Below are positions 1 through 64,000 of a DNA stretch of 64,000 nucleotides, in pieces; the first letter of the stretch is position 1, and every line of letters starts with the position of its first letter. The translations under genes were made by a program, and so were the position numbers. Under the pieces are notes generated by a model that worked only from the letters and a program-made list of their open reading frames with translations, was not told the DNA's origin and ran no database searches. This DNA is from Gemmatimonadota bacterium (GTDB taxonomy: Bacteria; Latescibacterota; UBA2968), in assembly GCA_009838845.1 (NCBI GenBank), contig VXRD01000104.1, forward strand, positions 1 to 64,000, read 5' to 3'.

Positions 1-651
1 GTACCAAGCTATGCTGAGAACCTGAAAGAAGAGAGATATATAACTGATGTCAAAAGCGTTTATGCAAGGCTCGCTGAATATGAGAGCTTTTGGCCTTGGA
101 TCCGTGCTTTCTCTGATTTACATGACCAGCTGGTACACACCAGTTCCAAAAGACCACTGGTTTTCAAACAATCCCGAATTCTTGATCATCTTCTTGTATT
201 GGCAATTCGAACGGAGATATTGATTAGGGCATTCTTTAGAAAAGTTGCTCAGTTAGAAGATAATCGGGACCTACGGCTCGTATTCAATCAGTTTTCAATA
301 AAGTTACCTGAGAAGTCAAGAGAGCGAAGTATTTTGTGCGCGGTTGCGGATAAAAAAACTTGGAGACAAACCGAACTAAGCGGAAAACCTGACGAAATTT
401 TTGGGAATATAGACCTGATTCCTCAAAAGAAGAAATGGAATAAATCTCAGCATCATATCTTTTTATCTATACTGCGATTTGTGACTGCACGGAATTATTT
501 TGCTCACCATTCCTTCAAAGATGAGACGTTAAATAACCAAGTAGAAGATTTGCCTGGACAAATTTTAGTTTCCTGCTTAAAAAGTGTGATTTATATGGAT
601 TATGTCGTTCAGAAAACTGTTTCCAAATCAGGCGATAAAAGTATAAAGTAA
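1..651 (+). CDS. Partial protein with C-terminal HEPN-type motif, 5' end outside window
   Basis: The reading frame is open from base 1 to the TAA at 649-651, so at least 216 residues are seen and the start lies upstream of the window. The protein is polar and largely helical with no signal peptide. Near the C-terminus the segment RNYFAHH fits the RNxxxH signature of HEPN domains, which are often RNase or antitoxin-partner folds in defence and toxin-antitoxin systems. That motif is seen directly; nuclease activity is inference, and short motifs can occur by chance. The neighbouring antitoxin-like and HNH endonuclease genes make a defence-related role plausible. The N-terminal part matches no family I recognise. 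Confidence 0.6.
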   Translation, partial: VPSYAENLKEERYITDVKSVYARLAEYESFWPWIRAFSDLHDQLVHTSSKRPLVFKQSRILDHLLVLAIRTEILIRAFFRKVAQLEDNRDLRLVFNQFSIKLPEKSRERSILCAVADKKTWRQTELSGKPDEIFGNIDLIPQKKKWNKSQHHIFLSILRFVTARNYFAHHSFKDETLNNQVEDLPGQILVSCLKSVIYMDYVVQKTVSKSGDKSIK

Positions 652-729
652 TTGTACTCGGCGTATCTCCTTCTCGAATCGCGTAATTTTTGTAGCAAAC
701 CTTACGAGTGTCCCTGCCCCTCTTAATTA

Positions 730-1140
730 TTATAAACTCTGAGCCTCACGTAGCCGCTCAAAGCAGTAATTCGCAAATTGCGGCAGCATGCCTTCCCACG
801 GTTCGCAACCGTTCAAGCGTGCGCCATGAAACAGCCCGGCGAATGCAATCTCCTTTGAGGGACCAACGCTGATAGTAAGCATCACATCCCGGTCAATGAC
901 CCAATCGAAATCCACTTCGCCGTGTGGTGTAGCGTTCACATCCGGCCTACTGACATGAGGCGGGAATTCGTCGATAAGTTTCTGAGCAACAGCTACTGTC
1001 TCCGGAGCAAGTGCAAGGATGCCTTCGTCATCCCAGTCTTCGGTTCCAGCATCCTCAAGCAGACTGTAAACTTCGCGCTTGAGTGAGACTCGCTCCTCAT
1101 TCGGATATTCGCTGGTCGTATCTGGATAATATGATTCCAC
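730..1140 (-). CDS. Conserved hypothetical protein, 136 aa
   Basis: Soluble acidic protein starting at GTG 1140, supported by a strong GGAGGAG ribosome binding site. A WDDEG stretch near residue 36 is followed by a pattern of alternating hydrophobic strands (DVMLTISVG, EIAFAGLFHG) suggesting a small alpha/beta fold. I do not recognise an enzyme family. It lies 73 bp downstream of the UPF0175 antitoxin-like gene on the same strand, where a PIN-type toxin would normally be expected, but it lacks the conserved acidic residues of a PIN domain. A partner role for the antitoxin is only a positional guess. Confidence 0.6.
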   Translation of the reverse strand: MESYYPDTTSEYPNEERVSLKREVYSLLEDAGTEDWDDEGILALAPETVAVAQKLIDEFPPHVSRPDVNATPHGEVDFDWVIDRDVMLTISVGPSKEIAFAGLFHGARLNGCEPWEGMLPQFANYCFERLREAQSL

Positions 1141-1213
1141 GTTTCACTCCTCCGGTCCAGCCTTCTTGCTCAGGCAAGGGTTAATGATCGGCGAGGCATT
1201 GAGTATCCTCCCC

Positions 1214-1465
1214 TCACTCGCGATTTACTTCCTCTGCTATTTCGTCCACACTGTATTGGAATACTGAAACCTCAAACCGGCTCAGTGCCTCAATGAACTC
1301 ACTGCGGGATAGTCCAGCAATCTCAGCCGCTTGGCTTTGAGAAACCTCTCTCATCTCGTACCATTTCACAGCAGCAGCCAAACGCAATTCTTGGGCGAAA
1401 TGATCCGGGTCTTTTCGCACCGAAGAAAGCGCGTCTTCTGGCAGTTCAAAAGTGACTGTTACCAT
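1214..1465 (-). CDS. UPF0175 family antitoxin-like protein
   Basis: An 83-aa protein matching UPF0175 (PF03683): N-terminal beta strand VTVTFELPEDAL, a central EMREVSQSQAAEIAGLSRSE helix-turn-helix-like segment, and a C-terminal tail ending in a VDEIAEEV helix. In many genomes this family is the antitoxin of a DUF3368 PIN-type ribonuclease encoded directly downstream. Here the downstream gene is a 136-aa protein that is not a recognisable PIN, so this is either an orphan antitoxin or has a different partner. ATG 1465 has a good upstream CAGGAGAG ribosome binding site. It would act in the cytoplasm, probably binding DNA and its toxin. Confidence 0.8.
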   Translation of the reverse strand: MVTVTFELPEDALSSVRKDPDHFAQELRLAAAVKWYEMREVSQSQAAEIAGLSRSEFIEALSRFEVSVFQYSVDEIAEEVNRE

Positions 1466-1617
1466 GTGATTCTCTCCTGATAGACCAATCTATGTTGCGT
1501 GTGATCGCCCTACTACAGTCGTGTGGTTTCTTACAATATAAGGGTATTCGTATAGATAAAATAAGGTGGGCAATCTTTACGCGGTACTAACCTACTGACC
1601 GTCAAGACTGTGTAGGG

Positions 1618-2544
1618 TTATGGGGATGAATTCCGAAAGCGCACAAATCGATGCTCAAGGAATTCACGATCCGGCCAATCTTCCTGTTCTCTTGGAAGCT
1701 GGAGTGATTTTCCATCAAGGTCTTTGAGGGTTACCAACAGATCGCCATCCTCTTGATCGTGCAACTGCGGCGATACATGGACTTGAAAATTGGGATCAAC
1801 TCCGATCAAGTGCGAATCGAAAGCGACATGGTGTAGTGCCGACATACATATCCCATTCTGAACCCAAGGAGGGCCACCTTCAGCATCGGGTACAATATGG
1901 GCACCGACCAGCAGTTCTCGCACCGGTAATCCGCTGAATGCACATCGCCATTGGTATGCCGCTTTGGTACGGGTGCTAAACCAGGCCTGGTGGTTCCTGA
2001 TGCGTGTCATTCTCCGGGAATAGGAAGCTTCTATGCTATCTCTCGCGGTATTAGCTGAGTCTATTTTCGGGATCTCAAAGTCCGCTGTCGCCAGTAGCAC
2101 ATGTCCTTCTTCCTGTTTGTGTCCTTTGACCCAGACCGGAAATATCGGCTGGTATATGGTTGGCGCGAGACCCCTGAAGTAGATAAGTGGTGCATCCCGC
2201 TGCATTGCGGCTAATAGTGCTCGGTTGGTTGGGTCACTCTGTCCGCCGTGTGCGAGGTCGTAACGAATCAGGCCGGTATCGTGGTCCAGGTTCGAATCGA
2301 GATCCTGATCGCGATACCATCGCGACCTTCCGGTGCGAGGGACTGTCGTCTTGATGCTGAGAGCGGCACTCATCAGCTTTGGCTTGAAGATACCTGTCAC
2401 CTTGTTGGCGAACAGCACACGTTCGCCGCCTACCTGGAAACCTGTCCTGATTGCGTCCCAGGGAACTTGTCCGCCCCACTGCCGCGAAATTTTTTCAATG
2501 GCGACGAATGCTGCAGCACGAATATGTTTATCTGGATCAATCAT
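1618..2544 (-). CDS. HNH restriction endonuclease (COG3440-like)
   Basis: A 308-aa predicted restriction endonuclease. Residues about 1-170 form a mixed domain with the PLIYFRG and YQPIFPVWV strands typical of the DNA-recognition half of COG3440 proteins. Residues about 195-260 are an HNH nuclease: Cys201, His216 (GAHIVPD), Asn230 (NGICMSALHH), His238/His239, then AFDSHLIG. Family members are thought to cut modified or foreign DNA, in the manner of McrA; substrate specificity cannot be read here. The start codon overlaps the stop of the upstream secreted-protein gene as ATGA, implying translational coupling to an unexpected partner. No methyltransferase gene is adjacent, which fits a modification-dependent enzyme. 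Confidence 0.82.
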   Translation of the reverse strand: MIDPDKHIRAAAFVAIEKISRQWGGQVPWDAIRTGFQVGGERVLFANKVTGIFKPKLMSAALSIKTTVPRTGRSRWYRDQDLDSNLDHDTGLIRYDLAHGGQSDPTNRALLAAMQRDAPLIYFRGLAPTIYQPIFPVWVKGHKQEEGHVLLATADFEIPKIDSANTARDSIEASYSRRMTRIRNHQAWFSTRTKAAYQWRCAFSGLPVRELLVGAHIVPDAEGGPPWVQNGICMSALHHVAFDSHLIGVDPNFQVHVSPQLHDQEDGDLLVTLKDLDGKSLQLPREQEDWPDREFLEHRFVRFRNSSP

Positions 2545-3416
2545 TTTTCACCCGATAACTCTGCGTAATCAATTTCCAGTGGCTGGGTGATTCGTTTAGC
2601 AATTTCCAGGAGGTCGGGTCGGTCGGGTGGGATATCTTTTTCCATCTTTCCATCGGGATACACGGTTACTGTGTCTATCCTTTTTATGAATCCCTTTTTG
2701 GCTGTAGCTCGATTGAACTGGAGGCCGTCTTTTGAAATTGCCATGCGAGTCTGTAAAATGTGTCCTTCGCCGATAATGCGAAAAAGAAAGCCCAGGATGC
2801 CGGATGTTGGGCGCCCTGTAAGTCCTTTGATCTCGTCATAGGCAACCCAATTTCCAAAATCCAGCAGTCGATAGGTCATCACCCGCTGATTGGTTACTTT
2901 GAGATTCGGCGTCGAGAGCGTATCCATGTACGAATACCGGTCCGGCTTGCCGGGCTGGTATTCCCACCAGATTCGCACATTTACTGCCAGTTCTGGCGTT
3001 GGGGCTTCCACTATCTCGCGGATGACGCGATCTATTCGATAATCTATTTCCGTATTCTGTTTGTATTGATAGGATAACTGCGCGTACTGAGGCATCGCGT
3101 CTTCCGCGCGTGCGGTCACTTCCATAAATGCCTGAAACCAGTTTTCGTACCCAATAAATAGCGGCAGTCCCTGCGGATCGCGCGCTCTTGCCTTCTGTGC
3201 GAGATAAAGTATCATCTCTCCCTGAAATCGCGCACCATTGGTCGTCGCTGTCGGGTCGTAATCGTCACATTGCCGCATCGCCTCTATTATCTCTGCCCGA
3301 CTTACCACCTGATACCCCGGACGCACGCCGTCTGCATATGCCGGTTGATCCAGTATAAAGAAAAAACAAAGGAGGGTTGCAATTCTCAACCCTCCTTTGT
3401 AGTGAAAGCCCGTCAT
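2541..3416 (-). CDS. Secreted protein of unknown function
   Basis: A 291-aa protein with an N-terminal signal peptide: hydrophobic core ATLLCFFFIL followed by an AYA-D cleavage-like site near residue 28. The mature part is rich in aromatic and charged residues and has a strand-rich C-terminus (FIKRIDTVTVYPDGK); I recognise no family. ATG 3416 is preceded by only a weak AGGGA. The coding bases for the signal peptide form a strong hairpin followed by a T-run (separate entry), which either attenuates this gene or ends the transcript of the upstream coiled-coil gene 29 bp away. It is coupled to the HNH gene by a 4-bp ATGA overlap. Confidence 0.6.
   Translation of the reverse strand: MTGFHYKGGLRIATLLCFFFILDQPAYADGVRPGYQVVSRAEIIEAMRQCDDYDPTATTNGARFQGEMILYLAQKARARDPQGLPLFIGYENWFQAFMEVTARAEDAMPQYAQLSYQYKQNTEIDYRIDRVIREIVEAPTPELAVNVRIWWEYQPGKPDRYSYMDTLSTPNLKVTNQRVMTYRLLDFGNWVAYDEIKGLTGRPTSGILGFLFRIIGEGHILQTRMAISKDGLQFNRATAKKGFIKRIDTVTVYPDGKMEKDIPPDRPDLLEIAKRITQPLEIDYAELSGEK
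3366..3400 (-). terminator. Intrinsic-terminator-like hairpin within the 5' coding region of the secreted-protein gene
   Basis: ACAAAGGAGGGTTG at 3366-3379 pairs perfectly with CAACCCTCCTTTGT at 3387-3400 around a 7-nt loop (14-bp stem). Read on the minus strand, the stem is followed by TTTTTTCTTT, a standard Rho-independent terminator. It could end transcription of the coiled-coil gene (3446-4279), but it lies inside the codons of the next gene's signal peptide. Confidence 0.7.
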
Positions 3417-3445
3417 GTTATCCCTAATTCGTTACGCCACGCTGT

Positions 3446-4279
3446 CTAATTTTTCAACACAATGAGGATGCGCTGACCGACGAGCAAGGGATCGGAAAAG
3501 GAGATGGTGACGGTTTGAGCTGCTTTATCCTCGCTGAGTGCGTATTCTTTGTCTTTGCTCAGTTTGCCATGGTCGTCGCATACGGCGGCGAGTTCGCCCT
3601 GTACGGTAATGTTTTCTCCAATGGCGACTTTTTTAACGTCGGTGTTGTCAACATCGGGGAAATTTATAATTTTGTAGTTTTTGCGAATCCTTCGCCAGGT
3701 ATGGAGATACCCCTGTTCTTTCAGATTATCTTCGATGCCGATATAGACGAGGACTGAACTGATAATTTCCTCTGCATCCTTAAGGTCTTCCTGGGTGACT
3801 TTAAGGTCTTCCTGGGTGACCTTAAGATCTTCCCGGGTAGCCTGAAGGTCATTATGCGCTTTTTCGAGGGCTTCTGTTACGCGTTGAAGGCGATTGGTTT
3901 GCTCAAAGAGGCTGTTGCGGAGGCTGTCGCGGGCGGCTGCCACCTGTTCGAGATCACCTCTCAGAGTGGTGGTAAGACGCCGGTATTCTTTCATCTCATT
4001 GTTAAGGCGGTGGAGGGTGGTTAGCAAAACTTTATTCGATGTGCGAGAACTGTCCATTTGCGTACGCACGGAATCGATGCGGACATTTAGTCCCTCGACT
4101 ACCATATTTAGAGAGTCTATCAGCGCTGCATCGCGTTTGGCTTCTTCCTCTATTTGCATGACGTAGGGACTTTCCTGAATAATTTCCTCTTCGCTGGGCA
4201 AAAACGCGATGTACAAGAGAAGTGCCAATGCGATGGCGGCAATGCCAATCACCAGGATGATTTGCTTGTTGTTGTTCAC
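3446..4279 (-). CDS. Membrane-anchored coiled-coil protein
   Basis: A 277-aa protein with one N-terminal transmembrane anchor (residues about 7-27, IILVIGIAAIALALLLYIAF), a long coiled coil (about 40-175) and a small C-terminal strand-rich domain. The coiled coil contains a near-perfect heptad repeat TQEDLKV, encoded by three tandem 21-bp DNA units at 3788-3850. The start is GTG 4279 behind an AGGAGGT ribosome binding site. Topology suggests an inner-membrane anchor with the coil in the periplasm; no enzymatic motif is visible. The architecture is common among structural or trafficking envelope proteins, so the function is left open. Confidence 0.7.
   Translation of the reverse strand: MNNNKQIILVIGIAAIALALLLYIAFLPSEEEIIQESPYVMQIEEEAKRDAALIDSLNMVVEGLNVRIDSVRTQMDSSRTSNKVLLTTLHRLNNEMKEYRRLTTTLRGDLEQVAAARDSLRNSLFEQTNRLQRVTEALEKAHNDLQATREDLKVTQEDLKVTQEDLKDAEEIISSVLVYIGIEDNLKEQGYLHTWRRIRKNYKIINFPDVDNTDVKKVAIGENITVQGELAAVCDDHGKLSKDKEYALSEDKAAQTVTISFSDPLLVGQRILIVLKN
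3788..3850 (-). repeat. Three tandem 21-bp units encoding heptads of the coiled coil
   Basis: The units 3788-3808, 3809-3829 and 3830-3850 are near-identical; units 1 and 2 differ at two positions and unit 3 is more diverged. Each encodes seven residues of the T(Q/R)EDLK(V/A) heptad pattern, so copy-number change would keep both the reading frame and the coiled-coil register. Confidence 0.85.
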
Positions 4280-4399
4280 GAGGTACCTCCTGAAAAAGAG
4301 ACGGTTGCAAAAAATGGGTGTTGGAGAGCAAGGGATTTTCTATGGGGCTGTCTCTGCTCTGAATTATTTGCGTGGTGAAACTGTGTGGTCCTCCCTTTA

Positions 4400-5827
4400 T
4401 TATGGTGTTATTACGGTTTCGCGGTTGGGAAACCCGCCGCCCAATGCGAGGTGAAGGTCAATGCGCGCCTGGAGTCGTTGCTGGCGCACAACGAGCAATT
4501 GGCTTTCGGTCAGGTAAGCCGTGTTGCGTGTTTGAAGCACGGTCAACAGGTCTATAAGCCCTCTGTAATATCTATCTTCTGCCAATCGGCGCGCTTCCCT
4601 CGCCTGTTCAGCGGCGGTTTCCAGAGCGGTCTGGCGTTTTGCCAGATGCGCTTCTGCTGAAAGTGCATTTTCAACTTCGCCATATGCTTGCAAAACGGTT
4701 TGGGCAAATAGTGCGGCGGCTTCGTTTTCCCTGGCACTTGCCAGGTCTATGTTGCCCTGTATGCGCCCGCCCTGTAAGAGGGGTTGTGTGAGGTTGCCGA
4801 TCAGGCTCCACACGCTGAAGTCCCCATTGAGCAGGTTGCCCAATGCGTCGGTGCTGGTTCCGCCCGAAGCGGTCAGGCTGATGCGCGGATAACGCAGGCG
4901 TTTGGCGGCTTTGTGATTGGCCTGAGACGCGGCAAATTGGCGTTCAATAGCAATGAGGTCGGGGCGTCGAGAAATGAGATCTGCCGGAAGGCCCGCGGGC
5001 ACTGGATTTGGCACCCGGGGAAGGTCGCCAGCTATGGCGAATGTGCCTGAGGGATAGCGACCGATGAGCACTTCGAGTTGGCGAATAGCCATTTCATAGC
5101 GTTGTTCGCGCTGGTGCAGGCGGTCTTGCGATAGCGCGAGTTCCGATTGGCTCTGGCGCATGTCGAGCGAGGGCCGCACCCCGCGTTCGTAGCGCGTGCG
5201 TACTTGTTTGTGGTTGGTGAGGCTATTTTCGTACGTTGCCTGCGCGAGTTCGAGTTGGCGCCTGGCTTCGATGGTGGCAAACCACGCTTTGGCGGTTTGT
5301 GCCGCCAGTGACATGCGCGCGCCTCGATACATAGCCTGTGTGGCTTGATAGGTGGCCTGTGCAGCCGCAGCACTTGCGCCAAGCCGGCCCCAGAGGTCGA
5401 TTTCCCACGCGGCATTGATGGAAACGCCATAGGTGGTGTTGGTGTTTGAGAGTACCTCTCCAGGCGCCTGACCGGGGAAGGGAAATCCGATGAAGTTTTG
5501 TTTGCGTCTCAATCCCGATGATCCCGCGCTGAGTTGTGGGTATAGGGGTGCGCCGGCCAATTTGGCCTGTGCGCGTGCGGCTTTGAGACGCGCTGCAGCA
5601 GCGTGCAGGTTGTGGTTGTATGCGAGTGCTTGCGCGATTAAGCTGTCGAGACGGCTATCGTTAAATGTCGCCCACCAGAGGGTGTCTGCAGGTGTTGTTG
5701 TGGCGGTTTCTGTCTGATAAGCACGAGGTGGCTGGACAGGGGATTGTTGCACGCGAGGCGCTGAAGCACAAGCTATCATGAGAGCAAAGCAGAGTGTAAA
5801 GAAGTGCCAGGCCGGGTGGGTACTCAT
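4400..5827 (-). CDS. NodT-family outer membrane efflux lipoprotein (TolC-like)
   Basis: A 475-aa RND-type outer-membrane factor. The signal peptide ends in a lipobox-like LMIAC, so Cys20 is probably lipidated. The hallmark DTLWWATFNDSRLDSLI, LPADLISRRPDLIAIERQ and LTASGG segments are all present, with two OEP repeats (about 55-245 and 270-460) that form the beta-barrel and periplasmic alpha-tunnel in this family. ATG 5827 has a CAGGAG ribosome binding site. The usual periplasmic adaptor and RND pump genes are not adjacent, so this outer-membrane component probably pairs with a pump encoded elsewhere. A good housekeeping promoter lies immediately upstream. Confidence 0.92.
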   Translation of the reverse strand: MSTHPAWHFFTLCFALMIACASAPRVQQSPVQPPRAYQTETATTTPADTLWWATFNDSRLDSLIAQALAYNHNLHAAAARLKAARAQAKLAGAPLYPQLSAGSSGLRRKQNFIGFPFPGQAPGEVLSNTNTTYGVSINAAWEIDLWGRLGASAAAAQATYQATQAMYRGARMSLAAQTAKAWFATIEARRQLELAQATYENSLTNHKQVRTRYERGVRPSLDMRQSQSELALSQDRLHQREQRYEMAIRQLEVLIGRYPSGTFAIAGDLPRVPNPVPAGLPADLISRRPDLIAIERQFAASQANHKAAKRLRYPRISLTASGGTSTDALGNLLNGDFSVWSLIGNLTQPLLQGGRIQGNIDLASARENEAAALFAQTVLQAYGEVENALSAEAHLAKRQTALETAAEQAREARRLAEDRYYRGLIDLLTVLQTRNTAYLTESQLLVVRQQRLQARIDLHLALGGGFPNRETVITP

Positions 5828-5866
5828 TCTCGATCTCCTGAATGAATCTGACTGCTGATTGCGCTT

Positions 5867-5894
5867 ATCATAAAGAAACTTTTATTTTTGTCAA
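5867..5894 (-). promoter_or_regulatory. Candidate promoter of the NodT gene
   Basis: Minus strand: TTGACA (5894-5889), 16-bp spacer, TATGAT (5872-5867), 40 bp upstream of the NodT start. It matches the housekeeping sigma consensus at 11 of 12 positions. Confidence 0.6.
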
Positions 5895-5923
5895 TATATA
5901 TCGCAATCGGAGAGGATTAGCTT

Positions 5924-6871
5924 ATGGCGACGCATTGTTTTGCGGGCATACTCGAAAGCACGTCGGTCAATATAGGATTGACACTGGGATCGGGGCAGGT
6001 GTTTCGGTGGGGACGAGATGTCGATGGGTGGTGGAAGGGTATTGCTTATGGCGTGGTTGTGCACCTGAGACAGATGGGAGACCAGATCCAATATCGCGCG
6101 TCGTCTGAGCGGGTGGCTACATACTGCGGGGAGATGGCGATTGATGATTTTTTGAGGTGGTATTTAAGATTGGATCACATGCCTCGGATCAGGGTGCCGC
6201 GCGGGGATACCTATTTGCGAAAGGCGCGAGATTTGTTGAAGGGGTTGCAATTTGTTCGCCAGGATCCATTCGAGTGTATTATTTCTTATGTTCTCTCGGT
6301 TCAAGCACATATGTCGTTGACTAAAAAGCGGATCGGATTTATTGCGCGAACTCTGGGCGAGAGACAGGTTTTTGAGGGCGAGACTTACTGGACATTTCCA
6401 GAACCCGATGCCCTATCTGAGTTGGACAGCGAATTTTACAGGCGTTACCGTTTTGGCTGGCGTTCGGAGCGGGTGGCAGAAACTGCGCGGTTTATCGCCG
6501 GGGCGGTGAGCGATGGGGCAGACCTGGATACCTGGCGGTGTATTTCCGATGAATTGCACGCGCTGTCCGGCAGTGGGGTTGGTATTAAGGTGGCGCGGTG
6601 TATTGATCTGTTCGCACTGGATCGGCTCTATGCTGTTCCGGTTGATACATGGGTGCGAAAATTTGCCCGAGAATGGTACGGTGTAACGGGTTCAGATGCG
6701 AAGATATGCCAGTGGGGTGAGGCGCGATGGGGTAAGTGGGCGGGCTATTGCAATGAGTATTTGTTCGCGTATTACCGCGAGTTGTATGGGCCAACGCTGT
6801 ACGATCGAGTGCTTTCTTTTGATGCTTCTGATGAGGCTTCAGCGGTGATGCCGTTTGAAAATATGGGCTGA
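5924..6871 (+). CDS. ogg: 8-oxoguanine DNA glycosylase (OGG1 type)
   Basis: A 315-aa DNA repair glycosylase/AP lyase of the OGG1 family. Visible signatures are the N-terminal GQVFRWG, the VRQDPFECIISYVLS segment (about 111-125), and the helix-hairpin-helix GSGVGIKVARCIDLFAL followed by VPVDTWV. The catalytic Lys is Lys222 and the activating Asp is Asp241, equivalent to Lys249 and Asp268 of human OGG1. The enzyme removes oxidised guanine opposite cytosine in the base-excision pathway. ATG 5924 has an AGAGGA ribosome binding site. The gene stands alone between a divergent outer-membrane gene and a convergent acyltransferase gene. Full-length OGG1-type enzymes are less common in bacteria than MutM, but no MutM is in this window for comparison. 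Confidence 0.9.
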   Translation: MATHCFAGILESTSVNIGLTLGSGQVFRWGRDVDGWWKGIAYGVVVHLRQMGDQIQYRASSERVATYCGEMAIDDFLRWYLRLDHMPRIRVPRGDTYLRKARDLLKGLQFVRQDPFECIISYVLSVQAHMSLTKKRIGFIARTLGERQVFEGETYWTFPEPDALSELDSEFYRRYRFGWRSERVAETARFIAGAVSDGADLDTWRCISDELHALSGSGVGIKVARCIDLFALDRLYAVPVDTWVRKFAREWYGVTGSDAKICQWGEARWGKWAGYCNEYLFAYYRELYGPTLYDRVLSFDASDEASAVMPFENMG

Positions 6872-6877
6872 TTGTTT

Positions 6878-8149
6878 TTACTCTCTCGCGTATTTGGGGT
6901 TGCCAAAGCCGTCGTTGACGATGTGAGAGCGGGCGGGGATTTCGGATTTTTCGGGAATGATGAGGTCCAGTTCGGTGCTGTTTTCAACAATTGTGCCGTC
7001 GCCCACGCGCACGTGATCTCCAAGGATGATTTTTCCCGGATCGCGGGAACCAGAGCGCACGGTGCCGAGCACGACTGACGATGCGATTTGACAGTCTGTG
7101 CCCGTTTCGACAAAACCGTAGATGTCTGTGCCGCTGCCAATTGTGGATCGGTCGCCAATGACGACGGGACCGAGCAAGGTGGCATCTGTGCCAATTCTTA
7201 CGAAATTGCCAATGGTGGGATGTCGTTGCCGCGCTCTTCCTGTCAGTCCGCCGAGCGTGCAGGGGTAGATGATGCATCCGTAGCCTATGATGCCGGTTTG
7301 ACCGGTTGTGAGGCCGCGGTGAGGGTGTTCGAGAAAGTTGGCGTCTGCAATGGTGGTTTCCGGGTGAAGGTCGGCCTGATAATAGCGCCCGCCGAGTTCT
7401 GAAATGGCACGGGGCAGGAGGGGGATGGGTGTGCAGTTAAAATTTTCGACCACGCCGGTTTGTGTGAGGGCATTGGCGATGTCGTGATAAAACAGGACGC
7501 GCCATCCGGGATAGGCACTGGCGACGAGTTGCATCTGATATGCGAAGACAGATTGCAGGCCTTTTTCGGCGAGGAATGCTTCGTAGAGATCAAAGTCGCG
7601 CGCTTCAATGGCTTTGTCAATGATGGGTGCAAATGCGAAGGCGGCGAGGTCGCTGTCATCCAGGTTGTGTATTTTGCGTGAATACGCATCCCACACGGCG
7701 GGATCTTTGAGCGATGCAAAGCGGTTCCAGAGTGCGCGGGTTTTGAGTTGGGGCAGCCGAGAAATGAGCGCGAAGGCCGATTGTAGCGCCACGTCTTCTA
7801 TAGGACCGTTTTCGTCTTGCGCAGCTTGAAGCGATTGGTAGATCATGGCGTAGAGTTGGTCGGCAATTTCTTCGATGTTTTCAGTCAGGGTCGCCTGCGC
7901 AGCCTGGGACGCATTGTGGGAGCCTGGTGCGACGCATTCGAGCATGTTGCCGAGGACGGTTTCGAGGAGATCGCGATTGACAAAACCGCGACCCGATCGT
8001 TGCGAGAGAATCCCGCGGTTGATGGGGTCAATGCGCAGAGCAGCCAGTTCTTCTGCTGTGTAAATCGGTCGAATTTGTTCGATTACTTTTTCGAGGAGCG
8101 GGCGTTTGCGGTTTGCATACGCGGCGTCGAATAAGGTGGTGTTGTTCAA
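6878..8149 (-). CDS. Hexapeptide-repeat acyltransferase, serine acetyltransferase-like
   Basis: A 423-aa protein. The C-terminal part (about 255-405) has the imperfect hexapeptide repeats of a left-handed beta-helix (IGNFVRIGTDATLLGPVVIG, VRVGDGTIVE) and the HPHRGLTTGQTG segment typical of CysE-like enzymes. The N-terminal 240 residues are helical and longer than in standard CysE. Serine acetyltransferases make O-acetylserine for cysteine synthesis, so a link to the nearby SUF operon through cysteine is conceivable but speculative. Another acyl acceptor is possible. The start is TTG 8149, placed by a spaced AAAGGA ribosome binding site; no nearby ATG fits. The gene ends 6 bp from the convergent glycosylase gene. 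Confidence 0.72.
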   Translation of the reverse strand: MNNTTLFDAAYANRKRPLLEKVIEQIRPIYTAEELAALRIDPINRGILSQRSGRGFVNRDLLETVLGNMLECVAPGSHNASQAAQATLTENIEEIADQLYAMIYQSLQAAQDENGPIEDVALQSAFALISRLPQLKTRALWNRFASLKDPAVWDAYSRKIHNLDDSDLAAFAFAPIIDKAIEARDFDLYEAFLAEKGLQSVFAYQMQLVASAYPGWRVLFYHDIANALTQTGVVENFNCTPIPLLPRAISELGGRYYQADLHPETTIADANFLEHPHRGLTTGQTGIIGYGCIIYPCTLGGLTGRARQRHPTIGNFVRIGTDATLLGPVVIGDRSTIGSGTDIYGFVETGTDCQIASSVVLGTVRSGSRDPGKIILGDHVRVGDGTIVENSTELDLIIPEKSEIPARSHIVNDGFGNPKYARE

Positions 8150-8176
8150 AGAAAATTCCTTTGTGATCCTGTTTGT

Positions 8177-8980
8177 TCAACTTCCGGTGGAGCGATAATG
8201 ACGCACACCGATTTTCCATATCTGTAGGGTAATAATGAGGAATATGACGCAAATCAGGGGCGCGACCCACTGCAAGATGGCGGGCAATCCCATGGGGTCG
8301 CCGCGTTCGAGGATTGCCAGCGTTGGTAGGTAATTTACACACGCGAGGGGTATGATGTAAGTAAAAAATTTGCGAAACCAGATGCGGTAGATGGGCAAAG
8401 GGTACTGTGCGGTCTCCACACCGCCGTAAGTCATGGTGTTCATGAGTTCGAGAGATTCGGTGGTCCAAAACGCAATGGTGGCTTGTATGACCATGAGGCC
8501 AATAAAGAGACAAGCGCCTCCAAATATGGCGGTGGAGACGAGATAGATTTTTGGTACAGACCACGCGATGTCAAGGGTGTAGCTTGCCCAGGAGAAGACA
8601 GCGATGCCCTGGAGCAGGCGGCCAATGCGGCGGAGGGTGAGTTCATAGCCTGCGAGTTGCAGAGCGGTGCTGCGGGGGCGAAGCAAGAGGCGGTCGAAGT
8701 CGCCGCTTTTGACCATGGTGCCGAATATGTCGAAGCCGCGCGAGGCTGCGTCGGCAAAAGCGAAGGAGATGTTGATGAGGCCGTAGAGAAAGGCCACTTC
8801 GGGGAGGGTCCAGCCCTGGATGTGTTTGAATCGCGCGAAGAGAGAGGCGATGGCGAGAAATTCGACGCCGGTGGTGAGGAAATGTCCAAATGAGAGCATG
8901 ATGAATGACGCGCGATATTGCATTTGGCTGCGGACAGATTGGCTGAGATAGTGGATGTAGAGGCGAAGCGCGTTGGCCAT
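8177..8980 (-). CDS. ABC-2 family permease (COG3694-like)
   Basis: A 267-aa membrane subunit with about six hydrophobic segments, matching the PF06182 ABC-2 permeases: RASFIMLSFGHFL near the start, DFDRLLLRPRSTALQLAGYEL in the cytoplasmic loop, and an FFTYIIPLACVNYLPTLAIL segment near the end. The start is taken at ATG 8980, behind AAGGAGG with 8-nt spacing; an upstream TTG in frame would overlap the preceding gene by 59 bp. It forms a three-gene exporter operon with the permease and ATPase genes upstream. COG3694/4587/4586 systems are uncharacterised or linked to drug or lipid export; the substrate is unknown. Confidence 0.88.
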   Translation of the reverse strand: MANALRLYIHYLSQSVRSQMQYRASFIMLSFGHFLTTGVEFLAIASLFARFKHIQGWTLPEVAFLYGLINISFAFADAASRGFDIFGTMVKSGDFDRLLLRPRSTALQLAGYELTLRRIGRLLQGIAVFSWASYTLDIAWSVPKIYLVSTAIFGGACLFIGLMVIQATIAFWTTESLELMNTMTYGGVETAQYPLPIYRIWFRKFFTYIIPLACVNYLPTLAILERGDPMGLPAILQWVAPLICVIFLIITLQIWKIGVRHYRSTGS

Positions 8981-8984
8981 CGCA

Positions 8985-9815
8985 TTATCCTCCTTGTGCG
9001 ACAAGGCGGCGAATACCGCGGGTGAGGATGAGGTGCCCGGCAATGATCAGCGCAATCAGATAGGCGATTTGAAACGGCAGGTGATACCAGATTTGTTCTG
9101 GTGGGATGTGGCCCATGTAGAAGCGGAAGGGGATGTCCATGAGGTATCGAAATGGGAGGATGTTGATGGCTGCCTGTGCCCAGTCGGGAAAAAAGAGCAA
9201 GGGAATGATGATGCCGCTGAAGAGCCAGGTCAAACTACTCAGGAGTACGCCCAGGCCCTCGCCAGATATGGTCCACAAGAGGGCAATGGTCAGGAGATTG
9301 GTGATGGCTGCACTGATGAGGACGGCAAAGAGCATCGATACGAGCCAGGCACATGTGGCCGGGATATTGGGAGGCATTTGCAGGCTGAAGAAGAGACTGG
9401 CTGTGATGAACATGGGGAGAGCGCGGAAGACGCCTGGCGCAGTGCGTTGTGCTATGGCGCGACTGTACCAGAAGAAATACAGGTTGGTCGGGCGCACGAG
9501 TTCATAGACGACATTGCCCGAACGCACCATGGCGCGCACGTCGGGGTCGGCACCCTGGTAGGGAATGAGAACGAGAAATGCCTGGCCGAGCCATATATAG
9601 GTGATAACCTCATCAGCGGTCATGGGTTGTGGCGCGGTGGTTGATCTGTAGAAGGCTTCAAAGATCATGACGCGGATGAGGCCCCAGAAGAGTTGGGTGC
9701 CGAATCCCGCGAATGCCGCGGCGCGGTATTGCAAGAGGGTGCGAAATCTGGCGGAGAGGACAGCTATGTACGATTTGATAGCCAGCGATGATGTGCGGTT
9801 AGCGATTTTCGGCAT
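8985..9815 (-). CDS. ABC-2 family permease (COG4587-like)
   Basis: A 276-aa second membrane subunit of the exporter, with six predicted transmembrane helices. The DVRAMVRSGNVVYELVRPTN motif is the same loop signature seen in its partner (SGDFDRLLLRP), suggesting the two permeases are ancient paralogues forming a heterodimer. ATG 9815 overlaps the end of the ATPase gene by 17 bp; a TTG 42 bp further upstream is also in frame. Only 4 bp separate its stop from the next permease start, indicating co-translation. Confidence 0.88.
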   Translation of the reverse strand: MPKIANRTSSLAIKSYIAVLSARFRTLLQYRAAAFAGFGTQLFWGLIRVMIFEAFYRSTTAPQPMTADEVITYIWLGQAFLVLIPYQGADPDVRAMVRSGNVVYELVRPTNLYFFWYSRAIAQRTAPGVFRALPMFITASLFFSLQMPPNIPATCAWLVSMLFAVLISAAITNLLTIALLWTISGEGLGVLLSSLTWLFSGIIIPLLFFPDWAQAAINILPFRYLMDIPFRFYMGHIPPEQIWYHLPFQIAYLIALIIAGHLILTRGIRRLVAQGG

Positions 9816-10776
9816 AGAGACGCGAGATGATTTCTTCGATGGGGGTGTTTTCGACAAAGAGGTCGCGCACGGGGTGCTGCGCCGTGATGCGGGCGATCAG
9901 GTCTGCCGTGGCAACGCGGTCGGGGTCAAATGTGAGGTGTACGCGGTGTCCGTCGCGCAATACGACAGATGCATCGGGATCGGTGATGTCTTCTGTGCCT
10001 TCGAGATCGACGATGAGGCGGCGCTCTGTGGTGACGCGAGCGCGAAGGTTTTCGAGCGGGCCATCGGATAGTATCTGGCCCTGTCCGATGACCATTACCC
10101 GCGTGCAGAGGGCTTCGATGTCGTCCAGGTCGTGGGTGGTGAGGATGACGGTGACATCGCGCTCCTGGTTGAGGCGTTTGATGAAGTCGCGCACGGCGAG
10201 TTTGGAGACGACGTCGAGGCCAATTGTCGGTTCGTCTAAGAAGAGGATTGATGGATGGTGTATGAGAGCAGCGGCGAGGTCACAGCGCATGCGCTGGCCC
10301 AGGCTGAGCTGGCGCACAGGTATGTCGAGAAGCGATTCGAGATCGAGAATGGCGATCATTTCGTCGCGGGTTTGCGCGTATTGGTGATGATCGACGCGAT
10401 AGATGTCTCGGAGCAGGTCAAAAGATTCGATGACGGGCAGGTCCCACCACAATTGCGTGCGTTGCCCAAAGACCACGCCGATTTGTGCGACGTGGGCGAT
10501 GCGTTCTTTCCAGGGGATGCGACCGAGGATTTCACAGCGGCCAGAATCGGGTACGAGGATGCCGGATAATACTTTGACGGTGGTGGATTTGCCCGCGCCA
10601 TTGGGACCGATATAACCGATGAGTTCGCCGGGTTCAATTGCGAAGGAGATACCGTCGAGGGCAGTTATCTGGCGGTAGTTGCGATGCATGACGCCGCGTA
10701 GCGCACCCCACACACCGGGCTGGCGTTGGGCGATTTGGAAGGTTTTGACGAGGTTTTCGACAATGATGTGGGGCAT
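9799..10776 (-). CDS. ABC transporter ATP-binding protein (COG4586-like)
   Basis: A 325-aa ATPase subunit. Walker A is GPNGAGKST near residue 58, the signature is LSLGQRMR, Walker B is ILFLDEPTIGLD, and the switch His is in TTHDLDD. The C-terminal extension of about 90 residues is typical of DrrA/COG4586-type exporters and probably helps regulate the dimer. It would power the two permeases encoded directly downstream, forming one ABC-2 exporter in the inner membrane. ATG 10776 lacks an obvious Shine-Dalgarno. A hairpin terminator upstream separates it from the suf operon. Confidence 0.93.
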   Translation of the reverse strand: MPHIIVENLVKTFQIAQRQPGVWGALRGVMHRNYRQITALDGISFAIEPGELIGYIGPNGAGKSTTVKVLSGILVPDSGRCEILGRIPWKERIAHVAQIGVVFGQRTQLWWDLPVIESFDLLRDIYRVDHHQYAQTRDEMIAILDLESLLDIPVRQLSLGQRMRCDLAAALIHHPSILFLDEPTIGLDVVSKLAVRDFIKRLNQERDVTVILTTHDLDDIEALCTRVMVIGQGQILSDGPLENLRARVTTERRLIVDLEGTEDITDPDASVVLRDGHRVHLTFDPDRVATADLIARITAQHPVRDLFVENTPIEEIISRLYAENR

Positions 10777-10901
10777 GGCGCAATATGCAGGGTTTACATT
10801 TCTTCGTGTCTATTAGACGGGTATCTCGGCGGGTGTGTTTTGATTTGTGGGAATTTTTTTAACTGGACGAATCCCGCGAGCTATGGTTTTGCATGAAAAT
10901 A

Positions 10902-10936
10902 GCGTGCCCGATTCGTACGTACAGAATCGGGCACGC
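10902..10936. terminator. Bidirectional hairpin between nfuA and the ABC exporter
   Basis: GCGTGCCCGATTC (10902-10914) pairs with GAATCGGGCACGC (10924-10936), a 13-bp perfect stem with a 9-nt loop. The minus-strand side is followed by TATTTTC and the plus-strand side by GCTTTTG. It sits just downstream of nfuA and probably ends the suf transcript. Confidence 0.65.
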
Positions 10937-10963
10937 GCTTTTGTAGAGATGGAATCCAGATAT

Positions 10964-11548
10964 TTACTGCGTGGTCTGGTAATACGGGTTGGTGCCTTCG
11001 GCGTGGTCTGTGATATCGCGGATGTTTGCAATTTCGGGAACGGCTTCTTTGATCATGACTTCCACGCCCTGTTTGAGGGTGACATCGACCATCCCACAGC
11101 CCTGACATCCGCCGCCAAATTGGAGAAAGGCCGTGTCTTCTTTTACATCGACCAGTGATACGTGACCGCCGTGTGCAGCAATGCCCGGGTTGATTTTTTC
11201 GTCAATTACCATTTGGATTTTTTCGGCCACGCTGCCTTTGAGGTGTGGTGGAACTTTGTGCGGGTTGTCAATTTTGAAGCCGCGTCCCATCAGGCCATCG
11301 ACAAAATCGAGCGTGATGTCCTGGGTATAAGGCACGCTGTTTTCGTCAATGTAAATGTCGAAGCCGTCGTATGGTATCGCGGTGTCGCGGTCGGTGTCCT
11401 GTCCTTCGGCCACGAAAGCGAGTCGGTAGTTGGCCTGCAGGGGCGATGTTGCCTCGGCGGTGATGCGCACGCCTGTAATCACCTGTTCTTGCTCGTTTAT
11501 CAAGCGGGTGATTTCTGTTTGTGCGACGTCTGTGACGGTGATGTCCAT
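10964..11548 (-). CDS. nfuA: NfuA-type iron-sulfur carrier protein
   Basis: A 194-aa two-domain protein. The N-terminal half (about 1-95) is a degenerate A-type/HesB domain without the usual cysteines. The C-terminal half is a NifU-like domain with the CxxC cluster ligand in FGGGCQGCGMVDVTLKQGVE. In Escherichia coli NfuA accepts [4Fe-4S] clusters and delivers them to targets, for example lipoyl synthase. It is the last gene of the SUF operon here, consistent with a carrier acting downstream of the SufBCD scaffold. ATG 11548 is preceded by AGGAGAAACTTC. A palindrome sits in the gap between it and the regulator gene. Confidence 0.93.
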   Translation of the reverse strand: MDITVTDVAQTEITRLINEQEQVITGVRITAEATSPLQANYRLAFVAEGQDTDRDTAIPYDGFDIYIDENSVPYTQDITLDFVDGLMGRGFKIDNPHKVPPHLKGSVAEKIQMVIDEKINPGIAAHGGHVSLVDVKEDTAFLQFGGGCQGCGMVDVTLKQGVEVMIKEAVPEIANIRDITDHAEGTNPYYQTTQ

Positions 11549-11565
11549 GAAGTTTCTCCTGTATG

Positions 11566-11586
11566 GGGCGGGTTTTAAACCCGCCC
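11566..11586. repeat. GGGTTT-AAACCC palindrome, copy 1
   Basis: GGGCGGGTTT (11566-11575) and AAACCCGCCC (11577-11586) form a perfect 10-bp palindrome around one T, with flanking TGTA and GTAC. A related palindrome sits at 60653-60682. The shared GGGTTT-N-AAACCC core and TGTA/TAC edges suggest a dispersed palindromic repeat family. In this operon it may also act as a processing or attenuation hairpin. Confidence 0.6.
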
Positions 11587-11596
11587 GTACTAGATT

Positions 11597-12079
11597 TTAC
11601 GGCATTGTGACTTGTAAGAGTTCGTCTGCTTTGTGCGCGAGATGATTTTCAAGCTGGTGCCCATCTCCCATCAGGTCTTGCAATGTAATGCGGTCGAGCA
11701 TCTGGTCAACCACAAATTGGATGGCGTTCCAGAGGGAGCGAATTGAGCAATCGACAGAATGTGTGCAGCATTCTTCATAGCCGGTGTGTTCATCGCAAAA
11801 GCCGTCGTTGAAGAACGGGTCGCCGAGGGCACCGAGTACATCGGAGATCAGGATTTCACTTGCGGGACGAGCCAATTTATACCCGCCGGCTTGACCGCGT
11901 ACACTTTCGACGAGGTCGCCCAGGCGCAAGAGGCGAACGAGCTTGCCGACATGGGCGGTGGATAATCCTTCGGCGCGGCTGATTTCGGGAATCGAAATGC
12001 TACCGCCGGTTTCAGATGCGCGCTGTGCTACCTGCATGAGACAGCGGAGGCCGTATTCTTCTTGTGTGCTCAATTTCAT
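11597..12079 (-). CDS. Rrf2-family iron-sulfur regulator
   Basis: A 160-aa transcription factor of the Rrf2/IscR/SufR family. The winged helix spans about 1-75, starting MKLSTQEEYGLRCLMQVA, with recognition region SRAEGLSTAHVGKLVRLL and wing VRGQAGGYKLARP. A cysteine cluster (Cys95, Cys104, Cys105, Cys111) lies where IscR binds [2Fe-2S]. It probably senses cluster status and autoregulates the suf operon. Its position is unusual: it lies between sufT and nfuA instead of first in the operon. ATG 12079 follows AAAGGTTCTTTT. DNA target sites are not certain; a 19-bp element upstream of sufB is one candidate. Confidence 0.9.
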   Translation of the reverse strand: MKLSTQEEYGLRCLMQVAQRASETGGSISIPEISRAEGLSTAHVGKLVRLLRLGDLVESVRGQAGGYKLARPASEILISDVLGALGDPFFNDGFCDEHTGYEECCTHSVDCSIRSLWNAIQFVVDQMLDRITLQDLMGDGHQLENHLAHKADELLQVTMP

Positions 12080-12107
12080 AAAAGAACCTTTTCAGTGAGA
12101 GGCACTG

Positions 12108-12548
12108 TCAAAACATGCCCAATTCGAGTTTGGCCGCTTCTGACATGCGTTCTGGCGTCCAGGGAGGGTCGAATACGAGGTCGAGTTTGACATCGTAAAC
12201 GCCTTCGGCAGATCGGGCTGCGGATTCGACCTGTCCGGGCAAAATACCCGCGGCGGGACAATTGGGGGCTGTGAGTGTCATTTGGACGTAGGTATTGCCG
12301 TCTTCTTCTACTTTGATTTCGTAGATGAGGCCCAGTTCGTAAATGTCAACGGGGATTTCTGGATCATATACTGTTTTGAGTGCTTTTACGATTTCTTCTT
12401 TTACGGCTTCGGTGTCGATGGGGCCTTCTGGCGGGGATTTTTCGGGCGGTGATTCCGGGGCTTCAATATCGTGAACTTCTTCAGTATGGTCGGAATCATT
12501 GTTGGACGGTGCGTCTGTGTCTTTGCGGAAAATGTTCAGGAGGCTCAT
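12108..12548 (-). CDS. sufT: SufT, DUF59/MIP18 iron-sulfur assembly factor
   Basis: A 146-aa protein whose C-terminal domain (about 48-146) is DUF59: VYDPEIPVDIYELGLIYEI, then MTLTAPNCPAAGILP with the conserved Cys, and VFDPPWTPERMSEAAKLELGM. An acidic, proline-rich, presumably disordered tail of about 45 residues precedes it. SufT is an auxiliary factor in Fe-S cluster maturation, usually encoded with sufBCDSU. It starts 3 bp after the sufU stop. Confidence 0.93.
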   Translation of the reverse strand: MSLLNIFRKDTDAPSNNDSDHTEEVHDIEAPESPPEKSPPEGPIDTEAVKEEIVKALKTVYDPEIPVDIYELGLIYEIKVEEDGNTYVQMTLTAPNCPAAGILPGQVESAARSAEGVYDVKLDLVFDPPWTPERMSEAAKLELGMF

Positions 12549-12551
12549 GTG

Positions 12552-13004
12552 TCATCTCTCTGTTGTTATGGGGGTTTGGACATTGTCTATGGCTGCCCGA
12601 AGCGCGTGCCACGATAGGGTCGCGCATTTGATGCGGGTGGGATAGTCGCGCACGCCGGCAAAAACAAATAGTTTGCCCATCTGATCAAGGCCGAGATTGC
12701 TGGATGGGTCGGTGAGCATCGCTTGAAAGTCTTTGAAATAGGTTTCTGTTTCGCCGAGGGTTTTGCCTTTGATGGTTTCGGTCATTAAAGAAGCCGATGC
12801 TTTGGAAATGGCGCATCCCGAACCCTGAAAGCCAATGTCTTTTATGCGGTCGCCGTGGAGTTGGAGATAGATCTGTACTTTATCGCCGCAAAGGGGATTA
12901 TAGCCTTTGGCAAAGCGGTCTGCTGGATCGATTACGCGAAAATTTCTGGGGTTTTTGTTGTGATCCAGAATGAGTTGCTGGTAGAGTTCGCGCAAATCTG
13001 ACAT
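12552..13004 (-). CDS. sufU: SufU sulfur-transfer protein
   Basis: A 150-aa IscU/SufU-type protein. The zinc ligands are Cys39 and Asp41 (NPLCGD), Cys64 (GSGCAIS) and Cys127 (RIKCATLSWHAL), and an insertion between the second and third Cys (about 75-110) marks SufU rather than IscU. In Gram-positive-type SUF systems SufU takes the persulfide from SufS through zinc ligand swapping and passes it to SufBCD. Its ATG overlaps the sufS stop by one base (TGATG), so the two are translationally coupled. Confidence 0.95.
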   Translation of the reverse strand: MSDLRELYQQLILDHNKNPRNFRVIDPADRFAKGYNPLCGDKVQIYLQLHGDRIKDIGFQGSGCAISKASASLMTETIKGKTLGETETYFKDFQAMLTDPSSNLGLDQMGKLFVFAGVRDYPTRIKCATLSWHALRAAIDNVQTPITTER

Positions 13005-14284
13005 CAGCCAAAAATCTTTCGTACGCTGTGAAGGCCAGAGACCAGTGCGTCAATGTCTTCACGCGTGTTGTAAAATGCCAGGGAAGCGCGCGTTGCTGCG
13101 GGTATGTCGTAGTGTTTCATAATGGGTTGCGCGCAGTGGTGCCCGGCGCGAACGGCGACGCCGGCCTGGTCGAGAATGGTGCCCACATCGTGGGGATGAA
13201 TATCGGAGAGGGTAAATGAGAGCACACCTACTTTGCGCTCGGCTGTGCCGATCAGATTGAGGTCCGGCACGTCGCGCAGTGCGTCGTGTGCGTATTCCAG
13301 CAGGTTGGCTTCGTATTTTGTTGCGCCATCAAAGTCGATGCTGTTGAGGTAATCAATGGCGGCACCCAGGCCAATACTGCCCGCGATATTGGGCGTTCCC
13401 GCTTCAAATTTGTTGGGCAAGTTTCCGTACGTAATATTGTCGAAGTCAACGCTCTGGATCATGCTGCCCCCACCCTGGTAGGGCGGCATGGTATCGAGAT
13501 ATGTTTCGCAGCCGTACAGGACGCCAATGCCCGTGGGTGCGAACATTTTGTGTCCCGAAAAGGTGTAGAACTCGCAGCCGATGGCGCGGACATCCACGCG
13601 CTGATGGGGCACGGCCTGTGCGCCATCGATATGTACGGGCACGCCGTGGGCGTGTGCGATTTGCACGATTTCTCGCACGGGATTGACTGTGCCGAGCACA
13701 TTGGAGATGTGTACGATGGAGACGAGTTTTGTGCGCGAAGAGAAAAGGGTTTGATACGTGTCCATGCAGAGTTCGCCCCGGTCGTTCATGGGGATGACGC
13801 GCAGTTTGGCTCCCTTTTCCCGGCAGAGCATCCACCAGGGGACGATGTTGGAATGGTGCTCCATTTCGGTGATGATGATTTCGTCGCCCTCACCGATTTG
13901 CTCGCGTCCAAAGGTTTGTGCAATGAGATTGATGCCTTCGGTGGTTCCGCGCACAAAGATGATTTCTCTGTCTGTGGCCGCGTTGATAAAGGTCGCCACC
14001 TTTCTTCTGGCGGCTTCATAAGCATCGGTCGCTATTTGCGAGAGGTGGTGTACGCCTCTGTGTACATTGGCATTCTGGTCGGTGTAATAATGCGAGAGGG
14101 CATCGATGACCGCGCGGGGTTTTTGCGCTGTGGCGCCATTGTCGAGGTACACGAGCGGTTGGCCCTGCACTTGTTGGCCCAGGATGGGGAAGTCCGCGCG
14201 AATGCGGCGCACGTCAAAGGGCTGTGCCGGGCGCACGGCTGGCTCGGGCGGTTGGAGTGTTAAGATGTCCAGAGGCGAATTCAT
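13004..14284 (-). CDS. sufS: SufS cysteine desulfurase
   Basis: A 426-aa PLP-dependent class V aminotransferase-fold enzyme. Diagnostic pieces are QPLVYLDNGATAQKP, HRGVHHLSQIAT, EMEHHSNIVPW, VHIDGAQAVPH, the PLP lysine in FSGHKMFAPTG, and the active-site cysteine in VRAGHHCAQPIM. It converts cysteine to alanine and carries the sulfur as a persulfide for SufU. It overlaps sufD by 4 bp (ATGA) and sufU by 1 bp. An N-terminal extension of about 25 residues precedes the first conserved strand. Confidence 0.96.
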   Translation of the reverse strand: MNSPLDILTLQPPEPAVRPAQPFDVRRIRADFPILGQQVQGQPLVYLDNGATAQKPRAVIDALSHYYTDQNANVHRGVHHLSQIATDAYEAARRKVATFINAATDREIIFVRGTTEGINLIAQTFGREQIGEGDEIIITEMEHHSNIVPWWMLCREKGAKLRVIPMNDRGELCMDTYQTLFSSRTKLVSIVHISNVLGTVNPVREIVQIAHAHGVPVHIDGAQAVPHQRVDVRAIGCEFYTFSGHKMFAPTGIGVLYGCETYLDTMPPYQGGGSMIQSVDFDNITYGNLPNKFEAGTPNIAGSIGLGAAIDYLNSIDFDGATKYEANLLEYAHDALRDVPDLNLIGTAERKVGVLSFTLSDIHPHDVGTILDQAGVAVRAGHHCAQPIMKHYDIPAATRASLAFYNTREDIDALVSGLHSVRKIFG

Positions 14285-15606
14285 GCGATGTCCCTTGCAT
14301 CGATGTGTTCGAGGCGGGTGTCGATTAAGTCGCTCAGGTGCGACCGCACGGGGGCGAGGGTCACGCGCCCGATAATGTCATCGGCAAAAGCGCGGAGCAA
14401 AATTTGCTTTGCCTCGGTTTTGGGAATGCCGCGCGCTTGCAGGTAAAAGAGCGCGTTTTCGTCGAGTTGCCCTATTGTTGCGCCATGCGAACACTTGACT
14501 TCATCGGCGTAGATTTCGAGTTGGGGTTTGGTGTTGACGCGCGCGTTGTCCGAAAGCAGAATATTTTCGTTTTGCTGGTAGGCATCGGTGTGTTGCGCTT
14601 TTTGATGGACGTGAATTTTTCCCCGAAAAATCGCGCGAGAAGATCCTCCCAAAATCCCTTTGTAGAGTTCGTGGCTGGGGCAATGGGGTTCGGCGTGTTC
14701 AAGCAGGGTGTAGTTATCGACTTGTTGGGATCCTTCGAGGGCATAAAATCCATTGACGGTGGCTTCACTGCCTTCGCCGCGCAGGTACGCGCTTACGTCG
14801 TTGCGAACAAATGCTCCGCCGAGCGTAAAATCGTGAAAGGTCATCCTGCTGCTGCGTCCGAGTTGTGCCTGAAAATTGGCGACGTGCAAACCCGCTGTGC
14901 CCTGCAATTCGAGGCGGATACAATTTACGCTGGCATTGTCGCGGGCTATGATTTCTGTGACTGCATTGGTAAAATAGGTCTCTGTGCCCGTTCCCGCATA
15001 GGTTTCAACAAGCGAAAGCTGACTGTTTTCATCCGCGATGATCAGGTTGCGCGGATGAGATATTGTGGGGATTTCTGACGCTGTTGTGATAAAGAGGATA
15101 TGCACGGGAGCTTCGACTGTGATATTGCGCTGAACATGGATGAATACGCCATCGCGCATGAATGCCGTGTTGAGAGCGGTGAAGGCCAAATCTGTGGTTT
15201 GTGCGAGTTTGCCCAGGTGCGCTTTGACGAGTGGATGGTCGTAAACGTCGGCGAGGTTGGCAATGGTTATGCCTTCTGGTACGTCAGATGTGTGTTCTGG
15301 CGCGTAATGCCCATTGACGAATACGAGGCGGATGCCTTGCAGGTCGGGATAGATGAAGGGTTCCAGTTCTGCATCTGCAAGGGTGGCAGGGGCTGCAGGC
15401 TCAAAGTTGGTTCTGATGAGCGCAGATGGATTCACACTTTTCCAGGCTTCATCTGCTGTGGTGGGATATCCCAGGCGGTCAAAGTCGGCGATTGCCTGTT
15501 GGCGCAATGCTCGCAGTGGCTGGCCGTTGAGGCTGGATTCAAATTTTTGAATCCAGGATGTGTGATTAGACGCTGTGTGTCGCGTGTTCTTCTTTGATCC
15601 AGTCAT
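14281..15606 (-). CDS. sufD: SufD, Fe-S cluster scaffold subunit
   Basis: A 441-aa SufB/SufD-family beta-helix protein. Conserved pieces include [50 protein letters not shown] and the C-terminal [27 protein letters not shown]. With SufB and the SufC ATPase it forms the SufBCD scaffold on which clusters are built. The frame remains open far into sufC; ATG 15606 is chosen because residues upstream are the out-of-frame shadow of sufC, so the genes overlap by 41 bp. The N-terminal helical region ([21 protein letters not shown]) matches SufD. Confidence 0.94.
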
Positions 15607-16327
15607 AGCCTTTTTCTTCCAATTCCAGGGCGAGTGTTTTGTCGCCCGATTGCACGATGCGTCCGTCGAGCATAACGTGGACCATGTCGGGCACGATATT
15701 GTTGAGCAAGCGCTGATAGTGTGTGACCACAATGGTCGCTTTGTCCGCGCTGTGGAGTGTATTGACGCCGTTGGCAACAACGCGCAGGGCGTCGATATCG
15801 AGTCCGGAGTCGGTTTCGTCGAGTATGGCGAGGCGGGGTTCTAAAACGGCCATTTGCAGAATTTCATGGCGTTTTTTTTCGCCGCCGGAAAAGCCTTCGT
15901 TGACCGAACGTTTGAGGAATTTTTCGTCCATTTCGACCAGTTTGAGTTTGTCGCGAATCAGCGCGAGGAAGTCTATGGCATCGACTTCTTCTTCATCTCT
16001 GGCCGTTCGAAGGGCGTTGAGGGCTGTGCGCAGGAAGTACGCGCTGTTGACACCGGGTATTTCTACCGGGTACTGAAAGGCGAGAAAGACGCCCTGTACT
16101 GCGCGTTCATCCGGGTCCATATCGAGCAGGTCCTGGCCCTCGTAGATGACTTCGCCTTCTGTAACGCTATAGGCTTCGTGGCCTGCGAGTACCTGGGCCA
16201 ATGTGCTTTTGCCCGACCCGTTGGGTCCCATAATGGCGTGGATTTCTCCCGCGTTGACCTTGAGGTCGATGCCGTGAAGAATTTCCGCGCCTTCCACACC
16301 TGCGTGCAGATTCCGAATTTCGAGCAT
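15566..16327 (-). CDS. sufC: SufC, Fe-S assembly ATPase
   Basis: A 253-aa ABC-type ATPase: [20 protein letters not shown] at the N-terminus, Walker [10 protein letters not shown], the SufC-specific [14 protein letters not shown] signature, Walker [16 protein letters not shown] and switch His in VVTHYQR. It drives conformational change in the SufBCD complex. ATG 16327 has an upstream AAGGAATGG and gives the family's normal length; an in-frame extension to 16450 reads as the shadow of sufB. 25 bp separate it from the sufB stop. Confidence 0.96.
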
Positions 16328-16352
16328 GTTATTCCATTCCTTAAATTGTGAT

Positions 16353-17822
16353 CTAACCGACGCTGCCTTCGAGGCTGATGCCGAGGAGTTTTTGGGCTTC
16401 GACGGCAAATTCCATGGGCAATTCTGCAAGGACTTCTTTGCAGAAGCCATTGACGATCATTGAGACGGCGTCTTCTGTGGAGATGCCGCGCTGGTTGCAA
16501 TAGAAGATCTGGTCTTCGCCAATTTTGGATGTGGTGGCTTCGTGCTCGACCTGCGCGGATGGGTTGCGCACGTCGATATAGGGAAAGGTGTGTGCGCCGC
16601 ACTGGTCGCCGATGAGCATGGAGTCGCATTGCGTAAAGTTTCTGGCGTTGTGCGCGCCTTTGAGCACTTGTACGGCGCCGCGATAGGTGTTTTGTCCGAG
16701 CAGAGCGGATATGCCTTTGGAGATGATGGTACTTCGGGTGTTTTTCCCAATGTGAATCATTTTTGTGCCGGTGTCCGCCTGTTGTTTGAGAGAGGTGACG
16801 GCGACAGAGTAAAATTCGCCAACTGAGTTGTCACCCTGAAGAATGCAACTGGGATATTTCCAGGTGATGGCCGATCCGGTTTCGACCTGTGTCCATGAGA
16901 TTTTGGAATTTGCGCCCCGGCAGGCGCCGCGTTTGGTGACGAAGTTGTAGATGCCGCCTTTGCCATCTATATCGCCGGGATACCAGTTCTGGACGGTGGA
17001 GTATTTGATCTGTGCATTGTCGAGTGCGACGAGTTCGACCACGGCGGCGTGGAGTTGATTTTCGTCGCGCATTGGCGCTGTGCAACCTTCCAAATACGAT
17101 ACATAAGCACCTTCTTCAGCGATGACGAGTGTGCGCTCAAACTGCCCGGTGTTGGCGGCGTTGATGCGGAAATAAGTCGATAATTCCATTGGGCAGCGCA
17201 CGCCTTTGGGGATATAGCAAAAGGACCCATCGCTAAAGACAGCCGAGTTGAGGGCGGCAAAATAATTGTCGGTGTGCGGGACGACAGAACCGAGATACTG
17301 GCGCACGAGGTCGGGATGATCTTGCACGGCTTCTGAAAAAGAGCAAAAGATAACGCCCGCTTCGGCGAGTGTTTCCTTAAAGGTGGTCGCAACCGAGACG
17401 CTGTCAAAGACCGCATCGACAGCCACACCGGCCAGCATTTTTTGCTCTTCGAGAGGTATGCCGAGTTTTTCATAGGTGGCGAGCAGTTCGGGATCGACTT
17501 CGTCCAGGCTTGCGGGACCATCGCCTGCGTTTTTCGGTGCTGAGTAATACACGATGCTTTGATAGTCGATATCGGGGTAGGTAACCATGGCCCACTGTTC
17601 GCTTTTTTTGCGTTTGAGCGGGTCTGTCATGGTCAGCCAATGGCGATAGGCTTTTAAGCGCCATTCGAGCAGCCAGTCGGGTTCATTTTTTTTCTCAGAA
17701 ATAAATCGAATAATGTCTTCGTTCAGACCTGGAGGCGCAGATTCCTGCTCGATATCTGTCACCCATCCAAATTTGTAATCACTCGTTGCGAGCGTTTCAA
17801 GTTCCTGGGCCTGTGAACTCAT
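16353..17822 (-). CDS. sufB: SufB, Fe-S cluster scaffold subunit
   Basis: A 489-aa scaffold subunit. Characteristic segments are [80 protein letters not shown] and the C-terminal [25 protein letters not shown], which contains the conserved Glu and Cys implicated in cluster building. It is the first gene of the operon, with an AAAAGGAG ribosome binding site and a promoter candidate about 50 bp upstream. The regulator-like 19-bp element lies further upstream. Confidence 0.97.
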
Positions 17823-17867
17823 TGTAGAACTCCTTTTGAGGTCTAAAAAGTAAGCCGTGCAATGGCA

Positions 17868-17896
17868 AACTTACCTAAAGCATACAAAAATGTCAA
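17868..17896 (-). promoter_or_regulatory. Candidate suf operon promoter
   Basis: Minus strand: consensus TTGACA (17896-17891), 17-bp spacer and a weak -10 TAAGTT (17873-17868), giving a leader of about 40 nt to the sufB ATG. The poor -10 box would fit an activator-dependent promoter. Confidence 0.5.
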
Positions 17897-17929
17897 GATT
17901 AAAGATATAAAAAAAGCCAAAAATAATTT

Positions 17930-17948
17930 GTTGTAAAGTAACATATTA
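17930..17948 (-). promoter_or_regulatory. 19-bp regulatory element, copy upstream of suf
   Basis: Read in the direction of sufB transcription this is TAATATGTTACTTTACAAC, identical to 50998-51016 on the plus strand. It lies 33 bp upstream of the candidate -35 box. It contains a GTT-N7-AAC dyad, as expected for a dimeric DNA-binding protein. The protein is unknown. Confidence 0.55.
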
Positions 17949-17959
17949 GAGGTGATAAA

Positions 17960-18382
17960 TTATCCCCATGCCTTGCCGCTGGCGCGCCTGCGACGCTTGC
18001 TGCCGGGCAGGTCTTTTTTGGCAACGGCAAAGCCGAGTAGCCCTTTTTGTCCGAGCTTTTTGAGATAGGCGAGCAGGGATATTTCGGCTTCTTTCACATT
18101 GAGCTGGTGGATTTTGCTCAGGCGTTTAATGATGGCTTCGACGGTTGTGCGCCCGTCACACATGTCCCAGACCTGCGCGCCAATTTCGTCGAGTACCAGT
18201 GTTTTTTGTTGGGGAATCCAAAAGATTTTAGATAGCGTGCGCACTTTCCACGAATCGCCGCGGGTGAGGGTGACGTGGATCTCGCCATCGTCGTTTTTTT
18301 CCCATTCGACCTGGTTGTTGCGAACGGGTTTGGATTTGAACATGGCTTCGCGGCCAATTTTGGGTTGTTTTTTGAATAGCAT
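17960..18382 (-). CDS. PqqD-like (RRE-fold) protein
   Basis: A 140-aa protein whose centre (about 50-120) matches PqqD: LSKIFWIPQQKTLVLDEIGAQVWDMCDG, then TVEAIIKRLSKIHQLNVKEAE and LLAYLKKLGQKGLL. PqqD-type domains are winged-helix peptide chaperones that recognise leader peptides of ribosomally made, post-translationally modified peptides. A basic C-terminal tail (GSKRRRRASGKAWG) is unusual. No radical-SAM or other peptide-modifying enzyme is adjacent; the only partner is the 313-aa gene 39 bp upstream. The domain call is firm, and a peptide-maturation role is inference. Confidence 0.8.
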   Translation of the reverse strand: MLFKKQPKIGREAMFKSKPVRNNQVEWEKNDDGEIHVTLTRGDSWKVRTLSKIFWIPQQKTLVLDEIGAQVWDMCDGRTTVEAIIKRLSKIHQLNVKEAEISLLAYLKKLGQKGLLGFAVAKKDLPGSKRRRRASGKAWG

Positions 18383-18421
18383 AACAGGACTCCGCGAATA
18401 GATAGGATAAACAATATTCTG

Positions 18422-19363
18422 TCAGGAAATGGCTGTTACATCCTTGCAATAGACATCGAGGTTTGGGGCACCTTCGGATTTTTTCCAGTAGGTCTGTACA
18501 ACAAAAATTTTATTGGTCTCCATATCGGTCCAAATCCGTCCCGAAAGATTCTGACGGGGACGCATATTCCAAAAGGGCAAGGGTTGAAGAAGGCCCTGCC
18601 ATCGACTTTTGGGATGTCCATTGATCGAGAGTACAATATTGGAACCATGAGTTTGGATATCAGTTTCAATGTGAATATGTCGAAGATCTTTTGTAAAAAA
18701 TTCGACGTACCATTCATCGAGGTCTTTGCTACTGAGGATTGTGCGCGCTAAACTGAAGCGGTCAATATTGAGCCGCGTGCTGTCTTTTTGAAATCTCAAG
18801 CCTATATGCCCGGATTTGAGTTCAAAATTTTCGAGTTCGTATTCCGGGGGGGATTGGCAGATCATGTCGTAGAGTGCCCAGGTCAGGGGATCGCCGGGTG
18901 GGGTGTCTCGAAGGGTATTGAAGATGGGAGGCAGAACAGCATCGAGGTTTTCATCCGTGCGCCCCATAATGCGAATAAAAATGAGACGGTCCGAGGCGGG
19001 GCTATACGTCGCGAGCGTGTGTACTGTGTAACGCGATTCCCACACAAAATACTGCGTGTTTTGCATGGCGGGAAGGTCGAGGTCAATGGCTTTGGGGTTG
19101 CGTTCAACGCGCAGACGGCTTTTTTGTTTTTTGGCGTTTTTTGCCAGACCTTCGATGTAGCGATCCACAATTTGCGCCACGCGGTCATCCCCTCGCGCTT
19201 CTTTCCATTCGAGTTCGAGGCGTGCAATTTGAGAATCGTCGAGGCGCACTTCGCCCGAGTTGGCTTCGCCCGATATTTTACCCGGGTTCCATTCTGATGG
19301 AATGGTCAGGCCAATGCCATGCCAGGAAAAGGGTGCGTATTCGTCAAATGTGAGGTTTTTCAT
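18422..19363 (-). CDS. Uncharacterised protein paired with the PqqD-like gene
   Basis: A 313-aa soluble protein. The first half (about 1-155) has the look of a PsbP/DUF1795-like alpha-beta lipocalin-type domain: GIGLTIPSEWNPGKIS, a long charged helix, FVWESRYTVHTLATYS, LIFIRIMG. The second half (about 170-310) is a second strand-rich repeat with conserved tryptophans. There is no signal peptide. I do not recognise the family. It is transcribed with the PqqD-like gene and probably acts with it. Confidence 0.65.
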   Translation of the reverse strand: MKNLTFDEYAPFSWHGIGLTIPSEWNPGKISGEANSGEVRLDDSQIARLELEWKEARGDDRVAQIVDRYIEGLAKNAKKQKSRLRVERNPKAIDLDLPAMQNTQYFVWESRYTVHTLATYSPASDRLIFIRIMGRTDENLDAVLPPIFNTLRDTPPGDPLTWALYDMICQSPPEYELENFELKSGHIGLRFQKDSTRLNIDRFSLARTILSSKDLDEWYVEFFTKDLRHIHIETDIQTHGSNIVLSINGHPKSRWQGLLQPLPFWNMRPRQNLSGRIWTDMETNKIFVVQTYWKKSEGAPNLDVYCKDVTAIS

Positions 19364-19526
19364 GGTGCTTTTTCCGTTCGTGGCTCGTGGTCTGTGCTTA
19401 CACAGATAAGATACAAGGGGGTATTTGTGGTGTCAAGAGAGGATATGTAGATGTATTTACGGTGTTTAGTTGTAGAAAATATGGGGCAAGATCATATATT
19501 TTTTAAAAATTATTTAAGATGAAAAC

Positions 19527-19555
19527 TTGACGGATGCACGAACGTTCACTATATT
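19527..19555 (+). promoter_or_regulatory. lexA promoter with palindromic operator candidate
   Basis: TTGACG (19527-19532), 17-bp spacer, TATATT (19550-19555), about 57 bp upstream of the lexA ATG. The spacer carries GAACGTTC (19540-19547), a perfect palindrome resembling the core of Gram-positive-type LexA boxes. Placement between -35 and -10 is ideal for autorepression. Confidence 0.65.
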
Positions 19556-19611
19556 CAAATGTGCAGGTTATTGATATATGCGTTTTTAAAAAATAAATAA
19601 GGAGGTGTGTT

Positions 19612-20241
19612 ATGCGAAAAAAATTAACTGCGCGCCAACAGGAGATATACGATTTTATTGCCCAGGTGATTCGCAACCAGGGATATCCGCCTACGATCCG
19701 AGAAATTATGGAGGCTTTTGGCATTGCTTCAACCAATGGCGTGCGAACCACGCTGTCTGCATTGGAAAAAAAAGGGTATATTCGACGAACTGCCATGTTG
19801 TCGCGCAGTATTGAGTTGACGGATTATCAGGCACGCGATGCATCGCTTTCCGGAGATGTGCGCGAAGTGCCAGTGATTGGGCGCGTTGCTGCCGGTGAAC
19901 CGATTCTGGCAATGGAAAATATCGAGAGTACGCTTGCGGTTGATTCCGGGTTTGTGCCGCGCGGCGATGTTTTTGCTCTCCAGGTTGAGGGTGATAGCAT
20001 GCGCGATGCTGGAATATTAGACGGCGATTTTGTGCTCGCGCGCCATCAAGAATCCGCCCATCAAGGTGAGATTGTCGTGGCTGTGATTGGCGAAGAAGCG
20101 ACGGTTAAGCGATACTATCGAGAGGGTTCGCAGGTTAAGTTGGTGCCCGAAAATGAAGCCTACCAACCCATTGTGGTGGGCGAAAGCCACGAGTCATTCC
20201 GTATTGCCGGCAAAATTGTGGGTTTGATGCGGTCTTTTTAG
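19612..20241 (+). CDS. lexA: LexA SOS repressor
   Basis: A 209-aa repressor. The N-terminal winged helix (about 1-65) begins KLTARQQEIYDFIAQVI with YPPTIREIMEAFGIAS and recognition helix TNGVRTTLSALEKKGYI. The C-terminal S24 peptidase domain has the self-cleavage site Ala94-Gly95 (RVAAGEP) and the catalytic pair Ser129 (EGDSM) and Lys166 (TVKRYY). RecA-stimulated autocleavage releases the SOS regulon. ATG 19612 follows a perfect AAGGAGG. It is monocistronic, with its own promoter and a terminator shared with the convergent dprA. Confidence 0.97.
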   Translation: MRKKLTARQQEIYDFIAQVIRNQGYPPTIREIMEAFGIASTNGVRTTLSALEKKGYIRRTAMLSRSIELTDYQARDASLSGDVREVPVIGRVAAGEPILAMENIESTLAVDSGFVPRGDVFALQVEGDSMRDAGILDGDFVLARHQESAHQGEIVVAVIGEEATVKRYYREGSQVKLVPENEAYQPIVVGESHESFRIAGKIVGLMRSF

Positions 20242-20271
20242 ACGAGGCAGAATGCCGCTGCGTGACAGAAC

Positions 20272-20301
20272 AAAAGAGAGGTCTTAACAGATCTCTCTTT
20301 T
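20272..20301. terminator. Bidirectional terminator between lexA and dprA
   Basis: AAAAGAGAGGTCT (20272-20284) pairs with AGATCTCTCTTTT (20289-20301) with one mismatch and a 4-nt loop. A T-run follows on the plus strand and an A-run precedes, so it can serve both convergent genes. Confidence 0.75.
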
Positions 20302-21420
20302 TTATTTTTTTTGCCTGAAATGCATGCCCGGCAGTTGTTCGACATTGCCCTGGATTTCGAGACTCAAGAGGATGTTGAGGGTTTCTCCAGAAGAGAATCC
20401 CGCGGCTCTGGCGAGGGTGTCAATATGTACGGGGGTCGCATCGTCAGACGGGTTGGCAAGAGCGTCCCATACGCGTTGTTCTCGGTCGGATAGAGAGGGT
20501 TGCTCAGAGGGTTGATGCTCGTTCCGCTCCGTTGCGGGGGGGAGCGCTGACTGATGTTCAATTTCGCTCAAAATATCTTGCGCTGTCTGCACGAGAATGG
20601 CTCCCTGGCTGAGAAGACTATTTGTGCCCTGACTTTTGCCCGAGTAAATTGGACCGGGTACGGCAAAGACATCGCGGTTCTGGTCAAGAGCAAATTGGGC
20701 GGTGATGAGTGCGCCGCTCTGTTTGCCCGCTTCAACAACGACTGTGCCGAGGCTCAAGCCACTGATGATGCGGTTGCGTCTTGGAAAGTTGTGGGCTTCT
20801 GGACCGGTGCCCAGTGGGAATTCTGAGAAGACCACACCGCGTTCACATATTTGTTGAAATAGGGTGCGATTTTCAGGTGGATAGGGACAATCGAGGCTGC
20901 TGCCAAGCACTGCTGCTGTTGCGCCGTGTTCGAGTGCCCCCCGGTGTGCATGGGTATCAATGCCGACGGCCATTCCGCTGACTACTGTTATGCCCGCTCT
21001 GGCGAGATCACTTCCCAGGCGATGCGCGGTTTCCCGTCCATAAGCCGTGAAAGAGCGCGAGCCGACAATGCTTATGGTGGGGCTGTGGCAATGGCTTATG
21101 TCGCCTTTTGCAAAGAGCAGAGGTGGTGGGGCGTAGATTTGGGTTAGAATTTCGGGATAGAGGGGATCTGTGAGCGTGCAGATCTGGATGTCGAGGTCTT
21201 TTGCGCGTGAGACTTGATCTCGCGCCCAATCCCAGTCTCGATTGGTAGAGATAGATTGTGCGGTACTGGGACCAATGCCGGGGATTTCGCACAGTGCTCT
21301 GGGAGATTGCAAGAGAATATTTTCCGGTGTTTCAAAATGCTCGAGAAGAGCGCAATAGGCAGCGGGACCCAGACCCGGTACGGCATAGAGTACCAGCCAG
21401 GGTAGAGCGTGGTCACACAT
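20302..21420 (-). CDS. dprA: DprA/Smf DNA-processing protein
   Basis: A 372-aa protein. The N-terminus has a helix-hairpin-helix-like SAM part (AVPGLGPAAYCALLEHF, EIPGIGPSTAQSI). The central Rossmann domain carries SIVGSRSFTAYGRE, VVSGMAVGIDTHAHRGAL, FPRRNRIISGLSLGTVVVEAG and KQSGALITAQFALDQNR. A C-terminal winged helix (about 310-365) completes the long DprA form. DprA loads RecA on incoming single-stranded DNA during natural transformation, but it is also found in bacteria not known to be competent. It is flanked by terminators on both sides, so it is monocistronic. Confidence 0.95.
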   Translation of the reverse strand: MCDHALPWLVLYAVPGLGPAAYCALLEHFETPENILLQSPRALCEIPGIGPSTAQSISTNRDWDWARDQVSRAKDLDIQICTLTDPLYPEILTQIYAPPPLLFAKGDISHCHSPTISIVGSRSFTAYGRETAHRLGSDLARAGITVVSGMAVGIDTHAHRGALEHGATAAVLGSSLDCPYPPENRTLFQQICERGVVFSEFPLGTGPEAHNFPRRNRIISGLSLGTVVVEAGKQSGALITAQFALDQNRDVFAVPGPIYSGKSQGTNSLLSQGAILVQTAQDILSEIEHQSALPPATERNEHQPSEQPSLSDREQRVWDALANPSDDATPVHIDTLARAAGFSSGETLNILLSLEIQGNVEQLPGMHFRQKK

Positions 21421-21475
21421 AATGTCTCGTTTGAGATGGAGTTTTTGGGGATATAGACAGCAATGTTTATGCCAA

Positions 21476-21504
21476 AAAAAAAGCCCGTTAAATGGGCTTT
21501 TTTT
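21476..21504 (-). terminator. Terminator downstream of the sulfatase
   Basis: A-run plus GCCC (21476-21486) pairs with GGGC plus T-run (21494-21504) around GTTAAAT. It lies between the sulfatase stop and the dprA start, and is symmetrical enough to work in either direction. Confidence 0.7.
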
Positions 21505-21576
21505 CTTTTTTATGTGAATATTTTGTTCACAATGCGGATGATGGGTTGAAATATTTGAATACTGGAAGAGAAGGAT

Positions 21577-23055
21577 TCAGTCTCTTGAATATCCGGGGAT
21601 ATTGTAGAGCGGAACCGCCCATCCCGCATCCTGAATTAACAAATTTGCATCCACACTTTTGGGTTCAGCTATCGCGCCAAAGTCTTTCCATTGGTCGCCA
21701 TCCAGGGGTTCGGTATAGTTTTCGTTTTGGAAAAAGCCTATTAGTTTTTCGCGCATTGTTTTTACCTCGGAAGCGTACAGGATATTGTACGCACAGTTGC
21801 GCGTTTCCTCTGAGTCTGTGCGGTGATCGAGCAAGTATTCCTTTTGGTCACCGGCTGAATAGATGTATTTCAAGTTGCCGTCATAGGCCATGTACATACC
21901 CCGTTGTCCGCGCTGGATCTGACCGTAAATCATTCGTTCGCGCCCATTGCCTACGAGATCGGCCATGTCCTTCCCGTCTAAATCTGCGTTGTGATGGGAA
22001 ATATCTGCTGCGCCCAAAAATGTCGGGATCAGGTCCATCAATCCACACGGTGTTTCTTCTATAATACCGCGGGGAAAACGCTCGGGATAGCGCACCAGCA
22101 TGGGGACTCGGGCCGCTGCATCGAGAAAGCTGCGCTTGCCGAAACAGTTGTAATCTCCCAGCAGTTCACCGTGATCCGATGACCAGACAATGAGGGTATT
22201 GTCCAGTTCGCCCTGTTGTTCGAGTTCGTCAATGATCCGGCCCACGCTGTAGTCGATAAACGATATGCACGCCCAGTAATACCCGCGCATGACCTGCAAC
22301 ATGCGATTATCCAATCCCGCATCGCGGTATTTGTATCGATTCTGATGGCGGTTGAAATGCGTCCACAGGTCTTCCATGTTATCGGGGCGTTTGGGAAAGG
22401 GCATTAAGGAACCGCGATAGAGTTTGTTCCAGGGCGTTGGCGGTGAAAAGGGTGGATGTGGATGGATAAAACTCGACCACAGGAAGAACGGTTTGGAAGT
22501 GTCGCGGTTTTTCAGAAAGTCAATGCTGCGGTCCGCGACCCAGGCCGTTGGATGATGGCGTGCGGGAAGTTGAGAAATTTGCGGGATATAATACATTTCT
22601 CCTCTTGCACCCATAGGATCGTGTACATAGTCATAGCCGTGTGCATGCAAGTATTTTAGATAATCGTTTGTATCAATCGTTCCCGAGATTTCTTCCTGTA
22701 CATCTCGCGCGTGAAATCCCCGCAGTCCTCCACGATCACCGGTAAAGTGCATTTTGCCCACTCCGTGACAGAGGTACCCGCCCTGTGCGAGGAGATCCAT
22801 CAGAGATGGGCGGTCTGTCGGTTGTCGAAATCCATTGTCAAAGCACCCATTTTTGTGCGGATATTGTCCGGTAATAAGGGATGCACGCGCCGATACACAA
22901 ACGGGCGAGGGCGTGTATCCTTTGGTAAAATTCACTCCTTCATGACACAACCGATCCATCACTGGTGTGCGAATATGCGGATTGCCTGCCGCGTGAATGG
23001 TGTCCCAGCGTTGCTGGTCGGTAAATGCGAATAGAATATTGGGTTGTTTGGGCAT
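21577..23055 (-). CDS. Type I sulfatase (formylglycine-dependent)
   Basis: A 492-aa sulfatase. NILFAFTDQQRWD carries the first metal-binding Asp. Cys53 in SPVCVSARASLITGQYPH is the residue oxidised to formylglycine, followed by the conserved Arg. HGVGKMHF and SSDHGELLGDYNCFGKRS give further metal and sulfate ligands. There is no clear signal peptide, which is common in this group. ATG 23055 has TAAGGAG. It follows an MFS transporter gene by 47 bp, suggesting uptake and desulfation of a sulfated sugar or similar substrate. The maturase gene is not in this window. Confidence 0.92.
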   Translation of the reverse strand: MPKQPNILFAFTDQQRWDTIHAAGNPHIRTPVMDRLCHEGVNFTKGYTPSPVCVSARASLITGQYPHKNGCFDNGFRQPTDRPSLMDLLAQGGYLCHGVGKMHFTGDRGGLRGFHARDVQEEISGTIDTNDYLKYLHAHGYDYVHDPMGARGEMYYIPQISQLPARHHPTAWVADRSIDFLKNRDTSKPFFLWSSFIHPHPPFSPPTPWNKLYRGSLMPFPKRPDNMEDLWTHFNRHQNRYKYRDAGLDNRMLQVMRGYYWACISFIDYSVGRIIDELEQQGELDNTLIVWSSDHGELLGDYNCFGKRSFLDAAARVPMLVRYPERFPRGIIEETPCGLMDLIPTFLGAADISHHNADLDGKDMADLVGNGRERMIYGQIQRGQRGMYMAYDGNLKYIYSAGDQKEYLLDHRTDSEETRNCAYNILYASEVKTMREKLIGFFQNENYTEPLDGDQWKDFGAIAEPKSVDANLLIQDAGWAVPLYNIPGYSRD

Positions 23056-23102
23056 TTTTCACTCCTTAGAGAATACTGACTTAACCCGCGTCAGCACATG
23101 TT

Positions 23103-24383
23103 TTAATAACTCGAAGCTTTCATGTAAAAACACAGCCAAAATCCCACCAAAACGGTTGTGGCAGATAGGGCAAACACGCCTTGAAGATGTACGAGGTCTG
23201 CGAGTACGCCTCCAAATATGGGATAGAGCGAACCAATGCCCAGCACAGTGTTGGTGATGCCGATATAGGTTGGGCGACGCTCTGCTGGCGCGATGTCCAA
23301 AAGATAACTTTTAAATCCGATAAAGATGCCCGTTGTCGTTCCGCCTATCAAAAGAAAAATCGGTGAAAAACACGCCGCGATTATCCACTCAGACGCATGT
23401 TGCAACAAACTCGCCTGGTTGCCCAAGATCAATGCCATACACGGAATTAAAGCTACGCCCAATACGGCGAACAAGACCACGCGGTGGTTTCCGTAATTGA
23501 GCGAGAGTCTTCCCCATATTATATTAAAAATAGCCGCGCCTATGGTTTGTATGGCCAAAAAAAAGCCGACGGTACTTTCCGAGATGTAAAATGCCTCTCG
23601 GGCGAGCACTACGTAAAAAGGAAGTGAGAATCCGATGCCCGATGCCAGCATTTGGACCAGGAGGAACCGTCCAAAGTTGCGGTCGCGGCGCAGTAATTGG
23701 GGAATACCGCGAATCACCTGAATGGCATTTCGGTGGGTTGTACCCATCTCGCCTTCTGGTTCTCGAACCAGACAGAAACACCCGATGCCCAGACTCATCA
23801 TTCCGGCACCCATTGCGAAGATCATGACGTAATTTATCGGAAAGTCATAACCGCTATCTAAGTCGAGAAAATACCTGACCAATATGCCCGCGAGAATGCT
23901 CAATACGCCGCCGAGAAATGAACGGGATGCGTAAAATAATCCCGTGTGTGACCTCGGCAGAGATCTTCCCACAATATCTGTATAGGCATTGCCCGCGGGG
24001 CCGCCAAAAAGAGAAGCAATGCCGTATAGGATGAGAAAGCTGCTCAATACCAGACTGGGCCGTTCGAGTCCGTACCACGCGAGGAGTGGCACAATTGTCC
24101 AGATCAGCGACATGCGAATGAGGTTGGCTTGCCTGTACACAGGTAGCCGACGCGCACGCCGCTCCAGATATCCCGCCACGAGCAATTGGGGCAGATGCCA
24201 ACCTGCGCGGTGTAGAGATGAGGCCAGGCCGACCAGCGTATCTGAGGTTGTAAAATGCCGAATAAAAATGGGTAAGACTGTGGTGGGGTCTAAAAATGCC
24301 GTGCCAAATGCGAAGATGCCACCATTTAATGTTCCCACAATAAAGTTGAATCGCGCATTGCCCTTTTCAGGTAAGAATCCCAT
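23103..24383 (-). CDS. Major facilitator superfamily transporter
   Basis: A 426-aa protein with about twelve transmembrane helices in two halves, split by a cytoplasmic loop around residues 210-235 (EPEGEMGTTHRNAI). A basic motif YLERRARRLPVYRQ sits between helices 2 and 3, as in MFS carriers. The substrate is unknown; co-transcription with the sulfatase hints at a sulfated carbohydrate or its product. ATG 24383 has only a weak ribosome binding site. Confidence 0.85.
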   Translation of the reverse strand: MGFLPEKGNARFNFIVGTLNGGIFAFGTAFLDPTTVLPIFIRHFTTSDTLVGLASSLHRAGWHLPQLLVAGYLERRARRLPVYRQANLIRMSLIWTIVPLLAWYGLERPSLVLSSFLILYGIASLFGGPAGNAYTDIVGRSLPRSHTGLFYASRSFLGGVLSILAGILVRYFLDLDSGYDFPINYVMIFAMGAGMMSLGIGCFCLVREPEGEMGTTHRNAIQVIRGIPQLLRRDRNFGRFLLVQMLASGIGFSLPFYVVLAREAFYISESTVGFFLAIQTIGAAIFNIIWGRLSLNYGNHRVVLFAVLGVALIPCMALILGNQASLLQHASEWIIAACFSPIFLLIGGTTTGIFIGFKSYLLDIAPAERRPTYIGITNTVLGIGSLYPIFGGVLADLVHLQGVFALSATTVLVGFWLCFYMKASSY

Positions 24384-24518
24384 TTATTTTTCCACTGTTG
24401 GCGCATTATTATATCTTGCACATGCGGGAGATGCAAGATGAAAGTTGCGTTCAATGCTGTGGGAGTGTTAATATAGCTTCTTAAGTTATAGATCAATTTT
24501 TAGTATGAGGAGAATTCT

Positions 24519-24989
24519 ATGTCCAGAATTATTTATCTCGCCAGTCCCTACGGTTTTTCGTCTCAACAGAAACAGAAACTTTTGCCCGAGTTTGTTCAGG
24601 TGCTCGAGTCTCTCGGCGCAGAAGTGTGGGAACCGTTTGAACGCAATAATCAGATTGATAAAGCACAGCCCGGATGGGCGTATCAAATCGGGCAGGCAGA
24701 TGTGCGCGATGTCAAAGAATCAGACGCGATATTTGCCATTGTCAATGGTACGCCGCCCGATGAAGGTGTGATGGTTGAGCTTGGGATTGCCATTGCCCTG
24801 GAGAAAAAGACTTTTCTCTTTCGAGACGATTTTCGCCGTTGTACCGATTCAGAAGACTATGCGCTTAACCTTATGCTCTTTACTGGTTTGCCAGAACACG
24901 GCTGGGAAGATTATTATTACACCTCTTTGGATGAAGTTGTCGATCCGGATAAGGCTCTGGTGCGCTGGCTGAATGGAGCGATAGATTGA
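24519..24989 (+). CDS. Nucleoside 2-deoxyribosyltransferase-like protein
   Basis: A 156-aa protein of the PF05014 family: IYLASPYGFSSQQ at the N-terminus, WEPFERNN, the SDAIFAIVNGTPPDEGVMVELGIAIAL core with the expected catalytic Glu and Asp, and DDFRRC. Family enzymes swap bases on 2'-deoxyribose or hydrolyse nucleotides (MTH538/DNPH1-like), and which of these applies cannot be told from sequence alone. A perfect GAGGAG ribosome binding site precedes ATG 24519. The gene appears to be transcribed alone, divergently from the MFS gene. Confidence 0.85.
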   Translation: MSRIIYLASPYGFSSQQKQKLLPEFVQVLESLGAEVWEPFERNNQIDKAQPGWAYQIGQADVRDVKESDAIFAIVNGTPPDEGVMVELGIAIALEKKTFLFRDDFRRCTDSEDYALNLMLFTGLPEHGWEDYYYTSLDEVVDPDKALVRWLNGAID

Positions 24990-25058
24990 CAGACCTGTTA
25001 TTCTTGAGTATTATTTTATTGACAACCATCATTTCATCCAAACACAACAGGTTCAGGT

Positions 25059-25607
25059 ATGGCCCTACAAACCGTTGGCACCATGACAGCCGATGAGCTT
25101 CTGGTGATGCCACACAATGGCTATCGCTATGAACTCATAAAGGGAGAATTGCGCCAGATGGCTCCAGCGGGAAGTCAGCACGGACGAATTGCAGCAACAA
25201 TCGGCATCCGCCTTGGGTTATTTGTCGAAGACAATGACCTTGGCACAACTTATGCTGCCGAAACCGGATTTATTATCGACACTACACCCGATACGGTGCG
25301 CGCACCCGACGCGAGTTTTGTGCCTAAAGAACGTGCGGAAGCCATAGACGAAGAAGGGTTCTTTCCCGGCGCACCCGACCTCGCCGTTGAAGTCGTCTCG
25401 CCAAATGACCGCGTATCCGAAGTGACGGAAAAAGCATTTGATTGGTTGCGGGCAGGTGCGAAGATGGTTATTGTGCTCGATCCCAAAACGCGTATAGTAA
25501 CTGTCTATCGCGGTTTAGACGATGTTCGCATTCTCACAGAAGGCGACACAATTGACGGCGGCGATGTCGTGCCCGGGTGGCAATTGCCACTTGCAGATGT
25601 GTTCTAA
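25059..25607 (+). CDS. Uma2/DUF820 family PD-(D/E)XK-fold protein
   Basis: A 182-aa protein of the Uma2 (DUF820) family: YELIKGELRQMAPAGSQHGRIA, TVRAPDASFV, PDLAVEVVSPNDR and the conserved lysines in AGAKMVIVLDP and VTEKA. These proteins have a restriction-endonuclease-like fold, are expanded in cyanobacteria and related bacteria, and lack a known biological role. It is followed at once by a strong terminator. Confidence 0.88.
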   Translation: MALQTVGTMTADELLVMPHNGYRYELIKGELRQMAPAGSQHGRIAATIGIRLGLFVEDNDLGTTYAAETGFIIDTTPDTVRAPDASFVPKERAEAIDEEGFFPGAPDLAVEVVSPNDRVSEVTEKAFDWLRAGAKMVIVLDPKTRIVTVYRGLDDVRILTEGDTIDGGDVVPGWQLPLADVF

Positions 25608-25613
25608 AAAAAG

Positions 25614-25637
25614 GGCGACCAAAAGGTCGCCTTTTTT
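25614..25637 (+). terminator. Intrinsic terminator after the Uma2 gene
   Basis: GGCGACC (25614-25620), AAAA loop, GGTCGCC (25625-25631), then TTTTTT. The A-run on the other side allows it to serve the convergent kamA gene too. Confidence 0.85.
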
Positions 25638-25655
25638 ATATCTATTTATTGTGCA

Positions 25656-27017
25656 TTATCGCGCGGCCTCTATGGCCTCGGCTTTCATCTTTTCTCTCTC
25701 CACATCGTCCTGCCATCGCGCTTGAATATCTTCGCGCAAACGCCAGAGTGGATCAAAATAAAAGAAAAATGTATCGGGTTTTACTACGGGACTGATATAG
25801 ACGGCGATTCCGGTTTCCCGATTGTAATACTCATAAGAGTGCGCGTCTCGTTTTCCGCCACCGCCCAATGTATCTACAATAAATGTGGGCATGTTAAACC
25901 CGGATGTGGTGCCGCGTATGGCTTTTTCAATGGCGAGGCCGTCGTCGAGTGTTGTACGCAGGTCTTCAACGCCGCGCACGAGGTCGTGGAAATACACATA
26001 ATAGGGTTGTACGTTTAAGTAGCTCAACCTCTTGACCAGGAGTCTCATCGTCTCGGCGCTGTTATTCACGCCGCTTTGAAGTACTGCCTGGTTGCGTATT
26101 GTTATTCCGCGCGACTGTAGCCGATTAAGCCCGTCCTGGGTAATGCCGGTGATTTCGGCGGGGTGATTAAAATGGGTGTGCAAGACGACTTCTTTGTGCA
26201 TCTTGCGCCCGCGATCCACCACGCGTGTCAGCGCATCTACCCAGGCATCATCTGTGACGAGTTTTTGCGGCATGACCGCCGGGCCTTTGGTCGCAAAGCG
26301 AAATCGCCGTATGTGGTCAATATTCAGCAGGCGGTTGCCCAATTCTTCGAGTTGATCGGCTTTGAGTTGATACATGTCGCCGCCGCTGACTACGACATCT
26401 TCGACTTCGGGACGCGATTGAATATACCCAATCGCATTGTCCCATCGCTCGCGATTGACCCGCAGACTTACTTTTTCCACATCTTCTGTATCCAGTCCCA
26501 CAGCATAGCTGCGGGTGCAAAATCGGCAATAGACGGGACAGGTGTCCAATACGAGGAATAATACGCGGTCTGGATAGCGATGTGTCAATCCCTCAACGGG
26601 GGCATCTCCCAATTCATTGAGCGAATCGAGGTGCAATTCGGGGTGATCGCACTCTTGCTCGCATCTGAGAGACAAAAATTGTTTGCGAATCGGATCGCGA
26701 TACGGGTCATCCCAATTGATCAAGCTCAATATATACGGCGAGATTCGCACACTCATGGGCGCGTGTTGCAAGCCCGCTGCGACTTCTTGGTAAAAGTCAT
26801 TGGGTACTCGATTTTCAAGTACTCGCATCAATTTGCCCACGCTGGTTATTGAATGGCGCATCTGAAAGATGTGCGAGTGAAAGGTGCGCGCGTCTATGTC
26901 TGTAAAAGCGGGGATGTGTCGCCAGAATTCGTCCCGACGCAATTCGCGATGTGCGAGGTCTTGGGGATTGACGGGCGGTTTTGTGCGAGGGGCATATACT
27001 TCTTCAATAACGTCCAT
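25656..27017 (-). CDS. kamA: Lysine 2,3-aminomutase (KamA family)
   Basis: A 453-aa radical-SAM and PLP enzyme. The [4Fe-4S] ligands are Cys160, Cys164 and Cys167 (CPVYCRFC). The PLP lysine is Lys389 in LGGGGKRDAHSYE. Asp345 (FHDLVRG) and Asp382 (IVDTLGGGGK) match the two Asp residues that bind the lysine epsilon-amino group in the clostridial enzyme, so lysine is favoured over glutamate. The product would be beta-lysine, used for osmoprotection (as acetyl-beta-lysine) or lysine fermentation. The acetyltransferase ablB is not adjacent. An N-terminal extension of about 30 residues is present. Its promoter is near-consensus. Confidence 0.93.
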   Translation of the reverse strand: MDVIEEVYAPRTKPPVNPQDLAHRELRRDEFWRHIPAFTDIDARTFHSHIFQMRHSITSVGKLMRVLENRVPNDFYQEVAAGLQHAPMSVRISPYILSLINWDDPYRDPIRKQFLSLRCEQECDHPELHLDSLNELGDAPVEGLTHRYPDRVLFLVLDTCPVYCRFCTRSYAVGLDTEDVEKVSLRVNRERWDNAIGYIQSRPEVEDVVVSGGDMYQLKADQLEELGNRLLNIDHIRRFRFATKGPAVMPQKLVTDDAWVDALTRVVDRGRKMHKEVVLHTHFNHPAEITGITQDGLNRLQSRGITIRNQAVLQSGVNNSAETMRLLVKRLSYLNVQPYYVYFHDLVRGVEDLRTTLDDGLAIEKAIRGTTSGFNMPTFIVDTLGGGGKRDAHSYEYYNRETGIAVYISPVVKPDTFFFYFDPLWRLREDIQARWQDDVEREKMKAEAIEAAR

Positions 27018-27073
27018 CTTTCTGCCTTTTTAGTGAGATGCAAGGTGTGGTTATGCCTGTGTGCAAACTACCT

Positions 27074-27102
27074 ATAATACATCCGCTATGTATATCTGTC
27101 AA
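27074..27102 (-). promoter_or_regulatory. kamA promoter candidate
   Basis: Minus strand TTGACA (27102-27097), 17-bp spacer, TATTAT (27079-27074); 11 of 12 consensus positions. The predicted start is about 50 nt upstream of the kamA ATG. Confidence 0.75.
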
Positions 27103-27190
27103 GTCTGGGCGCGGACAAAAACCTTGTTCAACCTGTTTGTTTATTTTACTTTAAAAACGCTATTGCCATCATTCTGAACGGAATTTTTTT

Positions 27191-29932
27191 ATGTCAAAAC
27201 GCGCGTTTGTTATCCTCATTTTGGGTTTTGCCGTTTTTGCAGCTTTTGTTGGGCTGAGGCTGCTCTCGGTGATTTATACCGATTATCTCTGGTTTTCATC
27301 ACTCGGTTTTCACGACGTATTTATCACCATTATACGCACCAAAACCCTCGCCTTTTTCGCATTTGGTAGTGTTTTTGCACTGATCTGCGGTATCAGTATT
27401 GTCGCTGCTCGGCGCTATGGACAGCCCACCCGCATCATGGCGCTTGAGGTTATTATCGATGGCGATGTTCCCATACCGCCTGATCACTCTCTCCGACAGC
27501 GTTACGCCTGGATCGGCATTGTCGCGCTGTTGTCCTTTTTTATGGGTGTTGCAGGCACTTCGGCCTGGTCAGTGGTTCTAAAATACATCAATCCCACCTC
27601 TTTTGATCTGGCTGATCCCATATTTGGTCACGACATAGCATTTTATGTTTTCAGCCTGCCGCTGTACAATTTTCTGCAGGGTTGGTTCATTTCTGCAATT
27701 ATTGTGACGGGGATTGCCTCGATTGTTTCCTATCATCAGGATAGAGCGGTTCGATACGATGACAAGCGCTGGATTACGACCCCACATGTGCGAGCACATG
27801 TCTCGATTCTCGCTGCTATTCTCGCTCTTTTACTCGCATGGGGATATTGGCTAAAAAAATACGAGTTGCTCTATTCTTTTCGCAAAGAGGCTTTTTTTGG
27901 CGCGGGTTATACAGATCTCAATATCCAGATCTGGGCTTACTATCTGATGCTTTTTGGGCTGGTTGTTCTCGCGGGGTTGCTCTTTTACAATGTGCGCGTT
28001 CGCACATGGAAGATTCCCGGATTTGGCGCGGCGGGCTATCTCGGTGCGATCATTGTCGTGAGTTGGTGCATCCCTATTATTTTTGAATTGGTGGTTGTGC
28101 GACCCAATGAATTTGACAGAGAAAAGCCCTATATTCAACATGCCATCAATTACACGCGCAAAGCATATCGTCTGGACAAGATCGAGGAGGTGCCTTTTCC
28201 CGGCGAATCTGATCTGACTGCGGACGATATTGCAAATAATCAGGCTACCATACAAAGTATTCCGCTGTGGGATCGCCGTCCGCTTATGGACACGTATTCT
28301 CAGATCCAGGAAATTCGGTCCTATTACAAATTTCGAAGTGTCGATGTGGATCGCTATCGCATTGACGGCACGTATCGACAAGTGATGCTGGCCGCACGCG
28401 AACTGGCGAGAAATCCGCGCGATTTACCAGGGGATACATGGGTCAATCGGCATCTTGTGTACACGCATGGATACGGTCTGGTCATGAGTCCGGCCAATGA
28501 GATTGCCGCCGAAGGGCTGCCGGGTTTTCTGCTGAAGGATATTCCACCGGTTACATCGAATGGCATAGAGGTCGTTCGCCCCGAACTCTACTACGGGGAA
28601 GACATGCGCGATTACATCATCGTTCGGACCAATACACCCGAATTTGACTATCCCAAAGGCGATGAGAATATATATACGAATTATCAGGGGCGCGGTGGCG
28701 TGCTGTTGGATGGATTTTTGAAGCGCCTTTTATTTTCCATTCGCTTTGTCGATCCATTTATTCTTTTTACCGATGCGATAACGCCCCAAAGTCGCATTGT
28801 GTTTGACCGGCATATCGGCACCCGCTTTGGAGAAGATGCGCCGCGGCGGTTTGATAAAATTGCCCCATTTCTCCGTTTTGACAACGATCCCTATCTCGCC
28901 GTGGTTGAAGGCCGCCTGCTCTGGATACAGGATGCTTATACTATATCCAATATGTTTCCCTATTCGATGCCTTATGGGCGGCCCTATGTGCGAGAAATGA
29001 ATTATATTCGCAATTCTGTCAAAGTGGTGCTCGACGCGTACAATGGGAGTGTCACTTTCTATGCCTGGGATACGAGTGACCCTCTCCTCAAGACCTATAT
29101 GGCGATTTTCCCGCATCTGTTCAAGTCGGCTGATGAAATCGGTCCCGCACTTCGCGCACACCTGCGGTATCCGATAGATCTATTTGATATTCAGGCGGCG
29201 CTTTACAATACCTATCACATGACCACTCCGATTGTGTTCTACAACCGCGAAGATGTGTGGGAGATTCCCACAGAATACTACGGGACAGTTGATCGCCCTA
29301 TTCGCATGCATCCGTATTATGTGATGGCGCGTTTGCCGGGTGAAGACCGCGAAGAATATATTCTCATGTTGCCGGCTACGCCTTCCAACAAACCCAATAT
29401 GATCGGCTGGATATTTGCGCGTTGTGACGGAGAAAATTACGGACGACTCGTGGTCTATAAATTACCGAAGGAAAAGCTTATTTACGGGCCGATGCTTATT
29501 GAACAACGCATCAATCAGGATACCGATATTTCCCGAGAAATTACTCTGTGGGACCAGCGCGGGTCAGATGTCATACGCGGCAATTTGCTGGTTATTCCCA
29601 TCCGCAATTCGTTCATTTATGTCGAGCCGCTTTATTTGCGCGCATCCCAACACGGCATGCCAGAGCTCAAGCGCGTGCTCGCCGTTCACGGTGACCGCCT
29701 CGCTATGGGCGAAGATCTCAACGATGCTCTCAACAGAGTTTTTTCCATAACAAAGGGCGTGCCAGTTCGGGATACGGAAGATTTGCCAGAAGACCTCAAA
29801 ATACTCGCCCGGCAGGCCTATCAGCAATTTGAAACGGCGCAAAAGCACTTGCAAGCGGGCGCGTTTTCTGATTATGGCCAAAGCGTTGAGGCACTGCGCC
29901 AAACTCTTCGGCGCATGAATGAAAATGAATAA
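27191..29932 (+). CDS. UPF0182 family large membrane protein
   Basis: A 913-aa member of UPF0182 (COG1615). About seven transmembrane helices lie in residues 5-300, including the diagnostic YTDYLWFSSLGFHDVF, FGHDIAFYVFSLPLYNFLQGW and FRKEAFFGAGYTDLNIQI segments. A very large extracytoplasmic domain (about 300-870) follows, with TNTPEFDYPKGDENIYTNY and RFDNDPYLAVVEGRLLWIQDAYT. The C-terminus is helical. The function of the family is not established. The stop overlaps the murQ start by 14 bp, an uncommon pairing that suggests an envelope or cell-wall connection. Confidence 0.92.
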   Translation: MSKRAFVILILGFAVFAAFVGLRLLSVIYTDYLWFSSLGFHDVFITIIRTKTLAFFAFGSVFALICGISIVAARRYGQPTRIMALEVIIDGDVPIPPDHSLRQRYAWIGIVALLSFFMGVAGTSAWSVVLKYINPTSFDLADPIFGHDIAFYVFSLPLYNFLQGWFISAIIVTGIASIVSYHQDRAVRYDDKRWITTPHVRAHVSILAAILALLLAWGYWLKKYELLYSFRKEAFFGAGYTDLNIQIWAYYLMLFGLVVLAGLLFYNVRVRTWKIPGFGAAGYLGAIIVVSWCIPIIFELVVVRPNEFDREKPYIQHAINYTRKAYRLDKIEEVPFPGESDLTADDIANNQATIQSIPLWDRRPLMDTYSQIQEIRSYYKFRSVDVDRYRIDGTYRQVMLAARELARNPRDLPGDTWVNRHLVYTHGYGLVMSPANEIAAEGLPGFLLKDIPPVTSNGIEVVRPELYYGEDMRDYIIVRTNTPEFDYPKGDENIYTNYQGRGGVLLDGFLKRLLFSIRFVDPFILFTDAITPQSRIVFDRHIGTRFGEDAPRRFDKIAPFLRFDNDPYLAVVEGRLLWIQDAYTISNMFPYSMPYGRPYVREMNYIRNSVKVVLDAYNGSVTFYAWDTSDPLLKTYMAIFPHLFKSADEIGPALRAHLRYPIDLFDIQAALYNTYHMTTPIVFYNREDVWEIPTEYYGTVDRPIRMHPYYVMARLPGEDREEYILMLPATPSNKPNMIGWIFARCDGENYGRLVVYKLPKEKLIYGPMLIEQRINQDTDISREITLWDQRGSDVIRGNLLVIPIRNSFIYVEPLYLRASQHGMPELKRVLAVHGDRLAMGEDLNDALNRVFSITKGVPVRDTEDLPEDLKILARQAYQQFETAQKHLQAGAFSDYGQSVEALRQTLRRMNENE

Positions 29933-30833
29933 ACAGGTCTCAAAGTGGGCTGGATTGCTCACTGAACAGCGCAATTCCAATAGCACCCATATTGACCGGT
30001 GTTCGACAGTGGATGCACTGCGCCTTATCAATACCGAAGATCAAAAAGTAGCGCGTACTGTTGAAGGTGTGATAGATGATGTTGCCAGAGCTGTCGATCT
30101 CGTGGTGTCGGCGTTTCAAAAGGGCGGTCGTCTCTTTTATGTTGGCGCGGGAACCAGCGGTCGTCTCGGCGTTCTCGATGCGTCTGAATGCCCGCCGACC
30201 TACGGCGTGTCACCCGATCTCGTTCAGGGGGTTATCGCGGGCGGTATTCCCGCTTTGACGCGTTCACAAGAAGGCGCAGAAGACCACCCTGAAGACGGAA
30301 AAGCCGCGCTCAAAGATCGCGGTTGTACATCCGATGATGTTGTTATGGGCATTGCGGCGAGTGGGGTGACGCCTTTTGTGCTCGGTGCGCTCGAATACGC
30401 GCGATGTATTGGCGCAAAGACTTTGTTTTTTACATGCAATCCAGATGTCGTAGAAAAGGCGCGCGCAGATGTCGCGATTGTTCCTGTGGTGGGGCCAGAG
30501 GTCGTTACCGGTTCGACGCGCATGAAAGCGGGCACGGCAACCAAACTCGTGCTCAATATGATTACTACAACGGCTATGATCCGCCTGGGTAAAGTCTATG
30601 AAAATCTGATGGTTGATCTCGCGCCGACCTGCGAAAAACTCATAGATCGCGCCGAACGCATTTTGGAGATCGTATCTGATCTGACTCCTGAAGAAAGTCG
30701 CCGGGCACTCGACAATGCACAGGGAGATCTCAAAACGGCGATTGTCATGACAAAACGGGCTGTCTCTATAGAAACAGCCCGTGAATTACTGCGGCAAAAC
30801 GATGGTGTTATCAACAAGGTTCTGGTGGATTAA
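29919..30833 (+). CDS. murQ: N-acetylmuramic acid 6-phosphate etherase
   Basis: A 304-aa SIS-domain enzyme. TEQRNSNSTHIDRCSTVDALRLIN, VGAGTSGRLGVLDASECPPTYG, IAGGIPALTRSQEGAEDHPEDG and GPEVVTGSTRMKAGTATKLVLNMITT are all standard MurQ segments, and the Glu in DASECPPT is the proposed catalytic residue. It cleaves the lactyl ether of MurNAc-6-phosphate to give GlcNAc-6-phosphate in cell-wall recycling. No PTS or anhMurNAc kinase gene is adjacent. An internal ATG at 29925 is an alternative start. The gene meets the convergent ClpX-like gene with a 4-bp overlap. Confidence 0.96.
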   Translation: MKMNKQVSKWAGLLTEQRNSNSTHIDRCSTVDALRLINTEDQKVARTVEGVIDDVARAVDLVVSAFQKGGRLFYVGAGTSGRLGVLDASECPPTYGVSPDLVQGVIAGGIPALTRSQEGAEDHPEDGKAALKDRGCTSDDVVMGIAASGVTPFVLGALEYARCIGAKTLFFTCNPDVVEKARADVAIVPVVGPEVVTGSTRMKAGTATKLVLNMITTTAMIRLGKVYENLMVDLAPTCEKLIDRAERILEIVSDLTPEESRRALDNAQGDLKTAIVMTKRAVSIETARELLRQNDGVINKVLVD

Positions 30834-32359
30834 GTCCTGTTGTGTTCTCCTTGATAGAAGGTTTTTACCAGACCGTTGAGAAAGTCTTTGGGCTGGCGCA
30901 CGGCTTCTGCGGTAATGACGTAAGATTGGTGCCCCAATAGCTTTAGCCCGTGCCCGTAATCATCGAACAAATCCGGGCACACTTCGTCAATTGTTCGATT
31001 TTCTTTTGCGGCTTTTTCGGCAAGTGCGCCCAGTGCCTCATCGTCAAAGGTGAGCGCGATACCATAGGCGTCTTGGAATCGCTTGACAAACGCGCTCGTG
31101 CCTCGCAAGATCAGCAACTGCTGAAGCGCGAGTTCGGGGTCTTCAATTACATTTTTCGTGACGTGAAACGAATCGATTTCTGTCGATGGCAATGATTTTT
31201 CAAATTTTAGCAACGCGCGTTCACATACGCTGACCAGACTTCGCGCGCCGGTTTGTTCCAGGGCGGCTTGTTCGGCCAATAGCCTGAGCGCGTCGTCGTC
31301 AAAAGTCAGATCAATGCCGTAGGCTTTGAAGTCGCGTTTTTTGCCCAGAATTACCGAACTGGTCTGGCTCTGCAAAATCGCGTAGAGGTCGTCCACGCTC
31401 AAGGGTGTTAAAATTGCTGTTACGGGCAATCGCCCCACAAACTCAGACTCAAAACCGTATTCGATCATGTCTTCTGTTTTGGCGTGCTGCAAAAGTTCTG
31501 TGTGGTCCTGTTCGTGAGACATGTCGCGCCCGGATTGGAACCCGACTTTGCCCAGATTGAGACGTTTTCGCACGATGTCATCGAGGCCGCTAAATGCACC
31601 GCTTACGATAAACAGGATGTTGCGCGTGTTAATTTTTTGACGCTCTACTTTGCCACTGCGCTGAAATTGCATCATGGATTCCATCTGCGATGTGAGGTCG
31701 TGTGGTGCTTTGAGATCGACATCGGTTTCTTCCATGAGCTTGAGCAAGTTGCGCTGAACGCCCGTGCGCGATACGTCTGGGCCGACCAGATTTGAGGCCG
31801 ATGCGATTTTGTCTATTTCGTCGATGTACACGATGCCGTATTGCGCCATTTCAATGCTGCCATTGGCTTCGCGCACGAGTTCTCGAATCAGGTCTTCGAC
31901 ATCGCCGCCCACATATCCCGTTTCGCTGAATTTTGTCGCATCGCCCTTGACGAATGGAACGCCAATGCGTTGTGCAATCAACTTAATCAAATACGTTTTG
32001 CCCACGCCCGTAGGCCCAATCAGGAGGATATTGTTTTTGATGTGTCCCACATTTTTGCGCGAAAAATCCGGGTCTTCGCGGTCGAGTTTCATGCGATTGT
32101 AGTGCGTACATATCTTGGTGGCCAATACTTCTTTTGCTTCGGATTGCTGTACCACATATTTGTTTAGATAAGCCTCCAATTCTTCGGGCTTGAGGTCAAA
32201 ATCTATGGTTTGTTCTGCGGGTTCTTCCACGCGGGGACCTTCCTGTATCCCATCGGCTTCTCCCTGCGGAAAGACTACCTGATTCCCGTATTTTTCTTCG
32301 AGGAAGTTTTTGAGATCTTTTTGCAATTCTGCAGGAGAAAAAGGTCTTTTTTCAGACAT
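30830..32359 (-). CDS. ClpX-like AAA+ ATPase with a duplicated C-terminal segment
   Basis: A 509-aa AAA+ unfoldase. Walker A GPTGVGKT (115-122), pore loop GYVG (149-152), Walker B GIVYIDEID (175-183) and sensor-2 TGARSL (370-375) are intact. GKVGF (270-274) sits where ClpX has its IGF loop for docking ClpP. It differs from normal ClpX by lacking the N-terminal four-Cys zinc domain and by a C-terminal extension (about 415-509). That extension repeats the small-domain motif: AYGIDLTFDDDAL at 346-358 and AYGIALTFDDEAL at 430-442. No clpP is nearby. It is probably a ClpX paralogue with its own substrates or adaptor. Confidence 0.85.
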   Translation of the reverse strand: MSEKRPFSPAELQKDLKNFLEEKYGNQVVFPQGEADGIQEGPRVEEPAEQTIDFDLKPEELEAYLNKYVVQQSEAKEVLATKICTHYNRMKLDREDPDFSRKNVGHIKNNILLIGPTGVGKTYLIKLIAQRIGVPFVKGDATKFSETGYVGGDVEDLIRELVREANGSIEMAQYGIVYIDEIDKIASASNLVGPDVSRTGVQRNLLKLMEETDVDLKAPHDLTSQMESMMQFQRSGKVERQKINTRNILFIVSGAFSGLDDIVRKRLNLGKVGFQSGRDMSHEQDHTELLQHAKTEDMIEYGFESEFVGRLPVTAILTPLSVDDLYAILQSQTSSVILGKKRDFKAYGIDLTFDDDALRLLAEQAALEQTGARSLVSVCERALLKFEKSLPSTEIDSFHVTKNVIEDPELALQQLLILRGTSAFVKRFQDAYGIALTFDDEALGALAEKAAKENRTIDEVCPDLFDDYGHGLKLLGHQSYVITAEAVRQPKDFLNGLVKTFYQGEHNRT

Positions 32360-32441
32360 AAAAAAAGCTCCAGAGTCAAGGGGCTGGGGACTGGGGATAA
32401 GCTCTCAGTCCATCCAGAGTAGTAATACTGAAAGTTCCTAA

Positions 32442-32470
32442 ACAATACCAATACTGCTTCTGACTGTCAA
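32442..32470 (-). promoter_or_regulatory. Promoter candidate for the ClpX-like gene
   Basis: Minus strand TTGACA (32470-32465), 17-bp spacer, TATTGT (32447-32442), about 83 bp upstream of the start, in the divergent interval shared with the NFACT gene. Confidence 0.55.
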
Positions 32471-32489
32471 GTTATCATGAGACACAGTT

Positions 32490-34232
32490 ATGAATCTCAG
32501 TCCACTAACACTTCGCAGATTATGCGATGAATTGCGGCCTCAGATTGACCATCGCCTGATCCGCGATGTGTTCCTCGTTGGTCGGCACGATCTGTTTCTG
32601 CATCTGGGCGATGCCGGGTATCTCTTGCTTTCCGCACATCCAGGTCGAAGTTGTCTGATGCTGACGCAACTGCCCAGCGAGGCCCAGCGCTTACGCATTC
32701 CCTGGGCAGATCGCTATTTGCGCGGTGCGGGTATTATTGGCATTGAGCATGTTCCCCACGAACGCATTGTGCATATCATAGTTCGCAAGCGCGACCGCAT
32801 TGGCACGGTTACTGATTCCCGCATTATATGTGAATTGATCAACAGGTATGCCAATGTTGTTCTCGTCGATATGAGAACGAGCCGAATCCTGGGGGCGCTC
32901 AGGTCCGTTCGCGCGCGCCAGAACCGCGTGCGGGAAATAGCTCCGGGAAAATTCTATCATCCGCCGCCAGCACTTGACCGCATGCCGCCGGAAAGCGCGA
33001 AGCTCTCCTTTTTGGCCGATATTCCCGAAGATGCGCGCGCAGACGCGCTTGTACAACATATTGCGGGGCTTGACCTTTTATCTGCGCGCGAATTGCTTCA
33101 TATTGCTGGTTTTGGGGAGAAACGCCCGCTTTCCGCCAGCGATATCGCGAATTTTGCAGAGATTATTCGCACGTTTTTTGCGAATCCGCCATTTTGTGAC
33201 GGAGGCCTGCGCGTGCGAGAAGGGGATAATCGCAACGCGGTTTGTGCTCTTGGTATTCGGCATACGCAGATAGAACAAGCGTATCGCTCGCTCAGCGAAG
33301 CTATATCGGATGTTGTGGCGTGCGAAGTCGAGTCTGAGGCTCTTAAAGGGCGGCAAAAAAATATCGAGAAGGATCTAAAAAATCGCCTGACTGTCTGCGA
33401 GCGAAAAATTGGGCGTATCCGCGCAGATATCGACGATGCGGCCAATGCAGATCTGTATGAAAAGATGGGGAATGTGCTGATGTGTCACATCGCGCAGATT
33501 CCTGCGAATGTCGATACCATCACGCTTCCCGATGTATTTGACCCGTCTTGCGAGGATATGGTTATCTCCCTCAATCCCCGGCGCACGGCCTCGGAAAATG
33601 CCAGCGCGTACCTCAAGCGGGCGCAGAAAGCGAGAAAAGGCGCCCCCATTCTCGCCAAACGTCTCGAGGTAGCACAGAGGGAGAGGGATGAAATTCTGCA
33701 TTATACAGATCGCCTCAATGCTGTCCGTTTGGAAGCCGAGTTCGACGAGATACGGCGGGAACTGGAAGATGCGCGCCTGATCAAAGCGCCTAAAAAGAGG
33801 CCGCGAGTCAGGTCTAAACGCCAGAGCGGCGATATTCATCCCAGACGGTATCGCACACAGGATGGTTGGCGCGTGCTGGTGGGGCGAAATAATACGGAAA
33901 ACGATAGGCTTACCAAAAGTTCAGGCCGAGACGATTTCTTTTTGCATGTTCACGGATGCCCGGGATCCCATGTGATTCTCAAACGCGATGGCAGAGCGGA
34001 CCACCCCTCTCGAAAAACGCTTGAAGAAGCGGCCTGTCTGGCGGCTTATTGGAGCAAAGCGCGGGGTGCTAAACGTGTGCCAGTCAATTATACAGAGGTT
34101 CGCTATGTGCAAAAACCGCGTGGGGCACCGCCGGGGCTGGTCACGATTCGGAATGAAAAAACTCTGATGGTCTCGCCTCGCGAACTCAAGCGCGAGGATG
34201 AATGGACGAATAGACGAATAGACGAATGGTAA
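32490..34232 (+). CDS. rqcH: NFACT/RqcH-family ribosome quality-control protein
   Basis: A 580-aa NFACT protein: NFACT-N (about 1-220, with LLLSAHPGRSCLMLT and CELINRYANVVLVD), a helix-hairpin-helix region (about 195-240), a long coiled coil (about 280-440) and C-terminal NFACT-R (about 455-570, VLVGRNNTENDRLTKSSGRDDFFLHVHG). RqcH binds stalled 50S subunits and recruits tRNA-Ala for C-terminal alanine tailing. The DR motif needed for tailing in Bacillus RqcH aligns here with Glu91-Arg92 (HERIVHI), a conservative change. The last residues (TNRRIDEW) are encoded by an 8-bp tandem repeat, so the C-terminus may be recently altered. Confidence 0.9.
   Translation: MNLSPLTLRRLCDELRPQIDHRLIRDVFLVGRHDLFLHLGDAGYLLLSAHPGRSCLMLTQLPSEAQRLRIPWADRYLRGAGIIGIEHVPHERIVHIIVRKRDRIGTVTDSRIICELINRYANVVLVDMRTSRILGALRSVRARQNRVREIAPGKFYHPPPALDRMPPESAKLSFLADIPEDARADALVQHIAGLDLLSARELLHIAGFGEKRPLSASDIANFAEIIRTFFANPPFCDGGLRVREGDNRNAVCALGIRHTQIEQAYRSLSEAISDVVACEVESEALKGRQKNIEKDLKNRLTVCERKIGRIRADIDDAANADLYEKMGNVLMCHIAQIPANVDTITLPDVFDPSCEDMVISLNPRRTASENASAYLKRAQKARKGAPILAKRLEVAQRERDEILHYTDRLNAVRLEAEFDEIRRELEDARLIKAPKKRPRVRSKRQSGDIHPRRYRTQDGWRVLVGRNNTENDRLTKSSGRDDFFLHVHGCPGSHVILKRDGRADHPSRKTLEEAACLAAYWSKARGAKRVPVNYTEVRYVQKPRGAPPGLVTIRNEKTLMVSPRELKREDEWTNRRIDEW
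34205..34228 (+). repeat. Three 8-bp units (GACGAATA) at the 3' end of the NFACT gene
   Basis: Units at 34205-34212, 34213-34220 and 34221-34228 (last base changed). They are in frame with the final codons. The inverse (TATTCGTC) resembles the units of the larger array 33 bp downstream. Confidence 0.8.
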
Positions 34233-34261
34233 TATATACTGGTTTTGGGAGGATGGGCGGG

Positions 34262-34357
34262 GTTCGCAGATTCGTAGATTCGCAGATTCGTAGATTCGCA
34301 GATTCGTAGATTCGCAGATTCGTAGATTCGTAGATTCGCAGATTCGTAGATTCGCTG
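34262..34357. repeat. 8-bp tandem array, about 12 units of ATTCG(C/T)AG
   Basis: Twelve 8-bp units run without gaps, mostly alternating ATTCGCAG and ATTCGTAG, with two consecutive ATTCGTAG copies at 34318-34333 and degenerate edge units. The array lies between the NFACT gene and the epimerase start. Long open frames across it on the minus strand are artefacts of the period. It is a probable variable-number repeat. Confidence 0.9.
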
Positions 34358-34391
34358 TTTTGCTGTTTCACATTTTTTCAAGGGAGATATT

Positions 34392-35123
34392 GTGGCGCGA
34401 AAGAGGGTGTTGATTACAGGTGCAGCAGGGCGTATTGGCGTGGTTCTCACAGATGGCTTGTACGAGCGGTATCAACTGAGGGTGCTTTACAATCGCACAG
34501 TTTTAGATCAGAAGTACGACGAGGAAGTGATGGTGGGAAATATCACGGATCTGGAGAAGATGGAAGAGGCTGTGGATGGCATGGATGCGGTGGTTCACAT
34601 GGCGGGCAATCCATCGGGTGGGGCGACGTTTGAAGAAACTGTGGAGGCAAATATTATCGGTACCTACAATATTTACGAGGCGTGCAAGCGCAAGGGGGTG
34701 AAGCGAGTCATTTTTGCCAGTACAAATCACGTTACTGGCATGTACGAGAAGAAGGGTCCGATTTATACGACCTGGGAAATGCCCGTGCGTCCCGATAGTT
34801 ATTACGGTGCGAGCAAAGCGTATGGCGAAGCGTTGGGACGGTATTATGTCGATGCGTATGGTCTGTCTGTGATTTGCCATCGCATTGGGTCTTTTCAGCC
34901 CGTGTCTTCTGTTCAGAATCGAGGCAGTGACCGCATTTTGTCGTCCTGGCTGAGTTATAAAGATACGGTGCAACTGACCTGGCGGAGCATTGAGGCACCG
35001 GAGAAGATTGATTTTGCGATTTATTACGGTATTTCGGGTAATACGCGAGCGTATTGGGATATTCAAAATGCGCGCGAAGAGATCGGATATGATCCCGTGG
35101 ATAATGCCGAAGATTATGTGTAA
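34392..35123 (+). CDS. NAD-dependent epimerase/dehydratase (uronate dehydrogenase-like)
   Basis: A 243-aa extended short-chain dehydrogenase. The nucleotide-binding motif is TGAAGRIG near residue 9, with NITDLEKMEEAVDGMDAVVHMAG, and the catalytic YxxxK is in SYYGASKAYGE with Ser in FASTNHVTG. The modest length and the GLSVICHRIGSF segment resemble uronate dehydrogenases and related sugar oxidoreductases; the exact substrate is unclear. The start is GTG 34392 after AAGGGAG. Confidence 0.85.
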   Translation: MARKRVLITGAAGRIGVVLTDGLYERYQLRVLYNRTVLDQKYDEEVMVGNITDLEKMEEAVDGMDAVVHMAGNPSGGATFEETVEANIIGTYNIYEACKRKGVKRVIFASTNHVTGMYEKKGPIYTTWEMPVRPDSYYGASKAYGEALGRYYVDAYGLSVICHRIGSFQPVSSVQNRGSDRILSSWLSYKDTVQLTWRSIEAPEKIDFAIYYGISGNTRAYWDIQNAREEIGYDPVDNAEDYV

Positions 35124-35134
35124 AAGCTTCCCCA

Positions 35135-35218
35135 TCCTGGACGCCTGCTTAAGACCTGCAGGCGTGACGATAGGAATAGCCATTGTCATCGCGGCATGAT
35201 TAAAGCCGCGATCCAGGA
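35135..35218. repeat. REPIN-like pair of inverted palindromic units
   Basis: Unit 1 (35135-35174) reads TCCTGGA, 7-bp stem CGCCTGC, 9-nt loop, stem GCAGGCG, TGACGATAGG. The reverse complement of unit 2 (35180-35218) reads TCCTGGA, stem TCGCGGC, 9-nt loop, stem GCCGCGA, TGACAATGG. Conserved edges with different but internally complementary stems, in inverted orientation 5 bp apart, match REP-doublet (REPIN) architecture. Confidence 0.75.
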
Positions 35219-35243
35219 GGTTTTTGCTGACTGCTGATTGCTG

Positions 35244-35273
35244 ACCGCTGAGACGCAATCGGCGGTTTTTTTT
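35244..35273 (+). terminator. Short terminator candidate after the epimerase
   Basis: ACCGC (35244-35248) can pair with GCGGT (35262-35266), followed by TTTTTTT. The short stem makes this weaker than the other terminators here. Confidence 0.4.
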
Positions 35274-36153
35274 ATGCGAGGCCGTGCATGCGTTTGGCAG
35301 AGTTTATGGTGTTGTACAGGAGCATGGTGATGGTCATGGGACCAACGCCGCCCGGGACGGGTGTGATGGCGCGCGCTTTTTTGCTGATGGCTGTGTAATC
35401 GACATCGCCAACGAGGCGATAACCCGCTTTTTTGGATTTGTCGGGTACTCGGTTGACACCGATGTCGATGACGACTGCGCCATCCTGTATCATGTCGGCG
35501 GTGACGGTGTTGGGATGTCCTGTCACCACAATGAGGATATCCGCCTGACGGGTGAAGTGTCCGAGGTCGCGCGTGCCGGTATGGCATAAGGTGACGGTGG
35601 CATTTGTGGCTTTTTGCGAGAGGATGTTGGCGAGGGGGCGGCCCACCAGAGTGCTGCGCCCCACGATGACGACGTGTTTGCCCGCAACTTCGAAGTTGCC
35701 GCGTTTGAGGATTTGTTGTACGCCGTGAGGGGTGCAGGGTAAAAAGCCTTCTTCGCCGCGCATGAGGCGGCCGAGGTTGACCGGATGGAGACCATCTATA
35801 TCTTTGTCGGGTGAGATGCTGTTGAGGGCGGTTTGTTCGTCAAAGCCTTCGGGCAGGGGGAGTTGGACGAGGATGCCGTGAATGGAGTCGTCGTCGTTGA
35901 GTTGTTCAATGGTGTCGAGGAGGTCGGATTCGGGCTGGTCGACTGTCAGGGTGTGTTCAATAGAATACAGGCCGATGTCTGCACAGGCTTTGCGTTTGCC
36001 TTTGATGTAGGATATGGATGCCGGGTCGTCGCCGACAAGGACGACCGCGAGGCCAGGGGTGAGGTTGTGCTCTGCTTTGAGGTGCCTGACTTCTTCGGCC
36101 ATTTCTGCGCGCATGGTTTTGGACAGGTCTGTGCCGTTTATGATTTTTGCCAT
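35272..36153 (-). CDS. folD: FolD methylenetetrahydrofolate dehydrogenase/cyclohydrolase
   Basis: A 293-aa bifunctional enzyme. The active-site YxxxK is in SYIKGKRKACADIG, and the other signatures are GILVQLPLPEGFDE, DKDIDGLHPVNLGRL, CTPHGV, VVIVGRSTLVGRPLA, VVIDIGVNR and ITPVPGGVGPMTITML. It interconverts methylene-, methenyl- and 10-formyl-tetrahydrofolate with NADP. ATG 36153 follows GGGAGAAAG; an in-frame start 11 codons upstream is less likely. The gene is monocistronic in appearance. Confidence 0.97.
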   Translation of the reverse strand: MAKIINGTDLSKTMRAEMAEEVRHLKAEHNLTPGLAVVLVGDDPASISYIKGKRKACADIGLYSIEHTLTVDQPESDLLDTIEQLNDDDSIHGILVQLPLPEGFDEQTALNSISPDKDIDGLHPVNLGRLMRGEEGFLPCTPHGVQQILKRGNFEVAGKHVVIVGRSTLVGRPLANILSQKATNATVTLCHTGTRDLGHFTRQADILIVVTGHPNTVTADMIQDGAVVIDIGVNRVPDKSKKAGYRLVGDVDYTAISKKARAITPVPGGVGPMTITMLLYNTINSAKRMHGLA

Positions 36154-36362
36154 GATCGCTTTCTCCCATGTGAATGCCCAAAACAAAAATACGCCCGGGC
36201 GATGTGATTGTTTTCAGCCCAGGCGGTCGGCAGGTAATATAGTCCAGTGCTTCCTCGTGGTTATTTCCACTTTTCCGCCAGTTACACTGGAGATTTCTAT
36301 AAATTTAAGGGATTTGTGCAGACAATCCAAATCTTTTTTGGAAGTTATCAGCCCACATTTTT

Positions 36363-37772
36363 TCAAAGTGAAATCGGGTGCTCGAAATCTCTTTCCATTT
36401 TTTCGGGGAGTTGATAGACGTTGCCTTTTTTGTCGCAGAAGTAAAGGCAGGATTTGGATGCACGTCGCGCATTGCCGTCGGCCCAGAGGGCGTAGAAGTC
36501 GGGATGAGCATTGACGGGGCTTCGGGCATAGGTGTGGTTGCGGGTGCTGTTTTGCGTGAGTTGTACGACGCGCTTCCACGTTTGTCCACTGCGTTCCCAC
36601 ATCGCCATTTCCCCGCCGGGATTGTAGGGTTGTGGTCCGGTTTCTGTGGGGGCGATGACGCGCCAGGTGCCGTCAGTTTCGAGGTAGAGGGATCCCATGT
36701 CGTAGTTGCTGTCGGATGTGGTGATGGGGTGGGCGTGCCAGTCGCTTCCCGTCCATTGCAATAGGGTCCAGGTGCGCGGGTCATTTTCCGGTCCCGATTC
36801 ATAACCTTTGCTGGTGATGACGAGGATGACGGGATTTCCCTGTGGGTCGAGGCGAATGTCTTTGAGATAGACTTTTAGTCCTTCGGCTTCGTAATCGCGC
36901 ACGAGGGCGTTGTTGTGTGGGGTTGTAAGCGGAACTTCAACGGGTTCACCGGCCGCGTTTTGCCAGGTTTGTCCAAAGTCGGGGGTTTCGAGATAGTAGA
37001 GGTTGGTGCGCCAGTTTACGCCGAGGGGATCGGGATGGTAGTTGAAGGCCGTGACGGCTTTTTGGCTGGAGCATATACTGATTTGATAATGTCCTTTTTC
37101 GATGGCGGCCAGGCGCGTCCATTCAGACCATTTGACGCCGTTGGGGCTGGTCGTGAAGAAGAGGGTGCGGTCGGCCGGGTCTTTGTAGCGGGTGACAAAG
37201 TTGATGAAGCCGCGACCGGGTAAGTGCCAGGCTTGCATGTAGGAGAAGTTGTCCATGGGTTGTTCTTCGCCATTGAGGCGATAGGTCGCGTCAATTTGTT
37301 CAAATTCGTCAATGGCGTAGGGTTTTGCGCTTCGGTGGATATACGAGGGGCGCGATAAGCCGTGTGCGGTTGAGAAGATCCAGATATAGCCTTTGTCGTC
37401 TATGGATATGACGGGATTGTCGTGGGCGTCGGCTGTGTTTTTGTCGAGGAGGATGGTTGGACGGGGTACTTGTCGGGTTTTGTGGTCGAAGTAGGAGATC
37501 ATGTGCAGGAGGAAACCGCTGCGATTGCGCGAAAACGAGCTGTCGCCATTGAGGTCTTCTACGGTGTGTTTGAGGTGTGCGTCAAGGGGTGTGCCGCCGT
37601 AACAGAAGAAGGTTTTTTCGACTTCGGGACGGTACACGGCAAAGGGGCGATGTTTGGCACAGTACGTGCCCAATCCGCCGCTGTATTTGTACACGTATTC
37701 ATCGCCCGATGGCTGGTTGTAATACCATATTCCGCGATAGCCCGTGTCTTTTTGGTTTAAGGTGAGGGTCAT
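36363..37772 (-). CDS. BNR-4 repeat protein
   Basis: A 469-aa protein of the BNR_4 family (PF15892): DTGYRGIWYYNQPSGDEYVYKYSGGLGTYCAKH, then VPRPTILLDKNTADAHDNPVISIDDKGYIWIF in the blade region and GLSRPSYIHRSAKPY. The sequence predicts a beta-propeller, as in sialidase-like and polysaccharide lyase relatives, so carbohydrate binding or cleavage is likely but not assigned. There is no signal peptide. ATG 37772 is chosen for its AAAGGAG site; the frame extends 25 codons upstream without one. Confidence 0.85.
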   Translation of the reverse strand: MTLTLNQKDTGYRGIWYYNQPSGDEYVYKYSGGLGTYCAKHRPFAVYRPEVEKTFFCYGGTPLDAHLKHTVEDLNGDSSFSRNRSGFLLHMISYFDHKTRQVPRPTILLDKNTADAHDNPVISIDDKGYIWIFSTAHGLSRPSYIHRSAKPYAIDEFEQIDATYRLNGEEQPMDNFSYMQAWHLPGRGFINFVTRYKDPADRTLFFTTSPNGVKWSEWTRLAAIEKGHYQISICSSQKAVTAFNYHPDPLGVNWRTNLYYLETPDFGQTWQNAAGEPVEVPLTTPHNNALVRDYEAEGLKVYLKDIRLDPQGNPVILVITSKGYESGPENDPRTWTLLQWTGSDWHAHPITTSDSNYDMGSLYLETDGTWRVIAPTETGPQPYNPGGEMAMWERSGQTWKRVVQLTQNSTRNHTYARSPVNAHPDFYALWADGNARRASKSCLYFCDKKGNVYQLPEKMERDFEHPISL

Positions 37773-37919
37773 ATTTTGCTCCTTTGGAAGAATAGTGGCA
37801 GAGGGTAAAAAAAGGGAAAAGGAAATTCTCGTCAAGTTTCTTGACAAAGTTTGGTTTCATGGCTTCATTGAAAAAATGAAATGTAGCGTGCAAAACCCGG
37901 TTTCACAGAAAGGATTATT

Positions 37920-38672
37920 ATGTCGAATCCCACGATTGATGTGTTGATGTCGCACAGGAGTATTCGAAGGTTTGAAGATCGTCCGTTGCCCGATGGGGTG
38001 TTGGAGACCCTGATTCGGTGCGGGCAGCAGGCGAGTACGTCGAGCAATTTACAGGCTTATACGGTGATTCATGTGGCTGATCCCGAGCGCAAGAAGAAGT
38101 TGGCAGAGTTGTGTGCCGATCAGGTGCAGATTCATCAGAGTGCGGCATTTTTGGCTTTTTGTGCGGATTTGCATCGGGATCGGATGGCGAATCAGATGCA
38201 CGGGGTTGAGCGGTTTGATGGGGATTATGTGGAGGCGTTGATGATTGCGACGGTGGATGTTGCGCTGATGATGCAGAATGTGGCGATTGCGGCGGAGTCT
38301 ATGGGATTGGGTATTTGTATGATTGGGGCGATGCGGAATAATCCAAAGGCTGTGGGTGAATTGCTCGGTTTGCCGCCTTATGTTGTGGCTGTGTCGGGAT
38401 TTTGTATTGGGTATCCAGCGCAAGAGCCAGAGGTGAAACCGCGCTTGCCCGTCGATGCGGTGTTGCACCGGGAGCGTTATCTGGACGATGAGACGCATCG
38501 GACGATTATGAAGGATTACGATGAGAAGATGGTGGCGTTTTATGCGTCACAGGGGATGCACGAAGGAGACCAGCGCTGGACGACGGTGGTGGGAGGACGC
38601 ACCGGGCAATTTCATGTGCGTGAGGAACTGGACGAGTTTCTGACAGCGCAGGGGTTTAAGTTGCGGCGGTAG
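37920..38672 (+). CDS. Nitroreductase-family FMN oxidoreductase (NfrA/FRP type)
   Basis: A 250-aa flavoenzyme: HRSIRRFEDRPLPDGVLETLIRCGQQASTSSNLQAYTVI gives the FMN-phosphate contacts, AESMGLGICMIGAMRNNPKAV the dimer core, and GFCIGYPAQEPEVKPRLP the class-A (NfsA/FRP) signature. It probably uses NADPH to reduce nitro compounds, quinones or FMN. ATG 37920 has an AAAGGAT site. It is divergent from the BNR-4 gene. Confidence 0.92.
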   Translation: MSNPTIDVLMSHRSIRRFEDRPLPDGVLETLIRCGQQASTSSNLQAYTVIHVADPERKKKLAELCADQVQIHQSAAFLAFCADLHRDRMANQMHGVERFDGDYVEALMIATVDVALMMQNVAIAAESMGLGICMIGAMRNNPKAVGELLGLPPYVVAVSGFCIGYPAQEPEVKPRLPVDAVLHRERYLDDETHRTIMKDYDEKMVAFYASQGMHEGDQRWTTVVGGRTGQFHVREELDEFLTAQGFKLRR

Positions 38673-38786
38673 AGAAACTCACACGAAGGTACAAAGGGAT
38701 ATTTGAGACTTTGTAGTTTTGTGTGAGAGTATTCTTTATATTTTATCTTTAGTGTCTTTGTGTGAGAATGATTGCAGGAATATACC

Positions 38787-40106
38787 ATGAGCAACGTCAT
38801 TGAAGAAATTGATCGGCTGAAAGAGGAGTTAGACGCATTGCGCCCATTGCCTTCTGATGTCCTCGGCCGGATAGAGCAAAAGCTCCGAATTGAGTCAAAC
38901 TATCACTCCAATGCCGTAGAAGGCAATAGTCTGACGCTCGGAGAAACGAGAAGTCTGATTCTCCATGGGCTTACTGCCCACGGGAAGCCTATGCGCGATC
39001 ATCTGGATATTGAGGGGCATGATGAAGCGGTAAAGGCGATGGAGGATGCAGTAAAAAGAAATGAATTACTTAATGAGGTTTTCATCCGAAATCTCCATAA
39101 AGTGTTGCTGAAGGAGCCTTATGACAACGACGCGATAACGCCAGATGGACAGCCGGTGAAACGGCGCATTGCTATCGGAGAGTATAAGACACAGCCAAAC
39201 AACGTGCAAACCTCTACGGGAGAGATTTATTATTTTACGCCGCCAGATCAGGTGAAATCTGCGATGAGCGATCTCATAGATTGGTATAGAAGACAAGAAG
39301 ATGAGGGTGAGCATCCGATTGTTATAGCTACCACGTTTCATTACCGTTTTATCCGTATTCATCCTTTTGACGACGGTAATGGCCGCATGGCGAGGCTTTT
39401 GATGAATATGATTTTGGTCAAGCACGGGTACACGGTGGCTGTAGTCCCCGTTGAGGAGAGAGGTCAATACATCGGGATGCTGGAGCAAGCGGATAAGACC
39501 GAAGATTTGGCGGAGTTTATCACCTATATTGCACATTGTTGCAAATATGCACTGAATCTCCATCTAAAAGCCGCCCGCGGAGAGGATATTGAAGATGTGG
39601 AGGATATAGATAAAGAGATCGCAATATTCAAACGTTCTTTGGAAAAGAGCACAGGCAACGCAATCAAGGCAAGGGAATATGCGGATCAGGTACTGTATCC
39701 GTTTTTTTCCTATTGCAAAGAGAAGGTAGAACGGTTTTCTGATCTGTTCGAGAGTGTTCATACATCTGGCAGTTTTAATGTGAGAGGGGTTGACAATCAA
39801 ATTTCTTCTTTTTCTATATCAGAGGAGAAGAGGGACACTTGGCCTGAAAGCGCGCTTTCTATTGATATTTCCATCAAATTTGATTTATTGGCTTTTCAGG
39901 GAAAGCATAATGACGATTTTGTATTGCAAATTAAAAATGAAGCAGACGCAGATGAATGCTTCTGGGATTTTGATGGTTATTTTAAAAGCATTCTATTTAA
40001 ACCAGCCAAAATATATACGGGACAAGGGCTCAAGGAGATCAAGAAGATGTTTAACGAACTGATACGGGATATGATGAAAGTGCTATCAGAGCAATCTAAC
40101 ATCTGA
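38787..40106 (+). CDS. Fic-family AMP-transferase with N-terminal inhibitory motif
   Basis: A 439-aa protein. The catalytic motif HPFDDGNGR spans 192-200 with His192. The N-terminal SNAVEG (41-46) fits the (S/T)xxxE(G/N) inhibitory helix, with Glu45 expected to block ATP. So this is a class II, self-inhibited Fic. A C-terminal region (about 290-439) has no clear family; it contains strands and an acidic stretch. Fic enzymes transfer AMP or related groups to target proteins, and some are toxins. The start is ATG 38787 behind AGGA. It heads a patch with toxin-antitoxin genes. Confidence 0.92.
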   Translation: MSNVIEEIDRLKEELDALRPLPSDVLGRIEQKLRIESNYHSNAVEGNSLTLGETRSLILHGLTAHGKPMRDHLDIEGHDEAVKAMEDAVKRNELLNEVFIRNLHKVLLKEPYDNDAITPDGQPVKRRIAIGEYKTQPNNVQTSTGEIYYFTPPDQVKSAMSDLIDWYRRQEDEGEHPIVIATTFHYRFIRIHPFDDGNGRMARLLMNMILVKHGYTVAVVPVEERGQYIGMLEQADKTEDLAEFITYIAHCCKYALNLHLKAARGEDIEDVEDIDKEIAIFKRSLEKSTGNAIKAREYADQVLYPFFSYCKEKVERFSDLFESVHTSGSFNVRGVDNQISSFSISEEKRDTWPESALSIDISIKFDLLAFQGKHNDDFVLQIKNEADADECFWDFDGYFKSILFKPAKIYTGQGLKEIKKMFNELIRDMMKVLSEQSNI

Positions 40107-40209
40107 GAAGCCGAGTGATAAAAAGACTAAAAGAGCATGAAGCTCACCCATAGAGTGTCACGATAATTAACTGAATAAATGGATGTGCTCTTGAGAGGGC
40201 TATACCTAA

Positions 40210-40551
40210 GTGGAATATACTGTAATATTTCAAGTTCTTCAGGAATGGGAAGGATATGTCATAGAGATAGGAGAGGACGACTTCACTGCGCGGCTTTTAG
40301 ACCTGACCGCCGGTTCTTCGCATGAAGAGGAAGAAGCAGTCATTCCTCTCTCTGAAATTTCAGGAGAGGATTTCAAGCACCTGCGCCTCGGCAGTATCTT
40401 TAGGTGGATCATCGGTTACGAGCATTCCACGAGTGGAGCTAAGCAGCGTGTCTCCCATATCGTCTTCCGCGAACTTCCTATTGTGACCAAACAGGATATA
40501 GCCGAAGCCGAGGAATGGGCCAAGAAGATCGCTCAAGTATGGTCGGACTAA
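40210..40551 (+). CDS. Small conserved hypothetical protein, 113 aa
   Basis: Start GTG 40210 behind GAGAGGG. An acidic, strand-rich N-terminus (VIFQVLQEWEGYVIEIGEDDFTARLLDL) suggests a small barrel; a C-terminal amphipathic helix (IAEAEEWAKKIAQVW) follows. I recognise no family. It is located between the Fic gene and the antitoxin copies, so an accessory or antitoxin role is possible but unproven. Confidence 0.6.
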   Translation: MEYTVIFQVLQEWEGYVIEIGEDDFTARLLDLTAGSSHEEEEAVIPLSEISGEDFKHLRLGSIFRWIIGYEHSTSGAKQRVSHIVFRELPIVTKQDIAEAEEWAKKIAQVWSD

Positions 40552-40676
40552 CTGCTATTGAAATTTCACCTGAACACAATTTGAAGTACTCGTCGAAGAA
40601 AGGGTACAGCTCTGATACCGCGAGCGCGAAATAGCGATTTGGGACAGCGACACTTTCTGATACAAAGGAAACAATT

Positions 40677-40894
40677 ATGAATGTGACGGATATACTCGAT
40701 AGAGCTCAATTTGTCGTGGACGCTGGTGGCAAAAAAAAACGGTGCTGCTTGACTACATGACTTGGGATGCGCTATTGACCCTACTGGAAGACCTAGAAGA
40801 CATAGAGGAGATTCGTCTTCTTCACGACGCAGGTAAAGAGGTAATTCCATGGGAACAGGCCAAAGTAGAACTACAAGTAGATCGCTCATTTTGA
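40677..40894 (+). pseudogene. Frameshifted antitoxin copy, duplicate of the VapB-like gene
   Basis: ATG 40677 (with AAAGGA upstream) opens MNVTDILDRAQFVVDAGG, closely similar to MSVPELLEKAQFVVDASG of the intact antitoxin at 40962. A run of nine A's at 40731-40739 breaks the frame, giving a TGA soon after. With one extra A the frame continues as VLLDYMTWDALLTLLEDLEDIEEI, again parallel to the intact gene, to a stop at 40892-40894. It lacks the C-terminal toxin-binding tail and no toxin follows. Slippage in the A-run could restore it. Confidence 0.8.
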
Positions 40895-40961
40895 AAAGCA
40901 CTTGACCAGATTTCAGGCGTGTATTATATACGCCGATGTAAGTTTGAAAAGGAGGCTGATT

Positions 40962-41279
40962 ATGAGTGTACCTGAACTACTCGAAAAAGCCCAATTTGTC
41001 GTAGATGCCAGCGGGGAAAAAAAATCGGTGCTGCTTGACTACGCGGCCTGGGAGGCTTTACTGACCTTATTGGATGACCTGGAAGATATAGAAGATATGC
41101 GCCATCTTCGCGACCCAGACGAAAAAGTGATTGCTTGGAAACAGGCAAAAGCGGAGCTGAAATTGAATGACGAACCATCGCGCCCTTTTGGGTTGTGCGC
41201 TGGGGAGTTCTCAGTGCCTGATGATTTCGACGATCCATTGCCGGAGTATGTGATTGAAGAATTTGAAGGTAAAAAATAA
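40962..41279 (+). CDS. VapB-like antitoxin
   Basis: A 105-aa antitoxin. The N-terminal part (about 1-60, AQFVVDASGEKKSVLLDYAAWEALLTLLDDLED) resembles Phd/YefM-type DNA-binding antitoxins. The acidic C-terminus (PDDFDDPLPEYVIEEFEG) resembles the toxin-wrapping tails of DUF2281-like antitoxins. ATG 40962 has a perfect AAAAGGAGG; an in-frame start 20 codons upstream is rejected. It is immediately followed, without a gap, by the PIN toxin, as expected for a co-regulated pair. Confidence 0.85.
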   Translation: MSVPELLEKAQFVVDASGEKKSVLLDYAAWEALLTLLDDLEDIEDMRHLRDPDEKVIAWKQAKAELKLNDEPSRPFGLCAGEFSVPDDFDDPLPEYVIEEFEGKK

Positions 41280-41663
41280 ATGAGGCTTCTGCTCGATACT
41301 CACATCTTCCTCTGGCTCATAACCGGCGACCAACGCCTGCCAGAAGTCATGCAGAGGGATATTCTCAATCTTGAGAACGCAGTGTATCTAAGTGTCATTT
41401 CACTATGGGAAATCTCTGTAAAATACCAACTGGGCAAGCTACCCTTGCCAGAACCACCGGAGAATTATCTGTCTGTACAACGCGAAAGACACATGATCGC
41501 AAGTTTGCCTCTTGATGAAGCTAGCGTGTCTCAACTCGCCAAACTGCCTTCAACACATCGGGATCCATTTGATCGTATGCTTATCTGCCAAGCACTTGAG
41601 CATCACCTAACTATTGTGACTGTTGACGAAATGATTCGGGCTTATCCTGTGCCAGTGTATTGA
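41280..41663 (+). CDS. vapC: VapC-type PIN-domain toxin
   Basis: A 127-aa PIN ribonuclease. The acidic active site is Asp6 (LLLDTHIFLW), Glu44 (SLWEISVK), Asp95/Asp98 (HRDPFDRMLICQA) and Asp116 (VTVDEMI), all present, so it should be active. Such toxins cleave tRNA or rRNA to arrest growth. ATG follows the antitoxin's TAA directly. Confidence 0.93.
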   Translation: MRLLLDTHIFLWLITGDQRLPEVMQRDILNLENAVYLSVISLWEISVKYQLGKLPLPEPPENYLSVQRERHMIASLPLDEASVSQLAKLPSTHRDPFDRMLICQALEHHLTIVTVDEMIRAYPVPVY

Positions 41664-41805
41664 TAGGCTCGACATCAGGCAATGAGTATCAGAAGTTTAC
41701 ATGGCTAATCTTGCACTCAAAGATGACATTGTGTATGGTACACAGTGAGGTCGTCTTCAACACACTCATACAAGTTTGGAAATTACCACTACAAAGGAGA
41801 AAAAA

Positions 41806-42453
41806 ATGAAAGTACTGATTTTGTCGGGCCCAAATCATCGGTTTGATGCAAGTGCCGAGGTTATCAATGGGTTTTTGGGCACTCAGGAAGATTTGTCTGT
41901 CGCACTTGAAGACAATAAGGATGTGCTGACTTCAGACGCTTTGGACGATTTTGATGTGCTGGTACACGGTACGGGATTCACGCGTACAGAGCGGGATGCA
42001 GATGGGACGGTGAATCGCTTGCCGGATTTGACGTCTGGGCAGGAAGAGGGGCTATTTGGTTTTGTGGCAGGTGGCAAGGGTCTGGTGGGTATCCACGGTA
42101 CGGCCTGGTGGATTGGCGGGAGAGCGGTGGATTTGATCGGCGGGCACGCAAACTGGCATCCGCCGGGATTGACGTTTACCGTGAATATTGCGGATAACGC
42201 GCACCCCATTACACAGGGGGTCGATGATTTTGAAGTGGAAGACGAGATTTATATGTCGGCATGGGATCCCGCCGTTCACATTTTGGCAACTGCGGATTGG
42301 AGCGATAAGCAGCATCCCATGGCCTGGGTGAAAGATTATGGCGAAGGACGGGTATTTTACACGACTCTGGGACACGGGCCAGGTACATTTGAGCGGGCAG
42401 GGATGCAGCAACTGGTGACGCAGGGCGTGAGATGGGCTGGAGGGAACTCGTAA
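41806..42453 (+). CDS. ThuA-domain protein
   Basis: A 215-aa class I glutamine-amidotransferase-like protein of the ThuA family: VLILSGPNHRFDAS, GKGLVGIHGTAWW, LIGGHANWHPPG, NIADNAHPITQGVDDFEVEDEIYMS, AWVKDYGEGRVFYTTLGHG. ThuA domains occur in sugar (trehalose and uronate) utilisation loci; the catalytic role is not well defined. ATG 41806 is preceded by AAAGGAG. Its stop overlaps the next gene's start (TAATG), a tight coupling with a GPP34 protein. Confidence 0.9.
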   Translation: MKVLILSGPNHRFDASAEVINGFLGTQEDLSVALEDNKDVLTSDALDDFDVLVHGTGFTRTERDADGTVNRLPDLTSGQEEGLFGFVAGGKGLVGIHGTAWWIGGRAVDLIGGHANWHPPGLTFTVNIADNAHPITQGVDDFEVEDEIYMSAWDPAVHILATADWSDKQHPMAWVKDYGEGRVFYTTLGHGPGTFERAGMQQLVTQGVRWAGGNS

Positions 42454-43103
42454 TGCTTAGATTTGCCGAAGAACTCTTGCTTCTGACACTTGATGACGAG
42501 AATGGGAGGTTTGCGCGCGTGCCAGACCGGCTGATGCGGTACGCGCTGGCCGGTGGCGTGTTGATGGATTTGGCGCTGGAGAATCGGATTGATACGGATC
42601 TCAAAAATCTGATCCTCGTCGATTCGACTCCGCTTCAGGATAGCTTGCTTGATCCGACGCTGGCGGATATTGCCCAGGCGGACGATACCAGGGATGCGCG
42701 CTTTTGGGTGGAACGCACCGCGCTTCGCGCAGATACGATTCGAGAAGTGGCTCTCAACCGGCTCGTAGAACAGGGTATTCTCAAGCGCGAGGAAGACCGG
42801 TTCATGTGGGTATTCCAGGCGCGACGCTATCCCATTATTGACAATACGGCTGAGCGCGAGGTCAAGCTGAGGATTATGGAGGTGCTGTTTAGCGATCAGA
42901 TTCCAGGTCCGCGCGATGTCGTGATTATTGGCCTTGCACATGCGTGCGATATTTTCAAGGAGATTCTGTCCGCACGCGAACTGGCGCGTGTTTCAGATCG
43001 AATTGATCAGGTGCGAAAGCTGGATTTGATCGGTCAGGCTATGTCGCAGGCGATCACGGATATCGAGCTATCGCTCGCCCTCGCCGTGCAGATGATGCCG
43101 TGA
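42453..43103 (+). CDS. GPP34/GOLPH3-family protein
   Basis: A 216-aa protein similar to bacterial GPP34 (PF05719) proteins: FAEELLLLTLDDENGRF, YALAGGVLMDLALENRID, RTALRADTIREVALNRLVEQGIL and a C-terminal helical bundle. Eukaryotic members bind phosphatidylinositol-4-phosphate at the Golgi; bacterial roles are unknown. Translation is coupled to thuA. A terminator and a duplicated GTGTGAAGTGAAAA motif follow the stop. Confidence 0.85.
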   Translation: MLRFAEELLLLTLDDENGRFARVPDRLMRYALAGGVLMDLALENRIDTDLKNLILVDSTPLQDSLLDPTLADIAQADDTRDARFWVERTALRADTIREVALNRLVEQGILKREEDRFMWVFQARRYPIIDNTAEREVKLRIMEVLFSDQIPGPRDVVIIGLAHACDIFKEILSARELARVSDRIDQVRKLDLIGQAMSQAITDIELSLALAVQMMP

Positions 43104-43130
43104 GAAGTGTGAAGTGAAAAGTGTGAAGTG

Positions 43131-43170
43131 AAAAGCCGCCTTGTTGAAGTTCCAGCAAGGCGGCTTTTTT
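43131..43170. terminator. Bidirectional terminator after the GPP34 gene
   Basis: AAAAGCCGCCTTG (43131-43143) pairs with CAAGGCGGCTTTT (43156-43168), a 13-bp stem ending in a T-run. It separates the convergent GPP34 and DUF1330 genes. Confidence 0.85.
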
Positions 43171-43196
43171 GAGGTACCGCTGTAGTGAGGCAGAAG

Positions 43197-43484
43197 TTAC
43201 ACGCCTTCGGCGATTATCACGGAGGCGGTGGCGGACCTCATGCGGATCTCTTTGAGTCTGGCGTATTCCGGGGAATTTAGCCACGTTCTCGCCTGTTCAA
43301 CACTGCCGAATTCTACCACTACCATGCGGTCGGGTACCCAATCGCCCTCTACGGCCTCAGTGGTACCGCCTCGCACCAGGTATTTGCCGCCGTGAGCCTC
43401 AACAGTCGCTGCAATCCCTTCTTGAAACTCAGCGAAGACTGCTTGGTCCGTTATTCCGTTATTCAAAATTACATATCCAGCCAT
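43197..43484 (-). CDS. DUF1330 family protein
   Basis: A 95-aa ferredoxin-like-fold (dimeric alpha-beta barrel) protein: GYVILNNGITDQAVFAEF, EAHGGKYLVRGG, WVPDRMVVVEFGSVEQARTWLNSPEY. The family has no firm function. ATG 43484 has AAAGGAG. A promoter candidate lies at 43541-43571. Confidence 0.92.
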   Translation of the reverse strand: MAGYVILNNGITDQAVFAEFQEGIAATVEAHGGKYLVRGGTTEAVEGDWVPDRMVVVEFGSVEQARTWLNSPEYARLKEIRMRSATASVIIAEGV

Positions 43485-43540
43485 GTTGACTTCTCCTTTC
43501 GTATGTTATGTGAGTACCACTAAATGGTAATGCCGATTTT

Positions 43541-43571
43541 ACTATAAGCAAGAATTTAAAGTTTTTGTCAA
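43541..43571 (-). promoter_or_regulatory. Promoter candidate for the DUF1330 gene
   Basis: Minus strand TTGACA (43571-43566) and TATAGT (43546-43541) with a longish 19-bp spacer; an overlapping TTATAG at 18 bp is the alternative -10. Confidence 0.4.
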
Positions 43572-43580
43572 CACCCTTTT

Positions 43581-44636
43581 TTATGGATATTTGGTGTCGC
43601 TCGTATCCTCAATGGGCCCGTCTCTGGTTTGCAACCGCATCCCGGTGTTATTGGCGCGTGTGCTCCAGACTTGCCCCGAGATGGCAGCGTGCTTCCGTAA
43701 GGCCGTTAGCAACTGCGCCTTGACTACATCATCTGAGATCTCATCGGCGTCGAAGAATCCGAAGATTGTGGATCCAGTTGACGAAAGGCCACACCCAACA
43801 ATGCCGGCCACCTCGTTAAACCCGCGTCGAATCGCCTGAAGCGGGGCGAGTTCTGGTCGCTCCCAATGTCGCCGCTTCCAGCCAGTCTCCTGCAGGGCAC
43901 TCACTGATGATCCAAACGCCGGCAGGTCGAACTCCAGGATCGCGGGCAGGAGTTGCATCAGGATCACATGCGACACCGCTTGAACCTCATTCAGTGGTAT
44001 CGGTGTGTTAGCGACCATGAATTCAAGTTCTCGCTGGCCCGATAGCCCGCCCAAATCCCGAGGTCTGAACAGGACCACGCCCCAGTGAACTGGAAATTCG
44101 TAGCGAAGTAAGAGAGGCGGTTGACGCACATCGCGGGCAAAGCGGCTGGGCGCAAAGAAGTCCTTATCCCGGTCAACGGAGTGGCCGCCGTCCAGTAGCA
44201 GACCGCCCCATTGGAATGCACCAATGCCGATGCCCGACGTACCCCCTCGCGTCGATATTTCTGTCAGTTTGGACTGTGACAGGTTCAGTTCGAAGCAGTG
44301 ATTCAGTGCCGCTAGCAAGGACAGCCTCCACTGGGTACCCGAACCAAGCCCATGATGGGGAGGGATCGTCTCGCGGATAACGACCTGCAAGGCTGGATCA
44401 ACATCCAGCAACTCGCTGCTGGCTATGAGTTCTCTCATCACGAACTTTCGTAGCCTGGCGTCGCCGCTACGCACGTTGGCGTGTCCGTGGGAGCGGAAGT
44501 CGAACACGATTCCCGGTTGTTCCAGCGCAACGCCGAGACCGCCGTCGATGCGACCCAGGTGACCGTTCATGTCAACGAGCGTGAAATGCAAACGCGACGG
44601 GGTGCGAATGCGATTGTGAGTGAAGGTTGAGGACAT
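43581..44636 (-). CDS. Beta-ribofuranosylaminobenzene 5'-phosphate synthase homologue
   Basis: A 351-aa GHMP-fold protein. RTPSRLHFTLVDMNGHLGRIDGGLGVALEQP, PPHHGLGSGTQ (92-102), RGGTSGIGIGAFQWGGLLLDGGH and PLLLRYEFPVHWGVVLFRP match beta-RFAP synthase, the enzyme that joins p-aminobenzoate to PRPP with loss of CO2 in methanopterin biosynthesis. Bacteria with tetrahydromethanopterin also have it, but no other pathway gene is seen here, so a different aromatic or nucleobase acceptor is possible. It lies 99 bp downstream of the nucleobase permease gene on the same strand. Confidence 0.8.
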   Translation of the reverse strand: MSSTFTHNRIRTPSRLHFTLVDMNGHLGRIDGGLGVALEQPGIVFDFRSHGHANVRSGDARLRKFVMRELIASSELLDVDPALQVVIRETIPPHHGLGSGTQWRLSLLAALNHCFELNLSQSKLTEISTRGGTSGIGIGAFQWGGLLLDGGHSVDRDKDFFAPSRFARDVRQPPLLLRYEFPVHWGVVLFRPRDLGGLSGQRELEFMVANTPIPLNEVQAVSHVILMQLLPAILEFDLPAFGSSVSALQETGWKRRHWERPELAPLQAIRRGFNEVAGIVGCGLSSTGSTIFGFFDADEISDDVVKAQLLTALRKHAAISGQVWSTRANNTGMRLQTRDGPIEDTSDTKYP

Positions 44637-44735
44637 CGGCAGCCTCTGTGGAATTGGCCGAGCAACAATACGAAGCTGTGGTAACGCAGAAGTTATTCGA
44701 CGATGATAGATTTGATTTTGTGTGTTCTGTCAATA

Positions 44736-46478
44736 CTATCGCGAGCCATCGACTTGTACTGTAATAATGTCTATGCCGTGATATTTTCGGTGGCGCACAG
44801 AAGACGCGTAATGCCGCAACAGGCGGAACGATATCTCGCTTTCCTCCGGAACTTCGACCTGTTCGCTCAGGTACGCCAGTTGGTCTTCGATGTTCTCCTC
44901 CTCGAAGACCGCCAGGAACTCTATCTCTATTGTCCCGTTGTTGGGACGCGCGAAGAGGATCAACTTCGGCGCATTATCAGTCGCGTAGTTACCCCCCAGC
45001 TGTAACAGACTCGACAGTGCCTCCTCACCGGCGGCACGCAGCCGCTCCGTCGAAGCATCATTCCAGCCGATCCTGGAAGCGAGGTCGCGGAGTAATGCGT
45101 CAATCCTGGGCAGAGCGGAGATGTCCAACGCGGTCTCCAGGCGTCTGCGCCTCGGGTTGGTCAGCTCTGTGAATGAGGTCATCAGAATCGCAGCCAGAAC
45201 GCCGGCCGTCATGCCGTTGCCGAGTGACGCGCCCCACGTCTGGCCCAGCAGGTCCAGGAAGATGTTCTGATTCTCCAGGCCCACTCCTATTGAGAGTGCC
45301 AGGCCCACCGACAGAGCCTTTCGATGATCGAGACCGTCCTGAAAGACTGTCCTCATACCTTCCACGAAGAGCAGCCCCATTATCATCAACAGGAAAGCTC
45401 CCATGACGTGACTGGGAATTGTGAGCAGGATAGTCGCCGCCTTGGGCAAGAACGCCAGTCCGAATAAGATGCCCCCAATAATATATCCAACGCTGCGTGC
45501 TGCGACTCCAGTGAGGGTGATGAGCGACACGCAGGAAGGCGAATAGATTATAGTGGGTAGCGTTCCCGCAATTCCGGATAGCAGCGCGCCCAGTCCGTTG
45601 GTGTTGAGTGTGCCCTGGACCAGGCGGAAATCGGTCGCCTGTGGCCTGCGTCGCGAAATCTGTTGTATGACAACACTATCGCCACTGGTCTTGATGGCGA
45701 CTACGAGACTCACAATCACGAACACCGGCAGAAGTGCCCAGAACTCCGCACCCGGTCTCAGGTCGAGCCCCGCCCATACTGCGATATCCGGCAGGTCAAA
45801 CCAGGGTGCTTCGATTATTCGCCGAGCATCGTACAGTCCGAAGTATGCGGCGACCGCGCAACCCGTTGCGATTCCGATAAGTGGCGACCACAGCCGCCAA
45901 ATCCCTGAAGCGCGCAGTGCCAGTGCTACGGCGACGATCAATGTCACTGCAGCACTGACTATACCCGCGGCCAGAGGCACCCCTTCGGGTACTTCTTTCA
46001 GCCCGTCGAATGCGATTGTCATGACTGTGACTGCTATCAGCATGAGCGCTGTGCCTGAGACGACCGGCGTGATGATGCGCCGCAGCAGCGGGAGCCAGGC
46101 GGCCAGCGCGAACTGCATTAGTGACGACACGACGATGAGACTCGCCAGCATGGACAGGTCGCCCTCCTTTAGCGCCAGGATAGAGATCGCTATGAAGTGA
46201 GGTCCGGCACCTGTCATGAGCACCTGCCCAGATCCCAGCCGTCCGACCCGACTAGCCTGTAGCGCAGTAATAACGCCACCGATTATAAGCGAGGAAAAGA
46301 TGGCCCACGATAGGTAGTGATCACTCTGGCCGGCCGCACGGAAGATAATGGTTACAAACAACACCGTGTTGGCCAGAGTAAGCATGACACCCTGAAAGGC
46401 GACACCAATCGACACTGAGGGAGGACACCGCTCGTCAGGCTCGTATTGAATGGTTTCATTTTTGTGCGCTATACTCAA
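44736..46478 (-). CDS. NCS2 xanthine/uracil permease fused to an HATPase-like domain
   Basis: About 580 aa. Residues 20-440 are a UraA/UapA-type nucleobase permease with many helices: VMLTGAGPHFIAISIL, VVSGTALMLIAVTVM, KTSGDSVVIQQISRR, YSPSCVSLITLTGVAARSVGY. Residues about 455-580 form a soluble tail (RLRAAGEEALSSLLQ, LLRHYASSVRHRKYHGIDIITVQV) that looks like an RsbW-type GHKL ATPase relic. No TM follows it, so the tail is cytoplasmic. Such fusions would link substrate flux to signalling, which is inference. TTG 46478 behind GGGAG is the favoured start; TTG 46496 overlapping the sulfatase stop is the alternative. Confidence 0.8.
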   Translation of the reverse strand: MSIAHKNETIQYEPDERCPPSVSIGVAFQGVMLTLANTVLFVTIIFRAAGQSDHYLSWAIFSSLIIGGVITALQASRVGRLGSGQVLMTGAGPHFIAISILALKEGDLSMLASLIVVSSLMQFALAAWLPLLRRIITPVVSGTALMLIAVTVMTIAFDGLKEVPEGVPLAAGIVSAAVTLIVAVALALRASGIWRLWSPLIGIATGCAVAAYFGLYDARRIIEAPWFDLPDIAVWAGLDLRPGAEFWALLPVFVIVSLVVAIKTSGDSVVIQQISRRRPQATDFRLVQGTLNTNGLGALLSGIAGTLPTIIYSPSCVSLITLTGVAARSVGYIIGGILFGLAFLPKAATILLTIPSHVMGAFLLMIMGLLFVEGMRTVFQDGLDHRKALSVGLALSIGVGLENQNIFLDLLGQTWGASLGNGMTAGVLAAILMTSFTELTNPRRRRLETALDISALPRIDALLRDLASRIGWNDASTERLRAAGEEALSSLLQLGGNYATDNAPKLILFARPNNGTIEIEFLAVFEEENIEDQLAYLSEQVEVPEESEISFRLLRHYASSVRHRKYHGIDIITVQVDGSR

Positions 46479-46492
46479 AGATAGCTCCCAAT

Positions 46493-47773
46493 TCAAACTA
46501 ATTCTGCAGGGTCGTTGATACGCGCGCCTTCGGGCGCAGAAACTGAGCCTGCGAGCAGTGGATCGTCGGTTGTTTCCATCCAGGTTTGGAGGCGATGGCG
46601 CAGGTCTTTTAACGCGTCCTGATATTTGGGATCAGAGGCGAGATTATTGGTCTCATGGGGGTCAAAAATGAGGTCGTAGAGCTGTTCAGAGGGTTGGTTT
46701 TTTTGCCGCCAGCCCTGGGCGAGAAAGTAGGATTTGCTGGGACTGCCGTCGCAGTTGATGTCACCGGGACGCAGTGTGGGATACCAGTGGCGGATGTATT
46801 TCCATTTTTTTGTGCGTATGGCGCGTTGCGGGTCGTAATAGCTGTGGTAGTTGATTTCTGCAAAAATTTCATCGTGGATTTCATCTGTTTCTTCGCGGAT
46901 GAGTGGCAGTATGGATTTGCCTTGCAGCCAGTCTGGATGGTCTATGCCGATTACATCGCACAAGGTGGGGAAGAGGTCAGTTTGTGAGACCATTCCATCG
47001 ATGACTTTGCCGCCTGAAAAACCCGGTCCGCGCATGATGAGCATGACGCCGATGCCGTGATCGGTGAGGTTGCATTTCATCATGGGAAATGCGATGCCGT
47101 GATCTGTGGTGCTGATGACGATGGTGTTGTCTGAGAGCTTGGCACTATCTATGGCGCTGAGGACGCGCCCGACTTCGGTATCGAGGATGCGAACGCAGGT
47201 TTTGTATGCGGCGGTGTCGTATCGAGTTTCGGGGGTGTCGGGAAAGGGCGCAGGGGGTATGCAATAGCGCGGGTCGTCTCCGGGACCCGGTTCGGGGAAG
47301 CTGCGGTGTGTGACGGTATATCCAACGTCGAGGAAGAAGGGTTTGTCATGGGATCGATTGAGAAATGCAATGGTCGCATCAGAGGTCGCCCGTTGATTTT
47401 TCGCTGTGTCGAATATTTCGTCATAACCGATTTCCGAGGGATCGGCTGCTGGGGGACGACCGACGTGCTGAAAACCCGATAGAGCGGTTGTGTAACCCGC
47501 TTTTTTGAGCGTGTGAACGAGGTGATGGCTGTAATCGTTGAGCCGAAAACCGCGGTGGGCAAGTCCCAGCATGCCACAACTGTGAGGCCATTGTCCAGTC
47601 AGGAGTGCGGCTCGGCTCGGCGAGCAGGTTGGGTTGGCGCAAAATGCTTGGCGAAAGAGAACGCCCTGTTCGGCGAGGCGCTGAAAATTCGGGGTGGGCA
47701 TGGCATGTCCAAAGGGCTGAATGTAGCGACCCGTGTCGTGAGAGTGGATGTAGAGGATGTTTGGATGGGACAT
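46493..47773 (-). CDS. Type I sulfatase (formylglycine-dependent)
   Basis: A 426-aa sulfatase. Metal-site ILYIHSHDTGRY, formylglycine Cys50 in NPTCSPSRAALLTGQWPH, second metal region TTDHGIAFPMMKCNLTDHG and the C-terminal LYDLIFDPHETNNLA are all present. No signal peptide is evident. It is closer to heparan N-sulfatase-like enzymes than the sulfatase at 21.6 kb. It lies 18 bp after the TrpD-like gene and overlaps or nearly overlaps the permease, so the three look co-transcribed. Confidence 0.93.
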   Translation of the reverse strand: MSHPNILYIHSHDTGRYIQPFGHAMPTPNFQRLAEQGVLFRQAFCANPTCSPSRAALLTGQWPHSCGMLGLAHRGFRLNDYSHHLVHTLKKAGYTTALSGFQHVGRPPAADPSEIGYDEIFDTAKNQRATSDATIAFLNRSHDKPFFLDVGYTVTHRSFPEPGPGDDPRYCIPPAPFPDTPETRYDTAAYKTCVRILDTEVGRVLSAIDSAKLSDNTIVISTTDHGIAFPMMKCNLTDHGIGVMLIMRGPGFSGGKVIDGMVSQTDLFPTLCDVIGIDHPDWLQGKSILPLIREETDEIHDEIFAEINYHSYYDPQRAIRTKKWKYIRHWYPTLRPGDINCDGSPSKSYFLAQGWRQKNQPSEQLYDLIFDPHETNNLASDPKYQDALKDLRHRLQTWMETTDDPLLAGSVSAPEGARINDPAELV

Positions 47774-47791
47774 TGCATTCTCCTGTGATTG

Positions 47792-49207
47792 TTACGTATG
47801 GGATAGATATGCTCGAAGGTGTTTGAGGGCGCGGCCATTGTCTATTGCTTCTCGCGTCTGTTGAATTGCATCTTGGGGATCGGCATTGAAACCGAGCAGA
47901 TAATCTGTGAGGGCTGCATTGAGTACAATGCGGTCGTAAACTGGACCTTTTTCCCCAGAGAGGGCTGCAAGACCGAGTTCGGCAAAGGTCTGCGCATCGA
48001 CGGTGTTGGGACGTGGGTTTTGTGTGTAGTGAAAGCCGTAAGTGGCGGGATTGATGTCGCAAGCATAAGTTTGATGGGCGCGAAAGCCCTGTGAAAAATT
48101 GATGGCGTTGCGCGTTTTATCGGTGGGTTTTCCCAGGCGAAGGGAAAAGTGGCTGGTGCCCTCTTCTCCCTTGATTGCGACTGCAGATGTAAATCCGGTC
48201 TCGCGTGCGATTTTCAGAAGGGGGATTTCGTATCCCGAATGGTAATAACCGATGACAATGTGATTGCTTCCAGAACAGGTGAAGATTTGCTGCGCTTTTT
48301 CTGTGGCAGACCACGGGGGGCGTTTGCCAATGTGGGCGCGAAGGTCGCGGGCTGCATAGGCCGCTGGCGCATATTCGCGCTGGCTGATGTAGGCAAAGCC
48401 AATCTCGGGATTTTCGAGTCGTTCTGCTGCTTCTGAAAGCGACAGATTGGTGCGGGCATTGAGGGCGTTGAGGATCTGTTCGTCGGTTACACCCCATTTG
48501 GGCGGCATGGCATCTACACCGTGAAGCACGGTGGGGCGACCGAGAGCTGCGCGCAGTGCTGCGACAAAAAGGGTGGGTTTGAAGTAGCGGGTTGAGCCAT
48601 TGTAGGGTTGACCAAAGTGGGTGAGGTTATTCACCTTTACTGCGTGGGCGCGTTCGGGCGCAAAGGTCGAGTGGAGGTATCCGCGCACCTCGTCGTAGGA
48701 TTCGAGGTTCATGCGCTGGCCTATCAGTGCGGCACCTTTGAAGCTGGCGCGAATGCTTTCGGTGAGAATGGCTTCGCACATAAGGCGCGTTTGGTCGTAG
48801 GTGAGATGACCACCGGCGAGAATGGTTTTTAGAGAGGCAATGATGGTTTGCTCGTCGGGTGATTCTGCGGGACAGTGATCTTTAAGGCCGAAGATATATT
48901 GCAGATCCGGTGAGAGGTGGGTTTGTAGATGGGGGGTATATTGTTCAAAGGCGTTGATTTCTGCCTGGCTCCAGGTTGTTTTGGGCGGGTAACTGCGCCG
49001 CAGACGCATGGCGGCAAAGAAGGATCCCATCTGGATATCGGAGACCGGATGATGCGCTTTGTTTTGCAGGGTATTGATGATGGCATCCAGTACGGGCTGC
49101 GGCTGTGGATCGCTGGATTTGTTGCCCAGCGGACGAGATTGCGTGGGGCCTGTACACACGCGCGCCTGAGCTTCGAGGACGAGGGGATTGGGATCAAATA
49201 GTGGCAT
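47792..49207 (-). CDS. Anthranilate phosphoribosyltransferase-like (TrpD2-type) protein
   Basis: A 471-aa protein with a glycosyltransferase family 3 fold. QMGSFFAAMRLR near residue 59, a nucleotide/PRPP-type central domain (STRYFKPTLFVAALRAALGRPTVLHG), GEEGTSHFSLRLGKP and the C-terminal YDRIVLNAALTDYLLGF match the TrpD/TrpD2 group. The glycine-rich GTGGD motif of true TrpD is not visible, so the substrate is probably not anthranilate. It heads a minus-strand run with a sulfatase, a nucleobase permease and a beta-RFAP-synthase homologue. Confidence 0.72.
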   Translation of the reverse strand: MPLFDPNPLVLEAQARVCTGPTQSRPLGNKSSDPQPQPVLDAIINTLQNKAHHPVSDIQMGSFFAAMRLRRSYPPKTTWSQAEINAFEQYTPHLQTHLSPDLQYIFGLKDHCPAESPDEQTIIASLKTILAGGHLTYDQTRLMCEAILTESIRASFKGAALIGQRMNLESYDEVRGYLHSTFAPERAHAVKVNNLTHFGQPYNGSTRYFKPTLFVAALRAALGRPTVLHGVDAMPPKWGVTDEQILNALNARTNLSLSEAAERLENPEIGFAYISQREYAPAAYAARDLRAHIGKRPPWSATEKAQQIFTCSGSNHIVIGYYHSGYEIPLLKIARETGFTSAVAIKGEEGTSHFSLRLGKPTDKTRNAINFSQGFRAHQTYACDINPATYGFHYTQNPRPNTVDAQTFAELGLAALSGEKGPVYDRIVLNAALTDYLLGFNADPQDAIQQTREAIDNGRALKHLRAYLSHT

Positions 49208-49377
49208 AGGATGAAAAGTATTGTGAGGCTACAGTGTTGTCAAGCGATTGAAAAGGATAAAGTCACAGAGGGTGTAAAAGTGCTATACATCCCTCCAATT
49301 TGTTTGTATTATGTTTCCCATTAGTCTCACTCTGTGTTTCGTTGGAGAGTATAAATCAGAAACTGAGGAATTTTCCA

Positions 49378-50928
49378 ATGTTTTTCAGGTGTTCTCGTTT
49401 CGCTTTTCTGATGGGACTGTTTCTGTCCCGTGATGCATTTGCACAGGAAGCTTTGGCTGGCGAGTCGTCTGGCGCGATACAGATGGTTATTGACGTATTG
49501 AATGCAGGCTTAGGTGCGATAACTAATTTTCTATCTTCGATTATATTTTTTGATTTTGGCCTGGGTATTCCGCTCGTTATTATTGTGCTCGTAGGTGGTG
49601 GCCTTTATTACTCTTTTTATTGTCGCTGGATCTCTCTGCGCGGAATGAAACATTCGATTGATGTGATTCGCGGAGGGTATGATAATCCGGATCATCCCGG
49701 TGAGATTTCGCATTTTAAAGCCCTGACCAGTGCGTTGTCTGCCACTGTGGGGCAGGGGAATATCGCGGGTGTAGCGATTGCTGTGAGTGCCGGTGGTCCC
49801 GGTGCTGTTTTCTGGATGATTGTCACGGCTTTTTTTGGTATGGCGTCCAAGTTTGTATCCTGTACTCTGGCGGTGATGTACAGAAGAATCCATCCCGATG
49901 GGCGCGTGTCGGGTGGGCCAATGTACTATCTGGAACAGGGCTTAAAAGAAAAAGGCCTTGGGATTTTGGGGCGCGTGATGGCTGTGTTTTTTGCCGTGTT
50001 GACAGTTGGCGGTTCTCTGGGTATTGGCAATATGTTTCAGGTGAATCAGACAGTTGAAATGCTCGGTACTGTATTCGAGGGATTTAAGACCTATAACTGG
50101 GTTGTCGGGATTTTAATGGCGGGGGTAGTGGGCATTGTCATTAGTGGAGGTATCAAGCGCATTGGCACTGTCACAGCGAGCATTGTACCCTTCATGTGTG
50201 GGTTGTACGTGCTCACATCCTTTCTCATTATTCTCGCGCGTATTACCGAATTGCCCAATCTGATTGTGAATATCATTTCCCAGGCGTTTATACCTGAAGC
50301 CATATATGGTGGCTTCATGGGATCCCTGGTTCAAGGGGTACGCAGGGCGGCTTTTTCCAACGAAGCGGGGTTGGGTTCTGCGGCATTTGCCCACGCGGCA
50401 GCCAAAACCGATGAACCCGTGCGTCAGGGGATAGTGGCGATGATTGGACCATTTATTGACACCGTTATTATATGTTTAATGACGGCATTGGTTTGTATGA
50501 TTACGGGTGCGTATCAGTTGCCCGAATTTCAAGGGCAAAGTGGGTATCTCGTGGGAATCCAGATGACATCTGTGGCATTTGATTCGTTTGCGCCCGGGTC
50601 GCGTTATGTCATCGCAATTGTGGCAATGTTCTTTGCATATACGACGGTGATCGCGTGGGCATATTACGGCGAGCGAGCGTGGGAATATCTTTTTGGATTG
50701 CGATCTACTCTGACGTATCGAATTGTTTTTTTGTGCTTTGTATTTATCGGGTCTGTCACCGCGCTAAAGAGTGTGGTCGATTTTTCCGACGCGATGATTT
50801 TTGCAATGGCGTTTCCGAATATTGTCGGCTGTATTATCATGAGTCCACAGATCAAAGACAGGCTCAACGAATACTGGGGGCGTTACAAGGCGGGTGAGAT
50901 AAAGGCGTATCCGAGGAACGTATATTGA
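49378..50928 (+). CDS. Sodium:alanine/glycine symporter (AGCS family)
   Basis: A 516-aa transporter with about ten helices. The signatures HFKALTSALSATVGQGNIAGVAIAV, GGPMYYLEQGL, RRAAFSNEAGLGSAAFAHAAAKTDEPVRQG and AWAYYGERAWEYLFG identify the AGCS family, which imports alanine or glycine with Na+. An N-terminal signal-like segment (FAFLMGLFLSRDAFAQE) precedes the first core helix. ATG 49378 has GAGGAA; an in-frame TTG start 26 codons upstream is rejected. A hairpin follows the gene. Confidence 0.93.
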   Translation: MFFRCSRFAFLMGLFLSRDAFAQEALAGESSGAIQMVIDVLNAGLGAITNFLSSIIFFDFGLGIPLVIIVLVGGGLYYSFYCRWISLRGMKHSIDVIRGGYDNPDHPGEISHFKALTSALSATVGQGNIAGVAIAVSAGGPGAVFWMIVTAFFGMASKFVSCTLAVMYRRIHPDGRVSGGPMYYLEQGLKEKGLGILGRVMAVFFAVLTVGGSLGIGNMFQVNQTVEMLGTVFEGFKTYNWVVGILMAGVVGIVISGGIKRIGTVTASIVPFMCGLYVLTSFLIILARITELPNLIVNIISQAFIPEAIYGGFMGSLVQGVRRAAFSNEAGLGSAAFAHAAAKTDEPVRQGIVAMIGPFIDTVIICLMTALVCMITGAYQLPEFQGQSGYLVGIQMTSVAFDSFAPGSRYVIAIVAMFFAYTTVIAWAYYGERAWEYLFGLRSTLTYRIVFLCFVFIGSVTALKSVVDFSDAMIFAMAFPNIVGCIIMSPQIKDRLNEYWGRYKAGEIKAYPRNVY

Positions 50929-50935
50929 TAACTTT

Positions 50936-50969
50936 AAGACGGGTTGACCATCACAGGTGAACCCGTCTT
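50936..50969 (+). terminator. Hairpin after the AGCS gene
   Basis: AAGACGGGTT (50936-50945) pairs with AACCCGTCTT (50960-50969). No T-run follows, so termination may be weak or Rho-assisted. Confidence 0.45.
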
Positions 50970-50997
50970 GTGTGTACTAAAAAGGTGAAAGACGAGA

Positions 50998-51016
50998 TAA
51001 TATGTTACTTTACAAC
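50998..51016 (+). promoter_or_regulatory. 19-bp regulatory element, copy upstream of the STAS gene
   Basis: TAATATGTTACTTTACAAC, identical to the element upstream of sufB and in the same orientation relative to transcription. It is 36 bp upstream of the candidate -35 at 51053. Confidence 0.55.
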
Positions 51017-51052
51017 TTGTCGTGTACTATGAAATAAGAGTTAAAAAAAGAT

Positions 51053-51081
51053 TTGACTTTCGCATAGACAAGTAATATTTT
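51053..51081 (+). promoter_or_regulatory. STAS gene promoter candidate
   Basis: TTGACT (51053-51058), 17-bp spacer, TATTTT (51076-51081). This leaves a 5' leader of about 135 nt before the STAS start at 51225. Confidence 0.5.
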
Positions 51082-51224
51082 AGCTGAACTTCTCAATTCC
51101 CTGCAAGAATACATCTCGCTATGGGGCGCAATGGCTCTTGACCGAATTGAGTGCATTTGTTTTTTGCACGCGACGTGCGACAAGAGCTTCCGTAGATAAT
51201 TTTCACACATCAGGATACAGGTCC

Positions 51225-51563
51225 ATGGAGATTAAAACCCAAAAAGAAAATGGCATTTTAATCGCGAACGTGAATGGCCGGGTTGATAGTGCCAATGCCC
51301 GCGAGTTCGAAAATGTATTAAGCTCTGCAATCAGTGACGACGATACATGCGTGGTCGTAGATTTTGGGGGGCTTTCTTACATTAGTAGCTCGGGCCTGCG
51401 GGTCATTTTGCTGGTTGCCAAGTCACTCCGGAATCGCAATGCGGAATTCGCGCTTTGCTCGCTTTCTGGTCCCATCGGAGAGGTCTTCAAAATCAGCGGA
51501 TTTGACAAGATCATTTCGATCTACGACTCACAGGCAGAGGCTTGCGCTGCACTGGGCGGATAA
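51225..51563 (+). CDS. STAS-domain anti-sigma factor antagonist
   Basis: A 112-aa SpoIIAA/RsbV-like protein: ILIANVNGRVDSANAREFENVL and VVVDFGGLSYISSSGLRVILLVAKSL. One of Ser54-56 in the ISSSGLR loop is the expected phosphorylation site. Unphosphorylated STAS proteins bind and sequester an RsbW-type kinase. The kinase and phosphatase that would control it are encoded 0.5-1.6 kb downstream. The preferred start is ATG 51225; upstream in-frame sequence looks non-coding. Confidence 0.9.
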   Translation: MEIKTQKENGILIANVNGRVDSANAREFENVLSSAISDDDTCVVVDFGGLSYISSSGLRVILLVAKSLRNRNAEFALCSLSGPIGEVFKISGFDKIISIYDSQAEACAALGG

Positions 51564-52030
51564 CCTGCTGTCGCGTGTGCTCTCAAGCCATAGATGAGAG
51601 TTTGGCGTGTTTTATTTAACATTATTACACGGACCGGACCCGCCATGCTTACTGTGTGCTTCCCTCAATCGGGTTACAGGCGTTCTCGAACTCATACGCC
51701 GATCCGATTTCCTGTGTATCTGGTCTATAGATCACTTTCCAGGGTATTTCTCATGCCCTGTATATCCGCTTTCAAAACCTCCCGAATAACAGCCAACCTT
51801 CTGCAATTCAGTAACCGGTGTCGTGCAGTTTGTCATTACACAATGACGGACCTGGCATTTGTCCATGTATTGTATTCTCCCCGTAGGTCCTCTCCCTTAC
51901 AACGCAGCAGAGTAAGTAACAGGGACAGGCCCATGAAGCGAGGACTTTTGCTATCGCAATGATTGTGTTCCGATCAAAGAGTGCTTAACATCAGTATAAG
52001 TAAGACACCATTAATATAAGAGGCGCGTAT
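51564..52030 (+). other. 467-bp gene-free interval between STAS and the phosphatase gene
   Basis: No convincing coding frame is seen; a 122-codon open frame (51594-51962) lacks a ribosome binding site and has an unusual Arg/Ser-rich composition. Small dyads occur at about 51581-51602 (CTCTCA/TGAGAG) and 51832-51847 (GTCATT/AATGAC). The interval may contain a second promoter or a small RNA; neither can be shown from sequence alone. Confidence 0.4.
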
Positions 52031-53200
52031 ATGAAAAAGGCGCAATACAAAATACTCGTGGTTGATGATGAACCCGATCTCGAACATCTCGTGAGGCAGC
52101 GCATGCGGCGCGATGTTCGCGCCGGACACTACGAATTCGTCTTTGCTTACAACGGCGTTGAGGCTCTCGAGGTGCTGAACGCGGATCCGGATATCGATAT
52201 GGTGCTTTCGGACATTAATATGCCGCGGATGGATGGTCTCACGTTGCTCGAACAGATGTCGGAAGTTGATCCCGACCTCCGCGCTGTCATTGTCTCGGCT
52301 TATGGCGATATGAAAAACATCCGTACGGCCATGAATCGAGGGGCGTTTGACTTTGTTACCAAGCCCATTGATTTTCAGGATTTGAGGGTCACAATTGAGC
52401 GCACTCTGGAACACCTGAAGCTTTGGCGCGAGGCTGTGGCTTCGCGGGATAAGCTGGTGGCACTGCAAAACGAGCTTCGCGTTGCCCATGATATGCAGCA
52501 GTCTATTCTGCCGAAGACCTTTCCCGACAAACCTGGCTACCAGCTATTTGGAAGCATGGAGCCTGCACGCCAGGTGGGAGGTGACTTTTTTGATATTATC
52601 AATCTGGAAAACGACCGCATCGGCCTGGCAATTGCCGATGTCTCCGACAAGGGCGTACCGGCTGCTCTATTCATGATGTCCAGTCGCACGTTGATGAAAG
52701 GGGCTGCAATTGGCAAATCGAACCCGACCGATGTGCTGACCGAGGTCAATCATCTCCTGCAGGAAGACAACGACGCAGCGATGTTTGTCACCGTGTTTTA
52801 TGCCGAATACAATCCGGCGGATGGGTCGCTATCGTACGCCAATGGGGGGCACAATCCCCCGGTCATCGTCCACGCAGATGGCAGCTCGACTGTGCTCCCC
52901 CAGACCAACGGAATTGCTCTGGGTATTTTGCCAGACATCGAATACGAACAAAACTCAGTCACTCTATCGCCCGGCGATACCCTCGTGCTCTACACAGATG
53001 GCATTACCGAAGCCATGAATGCCCAGAATGAGGAGTTTGAGATGGAGCGTTTGCTTACAGTATTGTCCGGGGCGAGTTCGCAGGATGTCCGCGAAATGAA
53101 TCAGGCGATCTTTCAAGCTGTGCAGGCATTTGCAGGTGATATGCCCCAGTTCGACGATATGACCTGTATGACACTTTTTTGCAGAGAGATAGGGACATGA
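52031..53200 (+). CDS. Response regulator with PP2C (SpoIIE/RsbU) phosphatase output
   Basis: A 389-aa protein. Receiver domain about 6-125, with acidic pocket Asp12/Asp13, phospho-acceptor Asp61 (LSDINMPRMDG) and Lys in VTKPIDF. A coiled linker (about 128-165) leads to a PP2C-type phosphatase domain (about 180-385): ARQVGGDFFDI, IADVSDKGVPAALFM, YANGGHNPP, LVLYTDGITEAMN and DDMTCMTLF, with metal Asp residues intact. Phosphorylation by a histidine kinase should switch on dephosphorylation of the STAS protein. Its stop overlaps the RsbW-like start by ATGA. Confidence 0.95.
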   Translation: MKKAQYKILVVDDEPDLEHLVRQRMRRDVRAGHYEFVFAYNGVEALEVLNADPDIDMVLSDINMPRMDGLTLLEQMSEVDPDLRAVIVSAYGDMKNIRTAMNRGAFDFVTKPIDFQDLRVTIERTLEHLKLWREAVASRDKLVALQNELRVAHDMQQSILPKTFPDKPGYQLFGSMEPARQVGGDFFDIINLENDRIGLAIADVSDKGVPAALFMMSSRTLMKGAAIGKSNPTDVLTEVNHLLQEDNDAAMFVTVFYAEYNPADGSLSYANGGHNPPVIVHADGSSTVLPQTNGIALGILPDIEYEQNSVTLSPGDTLVLYTDGITEAMNAQNEEFEMERLLTVLSGASSQDVREMNQAIFQAVQAFAGDMPQFDDMTCMTLFCREIGT

Positions 53201-53619
53201 AGGTGAAACGTTCTCTATGTATTGCGTCGGATCTCAGCGAGTTGGAGCGGCTTCACGATGCCGTGGCAGAACTCGGCGAGGCGGGAGATTGGCCTCCCGA
53301 TCTCGTGTACCAGGTTGATCTCGTTCTCGAGGAATTGATCGTCAATACTGTGAACTACGGGTACGACGACGATGCACGCCACGAGATTGAGGTCACGCTG
53401 ACCTCGGATGAGGATGTCTTTACAGTTGAGATTATAGACGACGGGCATGCCTTCAATCCACTGAGTGACGCTCCCGAACCAGACCTGGACGCAGGGATAG
53501 AAGATCGGCCGATAGGGGGGCTTGGCATCCATCTGATGCGCGTTATGATGGACGATGTACACTATCGCCGCGAGGAGAATAAGAACCACCTTACTCTGAT
53601 CAAGCGGAGGAATGGATGA
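53197..53619 (+). CDS. RsbW-like anti-sigma factor serine kinase
   Basis: A 140-aa GHKL ATPase. N-box EELIVNTVNYGY with Glu46, Asn50 and Asn53, G1 box IIDDGHAF (80-86) and G2 box GGLGIHLMR (107-115). It is expected to phosphorylate a STAS protein and to bind a sigma factor or other partner in the alternative complex. ATG 53197 overlaps the phosphatase stop; ATGA with the next gene too. It is a clear partner-switching component. Confidence 0.9.
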   Translation: MKVKRSLCIASDLSELERLHDAVAELGEAGDWPPDLVYQVDLVLEELIVNTVNYGYDDDARHEIEVTLTSDEDVFTVEIIDDGHAFNPLSDAPEPDLDAGIEDRPIGGLGIHLMRVMMDDVHYRREENKNHLTLIKRRNG

Positions 53620-54788
53620 GCAGCACGCGCTACAGTTGTGCGGTTTTACTGCTCGTTTTGCTGATTGTGGAAATCCGCGCAGAAGAATCTGGAATCTCTG
53701 ATGAGCGCATCCTTTTTGGGCAGTCCGCCGCCTTTAGCGGTCCCGCTCAAGAACTGGGCAAGAACATGCGGATCGGAATTGAGGCAGCGTTTCAGGAGGC
53801 TAACGCGCGGGGCGGTGTGCATGGTCGGCAGCTCATGTTATTGTCTCTCGATGACGCATACGAACCCGAAGCTGCTATCGCCAATACCCGTCGCCTGATT
53901 GAACAGGAAGGGGTTTTCGCGCTGATTGGTGCTGTCGGCACGCCTACATCGCTCTCTGCCACCCCTGTGGCCGCAGCAGCTGACGTCCCCTACATCGCCC
54001 CCTTTACCGGTGCTGCCTTCCTGCGTGAAGCCAGGTGGCAAAACGTGATTAACCTGCGGGCGTCTTATAACCAGGAGACCGAGGCTATGGTCGCTCGCTT
54101 GACCACAGACCTGGGTATTAAACGCATTGCCGTTATGTACCAGGATGACTCTTTTGGTCGGGCGGGTTATCGCGGCGTGCGGCAGGCACTTGAGCGGCGT
54201 AGCATGGAACCTGTGGCAATAGGGGTGTACCCGCGCAATACCACGGCGGTGAAGACGGGTCTGCTCAACCTGCATAGTGCAAACCCCGATGCAGTCATCC
54301 TGATAGGGGCCTACCAGCCGGTAGCAACGCTGATTGCCTGGGCGCGACACATAGGGTTGGATCCCGTATTCATGACCATCTCCTTTGTGGGCAGCAATGC
54401 GTTGGCCGGGGAACTCGGTCGCAGTGGTGCTGGGGTCTTTGTCACGCAGGTCGTACCTTTTCCAACAGATAACACTCTACCCGTTGGTATTGCCTATCGC
54501 CGTGCCCTAACGGCCCACGCCCCCGAAGCGACTCCCGGCTTTGTCTCCTACGAAGGCTATTTGGCGGGGCGATTGGCTATCGCCGCTCTCGAACGCTGTG
54601 GGGGAGAGGTTAACCGCACCCGGTTTCTCAACAGTTTGCGCGGTGCGGATGCTATTGATCTGGACGGCTTTGAACTTCGCTATGACGCAAATGACAATCA
54701 GGGTTCAGACGCTGTTTTTCTCACCGTGATTGGCACAGATGGCAGTTATCGCTCGATCCAAACTCTGCGGGACGCAATAAAGCCATGA
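53616..54788 (+). CDS. Periplasmic type 1 ligand-binding protein (Peripla_BP_6)
   Basis: A 390-aa protein with a signal peptide (SCAVLLLVLLIVEIRAEE) and two Rossmann-like lobes: ILFGQSAAFSGPAQELGKNMRIGIEAAFQEAN, FALIGAVGTPTSLSATPVAA, RIAVMYQDDSFGRAGYRGV, PGFVSYEGYLAGRLAIAAL. This is the branched-chain amino acid/amide binding family, but no ABC permease or ATPase is nearby. The gene sits between the RsbW-like kinase and a histidine kinase, with ATGA overlaps on both sides, so it most likely serves as a sensor for the kinase rather than for transport. Confidence 0.92.
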   Translation: MSSTRYSCAVLLLVLLIVEIRAEESGISDERILFGQSAAFSGPAQELGKNMRIGIEAAFQEANARGGVHGRQLMLLSLDDAYEPEAAIANTRRLIEQEGVFALIGAVGTPTSLSATPVAAAADVPYIAPFTGAAFLREARWQNVINLRASYNQETEAMVARLTTDLGIKRIAVMYQDDSFGRAGYRGVRQALERRSMEPVAIGVYPRNTTAVKTGLLNLHSANPDAVILIGAYQPVATLIAWARHIGLDPVFMTISFVGSNALAGELGRSGAGVFVTQVVPFPTDNTLPVGIAYRRALTAHAPEATPGFVSYEGYLAGRLAIAALERCGGEVNRTRFLNSLRGADAIDLDGFELRYDANDNQGSDAVFLTVIGTDGSYRSIQTLRDAIKP

Positions 54789-56947
54789 TTGACATAATAA
54801 AACACCTGCTTGAAGGCCGCTACCGAATCTCGACGCAACTCTATTTGGGTATTGGCGGTGCTGTTGTCCTCACTATGGGGGCGAGTCTGGTTGGCTGGTT
54901 TTCCTTCAACAGCGTGGGTGACGCGCAAAGTCGCGTGAATGAAGGCAGTGTGCCTGGAATGGCAGCCGCATTTGGAGTCGCTCAACAAAGCGGTGCCATT
55001 GTAGCCGCAGCCCCGCGTCTCATCGCTGCGGCAACGCCGGAGACATTTGATCAGGTTATTGCCGAGATCGCCACAGAGCGAAACACTTTTGAAGCGCAGT
55101 TGGCGGCTCTGACGCAGCAGGGTGAAGAAGAGGAACGCTTCAGTCGCATTCGCGCCCAGGGTGGTACTCTGATCTCAAATATCGAAGAAATTGAATGCTC
55201 CATGGCGGAGCTTTTTGTGCTGCAAGCGCGGAGTGAAGCCCTGCGTGCGGAACTCGCCGAATTGCGCAATGAACTGGTTGGCGTTCTGGTTCCGCTTATT
55301 GACGACCAGTTGTTCTACGCTATGACGGGGTATCGCAATCTCGACGAAGCACCCGCGTCGCCTGCACAGCACTTATCAAAAAAAGAGTTCGACCACTATC
55401 GCCATCTGGCTGCATTACAAGCAGACGCCACCACAGCAATCCAGCTTCTGTCGAGTGCTTTCAATCTTTCAGATGCGCCCTTGATTGAGCCATTGCGGGA
55501 GCGATTTGAGGCTGCTAAAGATAGGATTGAATGGAGTTTGTCGGCACTCGGAATGGCCCGTGCGCGCAGTCAGATCGCTCCGATATGTGCCCGCCTGTAC
55601 CAGTTGGGGCTGGGGGAAGAAGGGGGCTTCGACCTGCGTACACGAGAACTCGAACTCGCCGGTCATCAGCGGGACCTGCTCGCACGCAATCAGTCTCTTG
55701 CCCTCGATCTGGTCGCCGAAGCCGAGGGGCTGGTAAATGCTGCCCGCATAAGTGCGAAGGAAGCTACCCACGCTTCCACACTGGCCATCGGCACCGGGCG
55801 CAGTCTTTTGTTGGTTTTGAATGTGATCAGCATTACTGGCGCGTTGCTGATCGCCTATTTATTCGTGGGACGAATGCTATTGCCCCGTCTCGAGCGACTA
55901 TCCGCGCGGATGCGCGGCATGGCTGACGGCGACCTGGAGGGCAAGGTCGATATCGGCGGGAACGACGAGGTGGCAGACATGGCCGCAGCCCTTGAAGTCT
56001 TTCGCCGCCATGCCCTGGAGGTGCAGCGCCTGAATCTGGTGGAAAAACTGGCAGAAGAGTTGCAATCTAAGAACGAAGAACTCGAAAAAGTGCTGGACGA
56101 CTTGCGTGTGGCGCAGGACCAGATCGTCATGCGCGAGAAATTGGCCTCGCTCGGCGAACTCACTGCAGGTGTAGCGCACGAGATCAAGAATCCGCTGAAT
56201 TTTGTGAAGAACTTTTCAGAATCGTCGGAAGAGCTAATGGAGGAATTGGTGGAGGTACTGGACGAAAGTCCCGGAGCACTGAGCGAGGAGCAGCGCGAAT
56301 TGGTTGACGAGATATGCCAGGACCTCACCGACAACATGGGGCGTATCCTCCAACACGGCAACCGCGCTGACCGCATTGTTCACGATATGCTCATGATGGG
56401 GCGCGGCTCTGGTGAGAGACAGTCCATTGAAATTAATAATCTGCTCGATGAACACGCCCGCCTTGCCTATCACAGCGCACGGGCGACTGACGCGGACTTC
56501 AACTTGACTATTGAGACGGATTTCGACCCGAATGTGGGACAAATTGAGGCTGTTCCGCAGGATCTGGGGCGCGTCTTCCTCAACATGGTAGGCAATGCCT
56601 GTTACGCTACCGACGAGAAAAGGCGTGCTATTGAAGCAGATGATGGCGAGACTTTTTTCCCGACCCTGTCGCTGAGCACCAGGCGCATGGATGATCGGAT
56701 AGAGGTGAGCATACGGGATAACGGGAATGGGATTCCACCCGAGGTTGTCGATAAAATTTTTAATCCTTTTTTTACCACCAAACCGACAGACAAGGGCACG
56801 GGTCTTGGCCTTGCCCTTTCCAACGATATTGTGCGCGAACACGGGGGAAATATCCGGGTTGTATCCGAACCCGGTGAATTCACCGAGATGATAGTAGAAT
56901 TGCCTTTGGTGCCGCCCGCGGTGACGACTGAAGAGGTAGCGAGATAG
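54785..56947 (+). CDS. Membrane histidine kinase with large periplasmic sensor
   Basis: A 720-aa kinase. TM1 about 18-40, a helical periplasmic region (41-338, long coiled segments like TorS sensors), TM2 about 339-361, HAMP about 362-413, coiled linker, HisKA with His465 (GVAHEIKNPLNF) and HATPase_c (NMVGNACYATDEKRR, IRDNGNGIPPEV, GTGLGLALSNDIV). All catalytic boxes are intact. It has no attached receiver domain; the receiver-PP2C encoded two genes upstream is the obvious target. The upstream binding protein probably docks on its periplasmic part. Confidence 0.94.
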   Translation: MIDIIKHLLEGRYRISTQLYLGIGGAVVLTMGASLVGWFSFNSVGDAQSRVNEGSVPGMAAAFGVAQQSGAIVAAAPRLIAAATPETFDQVIAEIATERNTFEAQLAALTQQGEEEERFSRIRAQGGTLISNIEEIECSMAELFVLQARSEALRAELAELRNELVGVLVPLIDDQLFYAMTGYRNLDEAPASPAQHLSKKEFDHYRHLAALQADATTAIQLLSSAFNLSDAPLIEPLRERFEAAKDRIEWSLSALGMARARSQIAPICARLYQLGLGEEGGFDLRTRELELAGHQRDLLARNQSLALDLVAEAEGLVNAARISAKEATHASTLAIGTGRSLLLVLNVISITGALLIAYLFVGRMLLPRLERLSARMRGMADGDLEGKVDIGGNDEVADMAAALEVFRRHALEVQRLNLVEKLAEELQSKNEELEKVLDDLRVAQDQIVMREKLASLGELTAGVAHEIKNPLNFVKNFSESSEELMEELVEVLDESPGALSEEQRELVDEICQDLTDNMGRILQHGNRADRIVHDMLMMGRGSGERQSIEINNLLDEHARLAYHSARATDADFNLTIETDFDPNVGQIEAVPQDLGRVFLNMVGNACYATDEKRRAIEADDGETFFPTLSLSTRRMDDRIEVSIRDNGNGIPPEVVDKIFNPFFTTKPTDKGTGLGLALSNDIVREHGGNIRVVSEPGEFTEMIVELPLVPPAVTTEEVAR

Positions 56948-56990
56948 AAGGGCGTGGAGGCACTGTCTCATTACTATGGGAGGAGTGGCT

Positions 56991-58388
56991 ATGCAGACGT
57001 TCTTGAAAACCTTTATTTATCACCGGTTCACCAACCGGGTGGGAAAAGCACTCGCGGTGCTCGGTTTGCTTGCGTGTGCTACAACCGCCGCGCATGCAGC
57101 GGTTGACGAGGAAACCCTGTTCGTCTTCAATACTTTTTCATTCCTTATTTGGGGCGCTCTGGTGATGTGGATGTGCGCGGGATTTACCATGCTCGAGTCT
57201 GGATCTGTGCGCACGAAGAATGCCTCCATGATCTGCCTGAAGAATATTGGCATCTATTCCATTGCCGGGCTTGCCTACTATTTCATCGGCTATAATCTCA
57301 TGTACGTCGATGTGGAGAGTGTGATTGGGTCATTTAAATTCTTATACGGACCGTCTGGCGATGAACTTGCTCTGCTGGCGGCGGAAAATGATGCTGCAAA
57401 GGCGGCCGCAACGGCGGCAGTAGTTAAGAACGGCTATTCCACTATGTCGGACTGGTTTTTCCAGATGGTCTTTGTTGCGACCACCGCTTCTATTGTCTCT
57501 GGAGCTCTGGCTGAACGAGTCAGGTTGTGGTCCTTTTTCCTTTTTATTCTGGTGATGACAGCGGTTATCTATCCCATCGTCGGTGCGTGGACATGGGGCG
57601 AGGGATGGCTAAGTGCGATGGGTTTCAAGGATTTTGCTGGATCGACCATCGTGCATAGCACCGGTGGCTGGGCGGCTCTTGCTGGTGCGATAGTCGTTGG
57701 GCCGAGGTTGGGTAAATTCCGCAGCGATGGTACGGTCAAATCCACGCCACCATCCAATATTCTTGTGGTGACGCTGGGTGTCTTCATCTTGTGGTTAGGC
57801 TGGTTTGGCTTCAACGGTGGATCGCAACTGGCATTGGGAAGCGCGCTTGACGCGGTCGCGATGAGTCATGTACTGGTCAATACCAATCTGGCGGCCGCAG
57901 CCGGTGTTATGGCAGCTCTTTTAGTTTCTCGACCGATCCTGGGGCGCATAGATCTGTTTGCAGGGCTGAATGGCGCAATCGCCGGTCTGGTCTCGATTAC
58001 CGCCGGACCTGATATTGTTGCTCATTACTGGTCGGTCATTATTGGTGCTATTGGCGCAGTTGTGTGTACTGCCGGAATCAAGTTGCTGGAGAAGGTCAAG
58101 CTGGATGATGTGGTTGGGGCGATACCGGCTCACCTGTTCGCTGGCATCTGGGGCACCATAGCGGTCTGCATTGTTGGCGGCGGCAACTTAGGCGTGCAAT
58201 TGATCGGCATCGTAGCGATTGGCGCATTCGTGTTTGTGACCTCGTGGGTTTTGTGGCGCGTGATTGATATGATGTTGAGTGCGCGCGTGTCGCGCCAGGT
58301 CGAACAATTGGGTCAGGATGTCGGGGAATTGGGAATTGACGCCTATCCCGAATTTGTGCTTATGCCAGAAGAAGATGATGAGGAATAA
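56991..58388 (+). CDS. amt: Ammonium transporter (Amt family)
   Basis: A 465-aa protein with a cleavable-type N-terminal signal (VLGLLACATTAAHA) and eleven helices. The twin histidines are in STIVHSTGGWAAL and IPAHLFAGIWGT; GWFGFNGGSQLALG and MLESGSVRTKNASMICLKN are further hallmarks. ATG 56991 is chosen for a GGGAGGAG site. No glnK/PII gene follows, and the C-terminal tail is long and acidic (MPEEDDEE). The transporter lies 43 bp behind the histidine kinase, so it is probably part of the same transcript; nitrogen status may be what the system senses. It overlaps convergent rluD by 46 bp. Confidence 0.95.
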   Translation: MQTFLKTFIYHRFTNRVGKALAVLGLLACATTAAHAAVDEETLFVFNTFSFLIWGALVMWMCAGFTMLESGSVRTKNASMICLKNIGIYSIAGLAYYFIGYNLMYVDVESVIGSFKFLYGPSGDELALLAAENDAAKAAATAAVVKNGYSTMSDWFFQMVFVATTASIVSGALAERVRLWSFFLFILVMTAVIYPIVGAWTWGEGWLSAMGFKDFAGSTIVHSTGGWAALAGAIVVGPRLGKFRSDGTVKSTPPSNILVVTLGVFILWLGWFGFNGGSQLALGSALDAVAMSHVLVNTNLAAAAGVMAALLVSRPILGRIDLFAGLNGAIAGLVSITAGPDIVAHYWSVIIGAIGAVVCTAGIKLLEKVKLDDVVGAIPAHLFAGIWGTIAVCIVGGGNLGVQLIGIVAIGAFVFVTSWVLWRVIDMMLSARVSRQVEQLGQDVGELGIDAYPEFVLMPEEDDEE

Positions 58389-59329
58389 GCGTCGGCAAGA
58401 ATCTTCTGCATATCCCCGGGGGGTTGTGCTCTAAACGCCATTTCTTTTTTTGTTACGGGATGCACAAATGTCAATTGAGTCGCGTGGAGCATCTGTCGAT
58501 TTGTTTGTGCGAGCAGGTGGGTTGCTCTCCTGCGAAACAGGGGGGCAATCCCAGACAGCCGATCCTCGCGTCCGCCGTATAGCGGGTCACCAAATACAGG
58601 GCGATTGAGGTGCGTTAGATGCACTCTGATCTGGTGGGTACGTCCGGTCTCCAGCGCGAGAGATAGCAAAGAGAGAAAATCGTAACGCGCTCTTATTTTC
58701 CAGCGCGTTGCTGCATATCTCCCATTCTGAGAAACGGCCATTCGCTTTCGATTTTTTAGATGCCTTCCAATTGGTGCTTCTATGCGCCCCTCATCCGCTT
58801 CAAAGCCCCCCCATATCAACGCGAGATAACGCCGCTCCATTGCACGGGCTTCCAACTGGGCAGCCAATCCGCGATGCCCTTCATCACTTTTGGCGACGAC
58901 CATCAGCCCCGATGTGTCTTTGTCCAGCCGATGTACAATACCCGGTCGTAAAACCCCGTTGATACCCGACAAATGCGTGCAATGTGACAGGAGGGCATTG
59001 ACGAGTGTTCCCGATGTCACTCTTCCCGCTGGATGTACAATCATACCCGCAGGTTTGTCGAGCACCAGCACATGGTCATCCTCAAAAAAAATATCCAGAG
59101 GAATATCCTCTGGATTAATTGTACTATCTATTGGAGGGGGTATATCTATTGTGATGCTATCGCCAACCACCAGCCGATAGCTCGACCGCGTCGTCTTTCC
59201 ATTGATGCATACAGCACCCTCGACAATCAATTTTTGAAGGCGTGAACGCGAAAATTCTGGGCGTTGGTCGGTCAAATAGCGGTCCAGACGCTGGCCTTCA
59301 TGTTGGGGCAGAATTTTTAGATGAATCAC
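58343..59329 (-). CDS. rluD: RluD-type 23S rRNA pseudouridine synthase
   Basis: A 328-aa enzyme: S4 RNA-binding domain (about 12-62, RLDRYLTDQRPEFSRSRLQKLI) and a RluA catalytic domain with Asp136 in GIVHRLDKDTSG, plus ALETGRTHQIRVHL and VFGDPLYGG. It converts uridines in helix 69 of 23S rRNA or similar sites. The start is set at GTG 59329, overlapping the lspA stop by 32 bp; an in-frame TTG at 59374 is the alternative. The Ser-rich C-terminus runs into the 3' end of amt on the other strand. Confidence 0.93.
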   Translation of the reverse strand: MIHLKILPQHEGQRLDRYLTDQRPEFSRSRLQKLIVEGAVCINGKTTRSSYRLVVGDSITIDIPPPIDSTINPEDIPLDIFFEDDHVLVLDKPAGMIVHPAGRVTSGTLVNALLSHCTHLSGINGVLRPGIVHRLDKDTSGLMVVAKSDEGHRGLAAQLEARAMERRYLALIWGGFEADEGRIEAPIGRHLKNRKRMAVSQNGRYAATRWKIRARYDFLSLLSLALETGRTHQIRVHLTHLNRPVFGDPLYGGREDRLSGIAPLFRRRATHLLAQTNRQMLHATQLTFVHPVTKKEMAFRAQPPGDMQKILADAYSSSSSSGISTNSG

Positions 59330-59795
59330 GGTTGTACACCGTCTTACGGTGTTTAGATGTGATGCCAAAAGCAAAAATTAAAAGGGCGGTTCCCACACTG
59401 ACGCAGGTATCCGCGAGGTTAAAAACCCACCACCGCGCAGTTCCAATGCCAAAATCGAGAAAATCAATTACGACGCCAAATCGCACGCGGTCGATGATAT
59501 TGCCAATTGCACCTCCCAGTACCAGAGTCAAACCAATGGCTGCGAGACGGTCTTCTGGAGAGATCCGCCACAGTAACCCACCAACCACTATGAGTGCCAC
59601 ACAAGCCAGTAACAGGTGCAGGTATGGGTTGCCCAATCGGATGCCGAATACTGCACCCGGATTGTGAATGTAGGTCAGCTTAAAAAACGATCCCAATACC
59701 GGTACAGATTCTCCCAAGGTCATGGTTTGCAACACCCACCATTTGGTGAATTGATCCAGCATCAGTGCCACACCTGTAATCCATAAAAATCTCAC
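59298..59795 (-). CDS. lspA: Lipoprotein signal peptidase
   Basis: A 165-aa four-helix membrane aspartyl protease. The active-site Asp residues are Asp111 (VVIDFLDF) and Asp129 (FNLADTCVSVG); LDQFTKWWV and GGAIGNIIDRVRFG are family signatures. It removes prolipoprotein signal peptides after lipidation in the inner membrane. The start is GTG 59795 with GAGGTG upstream. Confidence 0.96.
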   Translation of the reverse strand: MRFLWITGVALMLDQFTKWWVLQTMTLGESVPVLGSFFKLTYIHNPGAVFGIRLGNPYLHLLLACVALIVVGGLLWRISPEDRLAAIGLTLVLGGAIGNIIDRVRFGVVIDFLDFGIGTARWWVFNLADTCVSVGTALLIFAFGITSKHRKTVYNRDSSKNSAPT

Positions 59796-59804
59796 AAGTA
59801 CACC

Positions 59805-60176
59805 TCATGCCGATTTGTTTTGTTTTTCTTTACAAGGAACGCAAACTTCCGTGGTCGGCACCGCTTCCAGTCTTTCTCTTGGGATGGGAGTTCCACACGC
59901 TCGACACGTGCCAAATTCGCGTTTTTTGATGCGCGCTAAAGCGGCTTCAATTTGGTCCAGATAAGCACCGTCGCGTGCTGCAAATAGAAAAGCCTTTTCG
60001 CGTTCCATGGTCGAATTGCCCAAATCGGGCATGTGATCTGAATACGTCAGGTCGCCCGACGATTCTGCCGAGGTGATCTGCATGGAATGGCTCTGCAAAG
60101 TGCCCAGGTCTTTAACGATAGAGGTGCGTTTGGTCTCTAAAAGATTTCTGAAATACTCCAGATCACGGTTTGTCAT
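59805..60176 (-). CDS. DksA/TraR-family zinc-finger protein
   Basis: A 123-aa protein: N-terminal coiled coil (about 5-88) and a C4 zinc finger with Cys91, Cys94, Cys112 and Cys115 (CRACGTPIPRERLEAVPTTE then CVPC). DksA-type proteins bind RNA polymerase through the secondary channel with ppGpp, while shorter YteA/YbiI-like relatives have unclear roles. It starts 1 bp after the Nudix stop with an AAAGGAT site, so the two are coupled. Confidence 0.9.
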   Translation of the reverse strand: MTNRDLEYFRNLLETKRTSIVKDLGTLQSHSMQITSAESSGDLTYSDHMPDLGNSTMEREKAFLFAARDGAYLDQIEAALARIKKREFGTCRACGTPIPRERLEAVPTTEVCVPCKEKQNKSA

Positions 60177-60177
60177 T

Positions 60178-60642
60178 TTAATCCTTTCTATCCACAGCTT
60201 CCCGAATTTGACGCGCGTTTTCTTCGATTAGCGCGCGTTGTTCCGGCCAGAAAAACACAGGGAGTGGATCGAGTGGCACCCAGGACATGCTTTCGTGGTG
60301 CGTTGTGTCGGTTGGCACGGCATCAATCTGCTCGGTCGAATACAAAAAATAATGTGTTATTTTCCACTCTTTCTTGTGGAAATCAAGTCGTTCTTTTGTA
60401 CCGAGTTTTTCCACGAGTTGCAGTTTTGATACCCCAACTTCTTCTTCGATCTCTCGTCGGGCAGCACATTCGATTTTCTCGCCCGCTTCAATGTGTCCTT
60501 TGGGCAACACATAGTCGGTGTGCCCTCTTTCGCTGGCCAGAGCCAGCAATATCTGATGGCCATCCCAACGCACCACCACACCGCCCGCAGCGTGACGTTC
60601 TCGCAACCCTTTGGGGCGTCTGTACCAGCTATCGTCGATCAT
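60178..60642 (-). CDS. Nudix hydrolase
   Basis: A 154-aa enzyme with a full Nudix box (GHIEAGEKIECAARREIEEEVGV) after AAGGVVVRWDGHQILLAL. The order resembles diadenosine-polyphosphate or dihydroneopterin-type hydrolases; the substrate is not clear. The frame is open further upstream into the MTA phosphorylase gene, but ATG 60642 gives the family's normal N-terminus. Confidence 0.9.
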   Translation of the reverse strand: MIDDSWYRRPKGLRERHAAGGVVVRWDGHQILLALASERGHTDYVLPKGHIEAGEKIECAARREIEEEVGVSKLQLVEKLGTKERLDFHKKEWKITHYFLYSTEQIDAVPTDTTHHESMSWVPLDPLPVFFWPEQRALIEENARQIREAVDRKD

Positions 60643-60652
60643 AAAAGTTATT

Positions 60653-60682
60653 GTAGATGTGGGTTTGAAACCCACATCTACG
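60653..60682. repeat. GGGTTT-AAACCC palindrome, copy 2
   Basis: TGTAGATGTGGGTTT and its complement AAACCCACATCTACG flank a single base, giving a near-perfect 14-15-bp stem. It fills the gap between the MTA phosphorylase and Nudix genes. It shares the core and edge bases with the copy at 11566-11586. Confidence 0.65.
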
Positions 60683-61558
60683 TCAGGTCCAGTACTTGTC
60701 GTATAAAAGACTGAGACGTTCTTTTGCCGCGCTGGAAATAGCATCTGGCGATGTAATAATCGCAAATTGTGCGGCATTGAGACAATCGCAATCCGATGTT
60801 CTGGGCAACTGTGCAGCCAATGTGCATACAATTTGATTTGCGTGTTCGGCATTGGCTTTTAACACAGCGACCACAGCTTCGACCGACACATCTTCTTCGG
60901 CTTCATGCCAGCAATCGTAATCGGTGCCAGTAGCCAGCATCGCATAACACATTTCGGCCTCGCGCGCGAGCTTGGCTTCGGGCAAAGCCGTCATCCCGAT
61001 CACGGTCGCATTGACTTCTCGGCGGTAAAAATGGGACTCTGCGCGCGTGGAGAACTGCGGTCCCTCCATACAGATATACGTTCCGCCATCGTGGGTGGTC
61101 ACTCCGGAATTTTTTGCAGCAGCCAACAGCAAATCGCGCAATTCGCCGCAAAAAGGATCGGCAAAAGCCACATGTCCGGCGATGCCCCCGCCAAAAAATG
61201 TGCTCGCACGGATGCCGCGGGTGCGATCAAAAATTTGATCGGGCACTACCATATCACCCGGTTTTATGGTTTCCTGCATAATTCCCACAGCACTTATCGC
61301 CAACAGATGCGTCACGCCCATCTGTTTCATGGCATATACATTGGCGCGATAGGGCACTTCAGAAGGCAACAGCACATGCCCGCGTCCATGACGGGGCAAA
61401 AAATATACCGATTGGTCGCTTATACGCGTTTCGACAACTGCATCTGAGGGCGCGCCAAAAGGTGTGGCAAGGCGATGTTCGGCTACGATTTCCACACCTT
61501 CCATGTGATAAACACCAGATCCGCCCATAACACCCAGTCGAACAATCTGTTCAGGCAT
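60683..61558 (-). CDS. mtnP: S-methyl-5'-thioadenosine phosphorylase
   Basis: A 291-aa purine nucleoside phosphorylase-family enzyme: LGVMGGSGVYHMEGVE, FLPRHGRGHVLLPSEVPYRANVYAMK, AVGIMQETIKPGDMVVPDQIFDRT, YICMEGPQFSTRAES and VIGMTALPEAKLAREAEMCYAMLATGTDYDCW. It splits methylthioadenosine to adenine and methylthioribose-1-phosphate for methionine salvage. ATG 61558 follows AGGA with 8-nt spacing and overlaps the divIVA stop by 8 bp. ATG 61564 is also possible. Confidence 0.96.
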   Translation of the reverse strand: MPEQIVRLGVMGGSGVYHMEGVEIVAEHRLATPFGAPSDAVVETRISDQSVYFLPRHGRGHVLLPSEVPYRANVYAMKQMGVTHLLAISAVGIMQETIKPGDMVVPDQIFDRTRGIRASTFFGGGIAGHVAFADPFCGELRDLLLAAAKNSGVTTHDGGTYICMEGPQFSTRAESHFYRREVNATVIGMTALPEAKLAREAEMCYAMLATGTDYDCWHEAEEDVSVEAVVAVLKANAEHANQIVCTLAAQLPRTSDCDCLNAAQFAIITSPDAISSAAKERLSLLYDKYWT

Positions 61559-62072
61559 CTTCATCGTCCTGATCTGTGGCTTCATCTTCTACTTTCGGGA
61601 TATCCTCTTGCACCACATCGAAGGTTATCACTTTCAATTGGTCTAAAAAATCAGTCTGAACCTGTATCAGAGCTTTAAATCTGGACAAGAACATATCGCG
61701 TTGATTTTGTAACTCCACAATCTCTGTGCGGATCTCATGCACCTGCGTGCGCGCTTTTTCAATGGCCCGATTGCTGCGGATCTCTGCTTCTTTCACAATC
61801 AGCCGCGCTTCTTTTTGTCCATTTTCCTTGACTTCCTCAGCCGTTTGTTGGGCAGTTCTGAGCATCTCCTGGAGGGTTTGCTCTATTGACCGATAGTGAT
61901 GCACTTCTGATTGCAACGCATTGAGATGTTCTTTTAGTTCGATATTTTCGGCGCCGAGATGTTCGACTTCTGTAGCCAGCATGTCGAGAAATGCCTGCAC
62001 TTCCTCTTGATCATAACCGCGAAAAGACTTCTTAAAAATCTGCTTGCGAATATCCAGTGGTGTGATGTTCAC
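61551..62072 (-). CDS. divIVA: DivIVA-domain protein
   Basis: A 173-aa coiled-coil protein. The N-terminal lipid-binding DivIVA segment ITPLDIRKQIFKKSFRGYDQ is followed by long heptad runs (about 35-150) and an acidic tail ending EDEATDQDDEDA. DivIVA proteins sense negative membrane curvature and guide division or polar growth. The start is GTG 62072 with a GGGGAGGGG site. The yggT-divIVA neighbourhood is widely conserved. Confidence 0.93.
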   Translation of the reverse strand: MNITPLDIRKQIFKKSFRGYDQEEVQAFLDMLATEVEHLGAENIELKEHLNALQSEVHHYRSIEQTLQEMLRTAQQTAEEVKENGQKEARLIVKEAEIRSNRAIEKARTQVHEIRTEIVELQNQRDMFLSRFKALIQVQTDFLDQLKVITFDVVQEDIPKVEDEATDQDDEDA

Positions 62073-62091
62073 ATTTCCCCTCCCCTAAGGG

Positions 62092-62679
62092 CTATAACTC
62101 AAATACACTTTGAATGGCACTTTGAACAACCTGCAGAAGTAAAATTAACAAAATGGGCGACAAATCGAACATGCCCAGTGGAGGAACGATCTGTCGAAAA
62201 GGTCCCATAATGGGCTCAGTCAAGCTATAAAGGGTCCACATAAATCTGCCCCCGCGCACAAAGGGCAACCACGAAAATACGATACGCGCGATAATTAAAA
62301 CCAGCAAAACCGCAACGGCTCCATAGAGCAACCATCCGATGATATGCAGGATTTCGCCAGAAGAAATACCGTGTAACAATCCTATAAGTGAACGCAGCAC
62401 ATCGTTGGTCAACCACTTAAAAAAAAATGCCCCGATCAATGTCGCAATCACCAGAATCAACGGTGCCGCAGCGGTATTTCCAGGCATGTGTTGCGCAATG
62501 GGCCACACGAGCGGATCGGTTATGCGCCGAACATAATATTGAGACCAGCCAAAAGAACTCATACGCACCAAAATAGCGCGTAATAGCAATAACGTCACCA
62601 TGCCGATTACCAATGCAACAAGCATCCAGTCAATGGCTTGTTGTATTAAAATAATCGCCTGAGCAACCACATCAACCAT
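62092..62679 (-). CDS. yggT: YggT-family membrane protein, two-repeat form
   Basis: A 195-aa protein with two YggT repeats (about 25-85 and 115-190), each with the RITDPLVWPIAQ or SLTEPIMGPFRQIVPP amphipathic segment between hydrophobic helices. Links to cell division and osmotic-shock survival are reported for the family. ATG 62679 is 3 bp after the yggS stop. Confidence 0.93.
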   Translation of the reverse strand: MVDVVAQAIILIQQAIDWMLVALVIGMVTLLLLRAILVRMSSFGWSQYYVRRITDPLVWPIAQHMPGNTAAAPLILVIATLIGAFFFKWLTNDVLRSLIGLLHGISSGEILHIIGWLLYGAVAVLLVLIIARIVFSWLPFVRGGRFMWTLYSLTEPIMGPFRQIVPPLGMFDLSPILLILLLQVVQSAIQSVFEL

Positions 62680-62682
62680 AGT

Positions 62683-63366
62683 CTATACCGCCCGCTGGCC
62701 AAAAATCGCCGTGCCCACGCGAACCATTGTCGCGCCTTCTTCAATTGCGACTTCAAAGTCGCTGGTCATCCCCATAGACAGGGCAGATACATGGGGCTTG
62801 TGAATTGCAATGCGGTCCCTGATTTGTCGCAATAAGACAAAATTTGGTCGCGCTGTTTCGGGGTCTGGATCAAATGCGCCAATTGTCATCAGCCCTGTCA
62901 CCGAAACGCCCTGCAGGTCATCGACCTGCGCGACCAGATCCAATGCCGCGTTGGGCGATATGCCGAACTTCGATGTTTCGCCCGATGTATTTACCTGTAC
63001 TAATACGCGAGTTGGGGTGTTTCTCCGCACGGCGCACCGGCTGATCTCTTTCGCCAGGCGCAATGTGTCAACCGAGTGAATCAGGTCGAATAAAGGCAAC
63101 GCCTGTTTGACTTTGTTGCGCTGTAGGTGTCCAACCAAATGCCATGATACCACGCCGTCCACCTCTGGGACCTTGTGCTGTGCCTCTTGTACGCGACTTT
63201 CACCTAAAACCCATGTTCCCGCATCTACGACCTGTTGCACGACATCGGCAGGCCAGGTCTTTGTTACAACAATCAATTTAACCGCATCTGCCGACTGCCC
63301 GGACCGATGGATAGCCCTATCTATGCGGTCCTGGACGCGCTTTAAGTTCTCAGCAATTGCCGACAT
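62683..63366 (-). CDS. yggS: YggS/PLPBP pyridoxal phosphate homeostasis protein
   Basis: A 227-aa alanine-racemase-fold protein that binds PLP at Lys36 (IVVTKTWP). GESRVQEAQHKV, WHLVGHLQRNKVKQAL, HSVDTLRLAKEI and SMGMTSDFEVAIEEGATMVRVGTAIFG are standard. It balances intracellular PLP and amino acid pools. ATG 63366 is preferred to an in-frame TTG 5 codons upstream. It leads the cluster yggS-yggT-divIVA. Confidence 0.96.
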   Translation of the reverse strand: MSAIAENLKRVQDRIDRAIHRSGQSADAVKLIVVTKTWPADVVQQVVDAGTWVLGESRVQEAQHKVPEVDGVVSWHLVGHLQRNKVKQALPLFDLIHSVDTLRLAKEISRCAVRRNTPTRVLVQVNTSGETSKFGISPNAALDLVAQVDDLQGVSVTGLMTIGAFDPDPETARPNFVLLRQIRDRIAIHKPHVSALSMGMTSDFEVAIEEGATMVRVGTAIFGQRAV

Positions 63367-63573
63367 AGGTTTCGGTCTCAAGTGAAATATAGATTTCCTA
63401 ATTTATGTAAAAAACAGTGTAATGGCAACAAAAACGGCTTGGAATACTGAGGTGAGCCGCACGAGGTTTTTTGCCATATAGGCCAAAAAATCGTTGACCT
63501 TATACAGGGGATATATGTATCGTAGAGCGCAGTGTAAGGGTCCTTTCTCTCTTTCAAATCTGGAGCTATTCTT

Positions 63574-64000
63574 ATGCCGCGAAATGGTTATGGACACATG
63601 GTGCTGGATGATTATGTTGCGCGCGTGCGGGCTGTAAATGCCGATCGCGCAAAACGCCTATCATCTATCCGCAGTAAAAAAGAAGCTTTCGCATACCGCG
63701 ATGAAGTGCGCGAGGCGATTGACAAAGCCTATCGCCCCTGGCCGAGTAAAACACCGCTCAATGCGCGTGTCGTCGGTACAATTGAACGCCGCCATTACCG
63801 CATTGAAAAAATCCTTTTTGAGAGCCGTCCGGGGTGTTTGGTCACTGCCCACCTTTACGTGCCCAGCAACCTCGACGGGCCAGCACCTGGTATTATTGGC
63901 TCTTGCGGTCATGCTGCCGATGGCAAAAATGCACCGCTTTATCAGGCATTTTGTCAGCGTCTGGCGCGCAATGGTTTTGTCGTCTTGATCTACGACCCCT
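63574..64000 (+). CDS. Partial alpha/beta-hydrolase (acetylxylan esterase-like), 3' end outside window
   Basis: The frame runs from ATG 63574 (after TGGAG) to the window end, 142 codons. The visible part has a helical N-terminus, then RVVGTIERRHYRIEKILFESRPG, HLYVPSNLDGPAPGIIGSCGHAADGK and RNGFVVLIYDP, which matches the first half of acetylxylan-esterase or dienelactone-hydrolase-type enzymes. The nucleophile Ser and the rest of the catalytic triad lie beyond the window. There is no signal peptide. Confidence 0.8.
   Translation, partial: MPRNGYGHMVLDDYVARVRAVNADRAKRLSSIRSKKEAFAYRDEVREAIDKAYRPWPSKTPLNARVVGTIERRHYRIEKILFESRPGCLVTAHLYVPSNLDGPAPGIIGSCGHAADGKNAPLYQAFCQRLARNGFVVLIYDP

Follow-up and report, generated by a model that had tools for sequence, protein, structure and literature searches.

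A predicted ClpX-type AAA+ unfoldase family with a second small domain, an exchanged loop and no zinc-binding domain

The IGF loops of ClpX bind ClpP, and its RKH loops read the ssrA tag. Two described variants of this unfoldase bear on the locus analyzed here. The first is ClpX3 of Myxococcus xanthus (MXAN_2743), which, according to the part of the source available to us (PMC11423568), has neither the N-terminal domain nor the RKH motif, is encoded apart from clpP and is 43.54% identical to E. coli ClpX. The same part of that paper reports poor growth of the deletion mutant at 36 degrees and likewise assigns the reading of ssrA to the RKH loops; its authors put forward horizontal transfer as an origin, without naming a family there. 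The second is mitochondrial ClpX, which, in the accessible part of PMC7077987, activates ALA synthase through partial unfolding.

The window (the whole stretch of 64,000 nucleotides that was analyzed) encodes a ClpX-like unfoldase, and we use X as shorthand for the family of this ORF (30830-32359; Table 1). The stop of X and the stop of murQ overlap tail to tail by 4 bases (30830-30833). In a Pfam scan the X protein matches AAA_2 and one ClpB_D2-small domain, and the ClpX zinc finger is absent. The initial annotation, made from the sequence alone, had described a ClpX-like ATPase in which the Cys4 domain is missing and an IGF-like VGF loop is kept, and had suggested from this a ClpX paralogue with altered substrate delivery and possible ClpP docking. 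The missing Cys4 domain was borne out by Pfam zf-C4_ClpX, which matches the other ClpX of the genome and not X, and the VGF is present at residues 272-274. In the structure model the leader, residues 1-53, consists of a single predicted helix, with the remainder at low confidence.

Table 1. Positions of X, its parts and its two neighbors in the window.
Feature	Coordinates	Strand	Basis
X CDS, ClpX-like unfoldase, 509 aa	30830..32359	-	ORF without inner stops
X residues 1-53, short N-terminal leader replacing the ClpX zinc-binding domain	32201..32359	-	no zf-C4_ClpX; model
X residues 54-317, AAA+ large domain: Walker A, Walker B, GYVG pore-1 loop, arginine finger	31409..32200	-	
X residues 212-244, 33-residue loop replacing the RKH-loop region	31628..31726	-	
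X residues 272-274, VGF, counterpart of the IGF ClpP-docking tripeptide	31538..31546	-	
X residues 318-407, first AAA+ small domain, sensor-2 GAR at 371-373	31139..31408	-	
X motif copy 1, AYGIDLTFDDDAL, residues 346-358	31286..31324	-	
X residues 408-509, second degenerate small domain without sensor-2 GAR, terminal long helix	30833..31138	-	
X motif copy 2, AYGIALTFDDEAL, residues 431-443	31031..31069	-	
N-acetylmuramic acid 6-phosphate etherase (MurQ), convergent neighbor of X	29919..30833	+	
NFACT protein (RqcH/FbpA type), divergent neighbor of X	32490..34232	+	

Sequence and predicted fold together establish in X the ATPase and pore core, the exchange of a loop, the absence of the zinc domain, the docking-loop Gly-Phe and the doubling of the small domain. 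The Walker A lysine, the Walker B Asp-Glu, the pore-loop Tyr-Val, Gly-Phe 273-274, Arg310 and GAR 371-373 are invariant in all 102 aligned members, a set from which 8 of the 109 loci found had been dropped as near-duplicates (L071, L072, L079 and L088) or as partial, truncated or N-containing sequences (L048, L076, L096 and L126). The best structural match of the X model is ClpX (Z 33.6, rmsd 1.9 over 308 residues). The residue before Gly-Phe is I in 52, M in 31, V in 14 and L in 5 of the 102 members, and docking of X to ClpP, with which the invariant Gly-Phe fits, is possible on the evidence of sequence. The stretch 212-244 has 33 residues in every one of the 102 members, versus 22 in E. coli ClpX and 11 in E. 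coli HslU, and in each of them at least 96 residues follow residue 408, beyond the first small domain. The pattern C..C...C..C occurs in none of 105 members (a few of them truncated) versus 19 of the 21 ClpX rows used for comparison; as a string, RKH is present in a single member of the 105, inside a C-terminal insert, and again in 19 of those 21 rows. The altered substrate delivery that had been proposed fits the loss of the zinc domain together with a change absent from the initial annotation: all 102 members have exchanged the RKH-loop region for a longer loop, the length of which is constant.

The initial annotation also held that the C-terminal extension repeats part of the AAA+ small domain, pointing to a motif that occurs twice. 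The first copy lies where it was placed (residues 346-358), and the second begins one residue later than given (431-443, not 430-442). The repeat itself stands, with a profile score far above that of shuffled controls and with an extension that, folded alone, resembles the small domains of ClpX and HslU. In a profile-profile comparison with the 102-row alignment, the extension (residues 409-505) matched X's own small domain with a probability of 97.2 and a score of 57.4, compared with a maximum score of 19.7 and a maximum probability of 9.9 in 100 column shuffles and with scores of 12.5 for the reversed extension and 15.7 for the comparison with the large domain of X. The match to the small domain of canonical ClpX is weaker (probability 60.8, profile comparison with 6 sequences), and the extension alone matches ClpB_D2-small in Pfam at a level that is not significant (E 0.21, 12.1 of 21.9 bits). 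The two 13-mers are identical at 11 of 13 positions in the window protein, the highest value among the 102 members; because the family median is only 5 of 13, the duplication is old and the near-identity in the window an extreme value. A recent tandem duplication is ruled out by this drop in copy identity across the family.

Modeled alone from 30 sequences, the extension reached a mean pLDDT of 84.5 and an order of elements (helix, strand, helix, helix, helix, strand, helix, helix) close to the one that the small domain shows in the full-length model. The full-length model (pLDDT 80.1, pTM 0.70) is the best of five, the other four having a mean confidence of 70.5-71.7; as a monomer, it gives no position of the extra domain within a ring. 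With Foldseek, the best 50 of 361 rows (E up to 10) for the extension are all ClpX or HslU, with a best E of 0.041 and TM-scores by query of 0.46-0.59. Since no match in this search reaches E 0.001, the structural support for the extension lies in consistency and not in a single strong match. The 50 rows listed by VIA-align are ClpX or HslU plus one ClpA, with Z up to 9.0; in this method a Z below about 8 can reflect no more than a shared arrangement, and the best rows for the extension lie at 8-9. The letters of the sensor-2 GAR occur after residue 408 in 2 of the 102 members, and because this motif is lost, the extra small domain should not read nucleotide.

The status of X as a ClpX paralogue is confirmed by a tig-clpP-clpX operon elsewhere in the genome. 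Located on another contig, directly after tig and clpP, a canonical ClpX of 415 aa with a zinc finger is encoded, to which X is 36% identical over 354 columns; a second clpP is also present. On contig C91 of the same genome (L174, 239-1836) we observed adjacent ORFs that resemble 20S proteasome beta and alpha subunits, one through a sub-cut-off HslV match and the rest by eye, and to judge from these reading frames the genome may carry a bacterial proteasome besides ClpP. The initial annotation had named a sole clpX whose architecture is common in its phylum as the finding that would speak against it. The architecture did prove common in the class (45 of 47 genomes, own order included), and X is not the sole clpX.

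In the tree, which contains 28 X and 20 ClpX rows, X (support 100/99), ClpX (100/98) and HslU (100/99) form three clades, so that X and ClpX fall, as had been suggested for examination, into separate and fully supported groups. One divergent ClpX-like row (L172) was left out; this third, strongly divergent ClpX-like protein of 370 aa from genome G061 stood beside X on a branch of 4.32 in the first tree. With HslU taken as outgroup, which is an assumption, X is sister to ClpX. The family is a sister lineage of the heavily studied ClpX with different substrate-facing parts and an added domain. The window protein stays under the cut-offs of the NCBIfam ClpX models NF003745 and TIGR00382 (316.5 of 359 and 289.6 of 370.75 bits) and under that of the HslU model (171.5 of 362.45 bits), and scans of this protein against Pfam and NCBIfam found no model of X's own. 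X is predicted to work like ClpX, yet it fails four ClpX features: the zinc domain, the RKH loop, the equivalog cut-offs and the clade. Membership in HslU is rejected on the absence of an I-domain between Walker A and Walker B, the sub-cut-off score and the separate clade. A defense function was likewise rejected, PADLOC giving weak AAA-type matches only (best E 7.4e-5). Among the papers listed from a part of the open literature, none was recognizable as describing the X family or clpX beside ahb genes.

X was found in 48 of 60 relatives searched, some of the copies being fragments at contig ends: in all 21 genomes of its own order (own genome included), in 24 of 26 others from the class and in 3 of 13 from the rest of the phylum. 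Another ClpX-type match is present in 47 of these 48 X-bearing relatives. Two further samples gave X in 94 of 197 genomes from the phylum of a Desulfosarcina genome and in 29 of 149 from the phylum of a Spirochaetota MAG. Pattern matches in the species collection numbered at least 577, of which 553, not individually checked, encode an X relative by tblastn. The best 80 of these 553 were kept, and they are labeled Latescibacterota, Spirochaetota, KSB1, Calditrichota, Zixibacteria, Deltaproteobacteria and Thermodesulfobacteriota, and include two MAGs labeled Gemmatimonadetes or Gemmatimonas. Among these best 80 loci, 45 encode a long form (>545 aa) with about 70 extra residues before the second small domain, a count that leaves out L071, whose length stems from an early start codon. 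The Spirochaetota-labeled loci L083, L089 and L091 have the upstream neighbor clusters c121 and c122 in common.

The gene order downstream of X differs among the 45 long-form loci, for which neighbor clusters were built by blastp linkage. A gene of the ahbC/D or hemB clusters follows on the same strand within about 700 bases in 27 of them, a dnaJ cluster gene follows on the same strand within about 700 bases in 13, and the remaining 5, one of which lies on a contig that ends 297 bases on, have neither. Representatives of these clusters were identified as 12,18-didecarboxysiroheme deacetylase AhbC (779.9 of 650 bits), porphobilinogen synthase (530.2 of 297 bits), heme b synthase AhbD (534.2 of 500 bits, for a stretch that was shifted slightly) and a DnaJ-type protein that stays under the DnaJ equivalog cut-off (296.2 of 377.2 bits); in one family scan the L128 reference was displaced, starting 17 codons ahead of the ORF and stopping 17 codons before its end. 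In an operon-like order, ahbC, hemB and an ahbD-type gene come after X in L128, L113, L116, L125, L130, L145, L147 and other loci of Thermodesulfobacteriota type. A DnaJ-type gene overlaps X or begins within about 135 bases of it in L095, L097, L104, L105, L108, L109 and L112, and also in L114, L118, L120, L126, L135 and L143; in L095, L118 and L120 the gene next after dnaJ encodes a LonB-like protease (149.4 bits for the L118 copy, cut-off 516.6).

Among the 197 genomes from the Desulfosarcina phylum, 94 hold X and 99 hold AhbC; 68 have both, 31 AhbC only, 72 neither, and in 26 of the 94 genomes with X no AhbC match passed the threshold applied. A Fisher test of this association gives p 3e-9, a value that depends on the E-threshold and overstates the evidence because the 197 genomes are related. 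Despite this relatedness, the order X-ahbC is informative: in 48 of the 68 genomes that hold both, AhbC lies on the strand of X and starts no more than 1.1 kb past the X match. The position of X beside heme genes in many relatives of sulfate reducers suggests a dedicated unfoldase, and in many genomes of Thermodesulfobacteriota type X likely serves anaerobic (Ahb) heme synthesis or folding work with DnaJ. This gene order provides a testable lead to an unfoldase devoted to anaerobic heme synthesis. A universal link to heme is rejected for the window's own lineage: among the 60 relatives, no AhbC was found in the 48 genomes that carry X, and the three genomes that hold AhbC are all without X.

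The divergent neighbor of X in the window may point in another direction. Tails of Ala added by RqcH are known degrons of ClpXP. An NFACT protein is encoded divergently from X within 2.5 kb at 12 of 12 loci examined in the order, and was not found within that distance at the other loci of the class; outside the order it is near X at one Calditrichota locus, 2.4 kb away and in another arrangement. This neighbor hints at a possible link of X to ribosome rescue or to the degradation of Ala-tails, which we treat as no more than an idea, since, the Calditrichota locus aside, the two genes adjoin in a single order.

Our preferred reading, to which we attach moderate confidence, is that X is a second, dedicated hexameric unfoldase of ClpX type that is specific for particular clients and is predicted to feed, probably, ClpP. 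Six X subunits would form a ClpX-like ring, in which ATP-driven GYVG loops would pull in clients without an ssrA tag. The clients would be picked by the new loop and by partners, independently of the adaptors that bind the zinc domain, and the extra small domain might act as a brace or as a docking platform of the ring. Clients would then be handed to the cell's ClpP or released partly unfolded. Among the points that count against this reading, the C-terminal domain on each subunit might impede the docking of ClpP, and a peptidase gene linked to X is absent; the lack of AhbC in the X-bearing relatives of the window and in 26 of the 94 genomes above, and the Foldseek E-values of the extension, also weigh against it. 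In the 110 X loci fetched (flanks of 8 kb or less), clpP is near X once, about 7.3 kb off; the canonical clpX adjoins clpP in 15 of the 20 stretches retrieved for it, a set that includes short ones.

This location outside clpP operons would also be expected if X were a remodeling chaperone independent of ClpP, held apart from ClpP by its second small domain or by having no peptidase of its own. The operon-like pairing of X with dnaJ or heme enzymes in 40 of the 45 long-form loci agrees with such a role, for which mitochondrial ClpX and ALAS, as described in the part of PMC7077987 at hand, provide a precedent. Against it stands the docking-loop Gly-Phe, whose invariance in all 102 members is difficult to account for if X has no ClpP to bind, and we regard this alternative as rather unlikely, though deserving of serious consideration. 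X might instead drive another peptidase, for example HslV or the proteasome-like pair of its genome. Six consensus positions that X has in common with HslU against ClpX, and the two adjacent proteasome-like ORFs on contig C91, could be cited in favor of this; however, 15 consensus positions side with ClpX against HslU, no HslV above the cut-off was found in X's genome, and the docking-loop region of X is of ClpX type, a region that E. coli HslU does not have, which makes this explanation improbable. That X is a normal ClpX altered by drift within a single lineage, or an artefact of assembly or fusion, is hardly credible despite its 39% identity to E. coli ClpX over 354 columns, given a clade support of 100/99 and the recurrence of orthologues with this architecture, which 48 of the 60 relatives carry, as do 94 of 197 and 29 of 149 genomes sampled from two other phyla.

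Beyond the preferred reading of a client-specific ClpX-type unfoldase, we tentatively consider a broader one, which is possible but on balance doubtful: X may be a third branch of the ClpX/HslU group, spread over several phyla, whose rings would combine tandem small domains with a new pore-entry loop and which in anaerobes would be a dedicated heme-pathway unfoldase activating or removing an Ahb enzyme. The family also lends itself naturally to testing which features of ClpX are required for docking to ClpP and which for recognizing tags.

X has in common with ClpX of the E. coli type the AAA+ core, the GYVG pore loop, the IGF-type loop and the sensor-2 GAR; unlike it, X is without the zinc domain, has a longer loop in place of the RKH region and carries a second small domain. 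HslU belongs to the same AAA+ superclade, and a few HslU-like motif residues occur in X, but X has no I-domain and possesses the ClpP-loop region that is absent from E. coli HslU. For Myxococcus ClpX3 the comparison relies on the description in the available part of PMC11423568: as in X, the N-terminal domain and the RKH motif are missing and the gene stands away from clpP, its 43.54% identity to E. coli ClpX falls within the range of 36.8-43.9% that we obtained for 110 sequences of the X family, and ClpX3 may be a member of this family. The tie of mitochondrial ClpX to heme synthesis, as given in the part of PMC7077987 used here, parallels the position of X beside ahbC-hemB-ahbD, the X side of this parallel being gene order only. 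If the heme-pathway role of X in anaerobes is true, it would constitute a bacterial parallel to the action of mitochondrial ClpX on ALA synthase.
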